A stretch of DNA of 41,475 nt. It comes from Deltaproteobacteria bacterium (GTDB lineage: Bacteria; Desulfobacterota; Desulfobaccia; Desulfobaccales; 0-14-0-80-60-11). The notes under the pieces were generated by a model that had not been told where the DNA came from, did no database searches, and saw nothing but the letters and a program-made list of their open reading frames with translations. The stretch covers positions 1 through 41,475 of the forward strand of contig VGSJ01000019.1 in NCBI GenBank assembly GCA_016875015.1, read 5' to 3'. The number at the start of each line of letters is the position of its first letter. The first letter of the stretch is position 1. Positions 1 to 41,475 of the stretch are shown piece after piece. Position numbers and translations under genes: made by a program.

Positions 1-402
1 CTCCCCGATTTCAAATACTGGGATAGTGCCATGGCGGCAAAGTTTTCTGCCGGGGCAGAGAGTTATCCTGAGATTACCAGAGAGGCAATCCTTGAGATGA
101 ACCGCCAGGTTGGCGTGGCAAAATTCGCCAGACAGGGCATTATGCAAAGAGGACTGATAATTCGTCATCTGGTTATGCCAAATAATACAGGCGGTTCGGA
201 AAAAATCATGGAGTGGATAGCGGAAAATCTGCCCAAAGATACTTATATCAATATCATGCCACAATATACCCCGGCTCATAAAGCGTATGATTATCCGGAA
301 ATATCTAGGAGAATAACCGGCAAAGAATATAAAAAGGTTGTCCAAAGAGCAAAAGATATGGGGCTTACAAATCTAGATATTCAGGATTATTGGTGGCTGT
401 AA
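1..402 (+). CDS. PflX-like radical SAM protein, C-terminal part
   Basis: The reading frame is open from the first base and ends in TAA at 400-402, so only the last 133 residues are visible. The sequence resembles the C-terminal half of PflX-type radical SAM proteins (COG1313), relatives of pyruvate-formate-lyase activating enzyme: an RGLIIRHLVMPN strand, then a WIAENLPKDTYINIMPQY segment, then a closing helix. The CxxxCxxC cluster motif would lie upstream of the window. The true substrate of this family is not established. The gene is clearly more AT-rich than genes after 1.9 kb and is followed within 20 bases by a small conserved gene. The family call rests on pattern recognition of the C-terminus alone. 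Confidence 0.75.
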   Translation, partial: LPDFKYWDSAMAAKFSAGAESYPEITREAILEMNRQVGVAKFARQGIMQRGLIIRHLVMPNNTGGSEKIMEWIAENLPKDTYINIMPQYTPAHKAYDYPEISRRITGKEYKKVVQRAKDMGLTNLDIQDYWWL

Positions 403-420
403 TAAATCCCTTATGCCAGG

Positions 421-573
421 ATGGTCTATAGGTTACGCGGCCGCTGGCGAAAACTCAAAGGATTTGCTAAGGTGGGGCTCCAAAGCGGCCATATTCGTAA
501 GGCGGAATTACACTGGTATGAAGCCCACGGAATCGGTAAAAAGAAGATGAAAATCAAGAGGTTTTTGGACTAA
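421..573 (+). CDS. Small conserved basic protein, 50 aa
   Basis: A 50-codon frame starts at ATG 421 and stops at TAA 571-573. The protein is strongly basic and ends in AELHWYEAHGIGKKKMKIKR followed by FLD. I recognise this ending as that of a short conserved hypothetical protein of sulfate-reducer-type genomes; no function is known to me. An ATG at 413 lies in a different frame and the frame used here is closed by TAA at 403-405, so 421 is the only sensible start. It lies between the radical SAM gene and the 76-residue gene, with only 4 bases to the latter, suggesting one transcript. Confidence 0.6.
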   Translation: MVYRLRGRWRKLKGFAKVGLQSGHIRKAELHWYEAHGIGKKKMKIKRFLD

Positions 574-577
574 GATT

Positions 578-808
578 ATGGCTAAACCAAAAGAAAATTA
601 TAGGTTTGTCCTTTGCATCGAGAATAAGGACTGCGAGGATTTGGAAAAACGCAAGATTTATCAGGTGCTCCCCGATGAAGAGGCCGAAAAGGAAGGATAT
701 ATCAGGCTGATAGATGAATCAGGTGAAGATTATCTTTATCCACATTCCTATTTTATCGTTGTCCAATTGCCCCGGGAAGCGCAAGAGGCAATGCAGTTAT
801 CAGAATAA
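578..808 (+). CDS. Small conserved acidic protein, 76 aa
   Basis: A 76-residue acidic protein with no signal peptide or membrane segment. The pattern CIENKDCEDLEKRKIYQVLPD, followed by GYIRLIDESGEDYLYP, looks like a compact beta-barrel fold and recurs in small hypothetical proteins of deltaproteobacterial genomes; no function is assigned. It starts 4 bases after the stop of the 50-residue gene, so the two are probably co-transcribed and co-translated. A strong hairpin terminator follows 38 bases after its stop. Codon use is AT-rich like the two genes before it. Confidence 0.65.
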   Translation: MAKPKENYRFVLCIENKDCEDLEKRKIYQVLPDEEAEKEGYIRLIDESGEDYLYPHSYFIVVQLPREAQEAMQLSE

Positions 809-846
809 CCTATCCATATCCTTCAAAAAATGACCAGCAATAACAA

Positions 847-878
847 AACCCCCTGAGATATTAGGGGGTTATTTTTTC
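847..878. terminator. Bidirectional intrinsic terminator
   Basis: Two 8-base arms, AACCCCCT at 847-854 and AGGGGGTT at 863-870, pair perfectly around an 8-base loop. On the plus strand a T-rich run (ATTTTTTCC) follows; on the minus strand the hairpin is followed by TTTGTTATTG. It can therefore end both the small-gene operon from the left and the tRNA transcript from the right. Confidence 0.85.
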
Positions 879-879
879 C

Positions 880-955
880 TGGCTCCCCGGGACGGACTCG
901 AACCGCCGACAAGGTGGTTAACAGCCACCCGCTCTACCAGCTGAGCTACCGGGGA
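880..955 (-). tRNA. tRNA-Asn (GTT)
   Basis: Read on the minus strand, the acceptor arms TCCCCGG and CCGGGGA pair. The D-arm AGCTCAGCTGGTAGAGC and the T-arm with GGTTCGAGTCC are canonical. The anticodon loop CTGTTAA gives GTT (Asn). The CCA end is encoded (plus-strand TGG at 880-882). It is the second gene of a two-tRNA transcript with tRNA-Gln, and its 3' end faces the AT-rich genes at 1-808. Confidence 0.97.
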
Positions 956-969
956 TTGTGAAGTCAATT

Positions 970-1043
970 TGGCTGGGGGACAAGGATTCGAACCTTGATA
1001 GGCAACTCCAGAGGCTGCAGTCCTGCCGTTAGACGATCCCCCA
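970..1043 (-). tRNA. tRNA-Gln (CTG)
   Basis: On the minus strand the acceptor TGGGGGA pairs with TCCCCCA. The anticodon stem GCAGC/GTTGC closes a CTCTGGA loop, giving anticodon CTG (Gln). The T-arm GGTTCGAATCC and an encoded CCA are present. It is transcribed before tRNA-Asn from the promoter at 1057-1085, with 14 bases between the two genes. Confidence 0.97.
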
Positions 1044-1056
1044 AGGGCTCTTATTT

Positions 1057-1085
1057 TATATACGCAGACGCCGGAAGTTTGTCAA
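1057..1085 (-). promoter_or_regulatory. Promoter of the tRNA-Gln/tRNA-Asn operon
   Basis: On the minus strand a perfect -35 box TTGACA (1080-1085) and a -10 box TATATA (1057-1062) are separated by 17 bases. The predicted start is a few bases upstream of tRNA-Gln. Spacing and orientation fit a strong sigma-70 promoter. Confidence 0.85.
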
Positions 1086-1089
1086 GGGG

Positions 1090-1494
1090 TTGGACGGGCT
1101 TGGGTCAACAGCGCGGGGCTGGTATGCCGAGGTGGGCGAACGGGAGGTGGTCATTGGCAGCCCCCGCCTCCTGGAGCTTACGGTAAGCGATGGTATCGTC
1201 TCCGCCATCCGCACCGACACCCACGCGGGCCAGGCCATCCAGCTCCAGCCGCAGAATCACGTCTTTCTATTCAATCTGGGGATGCTGATGTCTGCGGCCA
1301 ATTCCTATGACAACGCCGCCTCTGCCTTCCAAAAGGCCATCCGGGTCAAGCCAGAGAACGCGGATTGCCACTACATGCTGGCCAAGACCTACGCCCAACA
1401 GGGCAACATTCCGGCCTCCTTGCGGGAATACAACCTTCTCCAGAAGCTGGAACCCGGGCTGGCCCAGGAGTTCTACCGCTACCTGAAATTATGA
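1090..1494 (+). pseudogene. TPR protein remnant, 5' truncated
   Basis: The frame has no ATG before its middle (TTG at 1090) and its first bases overlap the tRNA promoter, so the N-terminal third is doubtful. From about residue 48 it reads as tetratricopeptide repeats: the end of one unit (AIQLQPQN), one full unit (HVFLFNLGMLMSAANSYDNA through KAIRVKPEN), then ADCHYMLAKTYAQQGN with its partner helix. The end EFYRYLKL is a normal TPR-protein C-terminus. I read it as the 3' end of a longer TPR gene whose front is lost. The segment GEREVVIGSPRLLE vaguely resembles the nucleotide-binding domain of P-type metal ATPases, but this is weak. Confidence 0.5.
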
Positions 1495-1544
1495 CCCGTC
1501 GGCCGGTCCTCAGCTGCCAGAATTGCCGCTGCCTTGAAAAGTTC

Positions 1545-1600
1545 TTGGTGGCACCGGCATCTTGCCGGTGCGGGCGCACAGGCTGGAAGCCTGTGCTACT
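1545..1600. repeat. Palindromic repeat, GGTGGCACCGGC family
   Basis: The untranslated stretch 1495-1873 contains this repeat: two adjacent short palindromes (GCACCGGCATCTTGCCGGTG and GCACAGGCTGGAAGCCTGTG). The same unit, with the same TTGAAAAGTT lead-in, recurs at 12606-12669, and a rearranged copy lies near 38581-38620. At 1704-1750 a further segment (GTGCCACCAAAGGCGGCGG) matches the sequence directly following the 12.6-kb copy, so this copy appears split. No gene is seen in the gap; a TATAAT box at 1856-1861 precedes tlyA without a convincing -35. Confidence 0.75.
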
Positions 1601-1873
1601 GAACTTGAGTTTCTGGTTTTTTCAACAAGATTTAGCCTGTATCCTGATGATTTTACAAAGTAATTAGGTCATTTTTTCAGTTTGGTTGCGGCCATAGGCC
1701 GCGATGTGCCACCAAAGGCGGCGGGCACGGAGGCCCGCCCCACCAACCTTTTCATGTTTTAGGGGTGAGCCAAAGGCTCATGAATGACTGTTAGAGAGAT
1801 TGAGGTTCGACCTTATGAAGATCATTTTGCTCTCCGGATCGTCTGGCAATCGAGGTATAATAAACCAAAAAGC

Positions 1874-2707
1874 ATGGGCCGGCCGGCTGAGAAAACCAAA
1901 CCAAAAACCGGGAACTCCAGACTGAAAACCGAAATCCGAAATCCGAAAACCCGGCTTGATCAACTTCTGGTGGCCCGGGGTTTGGCCAAGAGCCGGGCCC
2001 AGGCCCAGGCCCTGATCCTGGCCGGCCGGGTGGCGGTGGAAGGGTTGGCCCGGCCCAAGGCCGGGGCCTGGTTGCCGGAAGCGGCCCGGGTCACCGTCAA
2101 GGAGTCGTCCCCCTTTGTCAGCCGGGGCGGCGAAAAACTGGCCGGGGCACTGAACCATTTTCAGGTCTCCCCCGCCGGCAAGGTGGCTCTGGACACCGGG
2201 GCCTCCACCGGGGGCTTCACCCACGTACTTCTGACCCGGGGCGCCGGCAAGGTCTATGCCGTGGACGTGGGTTACGGGCAGCTTGACTTGACGCTGAGAA
2301 ACGACCCACGGGTGGTGGTGCTGGAGCGGGTAAACATCCGGCGCCTGCCCACCGAAGCCATCCCCGAGCCAATTGACCTGGCAACCCTGGACCTGTCCTT
2401 CATCTCCCTGACCCTGGTGCTCCCGAAAATCCTGGAACTGCTCCGGCCCGGGGGGGAGATCGTGGCCCTGGTGAAACCCCAGTTCGAAGTGGGCAAAGGC
2501 CAGGTGGGCAAGGGCGGGGTAGTACGAGACCCCCAGTTGCAGCAGGCGGCGGTGGCGCGGGTGGCCGCGGCGGCCGCCGCCCTGGGCTTGCAGGTGAGCC
2601 CGGCGTTCCCCTCGCCCTTAAAGGGCCCCAAGGGGAATCAGGAATATTTCCTGCACCTTATTCGTCAGGGTCAGGTTCCGGATTCTATTGACAAGCCCGA
2701 AGACTGA
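1874..2707 (+). CDS. tlyA: TlyA-family rRNA 2'-O-methyltransferase
   Basis: This is a TlyA/FtsJ-type RNA methyltransferase, expected to use SAM to methylate rRNA ribose 2'-OH. An N-terminal S4 RNA-binding domain (RLDQLLVARGLAKSRAQAQA) is followed by SRGGEKLAGAL, then a Rossmann methyltransferase domain with the SAM motif LDTGASTGGFT. DLATLDLSFISL, VALVKPQFEVG and the closing KGPKGNQEYF box follow. The family normally begins one or two residues before RLDQLL. Here the nearest start is ATG 1874, which adds about 26 residues rich in K, N, P and T, encoded by AAACCGAAA-type repeat sequence (see findings). ATG 1784 is in frame but still less likely. No clear Shine-Dalgarno precedes either start. 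Confidence 0.9.
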   Translation: MGRPAEKTKPKTGNSRLKTEIRNPKTRLDQLLVARGLAKSRAQAQALILAGRVAVEGLARPKAGAWLPEAARVTVKESSPFVSRGGEKLAGALNHFQVSPAGKVALDTGASTGGFTHVLLTRGAGKVYAVDVGYGQLDLTLRNDPRVVVLERVNIRRLPTEAIPEPIDLATLDLSFISLTLVLPKILELLRPGGEIVALVKPQFEVGKGQVGKGGVVRDPQLQQAAVARVAAAAAALGLQVSPAFPSPLKGPKGNQEYFLHLIRQGQVPDSIDKPED

Positions 2708-2803
2708 ATTTAATATTTAAGCATAATCGAAGTCTAAAAAGAGAAAGATAAACCTGACAAATTTCCCGGCGCGGGCGGAACCCGGTCGGGTTGGGAGCAA
2801 ACT

Positions 2804-3652
2804 ATGGAAAACCGCATCAAAACCGTGCTGTTGCTGGCCGGCATGACCGCGTTCCTGATTGTTATCGGGAAGCTTTTGGGCGGGCGTACCGGCATGTACC
2901 TGGCCTTTGTCCTGGCCGTGGGCATGAACTTTTTCAGCTACTGGTTCTCGGATAAAATCGTGCTGAAGATGTACGGCGCCCAGGAAGTGACGCCCGCGGA
3001 CGCCCCCCAACTGCATCAGATCGTGGATGAACTGGCCCGGGAGGCGGGCATTCCCAAACCGAAAGTCTATATTATTCCGGACGACTCCCCCAACGCCTTC
3101 GCCACGGGCCGCAATCCCGAGCACGCGGCGGTGGCGGCCACTGAGGGCATCATGCGCCTGCTCACCCCCACGGAGTTGAAAGGGGTGCTGGCCCATGAGA
3201 TCGGCCACGTGCGGAACCGGGACATCCTCATTTCCACCATCGCCGCCACCATGGCCGGGGCTATTATGATCCTGGCGGACATGGCCCGGTTCGGCGCCAT
3301 TTTCGGCATGGGCAACCGGGACAACGAAGAAGGCCCCGGCATTATCGGGATCCTGGTGATGTCCATCATCGCCCCCATTGCGGCCATGCTCATCCAGATG
3401 GCCATCTCCCGGTCCCGGGAATACCTGGCGGACGAAACCGGGGCGCGCCTGTCCCACAACCCCGAATCCCTGGCCCGGGCCCTGGAGAAGCTCTCCCTGG
3501 GGGTGCAGCGGGCCCCGATGGACGCCAGCCCGGCCACGGCCCACATGTTCATCGTCAACCCCCTGACGGGCAGCAGCCTCATGAACCTGTTCAGCACCCA
3601 CCCGCCCATTGAAGAGCGGGTGGCGCGTCTGAGGGCCATGCGCAGCTATTAA
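2804..3652 (+). CDS. htpX: Membrane zinc metalloprotease HtpX
   Basis: An M48-family membrane protease that degrades damaged or misassembled inner-membrane proteins. Two N-terminal transmembrane helices (about residues 6-22 and 27-46) precede the cytoplasmic domain. The zinc site HEIGH lies in [14 protein letters not shown] near residue 131, and the third ligand glutamate lies in [13 protein letters not shown]. Two further membrane segments lie between them (around residues 145-165 and 180-205). The C-terminus [15 protein letters not shown] is typical. Length (282 aa) matches the family. The start has GGGAGC about 5 bases upstream. Confidence 0.95.
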
Positions 3653-3774
3653 GACTGGAAGGAAAGAATCAATTTGTGGTATAAAGGGTCATCTGTTCCG
3701 GCAGGCGGCCCTTCATCGTCACGTCTTGGGCCTAGCATACAGACCCCCCCCCGCAGGGGGCAAGGAGACCGGCA

Positions 3775-4512
3775 ATGGTCCCACGGCGAATTGTGGTCAT
3801 GTCCTGCTTCTGCCTGGTGGTCCTGGCTTCTCCGGCTTGGTCCGGGCAGGCCCTTCTGGTAAAAGGGATGGAGGCCCAGAAAGCGGGGCGCCACGAGGAG
3901 GCCCTGAAACTGCTCAATGAATACGTGGACCGTTATCCCCAGGTGAGGGAGGCCAGGTACTACCGGGCCCTGGCCCTGAGCGGCCTGGGCCGCAATAAAG
4001 AGGCCCTGGAGGATGTGGATAAGGCCTTGGTGAATAACCCGGGAAATGCAAACTTTCTCCTGGCCAAGGGGAATATCCTGGTGGCTCTGGAGCGGCGCCC
4101 GGAGGCCATTTTGATCTTTACCCAGGCCCTGCAAAGTGACCCCAGGAACGCCGAGGCCTGCAAAGAACGGGGGGAATGCCTGGCCCAGGAAGGCCAGTTC
4201 GCCGAGGCCATCGCTGACCTCAACCGGGCCGCCGGGCTGGCCCGCCGGGACCCCTGGGTATTCAACAAGCGTGGCATGGTGTGGTTCTGCCAGGGCGAAT
4301 ACCAGAAGGCGGTGGATGATTTCACCACTGCTCTCCGCCTGCAGCCAGACCTGGCAATCTCCTATTTTTTCCGGGCCAATATCTACCAGCACCACCTGGG
4401 GGAGCGGGACAAGGCCATCGCCGATTACCAGGCGGGCTGCCGGCTGGGAAGTTCTCTCTGCTGCGGGGAGTTGGAAAAGATGGGGGTCAAGCCAGTAGCC
4501 AGTAGCCAGTAG
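3775..4512 (+). CDS. Exported TPR-repeat protein
   Basis: A 245-residue protein with an N-terminal signal peptide (basic MVPRR, hydrophobic core to about residue 22, cleavage near AWSG) followed by about six tetratricopeptide repeats covering most of the rest, for example NAEACKERGECLAQEGQFAE and DPWVFNKRGMVWFCQGEYQK. TPRs are scaffolds for protein contacts; the partner cannot be told. AAGGAG lies about 7 bases before the ATG. The last codons (PVASSQ) run into a tandem AGTAGCC repeat that continues past the stop, so the extreme C-terminus is probably repeat-derived. Confidence 0.8.
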   Translation: MVPRRIVVMSCFCLVVLASPAWSGQALLVKGMEAQKAGRHEEALKLLNEYVDRYPQVREARYYRALALSGLGRNKEALEDVDKALVNNPGNANFLLAKGNILVALERRPEAILIFTQALQSDPRNAEACKERGECLAQEGQFAEAIADLNRAAGLARRDPWVFNKRGMVWFCQGEYQKAVDDFTTALRLQPDLAISYFFRANIYQHHLGERDKAIADYQAGCRLGSSLCCGELEKMGVKPVASSQ

Positions 4513-4642
4513 CCAGTTTGCCTACCGGTTAAAGAGAAAAACCCTCTCCGGTAAATTTTGGTGATTTGCAATGACTAAACTGATATAATAGACAAAATGG
4601 CAAGATGTTGAATTTGACCGCAACCTTTATCGGAGGAAGCAT

Positions 4643-5671
4643 ATGAAGTTGAAAACCCGGACGAAAGGTGTTTTGACCATTTTTGCCCTGTTGTTCCTGA
4701 GTGCCTGGGCTTTCCAGTTGGATGCCTGGGCCCGGGCGGGACGCGGCGGCTCCAGTGGCAGCCGCGGCTCCCGGTCCATGTCGGCCCCCAAACCCTACAC
4801 CGCACCCCAGCCCACCACGCCATCGCCTTCACCCACCCGGCCCTCTACCCCTGCGCCCGGGGCGACCGCGGCTCCCCAACCAGCCCCGTCCTCGGGAAGC
4901 TTCATGCGGAGCTTGGGCGGTGGCATCCTGGGCGGCCTGGCCGGCGGTATGCTCTTCAATAGCCTGTTCGGCGGCTCTTCGGCCCAAAGCAGCACCGCCG
5001 GCGCCACTGGCGCCACCGGCAAAGGCGGCATCGGCCTGATGGATATCCTGCTGCTGGGAGGCATTGCCTACCTGGTCTACTGGTACATCAAAAAGAAGCG
5101 CCGGGAAGCCGTCGCCACCCCGGGATATTACCAGAGCAGCGGCAACGTGGAACTGCCGCCCCAGCCGCAGTACCCACCGGCGTATGACTTGCCCCAGGGT
5201 GCAGCGCCGGGGGGCGACCAGGATCTGGAGCGGGGTCTGGCCAACATCCAGCAGTTCGACACCTCTTTCGACGAGGCCAAATTCCAGGAAGGGTGCACGG
5301 ATACCTTCTTTAAGATCCAGGGGGCCTGGGCCAACCGGGATATGACCCCCGTCCGCAACCTGCTGACCGCCGAAATGTACCGGATTTTCCAAGGTGATGC
5401 TGAGGCGCTGAAAGCCCAGAAGAAGATCAACCGCCTGGAAAATATCGCGGTGCGGTCCGTGGATATCACCGAGGCCTGGCAGGAATCGGGCTCCGACTTC
5501 ATTACGGTGCGAGTCTTCGCCAACCTGCTGGATTACAATGTGGATGAAACCACCGGCCAGGTGGTGGAAGGGAGCAAAACGGACCCGGTGAAGTTCGAGG
5601 AATACTGGACCTTTACCCGGTCCGTGGGCAACAACCCCTGGCAATTGTCCGCCATCAACCAGGCGGCTTAG
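4643..5671 (+). CDS. Tim44-like domain protein, membrane anchored
   Basis: A 342-residue protein built as signal/anchor (residues 8-27), a Gly/Ser then Pro/Thr-rich linker (30-85), and a glycine-zipper segment (GGGILGGLAGGMLFNSLFGG). A transmembrane helix (GLMDILLLGGIAYLVYWYI) follows with the stop-transfer KKKRRE, and a C-terminal Tim44-like domain covers about 200-340 (FDEAKFQEGCTDTFFKIQGA, then DPVKFEEYWTFTR). Bacterial relatives are uncharacterised inner-membrane proteins. GGAGGAAGC precedes the ATG at good spacing, and a TATAAT box lies at 4584-4589. A strong terminator follows the gene, which is probably monocistronic. Confidence 0.88.
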   Translation: MKLKTRTKGVLTIFALLFLSAWAFQLDAWARAGRGGSSGSRGSRSMSAPKPYTAPQPTTPSPSPTRPSTPAPGATAAPQPAPSSGSFMRSLGGGILGGLAGGMLFNSLFGGSSAQSSTAGATGATGKGGIGLMDILLLGGIAYLVYWYIKKKRREAVATPGYYQSSGNVELPPQPQYPPAYDLPQGAAPGGDQDLERGLANIQQFDTSFDEAKFQEGCTDTFFKIQGAWANRDMTPVRNLLTAEMYRIFQGDAEALKAQKKINRLENIAVRSVDITEAWQESGSDFITVRVFANLLDYNVDETTGQVVEGSKTDPVKFEEYWTFTRSVGNNPWQLSAINQAA

Positions 5672-5709
5672 AAGCCGGTTTTTGGTTTTTCGTTTTTGGT
5701 TTTTGGTAA

Positions 5710-5740
5710 GGGGCGACCCGGTGGGTCGCCCCGGTTTTTT
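5710..5740 (+). terminator. Intrinsic terminator after the Tim44-domain gene
   Basis: Perfect 10-bp arms GGGGCGACCC (5710-5719) and GGGTCGCCCC (5723-5732) surround a GGT loop and are followed by GG and six Ts. It lies just after a TTTTTGGTTTTTCG-type low-complexity repeat at 5679-5706. Confidence 0.93.
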
Positions 5741-5754
5741 CAGGGGACCGCGTC

Positions 5755-5775
5755 GGGGCGCGGCGTGCCGTGCCC
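5755..5775. repeat. Short palindrome, GGCACGGCGTGCC family
   Basis: GCGGCGTGCCGTGCCC here is the inverted copy of the palindrome at 12550-12570. The two copies share a core of about 16 bases in which GGCACGGC pairs with GCCGTGTC or equivalent. It looks like a REP-type unit. Confidence 0.6.
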
Positions 5776-5914
5776 TCATGCTGAGTTGTGTTCAAAAGGC
5801 TTTTTTTGTGCCAGCCGGCTTTTTACCGTGAAACCCAAAATCCCCCTAATACCAGGTTGCCCTCAGAAAAGTATTTTCAGATCCGGAGAATGGTTTTCCA
5901 AGGCACAAAAATCC

Positions 5915-6127
5915 GTGCGTCTCACGCGCCATTCTTGGTGCGTATAGCGTTTGCCATAAATTCCTTCCCTTGGAGGTTCTCAAATCCCCCTAAATCCCCC
6001 TTTTTCAAAGGGGGACTTTCCCAGCAATTCTCTGTAGTTCCCCCCTTTTCTAAAGGGGGGTTAGGGGGGATTAGAATGATTCCGCTATCGGAAAAAACTT
6101 TTGGCAATCGCTATAACACGCTACGAA
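5915..6127. repeat. REP palindrome split by a MITE
   Basis: The left part, GTGCGTCTCACGCGCCATT with TTGGTGCGTA after it (5915-5944), matches the REP unit at 11869-11916. The right part (TAACACGCTACG, 6114-6125) continues the same REP after the MITE. Removing 5943-6113 rebuilds a contiguous REP with a single TA. The wider 5672-6314 gap holds no gene: only the terminator, the two REPs and the MITE. Confidence 0.8.
5943..6115 (+). mobile_element. 173-bp MITE, copy 1 (TA target site)
   Basis: A non-coding element with imperfect terminal inverted repeats (TATAGCGTTTGCCATAAA and TTTTGGCAATCGCTATA) and a G/C-run interior that can fold into long hairpins. A near-identical copy of the same length lies inverted at 26944-27116. 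The outermost TA on each side is the target-site duplication, since the flanks join into one REP. TA duplication points to an IS630/Tc1-mariner-type transposase acting in trans. Short frames inside (with PPLEKGG-type translations) are not genes. Confidence 0.88.
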
Positions 6128-6314
6128 GGGAAATTACCTTTTTGACGGCAACTTGCTAACGGATACTTTTTAGCATTGCCGGGGCCGACCCAGGTGCCGG
6201 CCCTCCGGCCGGGCGGGGGCAGGCCCCGGCTTTTATCCCGCATTATGAGATTTTTATTTAGCTTAAGTTTTGATAAGATATCCATGAGCCAAGAAAAAAC
6301 CTAAGGAGTTGAAC

Positions 6315-7112
6315 ATGGTCGAATTGAACATGCAGGTGGTGGAGCCCCGGAAGCTGACTACGGAGAGCCGCTTCAAGTTCCGGTGTCACCCGGGGGTATC
6401 GTGCTTCACCGAGTGCTGCGGCAAGACCACCATCATCCTCACCCCCTATGACATCCTGCGCCTGAAAAACCGCCTCAACATGAAGGCGGCGGACTTTCTG
6501 GCCCAATATACCCGGATGGAAGCCCATGACAAATCGGGGCTGCCCATGGTGATCATGGACATGCCCCGGTTCGATGACCACTGCCCCTTTGTCAGGCCGG
6601 TCACCGGCTGCACGGTCTATAAAGACCGCCCGGCCACCTGCCGCTATTATCCCATCGGCCAGGGCAGCCTCATCACCGAAGAGGGCCTGGATGAGTTCTA
6701 TTTCTACGTCCGGGAGCCGCACTGCCGCGGCTACGAAGAGGAGGCCGAATGGACCGTGGCCACCTGGCGGCAAGACCAGGGGGTGGACAGGTACGACGAG
6801 ATGAACCGGGGGTGGAAGCTCATGATGCTGCGCCGGGCCGAAAATGGCGGGCCGGTTACGGATGAGCGGGGCAACCGGCTCTTCGCCATGGTCATGTATG
6901 ATTTGGACGAATTCCGAAAATTCGTCTTCAAGAGCCGCTTCCTGACCATCTTCCACGTGGAGGACGGCGTCAAGGAGAAGATCTGGGACGATGACGAGGA
7001 ACTCTTAAAGTTCGGGTATCAATACCTCAAGAGTGTCTTGAAGATCGAGGACACCATGGAGGTGAAGCAGCCTCTGGGTCCGGGCCCCGGGGCCACCACC
7101 ATGACGTTCTGA
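6315..7112 (+). CDS. YkgJ-family cysteine-cluster protein
   Basis: A soluble 265-residue protein of the YkgJ/UPF0153 family, presumed to bind zinc or an iron-sulfur cluster through conserved cysteines; the reaction is unknown. The N-terminal cluster reads CHPGVSCFTECC (about residues 26-37), followed by the middle group DDHCPFVRPVTGCTVYKDRP and ATCRYYP, then HCRGY. The remaining 110 residues are a charged, mostly helical extension. ATG 6315 is chosen because AAGGAG (6303-6308) lies 6 bases upstream; a TTG at 6309 would crowd it. It appears to stand alone, with repeats on both sides. Confidence 0.85.
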   Translation: MVELNMQVVEPRKLTTESRFKFRCHPGVSCFTECCGKTTIILTPYDILRLKNRLNMKAADFLAQYTRMEAHDKSGLPMVIMDMPRFDDHCPFVRPVTGCTVYKDRPATCRYYPIGQGSLITEEGLDEFYFYVREPHCRGYEEEAEWTVATWRQDQGVDRYDEMNRGWKLMMLRRAENGGPVTDERGNRLFAMVMYDLDEFRKFVFKSRFLTIFHVEDGVKEKIWDDDEELLKFGYQYLKSVLKIEDTMEVKQPLGPGPGATTMTF

Positions 7113-7185
7113 GCGCGGCGGCAGCTGGCCCGCCCGGCCCCGGTTTGACAAGTTTTCAGTAGCCAGAGGTCAGAAAAAAATGTGG

Positions 7186-7202
7186 GGCGGGTAATGCCCG
7201 CC
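7186..7202. repeat. GGCGGGTAATGCCCGCC palindrome
   Basis: A 17-base near-perfect palindrome of the GGCGGGCATTGCCCGCC family, also seen at 38273-38288 and 38639-38654. It lies in the 219-base gap before the CoA-binding gene. Confidence 0.65.
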
Positions 7203-7331
7203 AGCCTCATTATCCCGGCTTTTCATCGTCTTGGACTAAGCCGATGACTCATGAGTGACTGACTCGAGATTGGCGCAACCCGGCATTTGGCTGAACTGAC
7301 CATCTCGCCGGGGACCTGACCAGGAGACAAC

Positions 7332-7757
7332 GTGAGCCCAACCTTAGAGCGCGAGGCCAGTGCGGCGGAGATTGCCGAGATCCTGGAAAACTACCGGGTG
7401 GTGGCGGTGGTGGGACTCTCCCATAAACCCGACCGGCCAAGTTATCGGGTGGCCCAATACCTTCAGGAGCACGGCTACCGTATTATCCCGGTCAATCCCC
7501 GCTGCCAGGAGATCTTGGGGGAAAAATGTTACCCCACTCTCAAGGACATCCCCTTCCCGGTGGAGATCGTGGACATCTTCCGCAAAGTGGATCTCATCCC
7601 GGAGATCGTGGATGCGGCCATCGCGGTGGGGGCCAAAGTGGTGTGGATGCAGCAGGGTCTGGAAGAACCCCACTCGGCCCGCAAAGCCAAACAGGCCGGC
7701 CTCCGGGTGGTTATGGACCGTTGTATGAAGATCGAACATGGCCAGCGCCAGCTTTAA
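7332..7757 (+). CDS. CoA-binding domain protein (YccU-like)
   Basis: A 141-residue single-domain protein with a Rossmann-type CoA-binding fold like the N-terminal domain of succinyl-CoA ligase alpha. The nucleotide loop is VVAVVGLSHKPDRPSYRVA (residues 22-40). It is followed by GYRIIPVNPRCQEILGEKCY, the VDIFRKVDLIPEIVDAAI helix, AKVVWMQQGLEEPHSARKA, and VMDRCMKIEH at the end. YccU-type proteins are thought to bind CoA derivatives; no reaction is established. The start is GTG 7332 with CAGGAGAC 6-7 bases upstream. The beta-flower gene follows after 56 bases on the same strand. Confidence 0.92.
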   Translation: MSPTLEREASAAEIAEILENYRVVAVVGLSHKPDRPSYRVAQYLQEHGYRIIPVNPRCQEILGEKCYPTLKDIPFPVEIVDIFRKVDLIPEIVDAAIAVGAKVVWMQQGLEEPHSARKAKQAGLRVVMDRCMKIEHGQRQL

Positions 7758-7813
7758 GCAGGGAAAATTCCGGGTGGGGCGCCCGCCTGTTTGCCGGTAA
7801 GGAGTCGGACTGC

Positions 7814-8176
7814 ATGGAAATTACCCTGTTCAATAAAAATGGCAAGCCGGTAGCCTATATCGCGGATGACGGAGAGAGCATCTATCTGTGGGACGGCCGT
7901 CCCGTGGCCTATGTCTCTGAAGACAGGGTCTATGACTGGAACGGCAGGCAGCTGGGCTGGTTTAACAACGGTACGGTCTTTGACATCTATGGCCTGAGGA
8001 GCGGTTTTATCAAGAGTAAATCCCCCATAGCCACGGAGATGGAACCGCTCAAACCCCAGAAACACCTCAAGTCGGCCAAAGGGGAACGGCAGTCCCAGAT
8101 ATTGAAACCGGTTTTGTGCTATGGGTTCTCCAGTAAGAATTTGGAGGACCTCCTGGAGGCGGGGGGCCAGCGCTGA
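7814..8176 (+). CDS. 4-fold beta-flower protein
   Basis: A 120-residue protein whose first 60 residues contain four short repeats of the pattern F/L-x-x-N/D-G-x-x-V/L-x-Y/W (for example LFNKNGKPVAYI, YLWDGRPVAYV, YDWNGRQLGWF, FDIYGLRSGFI). This is the signature of the 4-fold beta-flower domain, known from structure prediction and of unknown function. The remaining half is basic and low in features. The ATG at 7814 has TAAGGAG about 9 bases upstream. A longer in-frame extension upstream overlaps the preceding gene and is not convincing. Confidence 0.85.
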   Translation: MEITLFNKNGKPVAYIADDGESIYLWDGRPVAYVSEDRVYDWNGRQLGWFNNGTVFDIYGLRSGFIKSKSPIATEMEPLKPQKHLKSAKGERQSQILKPVLCYGFSSKNLEDLLEAGGQR

Positions 8177-8483
8177 TCGTCTCTTGATAGAGGCAACCGC
8201 GCCTTTCATGCCGCGCCGCCCCGAAGGTTAGAGACCAGCCCCGGGAACCCGCGCCCGCGACTGCGGGAACGGCAAGCGGCCCGTCCCCTGCAAGACCCGC
8301 CCCGCCCCCGCTTGGGGGCGCCCGGCTCCCCTCAATGCCGCGCCAGTTTTCCCCCTAAAGATTCCCCGGCTACCCTGCGCCCTGGAAAGTCAAGGCGTCA
8401 GGGCCCGCCTCCGTCTCCCGGGAGAATAATGCTTGAAAATCCCCGCGTTATGGCATATGTTGGCCTTGGGTGCATAAGACGCC
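8177..8483. other. Gene-free GC-rich gap
   Basis: This 307-base stretch is C/G-rich with many short GC runs. I see no credible gene, tRNA, terminator with a T-run or repeat shared with the rest of the window. CCGTCTCCCGGGAG near 8411-8424 is a small palindrome only. Confidence 0.5.
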
Positions 8484-9182
8484 ATGGCCAAGGAAAGCGT
8501 TGAGAAGAGATATGAAAAGCACGGGCGCATAAAGCCCTGCGTGCTCACGCGGGATGACATCCTGGCGTTGGCGAAGATAATCCAGGGAACCTTCACAAAG
8601 CCGGAAGTCGAAAGATATTTTCGCATCTCCACGGTCCTCAGTCACACCCGGGTTTTCTCCAGTTCGGTGGAGCATCTCCTGAGCCTGGAAGAATTGGGGG
8701 ACCGGGTGGCCGACCTGTCGTTTTGGATCGAGGGATGGGATCAGAAGACCCGCTTTGATAAAAATATTTTGCTTGATTTTAGCAAATATTCCATCCAACT
8801 CAGTGTTGAAGGCACGGACCCGGTGTGGGTATTCGACACGTATAACCGCATAACCAATTATTTAAAAAATAAGACTGCCTGGTATTGCCCCATTATTACT
8901 ATGGAAAAGATTATTGTGTTTTTCATTACGATCATGTTAATTGCTAATGTCGTTATTGCATTTAAGAAAACCGCCCCGTTATATTATTTAGATAAGCTCG
9001 GGCTGTTGGCGCTATGGATGTTTTTAGTCTTTTATGACACCAGAAAAATTTGGCCATACTCCAATATCCGGCTGAAAGAGGATAAATTCTACTTCTCCAG
9101 GGAAAATGTCGTCATGTTGGTCATGATCCTCGTGGTCATTTTGGCCATAGCCGGAGGGACCATCCTGCCATTCATGCGATAG
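8484..9182 (+). CDS. Membrane protein of unknown function, 232 aa
   Basis: I do not recognise this protein. Residues 1-130 are soluble, containing a helical region and a WxxGWDQKTRFDKN segment. Three hydrophobic helices follow at about 141-160, 168-184 and 208-228, the last ending two residues before the C-terminus. The middle of the gene (about 8760-9130) is noticeably AT-rich compared with its neighbours. No strong ribosome-binding site precedes ATG 8484, and GTGCATAAGACGCC just upstream resembles part of the REP unit. It stands between the beta-flower gene and the comM-like gene with no clear operon partner; recent acquisition is possible. Confidence 0.6.
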   Translation: MAKESVEKRYEKHGRIKPCVLTRDDILALAKIIQGTFTKPEVERYFRISTVLSHTRVFSSSVEHLLSLEELGDRVADLSFWIEGWDQKTRFDKNILLDFSKYSIQLSVEGTDPVWVFDTYNRITNYLKNKTAWYCPIITMEKIIVFFITIMLIANVVIAFKKTAPLYYLDKLGLLALWMFLVFYDTRKIWPYSNIRLKEDKFYFSRENVVMLVMILVVILAIAGGTILPFMR

Positions 9183-9263
9183 GATCTCAGGGGACGGCCG
9201 GCCGGGGGAGAAGCGGCGCCGGGGCGCGGAGAAAACGCGGGCGGCGTAGTGCAGGGGAGACGG

Positions 9264-10790
9264 ATGCTGGCCAAAGTGAAAAGCGGGGCCCTCTTGGGGG
9301 TGGATGCCTACATCGTGGAGGTGGAGGTGGACCTGGCCCCGGGTCTGCCGGCCTTCACCACCGTGGGCCTGCCCGAAACCGCGGTCAAAGAGAGCAAAGA
9401 CCGGGTCAGGGCCGCGGTGAAAAACTCCGGCTATAAGTTCCCCGGCAACCGCGTCACCATCAACCTGGCCCCCGCCGACATCCGCAAGGAGGGCACCGGC
9501 TTCGACCTGCCGGTGGCCGTGGGTATCCTGGCCGCCCAGGGCCTGCTGCCGCCGGCCGCGGCGGAAGCCTATCTCCTCTATGGGGAACTCTCCCTGGACG
9601 GCCGCCTCAAACCCACCCGGGGGGTGCTCTCCATGGCCCTGGCCACCCGGGCGGCGAATCTGGCCCTGATCATCCCCCGGGCCAACGCCAGAGAAGCCGG
9701 GGTGGTCCAGGGGATCAACATCTACCCCGCCGAGCGCCTCTCCCAGGTAATGGAGTTTTTGAGCGGCCGGGAGCCCCTCACGGCCCTCACCCCGGAGCCG
9801 CCGGCGCTGGTGGCGCCGCCGCCGGCCTATGACGAGGATTTCCGGGACGTCCGGGGGCAGGAGCCGGTGAAACGGGCCCTGCTCATCGCCGCGGCCGGCA
9901 GCCACAACGTCCTGATGGTGGGCCCCCCCGGCGCCGGCAAGACCATGCTGGCCCGGAGCCTGCGCACGGTGCTGCCCCCCTGGAGTTTCGAAGAGGCCCT
10001 GGAGACCTCCAAAATTTACAGCATCATGGGCCGCTTAAAACCCGGCCAGGCCCTGGTGCCGAGACGCCCCTTCCGGTCGCCGCACCACACCATTTCGGAC
10101 GCGGGGCTAATCGGCGGCGGCAGCATCCCCCGGCCCGGGGAGGTGAGCCTGGCCCACCACGGGGTGCTCTTCCTGGACGAACTGCCGGAGTTCCGCCGCT
10201 CCACCCTGGAGGTGTTACGGCAACCCCTGGAAGAGGGCAAGGTCACCATCTCCCGGGCGGCCACCTCGCTCACCTACCCGGCCCGGTTCATGCTGGTGGC
10301 GGCCATGAACCCCTGCCCCTGCGGGTTTCTTGGGGACCCCAAGCGGGCCTGCACCTGCACCCCCAACCAGATCAACACCTATCGCTCCCGAATCTCCGGA
10401 CCGCTTCTGGACCGGATCGACATTCAGGTCCAGGTGCCGGCGGTGCCGTTCCGGGATATGGCGGCGCAGGAATCGGGGGAGGGCTCTTTCGAGCTGCGGG
10501 CGAAGGTCGTTAAGGCCCGGGAGGTCCAGGGGGAGCGCTTTCATAAAACCCGCATCTACGCCAACGCCCACATGCCGCCCCGGCTCATCAAGCAGCACTG
10601 CGCCCCGGGCCCCGAGGCTCAGCGTTTGCTGGAAACCGCCATGGAGCGCCTGGGCCTCTCCGCCCGGGCCTACCACCGCATCCTCAAAATCGCCCGAACC
10701 ATCGCCGACCTGGAAGGGGAGGGCGGCATCACCCCCGCCCACGTCGCCGAGGCCATCCAGTACCGGACGATGGATCGGAAGTTCGGGTAA
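9264..10790 (+). CDS. YifB/ComM-family AAA+ ATPase
   Basis: A Mg-chelatase-type AAA+ protein of the YifB/ComM family. ComM is a hexameric helicase that promotes branch migration when donor DNA is integrated during natural transformation. The N-terminal ChlI-type domain (residues 1-165) is followed by Walker A GPPGAGKT (220-227), Walker B LFLDELPEF (about 300), and the Cys-rich insertion CPCGFLGDPKRACTCTP. LLDRIDIQVQVP and a C-terminal lid domain (SARAYHRILKIARTIADL) close the protein. Length (508 aa) is normal. ATG 9264 is chosen because AGGGGAGA lies 4 bases upstream and the family begins MLAKV; a GTG 15 bases earlier is less likely. Confidence 0.95.
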   Translation: MLAKVKSGALLGVDAYIVEVEVDLAPGLPAFTTVGLPETAVKESKDRVRAAVKNSGYKFPGNRVTINLAPADIRKEGTGFDLPVAVGILAAQGLLPPAAAEAYLLYGELSLDGRLKPTRGVLSMALATRAANLALIIPRANAREAGVVQGINIYPAERLSQVMEFLSGREPLTALTPEPPALVAPPPAYDEDFRDVRGQEPVKRALLIAAAGSHNVLMVGPPGAGKTMLARSLRTVLPPWSFEEALETSKIYSIMGRLKPGQALVPRRPFRSPHHTISDAGLIGGGSIPRPGEVSLAHHGVLFLDELPEFRRSTLEVLRQPLEEGKVTISRAATSLTYPARFMLVAAMNPCPCGFLGDPKRACTCTPNQINTYRSRISGPLLDRIDIQVQVPAVPFRDMAAQESGEGSFELRAKVVKAREVQGERFHKTRIYANAHMPPRLIKQHCAPGPEAQRLLETAMERLGLSARAYHRILKIARTIADLEGEGGITPAHVAEAIQYRTMDRKFG

Positions 10791-10795
10791 GGGCC

Positions 10796-10975
10796 GTAGG
10801 GCGGGAAAGTGAAACGCATCCCGCCTTCGGCCAGTGCGATGGTAATTTTTTTCCGCTAAATATATTCGCACCTTCATTCCTGGAGGCATTGTCTTTTTCA
10901 CAGTCACGCGGCTGGAACGCCGCCGGGGGATGGAATAATGCTAAAGGCGGGATGCGCTGCGCTTTCCCGCCCTAT
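10796..10975 (+). repeat. 180-bp palindrome-ended repeat, copy 1
   Basis: The ends are imperfect inverted repeats about 30 bases long (GTAGGGCGGGAAAGTGAAAC... and ...GCGCTTTCCCGCCCTAT). A second copy of the same length and orientation lies at 11657-11836; the two differ at scattered positions only. No reading frame of note lies inside. The pair brackets the AT-rich gene at 11075. It looks like a MITE or REP-type element with no visible transposase in the window. Confidence 0.85.
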
Positions 10976-11074
10976 GGGATCTCGGCAAGGAGGAAGAACC
11001 AGAGGGTTCTTGACTTAGACTATCAGAAAGCACCAACCTTTGAATAAAACAAAAATTGGGGAGGGAATAGATAA

Positions 11075-11650
11075 ATGTCTGCTTCACTAAAACAACTATG
11101 TGATTTATTATCAAATATTATTATCGATAATGCTCTTAAATTACAACAGAAGTTCGTCAAACTTACAGCTTATCATCATGTTGATGTTGAGAAAGACCAT
11201 GTGTTTAAAATCTTCTCCTTTATGAATTGGACTATGGTTACAGGTGTTTGGTCAAACATACAAAATGCTCGACTTCGCCAGGACCTACAGAGGGAACTAA
11301 TGGACGCCGTTATCGCAAAGTTTGTTTTCGCGACAAAGGGAAATGATTTAGTGGAAGACATCGCTGCAAAGGTAATTTGTCTAAATGATAAATTTAAGTC
11401 ATATGTCGCAAGCTACATATCGCTTATTCAGGAAATGGGATATTCTGATGCAGGGGTTGCAAGGTTATTTGCATTAGAGCGCATTCAGGAGAAGTTCTAC
11501 ATTCCTGATGACGTTATGAATATTATCGTCCCTGTTCTTTGGGCTGATGAAAAGTTAAACAGCGAAGTTGAATTAGCGGCGATAAAGTTAAATGAAGCAT
11601 CTGAGGACCAAAAGCCCAAAGGGTTTTTTCGTCGCCTCTTTGGTCATTAG
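11075..11650 (+). CDS. AT-rich orphan, 191 aa, unknown function
   Basis: I do not recognise this protein. It is predicted soluble and mostly helical, with no signal peptide or membrane helix. Visible segments are an N-terminal helix (LKQLCDLLSNIIIDNALKL), a KVICLNDKFKSYVASYISL helix, and a basic C-terminal tail KPKGFFRRLFGH. GGGGAGGGAA precedes the ATG at acceptable spacing, which supports real translation. Base and codon use are far more AT-rich than the flanking yifB and PBP genes. The gene is bracketed by direct 180-bp repeats; the right-hand copy starts 6 bases after the stop codon. It is probably a horizontally acquired cargo gene. Confidence 0.7.
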   Translation: MSASLKQLCDLLSNIIIDNALKLQQKFVKLTAYHHVDVEKDHVFKIFSFMNWTMVTGVWSNIQNARLRQDLQRELMDAVIAKFVFATKGNDLVEDIAAKVICLNDKFKSYVASYISLIQEMGYSDAGVARLFALERIQEKFYIPDDVMNIIVPVLWADEKLNSEVELAAIKLNEASEDQKPKGFFRRLFGH

Positions 11651-11656
11651 CCCGCG

Positions 11657-11836
11657 GTAGGGCGGGAAAGTGAAACGCATCCCGCCGTCGGCAAGTGCGA
11701 TGGTAATTTTTTTCCGCTAAATATATTCGCACCTTCATTCCTGGCGGCATTTTCTTTTTCACGGGCACGCTGCTGGAACGCCGCCGGGAGATGCAATAAT
11801 GCTAAAGGCGGGATGCGCTACGCTTTCCCGCCCTAC
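11657..11836 (+). repeat. 180-bp palindrome-ended repeat, copy 2
   Basis: This is the second copy of the 10796-10975 repeat, in the same orientation. Its terminal arms (GTAGGGCGGGAAAG and CTTTCCCGCCCTAC) are the better conserved pair. Differences from copy 1 include CCGTCGGCAA for CCTTCGGCCA and GGCGGCATTTTC for GGAGGCATTGTC. Confidence 0.85.
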
Positions 11837-11868
11837 GGGCTGGAGGCCCCGTGGCTGGTGGCAGTGAC

Positions 11869-11916
11869 GTAGGGCGCGTCTCACGCGCCATTTTTGGTGC
11901 GTAAGACGCACCCTAC
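11869..11916. repeat. 48-bp REP palindrome of the transposase family
   Basis: The left arm GTAGGGCGCGTCTCACGCGC and right arm GGTGCGTAAGACGCACCCTAC (minus its first base) pair around an ATTTTT loop. The same sequence in half-unit form flanks the REP-associated transposase at 25349-25371 and 25941-25962. This is therefore probably a dispersed target or product of that transposase. The rest of the 11651-12103 gap holds the 180-bp repeat and a GGCC(T)TATT/AATAGGCC hairpin near 12029-12053, with no gene. Confidence 0.85.
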
Positions 11917-12103
11917 GGGAGACCAAGGAGCCATTGGGAGAAGGTAGGGGGTTGGTTCGGCCGGAATAATAAAAGGCATGATATTTTTCTGAGAATATGT
12001 CGAGGTCCCTTGCCGGGGCGGGTTGGGGGCCTTATTTTTTAAAGAATAGGCCTGTTGGGGCCGGGCGGCGGGGACAACCGCCTCATGTCGCCGCGCCGGA
12101 GTG

Positions 12104-12373
12104 ATGGTCAGGAAGCACACGATCGATGAATTGAAAGTAAAGATTCACCAGATATACCCGAAAATCGACCAGTACGGGGTGGCCGCCACGGTCATCTTTG
12201 ACAAAGCGAAAAGAACCTACGTCCTGGAGTTGAAGAAAGGCCTGCATCACCTGGCCACCTGCATCGGCAAAACGGACGCGGACAGATGCATGGGAGGGGT
12301 CGAATGCCTTCACCTGGGGTGCAGATCGGGCAGTTTCTGGAAAACTTCAAAAAGGTGTGATAATAAGCTATAA
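12104..12373 (+). CDS. Small conserved protein with probable frameshift
   Basis: The frame encodes RKHTIDELKVKIHQIYPKID, then LELKKGLHHLATCIGKTDAD, then MGGVECLHLG. After the GGGG run at 12316-12319 it continues into an unlikely tail (CRSGSFWKTS...). In the +2 frame the next codons read VQIGQFLENFKKV and stop at TGA 12358-12360, a natural continuation of LHLG. One missing G would restore an 85-residue protein. I recognise the pattern as a small conserved protein of this bacterial group, function unknown. GTG 12101 is an alternative start; the ATG is used here. Confidence 0.6.
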   Translation: MVRKHTIDELKVKIHQIYPKIDQYGVAATVIFDKAKRTYVLELKKGLHHLATCIGKTDADRCMGGVECLHLGCRSGSFWKTSKRCDNKL

Positions 12374-12549
12374 TTAATTCTTAACAACAAGTTCGGATCG
12401 CAGGTCTTTAGGAAAAGGCGCGCCGGCGGGGAGGCCGGTTCGGACTTAGGATGGAGACGGGATGAAGGTAGAGAAGTGGGCAGATAGAGGCGCGCCCTCC
12501 CTCCCCCGAACTCCCCGGAGCAATTTCGTACCCAGGAGCCTTGAGTTGA

Positions 12550-12570
12550 GGGCACGGCACGCCGTGTCCC
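12550..12570. repeat. Short palindrome, GGCACGGCACGCC family
   Basis: GGGCACGGCACGCCGTGTCC forms an almost perfect hairpin and is the inverted counterpart of 5755-5775. It lies in the 390-base gene-free gap before the PBP gene, which otherwise holds the larger repeat at 12606-12669 and no gene. Confidence 0.65.
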
Positions 12571-12605
12571 TACGGCTGGGTTAAGGGATTGATAAGTTCT
12601 GCATT

Positions 12606-12669
12606 GAAAAGTTTTTGGTGGCACCGGCATCTTGCCGGTGCGGCGCACAGGCTGGAAGCCTGTGCCACC
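12606..12669. repeat. Palindromic repeat, GGTGGCACCGGC family, copy 2
   Basis: It shares TTGAAAAGTT, GGTGGCACCGGCATCTTGCC and CAGGCTGGAAGCCTGTG with 1545-1600, and is followed directly by GCCACCAAAGGCGGCGG, which in the first copy is displaced to about 1706. It consists of two consecutive small hairpins. Confidence 0.75.
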
Positions 12670-12763
12670 AAAGGCGGCGGACCCGCAGGTGCGCCCCGGA
12701 AAAAATTGTCTATAAAACCGCCAATCGGCACAGGGCGACGGTGAGAGAGCACCCAAGGCAGCC

Positions 12764-15124
12764 ATGAAGTTTTTTAAGGAACCCAATCCCAACCGGCTGG
12801 AAAAATATCATCAGCGGCGGCGCTGGGCCCGGCGCCTGACCTGGTTACTCTACGGCCTGGTGTTCACCGGGCTTTTGGGCGTGGTTGGGGCGGGGGTGTT
12901 CATCTATCACCATTTCTTGCGGGACCTGCCGGATTTCACTTCCCTCAAGGATTTCCGGCCTTCGGTGATCACCCAGGTCTTTGCCCGGGACGGCCAGCGC
13001 ATCGGGGAATTCTACTCGGAGCGCCGGATCGAGGTGCCCTACAGCCGGCTGCCCCGGCACCTGATCCTGGCCTTTGTGGCCGCGGAGGACGCCCGTTTCT
13101 TCGAGCACCCGGGGGTGGACGTAACCGGCATCGTCCGGGCCTTTTTCCGCAACCTGGAGGCCGGCGAGGTGGTCCAGGGCGGCAGCACCATCACCCAGCA
13201 GGTGGTGAAGCGCATTCTGCTGACCTCGGAGAAGAGCTTCGCCCGGAAAATCCGGGAAGCGGTGCTGGCCTACCGCATCGACAATTACATGACCAAGGAA
13301 GAGATTCTCAGCGTCTATCTGAACCATATCTTCATGGGTCACGGGGCCTATGGGGTGGAGGCGGCGGCCCAGGAGTACTTCTCCAAGCACGTGGAAGACC
13401 TGAGCCTGGCGGAGGCGGCCATCCTGGCGGGCATCCCCAAGGCCCCCAGCCGCTATGACCCGTATCTCAACCCCCAGCGGGCCAAGGAGCGCCAGGCTTA
13501 CGTGCTCAAAAGGATGGCCGGGGTGGGGTTTATCAGCAAGGAGCAGGAACAGGCCGCCTTACAGCAGCCCCTCAAGCTCAAGCCCTTCCGGCCGGAATGG
13601 ATCAAGGAGTGCGGCTACTTCACCGAGCAGGTGCGGAGCCAGTTGGAGGACCGGTTCGGCAAGGAATCGGTGTACAGCCTGGGGCTGCGGGTCTATACCA
13701 CGGCGGACGTCAACCTTCACAAGGTGGCCCGGGAAGCCATTGAATCAGGCATCGACGGCCTGATCCAGCGCAACGGCTACCGGGGGCCGCTCAAGCACGT
13801 CCGGGGCAAGGAAATGGCCGCGTTCCAGGAACGCCAGGTGAAGTATTACCGGAAATATCCGCCGCGCAAGGGCGTGGCGGTAACCGCCCTGGTGGTAAGC
13901 GCCCCGGACCGGCGCCGGATCGGCGGAGTGTACTTCCGCTTAGGGGAGCAGGGGGGCGTCTTGCGGGAGGCCGGCGGCAGCAAGTCCCGGGCCACCACTT
14001 CGGTGGCCTCCCTGAGGCCGGGGGACGTGGTGCAGGTGCGTCTGGTGGAGCGGGAGCGGCAGGGCAAGTGGACGGGGGAACTGATCCCCGCGCCCATGGT
14101 CCAGGCGGCGCTGGTCTCCATGGAGTTCAAGACCGGCCAGGTCCGGGTGCTCATGGGGGGCAAGGACTTTGGGGACAGCACCTTCAACCGGGCCACCCAG
14201 GCCCGGCGGCAGCCGGGCTCGGCCTTCAAACCCATTCTTTACGCCGCCGCGGTGGAAAAAGGCTTTCGCGCCGATTCCATTTTGCAGGACGCCCCCCTAT
14301 CCCTGCCCGGGGGCCGGCACGGGCAGCTGTGGGAGCCGCAGAATTACGATCACCGGTTTAATGGACCGATTCCGCTGGCCTATGCCCTGGCCCATTCCCG
14401 CAACGTGCCGGCAGTGCGCCTGATGATGGCCATCGGCGTTCCGGCCACGGTCAACATGGCCAAGACCCTGGGAATCGCCAGCCCCATCTTTCCCAATTAT
14501 GCCTCAGCCCTGGGAGCTTCCGATCTCACCCTGATGGAGCTGACCCGGGCCTTCTCCGCCTTCCCCAATGAGGGCAAGTTGATCGAGCCGGTTTTAATAG
14601 ACCGGATCGAGGACCGGGACGGGAGGGTCCTGGTGGAAAACCAGCCCCGCAGTCAGCAGGTGATCAGCCCCCAAACCGCGGGGATCATGACCCGTCTTTT
14701 GATGGGCGTGGTGGAGGGGGGCACCGCCACCCGAGTTCGAGTCCTGGGACGGCCCATGGGAGGCAAGACCGGCACCACCAACAAGACCCGGGACGCCTGG
14801 TTTATCGGTTTCACGCCGTCTTTGGTTACCGGGACCTGGGTGGGGATGGATGATGAACGCAGCCTGGGCCCCAAGGAAACCGGCTCCCAGGCCGCGGCCC
14901 CCATCTTCATCGCCTACATGAAAGAGGCCTTGAAGGGCGCGCCGGTGGAGCAATTCCCGGGGGTGACGAGCACGGTGCTGGCCAAGCGGGACAGCGAAGC
15001 CACCGATGATGAAGTGCCGTTGCAAGCCGGGGAGACCTTCTACCCCGAGGACGAGGGGCTGAAGGAAAGAACCACGACCCCCCAGGCCACCAGCCAGCAA
15101 TTTTTTAAAAATGACCTGGATTAG
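12764..15124 (+). CDS. Penicillin-binding protein 1A (transglycosylase/transpeptidase)
   Basis: A bifunctional class A PBP that polymerises and cross-links peptidoglycan on the outer face of the inner membrane. A basic cytoplasmic tail and one membrane anchor (about residues 27-48) precede the GT51 glycosyltransferase domain, with catalytic motif EDARFFEHPGVD (108-119) and GGSTITQQ. An OB-like insert follows, then the transpeptidase domain with SxxK (S486-K489 in RQPGSAFK), SRN (from 545) and KTG (from 668). At 786 residues the length is normal. No strong Shine-Dalgarno is visible before ATG 12764. It is apparently monocistronic, with repeats upstream and a 221-base gap downstream. Confidence 0.95.
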   Translation: MKFFKEPNPNRLEKYHQRRRWARRLTWLLYGLVFTGLLGVVGAGVFIYHHFLRDLPDFTSLKDFRPSVITQVFARDGQRIGEFYSERRIEVPYSRLPRHLILAFVAAEDARFFEHPGVDVTGIVRAFFRNLEAGEVVQGGSTITQQVVKRILLTSEKSFARKIREAVLAYRIDNYMTKEEILSVYLNHIFMGHGAYGVEAAAQEYFSKHVEDLSLAEAAILAGIPKAPSRYDPYLNPQRAKERQAYVLKRMAGVGFISKEQEQAALQQPLKLKPFRPEWIKECGYFTEQVRSQLEDRFGKESVYSLGLRVYTTADVNLHKVAREAIESGIDGLIQRNGYRGPLKHVRGKEMAAFQERQVKYYRKYPPRKGVAVTALVVSAPDRRRIGGVYFRLGEQGGVLREAGGSKSRATTSVASLRPGDVVQVRLVERERQGKWTGELIPAPMVQAALVSMEFKTGQVRVLMGGKDFGDSTFNRATQARRQPGSAFKPILYAAAVEKGFRADSILQDAPLSLPGGRHGQLWEPQNYDHRFNGPIPLAYALAHSRNVPAVRLMMAIGVPATVNMAKTLGIASPIFPNYASALGASDLTLMELTRAFSAFPNEGKLIEPVLIDRIEDRDGRVLVENQPRSQQVISPQTAGIMTRLLMGVVEGGTATRVRVLGRPMGGKTGTTNKTRDAWFIGFTPSLVTGTWVGMDDERSLGPKETGSQAAAPIFIAYMKEALKGAPVEQFPGVTSTVLAKRDSEATDDEVPLQAGETFYPEDEGLKERTTTPQATSQQFFKNDLD

Positions 15125-15345
15125 GTGCGACGGCTGGGGCGGCGCGGGTTGATCGGGCTGATGATTGGATTTTGGGGGCCGTTTCACTCAAGAAGTTTGG
15201 CGGCGAAGTCGCCGCGCCGGGCGGCGACCATACCGGTAAACTCAACATAAGCAACCAACTTTCAGCCGGCCCAATTATTCAGGCGGAGGCAAAGCGCCCC
15301 GGCTCGTCGGGCCCTTTACTTCGCCTGCGGCAATAAGGAGCACCG

Positions 15346-16185
15346 ATGCGACAGATTGAGGCGGCGCAGGTCACCCAGGCCGTGAAAGCCGCGGCCATTG
15401 CCGCCAACTATGAGCCCGGGGCCGACCTTCTGGCCGCCCTGGCCCGGGGGGCTGAGACAGAAGAATCCCCCAGCGGCAAGGAAATCTTCCGGCAATTACT
15501 GGAAAACGCCCGCATCGCCAAAGAGGAGCGCATTCCCATGTGCCAGGACTGCGGTCTGGCCGTGGTCTTCGCCGAGGTGGGCCAGGACGTCCGCCTGGTG
15601 GGCGGGGATTTTGACCAGGCGATCAACGAAGGCATCCGCCAGGGATATGGCGAAGGTTTTCTGAGAAAATCCCTCTGCCATCCCCTGACCCGGGCCAATA
15701 CCGGGGACAACACGCCGGCAGTGATCCACACCGAGATTGTGCCGGGAGACCGGCTCAAACTCACGGTGGTTCCCAAGGGCGGGGGCAGCGAAAACATGAG
15801 CCGTCTCTATATGCTAAAACCCGCGGACGGCCTGGCCGGGATCAAAGAAAAGGTGGTGACCGCGGTGCAAGAAGCCGGCCCCAACCCCTGTCCGCCCATA
15901 ATCGTGGGGGTGGGCATCGGCGGAAACTTCGAGCGGGCCGCCTTGCTGGCCAAGAAGTCCTTGCTGCGGGAATTGGGCCAGGCCAACCCCGACCCGGAAG
16001 TGGCCGTCATCGAGCGGCAGCTCTTGGAGGAGGTCAACTGTCTGGGCATCGGACCCTCGGGGCTGGGGGGCAGGATCACCGCCATGGCGGTGCATGTCTT
16101 GATGCAGCCCTGCCACATCGCCTCGCTGCCGGTGGCTGTCAACATCCAATGTCACGCTTCCCGTCACCAGGAAGTGATTCTGTAA
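15346..16185 (+). CDS. Fumarate hydratase, alpha subunit (class I, 4Fe-4S)
   Basis: The N-terminal subunit of an oxygen-sensitive [4Fe-4S] hydratase that interconverts fumarate and L-malate in the TCA cycle. Cluster ligands include C66 in MCQDCG, with further conserved cysteines in SLCHPLTRANTGDNTPA, EEVNCLGIGPSG and near the end. The motif PKGGGSENMSRLYML is typical. A tartrate dehydratase alpha subunit would look similar, but fumarase is more likely in this setting. AAGGAGC precedes the ATG. The beta subunit follows after 98 bases, which contain a TTTTCGGTTTTCGG repeat. A two-subunit fumarase is common in anaerobes. Confidence 0.92.
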   Translation: MRQIEAAQVTQAVKAAAIAANYEPGADLLAALARGAETEESPSGKEIFRQLLENARIAKEERIPMCQDCGLAVVFAEVGQDVRLVGGDFDQAINEGIRQGYGEGFLRKSLCHPLTRANTGDNTPAVIHTEIVPGDRLKLTVVPKGGGSENMSRLYMLKPADGLAGIKEKVVTAVQEAGPNPCPPIIVGVGIGGNFERAALLAKKSLLRELGQANPDPEVAVIERQLLEEVNCLGIGPSGLGGRITAMAVHVLMQPCHIASLPVAVNIQCHASRHQEVIL

Positions 16186-16283
16186 GACGGTTTTCGGTTT
16201 TCGGTTAGAAGCAATAAAAATGTCAACAACTTAATGATTTGGCTGGTAATATTTGAATGAGAAACTGATTTAAAAGGTGAATC

Positions 16284-16850
16284 ATGGCCAAGACGGTGAA
16301 ACTGACCTCCCCCCTGACTGACCAGGACGTGTTGCAGCTCAACATCGGCGATACGGTGCTGGTCAGCGGGGTGATCTATACCGCCCGGGACGCGGCGCAC
16401 AAGCGTCTGGTGGATTTGCTGGCCAAGGGCGAGCCCTTGCCGATGGATTTAGCGGGACAGATCATGTATTACGTGGGCCCCAGCCCGGCGCGACCCGGCC
16501 GGGTCATCGGGGCCGCCGGCCCCACCACCAGCTACCGCATGGACTCCTATGCCCCCACCCTGATCAAGATGGGTTTGAAAGCGATGATCGGCAAAGGGAA
16601 GCGCGCGGTCGAGGTGATCGACGCCATGAAAGCTTATAAGGCCGTCTACCTGGGGGCCACCGGCGGCGCGGGGGCCCTCATCTCTCAGCGGATCAAAGCC
16701 GCCGAGGTAATCGCCTTTCCGGAGTTGGGGCCGGAAGCCGTCCATCGCCTGGAGGTGGAAGACTTTCCCGCCATTGTCATCAATGACTGTCAGGGCCGTG
16801 ATCTCTATGAGCAAGGGGTCAGGGAATACCGGCGCACCGCCGCTCGTTGA
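16284..16850 (+). CDS. Fumarate hydratase, beta subunit
   Basis: The C-terminal-type subunit that pairs with the alpha subunit to form the active hydratase. It begins VKLTSPLTDQDVLQLNIGDT, then VSGVIYTARDAAHKR, YYVGPSPARPGRVIGAAGPT and TTSYRMDSYAPTLI, all typical of the Fe-S hydro-lyase beta domain. GATGGAGALISQRI and VHRLEVEDFPAIVINDCQG close it. The length of 188 residues is normal. AAAAGGTGAATC precedes the ATG. It is read in the same direction as the alpha gene. Confidence 0.93.
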   Translation: MAKTVKLTSPLTDQDVLQLNIGDTVLVSGVIYTARDAAHKRLVDLLAKGEPLPMDLAGQIMYYVGPSPARPGRVIGAAGPTTSYRMDSYAPTLIKMGLKAMIGKGKRAVEVIDAMKAYKAVYLGATGGAGALISQRIKAAEVIAFPELGPEAVHRLEVEDFPAIVINDCQGRDLYEQGVREYRRTAAR

Positions 16851-16910
16851 GACCTGTGGCCCCCGGGGGTGAGCCGGGATTTTGGCTGGTCCCGGCCAGA
16901 GGAAGCTGAT

Positions 16911-18290
16911 ATGGATATCCCCATGGATCTGACCGAGGTTTCGGCCCGGGTTAAGGAAAAAAGAGGGATTTTCAAGGAGTATAACTTCGGTCCCCTGAAG
17001 GATGACGCCCTAAAGACTTTCTATGACCTGGCCCAGGAATACGAGACCATAGAAAACTTTTACCGGGTCACCGTGAGCGTCATCAAAGAGTTCTTTGATC
17101 TGGACTCGCGCCTTTACCTGGTGTGCTCCGAGGGCCGGCTGGACCTGGTCTGCGACAGTCTCCGGGGGATCTATCCCGACAAGACCGCCCCCCCCGCCCA
17201 TATCTCTCTGGCCAATAAGGCTTACTCCGATAATGGTTCGTTAATACTCCCTATCCGGGGTAATTTGCTCCTGGTCAACCAGCTGCCCTTCTACGCCAAA
17301 GACCAGGTCATCGGGATGCTGGAACTGTACCCGGGGGACCGGATCTCGGCCGCGGACCGCTTTTTCTTTGAGAAGTATGCCAATCGCCTGGGCTACAACC
17401 TGCACATCAAAATCGTCGCCCGGCAGAACATCCAGCATATCCGCTTTATCAATAGTCTGGTGGCCGATATCGAACACAATGTGATCATCCCCAATATCAG
17501 CCTCAGCCTCTACCTCCGGCATTTGCGGAACAAGATCAAGAATCTGAAAGAACTGGAGTGCGTCTGCACCATCAGAAGCGACCAGTGTCCAACGCAGCTG
17601 GATGCCAAGGAGGCCTTCCGGTGTCTGATCGACGATCTGGAGTTGGACTATAAGAACCTGGAGCAGCACTATAAAGGGGTCAGCCTTTTTATCGAGTCCC
17701 TGTTCCGGCTGTCCCACTTCCAGAAGGGCCAGTTCGTGCTGCGGCGGCGGACGACCCGGGTAACCAAGGAAATCATCGAGCCGCAGCTGAACCTCTTTAT
17801 CGACAAGCTCAGTGAGCGCCACATCGAGATCGATACGGGCGCCGGGGTCATGCCCGATGAAGACCTGCCCCTGTCGGTGGACAAAGGCCTGATGGCCCAG
17901 GTCTACGCCAACCTTTTTTCCAACGCGGTGAAATATGCCCGTCGCAACTATGAAGGGCGTAAGTACATGGCTTACGGCCGGGATCTGCTGCAAAACTATT
18001 TCGGGCCGGGCAAAGACGGGGTCAAGTTCAACGTCTTCACCACCGGGCCTCACCTCCCGCCGGAAGATGTGCCCCACATCTTCGACGAGGGCTACCGGGG
18101 CACCAACATTGATGGCGAAGTGGGGACCGGCCGGGGGCTCTTCTTTGTGCGCACCGTGGTGGAAACCCATGGGGGTGAGGTGGGCTACCAGGCCACCCCG
18201 GGGGGCAACAACTTCTACTTTGTGCTGCCTCTGGTGGTGACCACGGAAGGACCGCTGCCGGTTGACCTTAAGTCCACGCCGAAACCCTGA
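16911..18290 (+). CDS. Sensor histidine kinase, cytoplasmic
   Basis: A 459-residue signalling kinase with no membrane segment. Residues 1-165 form a probable GAF-like sensing domain. The dimerisation segment carries a possible phospho-acceptor, H189 in DIEHNVIIPN, in an unusual H-box. The ATPase domain has an N-box NLFSNAVKYA (334-343), HIFDEGYRGTN, the G-box GEVGTGRGLFFVRTVVETHG, and the closing GGNNFYFVLPL. No receiver domain or response regulator lies beside it. ATG 16911 is preferred because GAGGAAG lies 5 bases upstream; a GTG at 16869 is in frame. The next small gene starts 7 bases after its stop, so the two are probably co-transcribed. Confidence 0.85.
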   Translation: MDIPMDLTEVSARVKEKRGIFKEYNFGPLKDDALKTFYDLAQEYETIENFYRVTVSVIKEFFDLDSRLYLVCSEGRLDLVCDSLRGIYPDKTAPPAHISLANKAYSDNGSLILPIRGNLLLVNQLPFYAKDQVIGMLELYPGDRISAADRFFFEKYANRLGYNLHIKIVARQNIQHIRFINSLVADIEHNVIIPNISLSLYLRHLRNKIKNLKELECVCTIRSDQCPTQLDAKEAFRCLIDDLELDYKNLEQHYKGVSLFIESLFRLSHFQKGQFVLRRRTTRVTKEIIEPQLNLFIDKLSERHIEIDTGAGVMPDEDLPLSVDKGLMAQVYANLFSNAVKYARRNYEGRKYMAYGRDLLQNYFGPGKDGVKFNVFTTGPHLPPEDVPHIFDEGYRGTNIDGEVGTGRGLFFVRTVVETHGGEVGYQATPGGNNFYFVLPLVVTTEGPLPVDLKSTPKP

Positions 18291-18297
18291 GGATAGC

Positions 18298-18498
18298 ATG
18301 ACCGTTCGCTATCTGGCCGAAGAACTCTACCGCTGGACCCGCAAGGTGGAGGACCTGGAAAAGACCCTGTCTGCCTTGGAGCTGGGCAGCGCCCTGGAGG
18401 AGCGGGACCGCTTGGCGGCGGAGCTCCGCCAGGCCAAACACCAACAGGCCCATTTCCGGGCCGTCCTCACGTCCAAAAAGGACCGGACCTGGATATAA
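18298..18498 (+). CDS. Small coiled-coil protein, 66 aa
   Basis: A 66-residue protein made almost entirely of charged heptads (VEDLEKTLSALELGSALEE through LAAELRQAKHQQAHFRAVL), so a coiled coil is likely. Similar small proteins starting RYLAEEL occur in related genomes without an assigned role. ATG 18298 is chosen over an in-frame start 36 bases earlier, because TGAGGAT (overlapping the kinase stop codon) gives it a ribosome-binding site. It is apparently translated with the histidine kinase, so a role in that kinase's signalling is possible but unproven. Confidence 0.65.
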   Translation: MTVRYLAEELYRWTRKVEDLEKTLSALELGSALEERDRLAAELRQAKHQQAHFRAVLTSKKDRTWI

Positions 18499-18510
18499 TT
18501 TTTTATTTAC

Positions 18511-18538
18511 TTGACATTCAGTAATTTTCTTGTAAAAT
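18511..18538 (+). promoter_or_regulatory. Promoter of the cold-shock gene
   Basis: A perfect -35 box TTGACA (18511-18516), a 16-base spacer and a -10 box TAAAAT (18533-18538). Transcription should start near 18545, giving a 5' leader of about 150 bases. Confidence 0.88.
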
Positions 18539-18547
18539 GAATGAAGT

Positions 18548-18650
18548 TTAGCATGTCAGACTGAAAGCAGGGCCGCAAGTCCTGGACAAGAATCGGACGG
18601 GGATGCTAGTTCCCGCCGATTTTTTTTTGCCTGACTGCTGTGCGGCCTGC
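18548..18650 (+). promoter_or_regulatory. Structured leader / candidate attenuator of csp
   Basis: The leader contains a terminator hairpin (18591-18620). Two long-range pairings also exist. TTAGCAT (18548-18554) is complementary to ATGCTAG (18603-18609) in the terminator loop, with one G-T pair. GCAGGGCCGCA (18567-18577) is complementary to TGCGGCCTGC (18641-18650) downstream of the terminator, with one bulged G. I cannot match it to the c-di-GMP-I, fluoride, ZTP or preQ1 consensus. It could be a riboswitch-like or temperature-sensing leader, or a terminated small RNA. Confidence 0.55.
18591..18628 (+). terminator. Intrinsic terminator inside the csp leader
   Basis: AATCGG pairs with CCGATT, and CGGGGA with TTCCCG (one G-T pair, one bulged A), around loop TGCTAG; about nine Ts follow (18620-18628). 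It lies about 70 bases before the csp start codon, in the position expected for an attenuator. Confidence 0.88.
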
Positions 18651-18696
18651 TTTTTTGGCGGGAATATCATGAGCAGTATCTGTAGGAGGTTTCACC

Positions 18697-18900
18697 ATGA
18701 AGGAAACTGGTACGGTAAAGTGGTTCAACGACTCCAAGGGCTTTGGCTTCATCACCCGGGAAACCGGTCCGGATGTGTTTGTGCATCACAGCGCCATCCA
18801 GGGCGAAGGCTTTCGCTCTCTGGCCGAAGAACAGACGGTGGAGTTTGAAGTGGTCCAGGGTCCCAAAGGTCCCCAGGCCCAAAACGTGTTCAAACTTTAG
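18697..18900 (+). CDS. Cold-shock protein, CspA family
   Basis: A 67-residue single cold-shock domain that binds single-stranded RNA or DNA and acts as an RNA chaperone. RNP1 is KGFGFI (residues 14-19) and RNP2 is VFVHHSAI (27-34). [15 protein letters not shown] at the start and QAQNVFKL at the end are typical. TAGGAGG is an excellent ribosome-binding site 6 bases upstream. A long leader with its own terminator precedes it, so expression is probably controlled after initiation. The RRM protein gene follows in the same direction 96 bases on. Confidence 0.97.
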
Positions 18901-18919
18901 ACCCTAAAGTTTGATGATC

Positions 18920-18952
18920 AGAACTCCGGCGGTCTTGGGACCTCGGAGTTCT
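18920..18952 (+). terminator. Hairpin after csp
   Basis: Perfect 9-bp arms AGAACTCCG (18920-18928) and CGGAGTTCT (18944-18952). The following sequence GTCACTTTG is not a strong T-run, so it may be a weak terminator or an mRNA-stabilising hairpin. Confidence 0.55.
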
Positions 18953-18996
18953 GTCACTTTGTGCCTTAGCAAGGGCAAGACTGACAAGGAGAACGC

Positions 18997-19287
18997 ATGA
19001 GTATGAAATTATACGTGGGCAACCTGTCCCACCAGATGACTGAAGAACAGCTGAACACGCTGTTTTCCGAAGCCGGCTACGTGGCCTCGGCCAAAATCAT
19101 TAATGACCGGCAAACGGGTCAGCCCCGGGGCTTCGGTTTTGTGGAGATGGAAACCAAGTTGGAAGGCCAGAAGGCCATTTCCATGCTCAACGGGCGGAGT
19201 GTAGACGGACGCCCCCTGGCGGTCAACGAAGCCAAACCCCAGCAAAAAGGGTCCTTTGGAGGCGGCGGCCGCGGCGGTTACCGCTAG
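18997..19287 (+). CDS. RRM RNA-binding protein
   Basis: A 96-residue protein with one RNA-recognition motif: RNP2 KLYVGNL (residues 4-10) and RNP1 RGFGFVEM (44-51), then a short glycine-rich tail (GSFGGGGRGGYR). Such bacterial RRM proteins resemble eukaryotic glycine-rich RNA-binding proteins, are often linked to cold adaptation, and presumably act on RNA folding. The position right after a csp gene fits this. AAGGAG lies 6 bases before the ATG. A strong terminator follows 20 bases after the stop. Confidence 0.96.
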   Translation: MSMKLYVGNLSHQMTEEQLNTLFSEAGYVASAKIINDRQTGQPRGFGFVEMETKLEGQKAISMLNGRSVDGRPLAVNEAKPQQKGSFGGGGRGGYR

Positions 19288-19306
19288 AACCGGGGATCAG
19301 ACAATC

Positions 19307-19333
19307 GGCGGCTGGAGAGGCCGCCTTTCTTTT
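19307..19333 (+). terminator. Intrinsic terminator after the RRM gene
   Basis: GGCGGC (19307-19312) pairs with GCCGCC (19320-19325) around a 7-base loop, followed by TTTCTTTT. Confidence 0.92.
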
Positions 19334-19388
19334 GAAAAACCTCACTCAGTCCGGATAGTTCACCTCGACCGGCGCCAAGGATTTTCCC

Positions 19389-20942
19389 ATGCTGGTTTTC
19401 ATGGCTTACGTCAGGGACCAAAACTTTTGCCGGATCCTCCCCAAGGAACTGAATCGCGCCTCGTCTGACCCTGAACGCTTCAAAGTGATGGCGTTTCCTC
19501 CCCTGGGGATCCAGACTCTGGCGCCGGTCCTGCGCCAACATGGACACCGGGTGCGGCTGTTTGACACCTGTCACCCGCAGATGCAGGCGGAGCACATCGC
19601 CCAGGCGGCAGCAACCGAGCCGCCCGGTGTCATCGCGCTCTCCTGCCTCTCGACGACCACCTATCCCGCGGTCAAGGATCTGGCCCGGCGGCTGAAATTG
19701 GCCGCGCCGAAAATCCCCATCATCGTGGGCGGCGCCTTTGCCACCATGAATTCGGACCGCGTCCTCGAGGACTGCCCTGACCTCGACTGCGTGGGGGTCG
19801 GGGAGGGCGAAGAGCTTCTGCCGGACTACTTGCACAACCTTGATGACCCGGGCTCAGTCGCCGGCCTGGTCTGGCGCAACGCCGGCGGGATCGTCCGGAA
19901 CCCCTCCCGTCCACTCATACAGGACCTGAATCAGTTTCCTTATCCCGACCGGACCAGCCTCCCCATTGATTACATCGAGTCATTGCCCCTGGATGTCCCG
20001 GCGGTCCTCTCCCTGGATAAATTCTGTACCATGCAGACTTCGCGAGGCTGCCCCTATTCCTGCATCTACTGCGATATTCCCTCCCTGTCGCAAGGCAAAT
20101 GGCGCTACCGTTCTGCGGAGCATGTCTTGGGCGAAATGCAGCAGCTGAACGATCTGGGCTATCGCTCGATTTACCTTACCGACGATCACTTTCTCCTTAA
20201 CCGCAAGCGTATCAGCGAGGTTTGCCGCGGCATCATTGAACGCCGGCTGAAGTTCCGCTGGGGCTGCGAAGGTCGGGTTGATGCGGTCGCGGTTGATCAG
20301 TTGCCGATTATGAAACAGGCCAACTGCAATTTTCTGGCGTTTGGGGTGGAGGCGGGCACTCAAAAGGTCCTGGACCGGCTTCACAAGCATCAGACCCTAA
20401 AACAGGTTGAGCACGCCGTCAGTGAGGCGAAGCGGCAGGGCATCGAACGGGTGCACGGATTTTTTGTCATCGGCTCGCCCGGCGAGACCAAAAAGGATGT
20501 CATGGCCAGTTTCCGCTTTGCCGCCCGCCTGAAGCTGGACACCTTCGGTTTCAATCGCTTGTGCGTCTACCGGGGCACCCCCTTATGGCAGGAGTACATC
20601 GACCGCGGGATCATTGACGACGAGAGCGATTGGGACAAATGGTTCAAGTGCTCGGACATCGACCCCACCGCCCTGTCCAGTGCGGCGGTGAACCAGGTGC
20701 GCATGCAAGGCTACGCCAGGCTTTTTGCCCGCCGCATTTTCCAGCGTCCCTTCAGCGCCTATAAGCTGCTGCGCACCTTTGGCCGCCACATGAAGACCTC
20801 CGATATCCTCAAATTGCTCTACAGCCCTTTCAGACGGCGAAGCTTGAGCCGGAAGCCCGAACTCCCGGCCAGGATGCTTGAGCCGGGACTCAAAGAACCC
20901 GGCCCGGGCACAGAGGGTTTTGCCCATGCTGGTCTGGGCTGA
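19389..20942 (+). CDS. B12-binding-type radical SAM protein
   Basis: A 517-residue protein of the group that fuses a cobalamin-binding-like N-terminal domain (about 20-150, GHRVRLFDT, IPIIVGGAFAT, VGVGEGEELLPD) to a radical SAM core. The 4Fe-4S ligands are C221, C225 and C228 in RGCPYSCIYC. Typical downstream strands include YLTDDHFLLN, FLAFGVEAGTQKVLDRLHK and GFFVIGSPGETKKD. The classic B12-lower-ligand motif DxHxxG is not evident, so cobalamin binding is uncertain. Relatives modify lipids, antibiotics or RNA; the substrate cannot be told here. No Shine-Dalgarno stands out. The C-terminal 50 residues are proline-rich and probably flexible. Confidence 0.85.
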   Translation: MLVFMAYVRDQNFCRILPKELNRASSDPERFKVMAFPPLGIQTLAPVLRQHGHRVRLFDTCHPQMQAEHIAQAAATEPPGVIALSCLSTTTYPAVKDLARRLKLAAPKIPIIVGGAFATMNSDRVLEDCPDLDCVGVGEGEELLPDYLHNLDDPGSVAGLVWRNAGGIVRNPSRPLIQDLNQFPYPDRTSLPIDYIESLPLDVPAVLSLDKFCTMQTSRGCPYSCIYCDIPSLSQGKWRYRSAEHVLGEMQQLNDLGYRSIYLTDDHFLLNRKRISEVCRGIIERRLKFRWGCEGRVDAVAVDQLPIMKQANCNFLAFGVEAGTQKVLDRLHKHQTLKQVEHAVSEAKRQGIERVHGFFVIGSPGETKKDVMASFRFAARLKLDTFGFNRLCVYRGTPLWQEYIDRGIIDDESDWDKWFKCSDIDPTALSSAAVNQVRMQGYARLFARRIFQRPFSAYKLLRTFGRHMKTSDILKLLYSPFRRRSLSRKPELPARMLEPGLKEPGPGTEGFAHAGLG

Positions 20943-21003
20943 AAGCTGACCGCGCATTGATGGTTGCATCCAACCCCCCCGAAATCACCGGGAGGTATTC
21001 TCT

Positions 21004-21288
21004 GTGAGCACCGTGCGCCAGGCCATGAAAGAACTTCTGGCGGAGCAGCCGCGCTCCAGCCTCGAGTTGTCGCAACTGCTGTCGCAGTCGGAAAAAGAGG
21101 TGCTGGACCACCTGTCCCACCTCGCCCGGGCCCCCGGGCCCGGGAGGCGTTTTCACCTCATCCCGGCGGTGTGCAAAACCTGCGGCTTTGTTTTTCGAAA
21201 ACGGGACCGCCTCACCCGCCCCAGCCGCTGCCCCCTCTGCCAACACGAATCCATCAGCCGCCCGCGCTTCGCCTTGGTGGAAAAGTAA
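21004..21288 (+). CDS. HTH and zinc-ribbon putative regulator
   Basis: A 94-residue protein with an N-terminal winged-helix-like domain (VRQAMKELLAEQPRSSLELSQ, then EKEVLDHLSHLAR) and a C-terminal zinc ribbon: CKTCGF, then CPLCQH after about 19 residues. The arrangement matches the small predicted transcriptional regulators with fused HTH and Zn-ribbon (COG3357). The target is unknown. The start is GTG 21004, with GGGAGG about 8 bases upstream. It is followed by a hairpin and then by the convergent glmS gene. Confidence 0.82.
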   Translation: MSTVRQAMKELLAEQPRSSLELSQLLSQSEKEVLDHLSHLARAPGPGRRFHLIPAVCKTCGFVFRKRDRLTRPSRCPLCQHESISRPRFALVEK

Positions 21289-21308
21289 CTTCTTGGCGTT
21301 CTTGGCGC

Positions 21309-21336
21309 CTTGGCGTGAGAAATACCTCTCGCCAAG
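21309..21336. terminator. Convergent hairpin, CTTGGCG repeat type
   Basis: CTTGGCG(T)GAGA and TCTCGCCAAG pair around AATACC, within a 65-base gap between convergent genes. The surrounding CTTGGCGTTCTTGGCGCC is a low-complexity repeat. The position suits a terminator, though neither side has a true T-run. Confidence 0.5.
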
Positions 21337-21353
21337 ACGCAAAGCCGCCAAGA

Positions 21354-23183
<1,830 letters not shown>

Positions 23184-23219
23184 AGTCGCCTCTTTTAGCT
23201 GTTAGCTTTTCCTCTCGCT

Positions 23220-23269
23220 CCCAAGCTCCTGCTTGGGAACGCACTTATTGGCCCAAGCTCTGTTTGGGC
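23220..23269. repeat. Two CCCAAGC...GGG hairpins
   Basis: CCCAAGCTCCTGCTTGGG (23220-23237) and GCCCAAGCTCTGTTTGGGC (23251-23269) are related palindromes in the glmU-glmS gap. They may form a small REP pair; their effect on glmS translation or termination is unknown. Confidence 0.6.
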
Positions 23270-23323
23270 GCCTCATGAGGTGAAAGCAGAATGATCGCAA
23301 CCTAAAAAGCTGCCCGCCACTCT

Positions 23324-24721
23324 TTACTCTTCTTTCTTTTTACCGACCACCCGGCGCTCCAGGTTCACCTGACGACCCCGGGCGATGGCCAACTTGCCCG
23401 GGGGCACGTCTTCGGTGATGGTGGACCCGGCGCCGACGTAGGCCCCGGCGCCCACGGTCACCGGCGCCACCAAAGCGGTGTTGCTGCCGATGAAGACGCC
23501 CTCGCCGATGATGGTGGGGTGTTTCTTCTCGCCGTCGTAGTTGCAGGTGATGGTCCCGGCCCCCACGTTGGTCCCGGCCCCGATGTCCGCATCTCCCAGG
23601 TAGGTGAGATGGCCGGCCTTAACGCCTTCGTGGAGGACCGATTTTTTCACTTCCACGAAATTGCCCACGTGCACCCCTTGGCGAAGGTCGCTCAAGGGCC
23701 GCAGATGCGCCCAGGGGCCGACATCCACCCCGGACCCGACCCGGCTCTGGGTGATGACGCAGCCCATCTTGACATAAACGTCGTGATCCAGGATGGAATC
23801 GGCAATCTTGACCGACGCCTCGATGCGGCAATTTTCGCCGATGACGGTCTTGCCCTGGAGATAGACGTTGGGATAAATAACCGTGTCTTTGCCGATGGTG
23901 ACGAAAGACTCGATATAAGTGGCCTCCGGGTCCATGAGGGTGACCCCTTGGTCCATATGCCGGGCATTGATCCGGCGCTTGACGGTGCGGGTGGCCCCGG
24001 CCAGCTCGGCCCGGCTGTTGATCCCCAAGAGCGCCTCCCAGTCCGGGTCCACCAGGGCTTCCACCCCCCTGCCCTGCTGCCGGGCAATGTGGATCAGGTC
24101 GGTGAGATAGATTTCCCCGGTGACCGGGCTTTTCGGTATTTTCGTAAGGCCATCAGCCAGAAACGCGGCGTCAAAACAATAAGCCCCGGTGTTGATCTCC
24201 CGGATGGCCAGGAGGTCGGGCCGGTCTTGGGAATCTTTGGCCTGGACCACCGCGGCCACCCTACCCTGCTCATCCCGCACCACCCGGCCATAATGTGCCC
24301 CGTCCGGCAGTTCGATGGTCTGGACGGTGACCGCGGCCCCGGTCGTTTTGTGCAGTTGCCGCAGCGCCGCGATACTCTCCCCGGAAATCAGCGGCGCATC
24401 GCCGCACAGGACCATGACGGTCCCGGACAAGGCCGGCACCGCCGGCATAGCCACCTGGACCGCGTGCCCGGTCCCCAGCTGCGGCTCCTGGATGACGAAG
24501 CGCACCCCATACTCATTCAAGGCTTCCTTGACCGCCTCGGCCTGGTGGCCTACCACCACCACGATATCGGTGACGCCCACCTCCTTCAAGGTATCCAACA
24601 GGTAGGCGATCATGGGCCGACCCAGGATTTCATGCAGCACCTTGGGCTGGCTCGACTTCATCCGGGTCCCCTGGCCCGCGGCCAGGATGACGGCGGTGAT
24701 GTTATTGGTTAGCATATCCAT
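23324..24721 (-). CDS. glmU: Bifunctional GlcN-1-P acetyltransferase / UTP transferase
   Basis: It acetylates glucosamine-1-phosphate and then couples it to UTP, yielding UDP-GlcNAc. The N-terminal nucleotidyltransferase domain has the signature LAAGQGTRMKSSQPKVLHEI and the sites VLCGDAPLI and TGEIYLTD. The C-terminal left-handed beta-helix carries hexapeptide repeats (for example GENCRIEASVKIADSIL), HLTYLGDADIGAGTNVGAGT and CNYDG. The length of 465 residues is normal. Start codons at 24721 and 24715 are both possible. glmS follows after 140 bases on the same strand. The accessory island begins just upstream. Confidence 0.98.
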   Translation of the reverse strand: MDMLTNNITAVILAAGQGTRMKSSQPKVLHEILGRPMIAYLLDTLKEVGVTDIVVVVGHQAEAVKEALNEYGVRFVIQEPQLGTGHAVQVAMPAVPALSGTVMVLCGDAPLISGESIAALRQLHKTTGAAVTVQTIELPDGAHYGRVVRDEQGRVAAVVQAKDSQDRPDLLAIREINTGAYCFDAAFLADGLTKIPKSPVTGEIYLTDLIHIARQQGRGVEALVDPDWEALLGINSRAELAGATRTVKRRINARHMDQGVTLMDPEATYIESFVTIGKDTVIYPNVYLQGKTVIGENCRIEASVKIADSILDHDVYVKMGCVITQSRVGSGVDVGPWAHLRPLSDLRQGVHVGNFVEVKKSVLHEGVKAGHLTYLGDADIGAGTNVGAGTITCNYDGEKKHPTIIGEGVFIGSNTALVAPVTVGAGAYVGAGSTITEDVPPGKLAIARGRQVNLERRVVGKKKEE

Positions 24722-24763
24722 TCCTTATACTGCTGCACTCTTTATGCCATATTTTATCGGTAC

Positions 24764-24779
24764 GTGCGTCTTGCGCACC
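24764..24779. repeat. REP-like hairpin at island edge
   Basis: GTGCGTCTTGCGCACC is a short inverted repeat resembling one arm of the GTGCGTTTCACGCACC REP family found at 25349, 25941 and 11869. It marks the glmU side of the accessory stretch. Confidence 0.5.
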
Positions 24780-24856
24780 AATATTACTCCCCAGATAATT
24801 ACGTCAGCATGTTCTCAAACAATCGGTGCCGCAGGCGGCAGCTTTATCTGATAGCA

Positions 24857-25315
24857 CTATGGCACTTGGAATAAACTTTTAATTTCTGAGCTATCTTTGT
24901 TGAAAGAAAAATTAGGAGTACGAATCTCACCCGGCCATATCCAAGGCATCAATATTTTGTCTAATGGCCAGACAAAAACATCGTCGGCGTTATCAATTGA
25001 AGACTCAAACCACTTAATCCGCTCGGAACGCACAAAAATAAGAACTTTAAAAGACCATCCCGACCCACAAATACTGAGCTTTGTAAGATGTTTGCGTAGA
25101 ATTGAAAGCCACTGCTTCTCACGATCGCGCACCTTTTCTGCGAGGCGCTTGAGATTATAACCGGTAGAAACTTCAACTACAAAGCACTCCTTTGATGCTG
25201 GCCTTATTGCTATAAAATCAGGGCAACTCCAGGTCCATCCGATAGGATACTGAGGAGATACGAACGTATTGCAGTTTGCTACTAAGAATCCCATTACCGC
25301 AGCTTCATAATCCAT
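24857..25315 (-). CDS. Orphan with degenerate nuclease-like motif, 152 aa
   Basis: I cannot name this protein. Its segment PDFIAIRPASKECFVVEVS places D33 fifteen residues before E48-x-S50, the spacing of a PD-(D/E)XK nuclease core but with serine in place of the usual lysine. The same D-to-E distance occurs in the orphan at 34457, where lysine is present. A helix (YNLKRLAEKVRDREKQWLSI) follows, as in that fold. No membrane segment is visible. GAGG lies about 6 bases before the ATG. The gene is AT-rich relative to glmU and sits at the edge of an island with REP elements, so it was probably acquired. Catalytic activity is doubtful. Confidence 0.5.
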   Translation of the reverse strand: MDYEAAVMGFLVANCNTFVSPQYPIGWTWSCPDFIAIRPASKECFVVEVSTGYNLKRLAEKVRDREKQWLSILRKHLTKLSICGSGWSFKVLIFVRSERIKWFESSIDNADDVFVWPLDKILMPWIWPGEIRTPNFSFNKDSSEIKSLFQVP

Positions 25316-25348
25316 TGCTTACCTCAACTGTTTCCGAGTCCGTAGTCC

Positions 25349-25371
25349 GTAGGGTGCGTTTCACGCACCAT
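25349..25371. repeat. REP half-site, left of the transposase
   Basis: GTAGGGTGCGTTTCACGCAC followed by CAT; it ends 2 bases from the transposase stop codon. It is the inverted counterpart of 25941-25962. Confidence 0.88.
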
Positions 25372-25373
25372 AA

Positions 25374-25925
25374 TCATTCGCCGAAATTATCCGAGGGATA
25401 CGCCTCAACGCCGCCGCCGCCCCAATCGGGCGGATAAAACCCCTGGGCCACAAACTGGTGGATGGTTGAATAAGGCCAATCCATCGGGGTTTTGGCGTAT
25501 CCATGTTTAACCGGGTTCCAATGGAGATAATCCAGGTGGCGGTGAAAATCCGCTTCATCGCGGATGACATGATCCCAAAAACGCCGCTGCCAAACACCGC
25601 CTTCCTTGCGGCGGCTTCTTGATATACTGACATTCTCTGCGGGACCAAACAAGTTTTTACACCTTTTGGTTACGTAACTTTTGATCAAGGCCCAACGCGC
25701 CGCAATTCTGTCGTCATGCTCCGGCAAGGTCCAGATGGCATGAAGATGGTCGGGTAATAATACCCAGGCCTCAATACCGAAAGGCATAGCTTGCCGGACC
25801 TGGGAAATGCCTTCCCGCAAAGCCTGACGGACTTCCGGGGAAAATAATATCGGGCGTCGCTTATGGGTCACCACGGTGAAAAAATAGGTGCCGCCCGCCT
25901 GCTTAATACGGCGATACTCAGGCAA
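25374..25925 (-). CDS. REP-associated tyrosine transposase (RAYT)
   Basis: A single-domain Y1 HUH transposase of the IS200/IS605-related REP-associated group, which cuts single-stranded DNA at REP hairpins. The HUH motif is H60-L-H62 in LLPDHLHAIW. The catalytic tyrosine is Y133 in HLDYLHWNPVKHG, a family hallmark. Residues 5-30 (RRIKQAGGTYFFTVVTHKRR) are the usual start. The length of 183 residues is normal and no frameshift is seen. The start appears to be TTG at 25925, with AAAGGA upstream; a nearby ATG is out of frame. REP half-sites flank the gene in inverted orientation, and the gene looks intact and potentially active. Confidence 0.93.
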   Translation of the reverse strand: MPEYRRIKQAGGTYFFTVVTHKRRPILFSPEVRQALREGISQVRQAMPFGIEAWVLLPDHLHAIWTLPEHDDRIAARWALIKSYVTKRCKNLFGPAENVSISRSRRKEGGVWQRRFWDHVIRDEADFHRHLDYLHWNPVKHGYAKTPMDWPYSTIHQFVAQGFYPPDWGGGGVEAYPSDNFGE

Positions 25926-25936
25926 TTGGCATTCCT

Positions 25937-26167
25937 TTAATGGTGCGTAAAACGCACCCTACGTCTCTCTGCGCCATAGGCGATACAAGCATAAACGTCT
26001 GCTTCCTGGAGACCTGGATATTCCTGGAGAATTTCCTTAATGGTCATACCGCTGGCCAGGAAATCCAAGATCAAAGAAACCCAGATGCGGTGCCCCAGAA
26101 TACATGGTTTCCCGAAGCAGACGTTGGGATTGATTGAAATTCTGGCCAGCAATTCCTCTCTATTCAT
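25937..26167 (-). CDS. DUF433 protein with REP-derived C-terminus
   Basis: A DUF433 protein, a small family usually found as the first gene of a two-gene toxin-antitoxin-like pair with a PIN-like (DUF5615) partner. The core is ISINPNVCFGKPCILGHRIW, LILDFLASGMTIKEILQEYP and ADVYACIAYGAE. The last nine residues (RRRVRFTHH) are read from the REP half-site at 25941-25962, replacing the usual acidic end. No partner gene follows; the transposase lies there instead. GGAGG precedes the ATG. The protein may still fold, since the core is complete, but the operon seems broken. Confidence 0.85.
   Translation of the reverse strand: MNREELLARISINPNVCFGKPCILGHRIWVSLILDFLASGMTIKEILQEYPGLQEADVYACIAYGAERRRVRFTHH
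25941..25962. repeat. REP half-site, right of the transposase
   Basis: TGGTGCGTAAAACGCACCCT followed by AC, the reverse complement (with small changes) of 25349-25371. It overlaps the 3' end of the DUF433 gene. Together the two sites define a REP-transposase unit of about 614 bases. Confidence 0.88.
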
Positions 26168-26242
26168 AATAAGCCTCCGATATTGCTGGTTCCTTTTCCT
26201 TTTTAAGCATGAATTATGCCAACATCGCCATTTAAGCGCAGA

Positions 26243-26653
26243 CTAGCGCCTGTGGCTGCCTCTATAATCATAAGGAATCTCGACAAAATCATGGCGGACC
26301 GGGTCAAAATCTTTGATATTGCGGGTAGTGAGCTTAATCTTGTGATAAAGGCACAACGCGGCTTGAAAGGCATCCGGCAGCTTCCAGCCCTGGCTTTTTC
26401 TCAGGTCTGCCGCCAAATCAGCAATGGGTTTGTCGATAATCAGGAGATGGAATTGATCCAACAAGGCCTTGACCAGCGCCAAATCCTGCAGCTCTACCCC
26501 GACTAAAATCTCCGCCCTGGCGATGACGGATATGGCGGTTTCCTCCGGCTCCAGGGCAAGGACAAACCGCGTGGCCTCCTGGACCCCGTTCAGGTGATCG
26601 ATGAAGATCACCGAATCCAGCAGTCTGGTAACTGCGCCCAAGATTATCCCCAC
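26243..26653 (-). CDS. vapC: PIN-domain toxin, VapC family
   Basis: A PIN-domain ribonuclease, the toxin of a VapBC module, which cleaves specific RNAs when free of antitoxin. The acidic residues expected for Mg2+ binding are present: D13 in RLLDSVIFIDHL, E48 in ARAEILVG, D94 in KLPDAFQAA, and D115 in TRNIKDFDP. The 136-residue length is normal. The start is GTG 26653 or a TTG 12 bases later; either way it overlaps or abuts the antitoxin stop codon (TAA, 26644-26646), so translation is coupled. The partner is encoded immediately upstream. Confidence 0.9.
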   Translation of the reverse strand: MGIILGAVTRLLDSVIFIDHLNGVQEATRFVLALEPEETAISVIARAEILVGVELQDLALVKALLDQFHLLIIDKPIADLAADLRKSQGWKLPDAFQAALCLYHKIKLTTRNIKDFDPVRHDFVEIPYDYRGSHRR

Positions 26654-26877
26654 TCAGCCCGCACTTTTTCTTGATATTCCAGACCGTCGCCCATTTTCCA
26701 GACGCCGCGGGTACGCTCCACGAGTTGTTGATAGGTTTGCTGGCGCTGGCTTTTCTTCAATTCGCCGATACCTTGGCGAATGGCCTCAGCCACCGAGATT
26801 TGGTGAACTTTGCTGTAGCCTTCGAGCCAAAGCTTGTCTGCATCAGGAAGGCTAATGATTATTCGTCTGGTTGCCAT
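26644..26877 (-). CDS. vapB: Antitoxin, VapB-type ribbon-helix-helix
   Basis: A 77-residue antitoxin with an N-terminal ribbon-helix-helix DNA-binding domain (RRIIISLPDADKLWLEGYSK, then ISVAEAIRQGIGELKK) and a C-terminal tail that would bind and block VapC. ATG 26877 is chosen because GGAGGAAG lies 5 bases upstream; the in-frame ATG at 26892 falls inside the promoter palindrome and has no ribosome-binding site. It overlaps vapC by a few bases. The palindrome over its -10 box suggests autoregulation by the VapB-VapC complex, as is usual for this family. Confidence 0.88.
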   Translation of the reverse strand: MATRRIIISLPDADKLWLEGYSKVHQISVAEAIRQGIGELKKSQRQQTYQQLVERTRGVWKMGDGLEYQEKVRAEWG

Positions 26878-26891
26878 ACCCGCTTCCTCCA

Positions 26892-26933
26892 TGATATATA
26901 ACCTTATATATCACATTGAGAAGGGAAATTCAA
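26892..26933 (-). promoter_or_regulatory. vapBC promoter and palindromic operator
   Basis: On the minus strand, -35 TTGAAT (26928-26933) and -10 TATATA (26905-26910) have 17-base spacing. A perfect palindrome with 10-base arms, TGATATATAA-CC-TTATATATCA (26892-26913), covers the -10 box. This is the expected layout for repression by a VapBC complex. Confidence 0.8.
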
Positions 26934-26943
26934 ACCGGGAATA

Positions 26944-27116
26944 TATAGCGATTGCCAAAAGTTTTTTCCGGTAGCGGAATCATTCTAATCCCCCCTAACC
27001 CCCCTTTAGAAAAGGGGGGAACTACAAAGAATTGCTGGGAAAGTCCCCCTTTGAAAAAGTGGGACTTAGGGGATTTGAGAACCTCCAAGGGGAAGGAATT
27101 TATGGCAAACGCTATA
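26944..27116 (-). mobile_element. 173-bp MITE, copy 2
   Basis: An inverted near-identical copy of 5943-6115, with TATAGCGATTGCCAAAA and TTTATGGCAAACGCTATA at the ends and the same hairpin-rich interior. TA flanks both ends. Small differences (for example AAAAAGTGGG for AAAGGGGG) show some divergence. The gap 26934-27217 holds nothing else. Confidence 0.88.
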
Positions 27117-27217
27117 GGGATTTCTCCCTCGTTCTTCGAATGTGTTTGGAAACTGCATCATGCAATTCTCACCCTGATATTCAGTAACCCTATTGATACT
27201 CCCATTTTCCAGAAATG

Positions 27218-27250
27218 AAAAGGCAAGCCTGGAATCCAGGCTTGCCTTTA
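27218..27250 (-). terminator. Terminator of the atp operon
   Basis: A perfect 14-bp stem, AAAGGCAAGCCTGG with CCAGGCTTGCCTTT, around a 3-base loop, 26 bases after the atpC stop. On the minus strand it is followed by TTCATTTC. Confidence 0.88.
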
Positions 27251-27275
27251 TTTGACAGGTTACGTGAATGATGGG

Positions 27276-27683
27276 TTAGCGGCCGGCCACCTTCATGCGC
27301 ATCAGGGAGCGGCGCAGCGCGGCTTCGGCCCGGGACCAGTCGATCTCCTCGGTCTTGGTTGTGGCCAGGCGTTTCTCGGCCCGCTCCAGGGCCCGCTTGG
27401 CCCGGTCCACGTCGATCTCCCGGCCCTTCTCGGCCGATTCCGCCACGATGGTCACCTTCTCGCCGGTGACTTCGGCAAAACCGCCGCTTATCGCCAGGTA
27501 CTCGACCTGCCCGCCCTTGCGGTAGTACATCTCGCCGATATCCAGGGCGCTCAGAAAGGGGATGTGGCCCGGCAAGACGCCGAACTGGCCTTCCACCCCG
27601 GGACACACCACCACGTCGGCCTCGGTGGACAGGACCAGGCGGTCAGGAGTAACCACCTCCAACAGGAGTTGTTTTTCTGCCAT
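27276..27683 (-). CDS. atpC: ATP synthase F1 subunit epsilon
   Basis: A central-stalk subunit that couples rotation and can inhibit ATP hydrolysis. An N-terminal beta-sandwich ([40 protein letters not shown]) is followed by a C-terminal helical hairpin ([20 protein letters not shown]). The 135-residue length is normal. It is the last gene of the operon, 21 bases after atpD, and is followed by a terminator. Confidence 0.97.
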
Positions 27684-27704
27684 AGGCTTGGTCTCCGTAA
27701 GCCT

Positions 27705-30016
<2,312 letters not shown>

Positions 30017-30031
30017 GCTTATACCCCGCTC

Positions 30032-31555
30032 TTATGACGCGCTGACGACAGGCTGGAAGACGGAATCAAACTCTTCCAGGATAACCTTCATCTTGGCATC
30101 GATTTCCGAAGTAAACTCTTTCTTCTCTTTGATGGCGGCCAGCAAGTCAGCGTATCTCGACTCCATGAAGCTGTAAAGCTGTTGCTCATAAGACCCCAGC
30201 ACATCGATGGGATACTTGTCCAGGAAGCCCCGGGTGCCGGCAAAGATGATGGACACCATCTTCTCCATGGGCAGCGGCTGATACTGGGGCTGCTTCAGGA
30301 CTTCTACCAGCCGGGCGCCCCGGTTGAGCTGCTGCTGGGTGGATTTGTCCAGCTCGGAGCCGAACTGGGCGAAGGCCGCCAGTTCCCGGTACTGGGCCAT
30401 CTCCAACCGCAACATGCCGGCCACCTGCTTCATGGCCTTCACCTGGGCGGCGCCGCCGACCCGGGAGACAGAGAGGCCGACGTTGATGGCGGGCCGGATA
30501 CCGGAGAAGAACAGGTTCGGTTCCAGGTACACCTGACCGTCGGTGATGGAAATGACGTTGGTGGGAATGAAGGCCGATACGTCACCCTGCTGGGTTTCGA
30601 TGATGGGCAGAGCGGTGAGAGAACCGCCTCCCAGGGTGTCGTTCAGCTTGGCGGCCCGCTCCAGCAACCGGGAATGGTTGTAGAAGATGTCACCGGGATA
30701 GGCTTCACGTCCCGGCGGCCGGCGCAGCAGCAGGGACATCTGCCGGTAGGCCTGGGCCTGCTTGGTCAGGTCATCATAGATGATCAGGGCGTGGCGGCCT
30801 TTGTCCCGGTAATACTCGCCCATGGCGCAGCCGGCAAACGCGGCGACGTACTGCAAGGGGGCGGGCTCGGAGGCCGAGGCGTTGACCACGATGGTGTGCT
30901 TCATGGCGCCGTGGCGCTCCAGGGCGTCCACCACCTGGGCCACGGTGGATTTCTTCTGACCGATGGCTACGTAGACACAGAGGATGCCGGAGTCCTTCTG
31001 ATTGATGATGGCATCGACGCAGAGGGCGGTTTTGCCGATCTGACGGTCGCCGATGATCAGCTCCCGCTGGCCGCGGCCGACGGGGGTCATGGCGTCGATG
31101 GCCTTATAGCCCGTGTACATGGGCTCATTCACCGGCTGGCGCTCGATGACGCCCGGGGCCTTGATCTCGATGAGCCGGAACTCCTTGGTGTCGATGGGGC
31201 CCTTGCCGTCAATGGGGTTGCCCACGGGATCGATGACCCGGCCGAGAACCGCGTCCCCAACGGGCACCTGGGCGATACGGCCGGTGCGTTTAACGATGTC
31301 GCCCTCTTTGATGTGCGTGTCTTCACCCAGGACGGCGACACCGACGTTGTCCTCTTCCAGGTTCAGGGCGAGACCAAAGATGCCCCCGGGGAATTCCAGG
31401 AGCTCCATGGCCATGCATTTCTCCACGCCATAGACCCGGGCGATGCCGTCACCCACGGACAGCACGGTGCCGGTTTCGGCCACCTCTACTTTCTTCTCAT
31501 AGTCCCGGATCTGAGAGCGAATAATTTGGCTGATTTCTTCTGCTCTGATTTCCAT
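30032..31555 (-). CDS. atpA: ATP synthase F1 subunit alpha
   Basis: The non-catalytic nucleotide-binding subunit of F1. The P-loop [10 protein letters not shown] lies near residue 170. [40 protein letters not shown] and SISDGQ-like [20 protein letters not shown] are typical. The 507-residue length is normal. Its ATG is directly adjacent to the atpH stop codon, indicating translational coupling. Confidence 0.99.
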
Positions 31556-32107
31556 TTATAAGACCTCGCCTTTTATTAAGGATTCTCTTAAGGTATTAAT
31601 CTGGGTGCGCACGCTGCCGTCCAGCACCAGATCCCCCACCTTGGCCATCAGACCGCCGATGATGCTGGGATCTTCCTCAACTTCCATGATCACGGTGCTG
31701 CCGGTCAACTTCTCCAGCGTCTTACGGAGGCGATCCTGGGTGGCGTCATCCAGGGAAATGGCCGTTTTAACCTTGGCCCGGCGGACGTTTTCCACCTCGT
31801 CCAGCATTTCCTGATAGGCTAACGCGACCCCGTCCACCACGTTGAGGCGGTGTTTGTCAAGAAGGAGTTGCAGCAGATTCGACACCATGGGAGGCAACCG
31901 CAGCAGCTCGATCATGCGAAGGAGCAATTTGTTGCGATCCTCCCGGCCGTGGATGGGGTTGAGCAGGGCATCTTTCAGCTCCGGTTCCCGCTCCAAAAGA
32001 TGGGCGAACCCACTGAGCCCCTCCCCATACTCTTTGTAATGAGCATCTTCCTTGCCCAGAGTCAGCAAGGCTTTCGCATAGCGTCGGGCAACGGTCATGT
32101 CAATCAA
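31556..32107 (-). CDS. atpH: ATP synthase F1 subunit delta
   Basis: The subunit that joins the peripheral stalk to the top of F1. It begins VARRYAKALLTLG and ends with VEEDPSIIGGLMAKVGDLVL then DGSVRTQINTLRESL, both family signatures. The start given is TTG 32107, overlapping the atpF stop as TTGA. An ATG at 32098 would give a 180-residue protein and is equally defensible. atpA follows with no gap. Confidence 0.95.
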   Translation of the reverse strand: MIDMTVARRYAKALLTLGKEDAHYKEYGEGLSGFAHLLEREPELKDALLNPIHGREDRNKLLLRMIELLRLPPMVSNLLQLLLDKHRLNVVDGVALAYQEMLDEVENVRRAKVKTAISLDDATQDRLRKTLEKLTGSTVIMEVEEDPSIIGGLMAKVGDLVLDGSVRTQINTLRESLIKGEVL

Positions 32108-32706
32108 TGGGTTTCCACCACCTTCTTCAAATATTCCTCCACCAGACCTTGCTGGTCGGCGTAGGTAGCTTTTTCTTTAATCATGTCCGTAGCCATCTGG
32201 GTGGCCAGGCCCACGACTTCCTCTTTCAGACCTTGAGCGGCTTTCTTGGTTTCCTGCTCAATGGTCATGGCCGCCATCTCTTTGAGGCGCGCCGCCACCA
32301 GGTTGGCCTTGTCCAGGATCTTGGCCTTTTCCATTTCGCCTTCGGCCACAAATTGCACGATAATCTTCTGCCGCTCTTTGGCGACCTCGGCCAGGCGGGC
32401 CTCCGCCGCTTTCACGGCCGCCTCGGACTCGGCTTGCTTGGCTTCCATCTCCGCCAGGGTCGCAGCCACATCCTGGGACCGCTGGGCGAAGAATTTTTTG
32501 GCCGGTTTGGCCACCAGGTAGATCAGGATAGCGGCGAACACCACAAAATTGACGGTGCGCCAGAGAAGTTCAGACATTTTTTCCGGGGTCACGCCGCCAT
32601 GGGCCGCCTCGGAGGCCGCGGCTACCCCTGCCAGGAGCAGGCCGGCCCCCAAACCCCAGAAGGCTGCCCCGATCCGTAGCCAGCCAGTTCTGCGTCCGCC
32701 GTTCAT
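32104..32706 (-). CDS. atpF: ATP synthase F0 subunit b
   Basis: A peripheral-stalk subunit. A signal-like hydrophobic N-terminus (residues 10-31) precedes the true membrane helix (TVNFVVFAAILIYLVAKPAK, about 52-71) and a long charged coiled coil. An N-terminal extension of this kind is common in deltaproteobacterial b subunits. The 200-residue length agrees. It overlaps the upstream b' gene by 4 bases (ATGA) and the delta gene downstream. Confidence 0.94.
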   Translation of the reverse strand: MNGGRRTGWLRIGAAFWGLGAGLLLAGVAAASEAAHGGVTPEKMSELLWRTVNFVVFAAILIYLVAKPAKKFFAQRSQDVAATLAEMEAKQAESEAAVKAAEARLAEVAKERQKIIVQFVAEGEMEKAKILDKANLVAARLKEMAAMTIEQETKKAAQGLKEEVVGLATQMATDMIKEKATYADQQGLVEEYLKKVVETH

Positions 32707-33131
32707 GAGAGTTCCCTCCCCAGAATCTTGGTGGCCAGTAGTTGGGCAAAGCTCTGAACCTGCGTCTTAAGGGACGCCCGGGCTTTGGCCATGTCAGCTT
32801 TGATTTTCTTTTCCACCGTGGCCCACTCAACTTCCACCTGGCGCTTCACTTCCTCCAGGAGGGTTGCTTCCGCATGGGCCCCTTCCTGCTTCAAGGTCTC
32901 CCGGGCCCCCGCGCCGGCGCGCCGGGCCGCGGCCAGTTCCTCCGTGATCTCATCCTCCAGACTCCGGCCTTTATCCGTCAGGAGGTTGATCTCGGCTTCC
33001 TGGGCCAGATGTTTGGCCTGCCGATCCCTGATGGCGTTGCGGATTGGACGGAACAAAACCACGTTCAGGAGAAAGACCAGGAGCAGGAAATTGATAATTT
33101 GCGCGTACAAAGTCCAATCAATGTCAATCAT
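32703..33131 (-). CDS. ATP synthase F0 subunit b'
   Basis: A second, shorter b-type subunit (142 residues) with an N-terminal membrane helix (LYAQIINFLLLVFLLNVVLF) followed by FRPIRNAIRDRQ and a long coiled coil. It would pair with b as a heterodimer in the stalk, as in photosynthetic and many deltaproteobacterial enzymes. It is the first gene of the operon. No a or c subunit gene lies beside it, so these are presumably encoded elsewhere. Confidence 0.93.
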   Translation of the reverse strand: MIDIDWTLYAQIINFLLLVFLLNVVLFRPIRNAIRDRQAKHLAQEAEINLLTDKGRSLEDEITEELAAARRAGAGARETLKQEGAHAEATLLEEVKRQVEVEWATVEKKIKADMAKARASLKTQVQSFAQLLATKILGRELS

Positions 33132-33234
33132 TCCTGGCTGCCACCTCGTATTTTATTTACTAAAATCAAATACTTAACAGCTTTAAGCGAGCATTGCCTG
33201 AGGTTAAGGCCATGTGTATCTTTTCACATTTGCC

Positions 33235-33263
33235 TTTTTAGCCTATTTTCAACGGGGTGTCAA
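33235..33263 (-). promoter_or_regulatory. Promoter of the atp operon
   Basis: On the minus strand, -35 TTGACA (33258-33263), a 17-base spacer and -10 TAAAAA (33235-33240). The leader to the b' gene is about 95 bases. It is the only strong promoter seen between rodA and the operon. Confidence 0.8.
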
Positions 33264-33284
33264 AATTTTTTTGCAAAAAAATGA

Positions 33285-34388
33285 TCACCCCCCGAATAAG
33301 TACCGGCGCATCCGGATATTCAGGAGAAATCCCACCCCCAGCAGGGTGGTGATCAGGGAGGAGCCGCCGTAGCTGAACAGGGGCAAGGGGATCCCCACCA
33401 CCGGTAAAAAACCGGTCACCATGCAGAGATTGACGAATACCTGCCAGAAGATCAGGGCCGTCACCCCCAGGGCCAGCAGGTGGCCGAAGCGCTCCTTGCA
33501 GTCCCGGGCCACCGACAGCCCCCAGAGGGCCAGCGCCGTAAACAGCAACAGCAGCCCTGCTGAGCCCACAAACCCCCACTCCTCGGCAAACACCGAAAAG
33601 ACGAAATCGGTATGCTGATCCGGGAGAAAATAGAGCTGGCTCTGGGTGCCCTGCAAAAAACCCTTGCCCCAAAACTGGCCGGAGCCCACCGCGATCATGG
33701 ACTGCAAGATGTGATACCCGGCCCCCAAAGGGTCTTTCCCCGGGTCGAGGAAGGTCAAGATCCGTTGGCGCTGGTAATCTTTGAGGAAATGCCAGATGAC
33801 CGGGGACAGCATGACCAGGGTCAGGCCGCACCCCATGAGGGTTCGCCACCGCACCCCCACAAAGAAAATCAGGCTGGCCGCCACCAGGGCCACCAGGATC
33901 CCCGACCCCAGGTTGGGCTGCCTGATGATCAGCGCCACCGGGATCATCACCAGGACCCCGGGGACGATCAGGTCCTTGAAGCGCATGGCTTCCATCCGGC
34001 CCCGCCGGTTGAAGTAGGTGGCCAGCACCAGGATGATGGCGATCTTGGCCAGCTCCGCCGGTTGAAAGGCAAAGGGACCCAGGGGGAGCCAGCGCCGGGA
34101 GCCGGAGACCATCTTGCCCCCGAACATGACCGCCACCAGCAACAGGATGCTGAGGATATACACGGAGTAGCTCAACTTCCCCAGGTGCCGGTAATCATAG
34201 ATCAGGGTCAAGAACATCACGCCCAGGCCCACGGCCAGCCAGTAGAGCTGCTTGATATAAAGGGGGGTGTCCCCGGTCTGGCGGTTGTAGCCGGCGCTGT
34301 AGAGATTGACGATGCCCGTGGCGCAGATGATCACCACCAACCCCAGAAGCACCCAGTCAAAATTTTGGACTAATCGGCGATCGAACAT
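33285..34388 (-). CDS. rodA: Rod-shape SEDS glycosyltransferase RodA
   Basis: A multi-pass SEDS-family peptidoglycan polymerase that works with a class B PBP in cell elongation. About ten membrane helices are visible. Signatures include SRRWLPLGPFAFQPAELAKI near residue 95, RQPNLGSGILV, and the C-terminal GIPLPLFSYGGSSLITTLLG. Length 367 is typical of RodA rather than the larger FtsW. The partner mrdA (PBP2) is not in the visible neighbourhood. Upstream lies the orphan nuclease-like gene, so rodA may have been separated from its usual partners. Confidence 0.96.
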   Translation of the reverse strand: MFDRRLVQNFDWVLLGLVVIICATGIVNLYSAGYNRQTGDTPLYIKQLYWLAVGLGVMFLTLIYDYRHLGKLSYSVYILSILLLVAVMFGGKMVSGSRRWLPLGPFAFQPAELAKIAIILVLATYFNRRGRMEAMRFKDLIVPGVLVMIPVALIIRQPNLGSGILVALVAASLIFFVGVRWRTLMGCGLTLVMLSPVIWHFLKDYQRQRILTFLDPGKDPLGAGYHILQSMIAVGSGQFWGKGFLQGTQSQLYFLPDQHTDFVFSVFAEEWGFVGSAGLLLLFTALALWGLSVARDCKERFGHLLALGVTALIFWQVFVNLCMVTGFLPVVGIPLPLFSYGGSSLITTLLGVGFLLNIRMRRYLFGG

Positions 34389-34395
34389 GGTTAGC

Positions 34396-34423
34396 GGTCA
34401 GTGGCCAGTTGTCAGTGGTCAGT
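34396..34423. repeat. GGTCAGTGGCCAGTTGTCAG repeat, left
   Basis: A degenerate tandem of (G)TCAGTGG/CCAGTT units just upstream of rodA. The inverted version lies at 35237-35269 on the other side of the orphan gene. Confidence 0.75.
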
Positions 34424-34456
34424 AAGAAGTTCTAAAACGGTTAAATATCTAAAGCC

Positions 34457-35194
34457 TCACGTGGGGGGCGGTAGGTCAGCATCACTTTGTTCGATCGTAT
34501 TTATTTCGTTAGTGCTTATGAATAGCTCAATGACTCTGCCCGTCAAGCTTCTGGCGGGAAGCCCCATCAGTTTTTTCTGGAGTTTAAGAGCGGAGTTCCA
34601 AGCTTCGTGAGAAGTCGCGATGCTGACTTGCTGGCCGCCATCGTAGGTAATATCGTCAATAAAATATAAAAATATTAGATAGGCTTCCTTACCGGCCTTC
34701 TCCCTCAAAAAATACAAGTGAGCCAGCCGGTTGGCATACTGGTAGAAACCGGATTTCCAATCAACCAAGGTTCGTTGGCAGTTTAGCCACCGTTGGGTTT
34801 CAGCCAGCCGTTCAGAAATGGTATTTAGGGATTTTTCATCCTTTGCGCCGCAAATGGAAACCATTTCCGGCACATTAGCCTTTGCCTCGACGAGAATAAA
34901 GGCCTTCTCATTTGTGGTCCTCCCTAAAGCATCCCATTGAGGTCCATTTTTCGGCCAGAATTGCTGCAATTCTTCGGATAATTCTTGAAGATTTAACCGC
35001 TTGAGGAACGCGCCGTCTCGATATTCTGCAAATTCGTCTTCCTTCAAAGGAGAGACCCAACAAATTTCTCGCCCAAATAGAGTGGCAACCTTTTCTCGAA
35101 TACGAATATTAAGTAATTCAGGGCAGGCGTTTATTATATTCTGGATCCATTTTTGACTGCCTCGCGGCTTTTCCTTTAATTGTGGCACTCTCAT
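34457..35194 (-). CDS. PD-(D/E)XK-like nuclease orphan, 245 aa
   Basis: A soluble protein with the core GPQWDALGR and AFILVEAKAN: D88, then E103-x-K105, the active-site layout of the PD-(D/E)XK nuclease superfamily. Several helices follow (SERLAETQRWLNCQRTLVDW, FYQYANRLAHLYFLREKAG). Whether it cuts DNA, RNA or is inactive cannot be told, and no partner methylase or toxin-antitoxin gene is beside it. The gene is AT-rich compared with rodA and recR and is bracketed by inverted CAGTGGCCAGT-type repeats, which suggests acquisition. The ribosome-binding site (TAAGGT) is weak. Confidence 0.7.
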   Translation of the reverse strand: MRVPQLKEKPRGSQKWIQNIINACPELLNIRIREKVATLFGREICWVSPLKEDEFAEYRDGAFLKRLNLQELSEELQQFWPKNGPQWDALGRTTNEKAFILVEAKANVPEMVSICGAKDEKSLNTISERLAETQRWLNCQRTLVDWKSGFYQYANRLAHLYFLREKAGKEAYLIFLYFIDDITYDGGQQVSIATSHEAWNSALKLQKKLMGLPARSLTGRVIELFISTNEINTIEQSDADLPPPT

Positions 35195-35236
35195 ACCTTA
35201 TGCTCAAAATGCTCAAAGCCGATCAGGAACCAAAAT

Positions 35237-35269
35237 AACTGGCCACTGACCACTGATAACTGACAACTG
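35237..35269. repeat. CAGTGGCCAGT-type repeat, right (inverted)
   Basis: AACTGGCCACTGACCACTG followed by ATAACTGACAACTG, the inverted counterpart of 34396-34423. It ends 3 bases before the recR stop codon. Confidence 0.75.
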
Positions 35270-35272
35270 TTT

Positions 35273-35878
35273 TCACGTCTCCACCCGGTGGCTCAAAGAC
35301 TCCCGCAAGGTCTGCTGGTCGGCGTACTTAATCTCGCCGCCCATGGGCAGGCCGTAGGCGATGCGGGTCACCTTGATTCCCAGGGGCCGCAATTCCTGGG
35401 CCAGGTAGGTGGTGGTGGTCTCCCCTTCGAGAGAGGGGTTGAGGCCCAGGATCACCTCCTTGACCCCCTCCTGCCTGACCCGGTCCAGCAGTTCCCGGAT
35501 GCGGATATCGTCCGGGCCCACCCCCTCCAGGGGCGCAACCACCCCTCCCAGGACGTGGTAAAGGCCCTTAAACCACCCCACCTTTTCGATGGCCAAGAGG
35601 TCCCCCGGCTCCGCCACCACCAGGAGCTGGCCCTGGCTCCGGGCCGGGTCGGCGCAGAGAGGACAGAACTCCTGGTCGGCAAAGGCGAAGCAGCGCCGGC
35701 AGAGCCGAATCCTGTCTTTGAGTTCCATCAAGGCGTTGGCCAATTCCAGCACCTCGGACTCCGGGGCCCGGAGGAGGTGTATGGCCAAACGGGAGGCGGT
35801 CTTTTCCCCCACCCCGGGCCATCTACTCAGACCCACGATCACCCTTCGCAAGGCCGCGGGGTAGGCGTTTCCTGACAT
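35273..35878 (-). CDS. recR: Recombination mediator RecR
   Basis: It acts with RecF/RecO to load RecA on gapped DNA. The N-terminal HhH region (PGVGEKTASRLAIHLL) is followed by a C4 zinc finger (C60, C63, C72, C75 in CRRCFAFADQEFCPLC) and a Toprim domain (LLVVAEPGDLLAIEKVGWFK), then ITRIAYGLPMGGEIKYADQQ-like VTRIAYGLPMGGEIKYADQQ and TLRESL. The 201-residue length is normal. It follows dnaX and ybaB on the same strand, the classic order. Confidence 0.98.
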   Translation of the reverse strand: MSGNAYPAALRRVIVGLSRWPGVGEKTASRLAIHLLRAPESEVLELANALMELKDRIRLCRRCFAFADQEFCPLCADPARSQGQLLVVAEPGDLLAIEKVGWFKGLYHVLGGVVAPLEGVGPDDIRIRELLDRVRQEGVKEVILGLNPSLEGETTTTYLAQELRPLGIKVTRIAYGLPMGGEIKYADQQTLRESLSHRVET

Positions 35879-35915
35879 GGTGTTCCTTATATTAATGAGA
35901 ATGCTGCGATTATCC

Positions 35916-35944
35916 GTAGGGGCGGGTTTTAAACCCGCCCCTAC
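35916..35944. repeat. Perfect 29-bp palindrome
   Basis: GTAGGGGCGGGTTT pairs perfectly with AAACCCGCCCCTAC around a single central T. It is a REP-type unit in the ybaB-recR gap and may form a hairpin in the transcript. Confidence 0.8.
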
Positions 35945-35965
35945 ACGACACCGAAATATAAATCG

Positions 35966-36277
35966 CTAAAACAGCCCCGGAATCTGCATGCCGCCGGTGA
36001 GTTTGCTCATCTCCGCGGCCATCATCTCCCGGGACCGGTTCAGGGCTTCGTTGATCGCGGCCTGGACCAGGTCCTGGAGCATCTCCACATCCTCCGCGAC
36101 CACCACCTCGGGGTCGATGCGCAGCGACAGCAGTTCCTGGCGGCCGTTGACCACGGCTTCCACCATGCCGCCGCCGGCCTGGGCGCTCACCGTGCGGTTG
36201 GCGAGTTCCGCCTGCATCGCCATCATCTTGGCCTGGAGCTTCTGGGCCTGCTTCATCATGCCGCTCAAATCTTTCAC
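35966..36277 (-). CDS. ybaB: Nucleoid-associated protein YbaB/EbfC
   Basis: A small dimeric DNA-binding protein, usually found between dnaX and recR. It starts MKDLSGMMKQAQKLQAKMMA and carries the strand region TVSAQAGGGMVEAVVNGRQE. LSLRIDPEVV and LVQAAINEALNRSREMMAAE follow. The 103-residue length is normal. It starts at GTG 36277, overlapping the dnaX stop (GTGA), so its translation is coupled to dnaX. Confidence 0.96.
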   Translation of the reverse strand: MKDLSGMMKQAQKLQAKMMAMQAELANRTVSAQAGGGMVEAVVNGRQELLSLRIDPEVVVAEDVEMLQDLVQAAINEALNRSREMMAAEMSKLTGGMQIPGLF

Positions 36278-37896
36278 TCAAGTTCCTCCTTCCCCGGGGC
36301 GGCCGAAAGCCATTCGCCCCCGAAGATCTCCAGAGCCTGTTGCTGGAGCTTCTGCATCTCCAGGGGCTTTTTAGCGGCCGCCGGGCTTTGCTTCGGGGTC
36401 TTGGGCCCATCCACCTCAAGCTCCAGGGTGGTCTCGGGCCCGAAAAAGGTCCGGGCCAACTCCTGCAGGCGGGCTTCGTGACGGGCGCCGTTGGCGTTCC
36501 AGGGGCGCCCCAAGGCGATCTTCAGACAATTATCCGACATCCCCACCAACCGGCACTGGGCCAGCTTGCCGGACAGGGGGCCGTTTTCCTTTTCCTGGAC
36601 AAACTGCAAAAAGGCCTGCCACTGGTCGTTGAGGCCGGCATCCCCCAGGGACCCGGGCTTGGAGGCGGCCGGCTCCCCGGCAGCCTGAACGCCCGGACGC
36701 GGCTGGCGCTCCCCGGCGCCGGCGGACCCGGAGGCCAGCCACGGCCCGGCTTCCAGGCGCTTCTCCAGGGTGTCCAGCCGGGCCAGCCACTCCGCCAACG
36801 GCAGGACCGGCTCCAGGTGAATCACCCGGAGGAGCAGGACCTCCAGGGCCAGCCGGGGCTGCGGGGCCCGTTTCAACTCCTCTTCCCCCTGGAGCAGCAC
36901 GCTCAAGAGATTGTGCAGATGGACGGCCGGGGTCCGGCGGGCCAGGCGGGTCAGATCGTCCCACTCCGTGTCGGCCACCGCGGCCAGGTGCCGGGCCTCG
37001 GGATGGAGCCCCGCCACCAAGAGATGCCGGGCGTAGAGGATCAAGTCCTGGTAAAACCGGCCCAGGTCATGGCCCTGGTTGTACAATGCCTCGATGAGGC
37101 TGAGGAGGTCCGGGCCGTGACGGTCGATGATGGCCGTCAGAGCGCCTAAAAGCGCCCGGCGGTCGGTCACTCCCAGGATGCGGGCGATCTCCGGGACGCT
37201 GACGCCGTCGCCCCCGAAAGTCACCACCTGATCCAGGAAACCCTGGGCGTCCCGGAGGCCCCCTTCCGCGGCCCGGGCCACCAGGGCCAGCCCCTCGGGG
37301 TCGATGTGCCAGCCCTCTTGCTCGGCCAGCTTCGCCAGGTGCGCCTGGATCACCCCGGTGGGAATCCGCCTAAAATCGTAACGCTGGCAGCGGGACAGGA
37401 TGGTCACCGGCACCTTGTGGGGCGCGGTGGTCGCCAGGATGAAGACCGCGTGGGCCGGAGGCTCTTCCAGAGTTTTCAAGAGGGCGTTGAAGGCCGGATC
37501 GGTAAGCATATGCACTTCATCGATGATGTAGACCCTGTATTTGCCCTGGACCGGCAGGTACTTAATTTTTTCTCTCAGGTCCCGGACCTCGTCGATGCCC
37601 CGGTTGGAGGCGCCATCGATTTCCAGGACGTCCAGGGAGGAGCCGGTGGTGATCGCCCGGCAAATTTCGCAGGTGTTGTCGGGGTGCGGGGTGGGGCCGG
37701 CTTCGCAATTGAGGGCCTTGGCCAGGATGCGGGCCACCGAGGTTTTGCCTACTCCCCGGGGGCCGCTGAACATAAAGGCGTGGGCCACCCGCCCGGCGGC
37801 CAGGGCGTTCTGCAGCGTGCGGGTGATGGGCTCCTGGCCCATCACTTCCTCAAAATTTTGGGGACGCCATTTCCGGGCTAAGACCTGGTAAGCCAT
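36274..37896 (-). CDS. dnaX: DNA polymerase III subunits gamma/tau
   Basis: The clamp-loader ATPase and scaffold of the replicase. Walker A GPRGVGKTS (45-53), Walker B-region VYIIDEVHMLT, and sensor residues in TLEEPPAHAVFILATT and ILSRCQRYDFRRI are present. The zinc-binding loop shows only three of the usual four cysteines (C64, C76, C79), with the first of the CxxCxxC group apparently replaced. The C-terminal 200 residues are the less conserved tau-like part. The length of 540 is normal. It heads the dnaX-ybaB-recR operon. Confidence 0.97.
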   Translation of the reverse strand: MAYQVLARKWRPQNFEEVMGQEPITRTLQNALAAGRVAHAFMFSGPRGVGKTSVARILAKALNCEAGPTPHPDNTCEICRAITTGSSLDVLEIDGASNRGIDEVRDLREKIKYLPVQGKYRVYIIDEVHMLTDPAFNALLKTLEEPPAHAVFILATTAPHKVPVTILSRCQRYDFRRIPTGVIQAHLAKLAEQEGWHIDPEGLALVARAAEGGLRDAQGFLDQVVTFGGDGVSVPEIARILGVTDRRALLGALTAIIDRHGPDLLSLIEALYNQGHDLGRFYQDLILYARHLLVAGLHPEARHLAAVADTEWDDLTRLARRTPAVHLHNLLSVLLQGEEELKRAPQPRLALEVLLLRVIHLEPVLPLAEWLARLDTLEKRLEAGPWLASGSAGAGERQPRPGVQAAGEPAASKPGSLGDAGLNDQWQAFLQFVQEKENGPLSGKLAQCRLVGMSDNCLKIALGRPWNANGARHEARLQELARTFFGPETTLELEVDGPKTPKQSPAAAKKPLEMQKLQQQALEIFGGEWLSAAPGKEELE

Positions 37897-37903
37897 TTAA
37901 AGA

Positions 37904-37946
37904 CCGTTTTTGGTTTTTCGTTTTTGGTTTTTGGTTCTTGGTTTTT
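37904..37946. repeat. TTTTTGG/TTTTTCG low-complexity repeat
   Basis: Consecutive CGTTTTTGGTTTTTCG-type units just upstream of dnaX. Related runs occur at 5679-5706, 16189-16205, 38027-38043, 39049-39069 and, on the other strand, 1893-1950. Confidence 0.8.
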
Positions 37947-38050
37947 AATGTTAAAACAATCACATACCTTGATTTTGCGTGAACTTTCCTGAATCATCTC
38001 CCCGGGCAATTCGAGAATTTTTTTTACGAAAAACCAAAAACCGTATTCAG

Positions 38051-38143
38051 TGGCGGAGAGAGAGGGATTCGAACCCTCGGAGCACTTATTAGGCGCTCAC
38101 ACGATTTCCAATCGTGCCCCTTCAGCCTCTCGGGCATCTCTCC
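38051..38143 (-). tRNA. tRNA-Ser (GGA)
   Basis: The acceptor GGAGAGA pairs with TCTCTCC, a long serine-type variable arm is present, and the anticodon loop TTGGAAA gives GGA. The T-arm GGTTCGAATCC and an encoded CCA are seen. It lies upstream of dnaX, as in many bacteria. Confidence 0.97.
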
Positions 38144-38159
38144 ACAGGGGTAAACTCTT

Positions 38160-38657
38160 GCCGTCATACTCCCCCCTTTTCTAAAGGGGGGTTGGGGGGG
38201 ATTAAAAACCGTTGGATAATCCCCCTAAATCCAATGAGGTTTACTTAAAGAGGGGCTTCAAAATGTAGGGCGGGCATTGCCCGCCTAACCACTTGAAAGA
38301 ACATCCGAAAGCGGCTGTTCCACATTTTTTTTGTCATTGCAAGGGCGGTTCCCTGCAAAGCATAGACACCTTAAGTGAACCGTATTGCCCCTAAATCCCT
38401 TTAAGAAAGGGGGACTTATACCAATGAGCAATCAAAAGACTATTTTTGTCATTCTGAGCGCAGCGAAGAATCTCTCCTTTAAAGCCGCCGAGATTCTTCA
38501 CTCCGCGGCGCTCCGTTCAGAATGACATGAATTTTCATAGTTTTTTGACTGCAACTTCGTATTACAACCATCCCTTGCCCCTGGTGGCACAGGCTTCCAG
38601 CCGGTGTATCGGCAGGGTGCGCCCAGCACATCCAAAATGGCGGGCAATGCCCGCCTA
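38160..38657. repeat. Repeat-dense gene-free region
   Basis: The 530-base gap between tRNA-Ser(GGA) and the small gene holds no gene but several unrelated palindromic repeats. Partial relatives of the 173-bp MITE interior lie at about 38168-38202 and 38390-38416. GGCGGGC-type palindromes lie at 38273-38288 and 38639-38654. A long inverted repeat spans 38448-38526 (GTCATTCTGAGCG... ending in ...CAGAATGAC, with GAATCTC/GAGATTC inside). A rearranged GGTGGCACAGGC unit lies at 38581-38620. Confidence 0.75.
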
Positions 38658-38673
38658 CATCACTGCTTACTGC

Positions 38674-38850
38674 TCACTTTTTCGGCTTGGGCACCAGGAT
38701 CTCGTACTCCTTTTTCCGCTCCTCCGGCAGCGCATTATACTCCTCTGCCGTAATAATGCAATCCAGGGGGAGGCTCCCCATGTCATCCCGGTAGGCGCTG
38801 TCCTCGCCCAGGTAGATTTCACAATTCTTGCTGATATACGTCAGTCCCAT
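38674..38850 (-). CDS. Small acidic protein, 58 aa
   Basis: A 58-codon frame on the minus strand begins at ATG 38850 and ends at TGA 38674-38676. The sequence includes TYISKNCEIYLGEDSAYRDD, LPLDCIITAEEYNALPEERK and the tail EILVPKPKK. An excellent ribosome-binding site (AGGAGG, 8 bases upstream) and normal codon use for the region argue that it is real. No function is recognised; two cysteines and the YNALPEERKKEY segment look conserved-type. It lies between two tRNA-Ser genes. Confidence 0.7.
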   Translation of the reverse strand: MGLTYISKNCEIYLGEDSAYRDDMGSLPLDCIITAEEYNALPEERKKEYEILVPKPKK

Positions 38851-38943
38851 GGGCGCGCCCTCCTGACCGCCACGGCGGAAATTGCTCGAATAGCCCTACC
38901 CCTTTTCGCCGTTTTCCCTTTTCGCCCTTTCGCCCTTTTATAT

Positions 38944-39037
38944 TGGCGGAGGGGGTGGGATTCGAACCCACGTGGGAGTGTTGAGCCCCCAAGCCGATTT
39001 CGAGTCGGCCCCGTTACGGCCTCTTCGGTACCCCTCC
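38944..39037 (-). tRNA. tRNA-Ser (CGA)
   Basis: The acceptor GGAGGGG pairs with CCCCTCC. The anticodon loop CTCGAAA gives CGA, and a long variable arm and an encoded CCA are present. It lies between the 58-residue gene and tadA. Confidence 0.97.
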
Positions 39038-39120
39038 GGAAAGACAGTTTTCGGTTTTCTGTTTTCGGTACGGGTGAGGTTTTCCCGCCTCCCAAGAGGG
39101 CGGCGAAACGCTGCCCTAGA

Positions 39121-39573
39121 TCATCTCCGGGCCTGAAAAAACTGCCGCACCAGTTCCCGGCACTCCGCCTCCCGGACCCCGCCCGTCACTTCCAGGCAGT
39201 GGTTGAGGCGGGTGTCCTCTGGGAGGCGGTAGAGCGACACGCAGGCGCCGCCCTTGGGGTCCGGGGCGCCGAACACCAGGCGCCGCACCCGGGCGTGCAG
39301 CATGGCTCCCAGGCACATAATGCAAGGCTCCATGGTAACATAAAGGCTTACCCCCGGCAACCGGTAATTCCCCCGGAGCCGGGCCCCCTCCCGCAGGATC
39401 AGAATCTCAGCGTGGGCGGTGGGGTCGTTTAAACCGATGGGGCGGTTAAAGGCCCGAGCCATGACCTCGCCCGCCTCGTCCACCAGCACCGCGCCCACCG
39501 GCACCTCCCCGGCGGTTGCGCCCTCCCGGGCCTGGGCCAGGGCCAGCCCCAGATAATAACTGTCTGATTCCAT
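39121..39573 (-). CDS. tadA: tRNA-specific adenosine deaminase
   Basis: It deaminates the wobble adenosine of tRNA-Arg(ACG) to inosine. Zinc ligands are in HAEI (T-A-H-A-E-I-L, with catalytic Glu) and PCIMC (MEPCIMCLGAMLHARV). VYGAPDPKGG-type VFGAPDPKGGACVSLYRLP follows. ATG 39573 gives 150 residues, the family length, beginning SYYLGLALAQAREG. The frame stays open for 58 codons upstream, and that segment is listed separately. Confidence 0.95.
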   Translation of the reverse strand: MESDSYYLGLALAQAREGATAGEVPVGAVLVDEAGEVMARAFNRPIGLNDPTAHAEILILREGARLRGNYRLPGVSLYVTMEPCIMCLGAMLHARVRRLVFGAPDPKGGACVSLYRLPEDTRLNHCLEVTGGVREAECRELVRQFFQARR

Positions 39574-39747
39574 TCTTCTATTATATAGGGAGAATCGATA
39601 AATGGGAGGGCTGGAGGGCATAAAACCGGCAGGGCCGGATGCGGACCCGGCGTGGTTCTGGACCCAGATTTCCATCTCCTCAATGACCTTCCACACGGCG
39701 CCGGAGCCCTTGTGGCGAACCCGCTGGCCCACTCGGGGCAGTTTCAA
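39574..39747 (-). other. In-frame leader ORF before tadA
   Basis: From TTG 39747, with GAGGGAC upstream, the frame reads KLPRVGQRVRHKGSGAVWKV then IEEMEIWVQN, and runs into tadA with no stop. The first 30 residues look like a conserved small-protein domain rather than random sequence, while the link to tadA (SLYNRR) does not. It may be a truncated small gene or a fused extension of TadA. Confidence 0.45.
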
Positions 39748-39771
39748 CTTGTCCCTCAGGGTGAAAAAGCG

Positions 39772-40965
39772 CTAGCCGCTGAGTTCTTCCTTTTCCAGGA
39801 CTTTTTCGCCCCACAGGGAGATGACGATGGCCCCGGGCGGGGCGGTGATCAGGACCGAGAGCACCGCCATGGCCAGGATGAGTTCGCCGCCGGGGACCCC
39901 GGCCTCCAGGGGAATGGCGCCGATGGCCGCCTGGACGGTGGCCTTGGGGATATAGGACATGATGCAAAAAAGCTTTTCCCGCCAGGTGAGCCCGGCCCCC
40001 AGGACGGACAGGTAGGCGCCCAGGGACCGGAAGATGAGGCCGAAGCCTATGATCGCCAGGCCGGCGGCCCCGGCGCCCCAGGCCACCTTGGGGTTCACCT
40101 GGGCCCCCACCAGCACGAAGAGCAGGAGTTCGGCAAAGACCCAGAGGCGCTGGAGTTTCTGCGCAATGATCTGCCCCAGGCTCTCGGCCTTCTCCAGAAT
40201 GACCAGGCCCATGGTCAGAACCCCCAGCAGGGAGGCGATGGGGACCAGGTCTTGAGCCAGGTCGCCGATCCAGGTGAGGACGATGGCCACCCCCAACACC
40301 ATGATGGTGCGCCGGGGGCTGGCCAGTTCATAGCGGCTGAAAAACAGGTAGAGGAGGTAGCCGGCCACCAGCCCCAGGAGGATCCCCAGGATCACGGCGA
40401 CGGGGATACTGGCCAGGTCCCAGAGGATGCTGCTCTTGACCCCCTGGTAGAGACTCAAAAACTGGGTGAAGATGACGATGGCAAAGACGTTGTCCAGGGC
40501 GGAGCCGGCCAGGACGAAGGTGGGAATCCCCTTCTTGGCGCCTTTGCCCTGCTCCATGAAGTAAATCATCATGGGCACCACCACCGCGGGGGAGACGGCG
40601 CCGATAATGGCTCCCAGCATGGCGGCCTGCAGCCAGGAGAATTTGAACAGGTACACGGCCGCCAGACTCACCGCGGCGATCTCGCAGGAGGCGGGGACGA
40701 AGCTCATGAGCAGGGCCGGGCGGGCGGTGCGGTTCAGGGTCTCCCGGCGCAGGGTGAAGCCGGCCCGGAGCAGGATGACGATGAGGGCGATTTTGCGGAA
40801 ATCCGCCGAAACCGCCATCATTTCCGGGCGCAGCAGCCCGAGGACATGGGGCCCCACCAGGATGCCCGCCAGGAGCATTCCCACCAGGCCCGGCATTTTC
40901 AGGCGGCGGAAGAGGTAATCGGCTCCCAAACCCAGGATGATGATCAAGGCCAGGCTGATCGCCAT
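39772..40965 (-). CDS. Cation:proton antiporter (CPA family)
   Basis: A 397-residue membrane transporter with about twelve helices. The core helices include GLVGMLLAGILVGPHVLGLL, AAMLGAIIGAVSPAVVVPMM, and VLAGSALDNVFAIVIF, which has the acidic residue expected at the ion site. The final helix is SYIPKATVQAAIGAIP. It resembles Na+/H+ and K+/H+ exchangers of the CPA1/CPA2 group; the ion cannot be assigned. CTGGAGGAG precedes the ATG. It is preceded by a fluoride riboswitch and terminator on the same strand, so its likely task is protecting the cell during fluoride stress. Confidence 0.9.
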   Translation of the reverse strand: MAISLALIIILGLGADYLFRRLKMPGLVGMLLAGILVGPHVLGLLRPEMMAVSADFRKIALIVILLRAGFTLRRETLNRTARPALLMSFVPASCEIAAVSLAAVYLFKFSWLQAAMLGAIIGAVSPAVVVPMMIYFMEQGKGAKKGIPTFVLAGSALDNVFAIVIFTQFLSLYQGVKSSILWDLASIPVAVILGILLGLVAGYLLYLFFSRYELASPRRTIMVLGVAIVLTWIGDLAQDLVPIASLLGVLTMGLVILEKAESLGQIIAQKLQRLWVFAELLLFVLVGAQVNPKVAWGAGAAGLAIIGFGLIFRSLGAYLSVLGAGLTWREKLFCIMSYIPKATVQAAIGAIPLEAGVPGGELILAMAVLSVLITAPPGAIVISLWGEKVLEKEELSG

Positions 40966-41013
40966 AGGGGTCTCCTCCAGCAGGGGCAGCGGAGCAGCCT
41001 TGACCCGGCCAAC

Positions 41014-41051
41014 AAAAAAAGCTCCTGAACCCCATGGGGTAATCAGGAGCT
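41014..41051 (-). terminator. Riboswitch-controlled terminator
   Basis: On the minus strand AGCTCCTGA pairs with TCAGGAGCT, with an inner ACCCCATGGGGT hairpin and seven Ts. Its first arm contains AGCTCC, the same bases needed for the riboswitch pseudoknot, so the two structures exclude each other. Confidence 0.93.
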
Positions 41052-41187
41052 ATCAGCGTCAGCGCGGTTCGGGCCGTGATACCGACTCGCAATCGCTCCT
41101 CCGGCGCCGGCTAAAGCCTGCGGCGGCCATCAAAAACTTTTGGATTGCAACTCGGTATGAACAGTTTCCCAGGCGAGCTCCATCGCC
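41046..41187 (-). promoter_or_regulatory. Fluoride riboswitch (crcB motif) with insertion
   Basis: Helix P1 reads GGCGATGGAGCTCGCC (41187 down to 41172), differing by one base from the well-known Bacillus cereus aptamer as I recall it. The 3' core reads AACC, a short GCG-CTGA-CGC hairpin, TGAT, then AGCTCC (41069 down to 41046). GGAGCT in the P1 loop is complementary to AGCTCC, forming the pseudoknot. In known fluoride aptamers P1 and P3 are separated by a few bases; here 102 bases intervene, folding as one long arm. Fluoride binding would hold AGCTCC away from the terminator and switch the antiporter on. Confidence 0.9.
41077..41160. repeat. 84-bp imperfect palindrome inside the riboswitch
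   Basis: Arms TGATACCGACTCGCAATC (41077-41094) and GATTGCAACTCGGTATGA (41143-41160) pair with three mismatches in 18. The middle holds a second palindrome (GCCGGC..., CCGCAGGCTTTAGCCGGCG on the minus strand). The shape is that of a small palindromic insertion. No full second copy is seen in this window. Confidence 0.75.
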
Positions 41188-41211
41188 GTCACATTACCGT
41201 TCTTTGATTTA

Positions 41212-41240
41212 TTGTTAGCGCAGATGACCTGACAAGTCAA
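41212..41240 (-). promoter_or_regulatory. Promoter of the riboswitch-antiporter transcript
   Basis: On the minus strand, -35 TTGACT (41235-41240), a 17-base spacer and -10 TAACAA (41212-41217). The predicted start lies about 20 bases before the riboswitch P1 helix. Confidence 0.8.
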
Positions 41241-41349
41241 GGGGAATCGCCGCGATAACCGGGAGGGGTGAAATGCCGTCTCGCCTGGCATTGCGGCAAA
41301 AATTGGGATAATTTAAGGAAATTCATCTACCCGCTAGTACCATGTAATA

Positions 41350-41377
41350 TTGCAATTTTCGTATAATACGGTATAAT
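41350..41377 (+). promoter_or_regulatory. Transposase promoter
   Basis: -35 TTGCAA (41350-41355), 16-base spacer, perfect -10 TATAAT (41372-41377). An inverted repeat (GGCAAAT at 41380, ATTTGCC at 41401, plus CCC/GGG) surrounds the Shine-Dalgarno just before the ATG. Confidence 0.7.
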
Positions 41378-41407
41378 AGGGCAAATTCCCAGGGGGAGGG
41401 ATTTGCC

Positions 41408-41475
41408 ATGAAACCACGATATCGGGTTACGTTAACTGAGCAAGAACGTCAGGAACTCGAGAGTTTAAAAACGGG
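41408..41475 (+). CDS. IS630-family transposase, N-terminal fragment
   Basis: Only 22 codons are visible before the window ends. The beginning KPRYRVTLTEQERQELESLK matches the start of the helix-turn-helix domain of IS630-type transposases (the V-T-L-T-x-x-E-R pattern). AGGGGGAGGG lies 7 bases before the ATG. IS630-type elements duplicate TA, the same target as the 173-bp MITEs here, but whether this transposase moves them cannot be judged without its terminal repeats. Confidence 0.75.
   Translation, partial: MKPRYRVTLTEQERQELESLKT

Follow-up and report, generated by a model that had tools for sequence, protein, structure and literature searches.

In fluoride riboswitches, the layout of a transcriptional ON switch is one in which a pseudoknot strand overlaps the start of the terminator (PMC11077080), and the Rfam consensus of the fluoride (crcB) family, RF01734, joins P1 to the conserved AACC and P3 by a few nucleotides. 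Short repeats have been described within or near other structured RNAs. Rickettsia palindromic elements (RPE) sit in tmRNA and RNase P RNA (PMC2229807, citing Ogata et al. 2002), and in pneumococci a BOX element lies between two T-box riboswitches 5' of trp, the composite RNA still being transcribed (PMC3049150). Prokaryotic miniature elements of the MITE type are about 100–150 bp long and combine terminal inverted repeats, target duplications, many copies and related insertion sequences (IS) (PMC10969869).

The locus studied here resembles RF01734 in its P1, pseudoknot, AACC, P3, CUGAU and a terminator overlapping the pseudoknot strand, and departs from it by a 101-nt linker (18–25 nt in sister leaders) that contains a member of a MITE-like family with such sizes, inverted repeats, target duplications and copy numbers, and with a candidate related IS. 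It shares with the Rickettsia case (PMC2229807) a palindromic mobile element within a structured RNA, although the family is different and the host is a ligand-binding regulatory aptamer instead of tmRNA or a ribozyme. As with the pneumococcal BOX, a short repeat has entered a riboswitch leader, but within the aptamer and not between two riboswitches (PMC3049150). No precedent for a transposon inside a riboswitch aptamer was found in the literature searched, partly by rare exact phrases and with subscription journals mostly uncovered.

Results

The leader and its riboswitch

The window, that is, the whole stretch of 41,475 nucleotides analysed, belongs to a draft assembly that is 99.96% complete. 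Its RF01734 match (41196–41037, minus strand; 25.3 bits, E = 0.00047) scores below the gathering score of 34 because of a long insert between P1 and AACCG, gathering being a search cut-off and not a structural feature. The structural features of the family are present: a P1 hairpin with GAUG and the L1 pseudoknot strand, GGCGAUGGAGCUCGCC, the same as in the orthologue of genome G004; a 6-bp pseudoknot joining L1 to the 3' strand, GGAGCU/AGCUCC, with full complementarity; and AACC, P3 and CUGAUR, GAACCGCGCUGACGCUGAUA. The 3' pseudoknot strand opens a strong terminator, AGCUCCUGA..UCAGGAGCUUUUUUU. The parts of the leader, in the order of transcription, are the following:

41211–41240, minus strand: promoter-like site of the riboswitch transcript, TTGACT-N18-AACAAT (or N17-TAACAA), at a similar position in several sister leaders
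41172–41187, minus strand: fluoride aptamer P1 hairpin GGCGAUGGAGCUCGCC; the loop strand GGAGCU (41181–41176) is pseudoknot strand 1
41161–41171, minus strand: 5' half of the original P1-P3 hairpin (U GGG AAA CUG U); sister leaders have a GGGGUGA..UCACCC hairpin at this place
41158–41160, minus strand: target-site duplication, copy 1 (RNA UCA; plus strand TGA)
41080–41157, minus strand: 78-bp MITE-like element with ends TACCGAGTTGCAATC / GATTGCGAGTCGGTA, folding into one long arm
41077–41079, minus strand: target-site duplication, copy 2 (RNA UCA; plus strand TGA)
41071–41076, minus strand: 3' half of the original P1-P3 hairpin (CGG CCC), from sister-leader comparison
41056–41070, minus strand: conserved GAACC and P3 (GCG-CUGA-CGC, 41065–41056)
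41046–41051, minus strand: pseudoknot strand 2, AGCUCC, exact complement of 41181–41176 and at the same time the beginning of the 5' arm of the terminator
41014–41051, minus strand: intrinsic terminator AGCUCCUGA..UCAGGAGCU-UUUUUUU, seen in the sequence, with computed pairing of about 1 for nearly all pairs
39772–40965, minus strand: Na+/H+ exchanger (PF00999) downstream of the riboswitch, 397 aa, with an intact ORF and GGAGGAG 5' of the ATG

A consensus terminator scanner missed the terminator at 41014–41051, probably because of its internal loop. Upstream, the contig end (window 41409–41475) falls within an ORF starting MKPRYRVTLTEQERQELE, a start which we take to resemble that of an IS transposase; a Pfam search with its 22-aa piece gave no match, and the break may be repeat-induced.

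A member of a dispersed family of mobile elements

From P1 to the conserved GAACCG, the linker covers 41171–41071, and 78 of its 101 nt (41080–41157) are the element; the original prediction had counted 102 bases, which takes in one base of GAACCG. The 84-bp palindrome that it had described, 41077–41160, does have inverted-repeat ends, and is here resolved into the 78-bp element framed by a 3-bp duplication, TCA at either end when read as RNA. Short and devoid of coding capacity, the element has terminal inverted repeats whose arms are 88% complementary over 16 nt. The predicted fold of the arm has a free energy of -44.5 kcal/mol, equalled by one of 200 dinucleotide shuffles (z = -3.0).

What decides for a mobile origin is membership of a dispersed family, rather than the palindrome itself. 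Used as a query against its own genome, the arm retrieves roughly a dozen relatives (E<0.001); with the family consensus the number of matches rises to 51 (E<=1), so that the search for further copies proposed with the original prediction was answered positively. Close full-length copies measure 101 bp and reach 99–100% identity with the consensus; the riboswitch copy is about 22 bp shorter and 65–77% identical to full copies, a divergence of which subfamily differences may explain part. The ends read TACYRAGTTGC.., and the terminal-repeat motif has 145 matches in the genome versus 7 for a reversed control. Identical TNA trinucleotides stand on both sides in 27 of 35 candidate elements (70–160 bp, good ends, TNA on each flank), and the matching duplications are all TNA (TGA 12, TAA 8, TTA 8, TCA 6). 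The 3-bp duplication is confirmed by a copy on contig C123 flanked by GGCGCGTGA / TGAGACGCGCC, because the joined form GGCGCGTGAGACGCGCC stands uninterrupted at another locus. Family members are abundant in three genomes of the same genus and become scarcer elsewhere in the order.

Several size classes (100, 135 and 143 bp) have common ends. One 143-bp element with the same end type, TACCAATGAGCAATC.., lies in the window itself (38419–38561), between two tRNA genes and with a TTA/TTA duplication; four loci of the genome (L053, L059, L063, L078) carry longer elements with these ends and nested extra sequence, for example CCCCCTTTGAAAAAGGGGG repeats. A preference for hairpin tips was considered, since the sites C123 and C14 lie at the tips of palindromes, yet 33 sites showed no enrichment over the TNA background. 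Rfam searches of 20 loci of the genome, most of them around full copies, placed no further copy inside a known structured RNA; they matched only a c-di-GMP-I riboswitch, at a distance of about 1 kb from the copy at its locus.

As for the mobiliser, several contigs of the genome end within an IS whose end reads TACCAAGTTGCCATC. This IS is nearly complete in genome G015, with a broken transposase, the pieces of which match HTH_33 and DDE_3, a pair of domains that we presume to be associated with IS630-family transposases. Its ends begin TACCAAGTTGC like those of the MITEs, although only about 11 bp are in common. An IS with these transposase domains may mobilise the MITEs. The usual target duplication of IS630 elements is the TA dinucleotide, unlike the 3-bp TNA of this family.

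Uninserted relatives and the original site

Matches to RF01734 occur in all 29 genomes of the order at a loose cut-off, and in 23 of the 29 above the family cut-off. They fall into two types, distinguished by whether a hairpin separates P1 from GAACCG, and the riboswitch in the window is of the type that has one. Riboswitches of the two types are frequently neighbours in a back-to-back arrangement, no more than about 200 bp apart (L099, L102, L103, L105, L111, L112). Fifteen hairpin-type riboswitches of the order have no insert, and their linkers of 18–25 nt, mostly 19–21, fold into a hairpin in which the pairs at positions 4 and 6 covary (for example C-G/U-A and A-U/G-C). These uninserted leaders include those of orthologous antiporters in G004, G009, G011, G017 and G021 (proteins 70–91% identical, one split over contigs), and others precede more distant or fragmentary antiporters of G008 and G014. 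The latter genome has ten or more fluoride riboswitches, of which contig C58 carries seven. Since a search of three genomes of the same genus for the antiporter gave no match, the uninserted leaders closest to ours belong to other genera.

When the element and one TCA are removed from the window, what remains is UGGGAAACUGUUCACGGCCC, exactly 20 nt, folding as GGG-AAA-CUG-UUCA-CGG-CCC. The insertion point is thus the apical loop of a pre-existing P1-P3 hairpin, and not a bare junction. The prediction that an element had inserted between P1 and P3 is supported, whereas the short bare joint assumed as ancestral does not apply here, a hairpin of about 20 nt having already been present. The GGG/CCC and CUG/CGG pairs flanking the arm, also predicted, are a remnant of that hairpin according to the sister leaders.

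Could riboswitches of this type instead have long possessed the arm as a structural domain? A precedent of form exists in an uncultured Spirochaeta (L091:5818–5946), where MFS transporter-like and enolase-like genes lie downstream of a fluoride riboswitch (30.9 bits) that carries, at the same position between P1 and P3, a GC-rich hairpin of about 67 nt. Enolase is a fluoride target. This hairpin is single-copy in its genome, and is therefore not evidently mobile. Against an old domain at our locus, none of the sister leaders found in the order has the arm, the family is dispersed and TNA duplications flank the element, which makes this explanation extremely improbable and eliminates the case, named in advance as a refutation, in which all orthologues carry the arm. 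Taken together, family copies, TNA duplications and uninserted relatives support the view that a palindromic element landed in a riboswitch. The accompanying statement that no such insertion had been described agrees with our finding no report of one, but the Spirochaeta riboswitch shows that a long P1-P3 arm as such is not unique.

That riboswitch emerged from an IUPAC scan of the genome contig collection for long-insert fluoride riboswitches. Its ten matches comprised six tandem riboswitches (L088, L089, L090, L092, L094, L096), two coding-like chance matches (L087, L093), one long P3 (L095) and the P1-P3 arm of L091. The apparent tandems come from Acidobacteria, Pelotomaculum, Anaerolineae and a Bacillota MAG. 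In some pairs each copy is followed by a terminator; the first copy of L089 looks partial. In L095 (1610–1749), a fluoride riboswitch of Planctomycetota ZRK32 (48.4 bits), P3 is extended by an 83-nt arm.

Probable retention of switching

We consider it very probable that a MITE inserted, with TNA duplication, into the loop of the P1-P3 hairpin of a terminating fluoride riboswitch that most likely still acts as an ON switch, its function being deduced from sequence and folding models. In this scenario, the non-autonomous palindromic element would have entered the apical UUCA loop of the short hairpin and duplicated its 3-bp TNA target. Because the two inverted repeats of the element pair with one another, it would form one long RNA arm pointing away from the ligand core; P1, the GGAGCU/AGCUCC pseudoknot, AACCG, P3 and the terminator all lie outside it. 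The arm is transcribed and completed ahead of P3 and the 3' pseudoknot strand, so that the stretch in which aptamer and terminator compete, from that strand to the U tract, is unchanged. Fluoride would then stabilise the pseudoknot, AGCUCC would be withheld from the terminator and the antiporter gene would be transcribed.

In agreement with this, P1, the pseudoknot, P3, AACCG, CUGAU, the terminator, the promoter position and the antiporter ORF are all intact. On the P1 side the core agrees with the G004 orthologue at 16/16 positions, and on the 3' side at 28/30 aligned ones, while the element has diverged from the full copies as described above; the core has thus outlasted the decay of the element. 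In the computed fold, stem pairs of the arm have probabilities >=0.97 bar one mismatch, and the arm forms at nearly 100%. Neither a CrcB nor a CLC homologue was found in the genome, nor a further credible fluoride riboswitch (RF01734), which probably makes this locus the main fluoride response recognised there. The riboswitch is predicted to bind fluoride.

A different outcome would be that the insertion broke the riboswitch, leaving a decaying relic leader and an antiporter now constitutive or off. The sub-threshold Rfam score is compatible with this, as are P3, which has only 3 bp and is weak in MFE models irrespective of the insert, and an alternative upstream pairing, GAACGGU/ACUGUUC, which competes with the base of the hairpin. 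Such a loss is nonetheless quite improbable, given the intact P1, 6-bp pseudoknot, AACCG, CUGAU, terminator and ORF next to an element at 65–77% identity, and given that this is the sole recognised fluoride-responsive locus of a genome devoid of CrcB and CLC.

Alternatively, the element might have been domesticated, the arm being under selection because it aids the P1-P3 hairpin or folding, or delays aptamer completion, thereby tuning the fluoride response. Its ends pair at 13 of 15 positions, with one G-U in addition, the highest count in a comparison of 15 full copies, and the computed probability of P1 rises from 0.73–0.75 without the arm to 0.84–0.96 with it. How far the end pairing speaks for compensatory evolution depends on the assumed parent: under simulated neutral decay it is rare when known copies are the parents (P<0.01), but from a parent with near-perfect ends as few as two changes suffice (P 0.02–0.19). 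As the arm is present in only one species, covariation offers no test. We regard domestication as unlikely; a neutrally tolerated arm within a riboswitch that still switches appears the better account.

Discussion

This locus is a clean case in which a mobile hairpin entered the interior of a ligand-sensing aptamer and destroyed no recognised part. It identifies the loop of the P1-P3 hairpin as a place where the fluoride aptamer can expand, and explains why model-based searches can under-score or miss such riboswitches. More generally, it offers a mechanism by which structured RNAs acquire extra stems and, if co-option were true, the domestication of transposable elements would be a route to new riboswitch helices.
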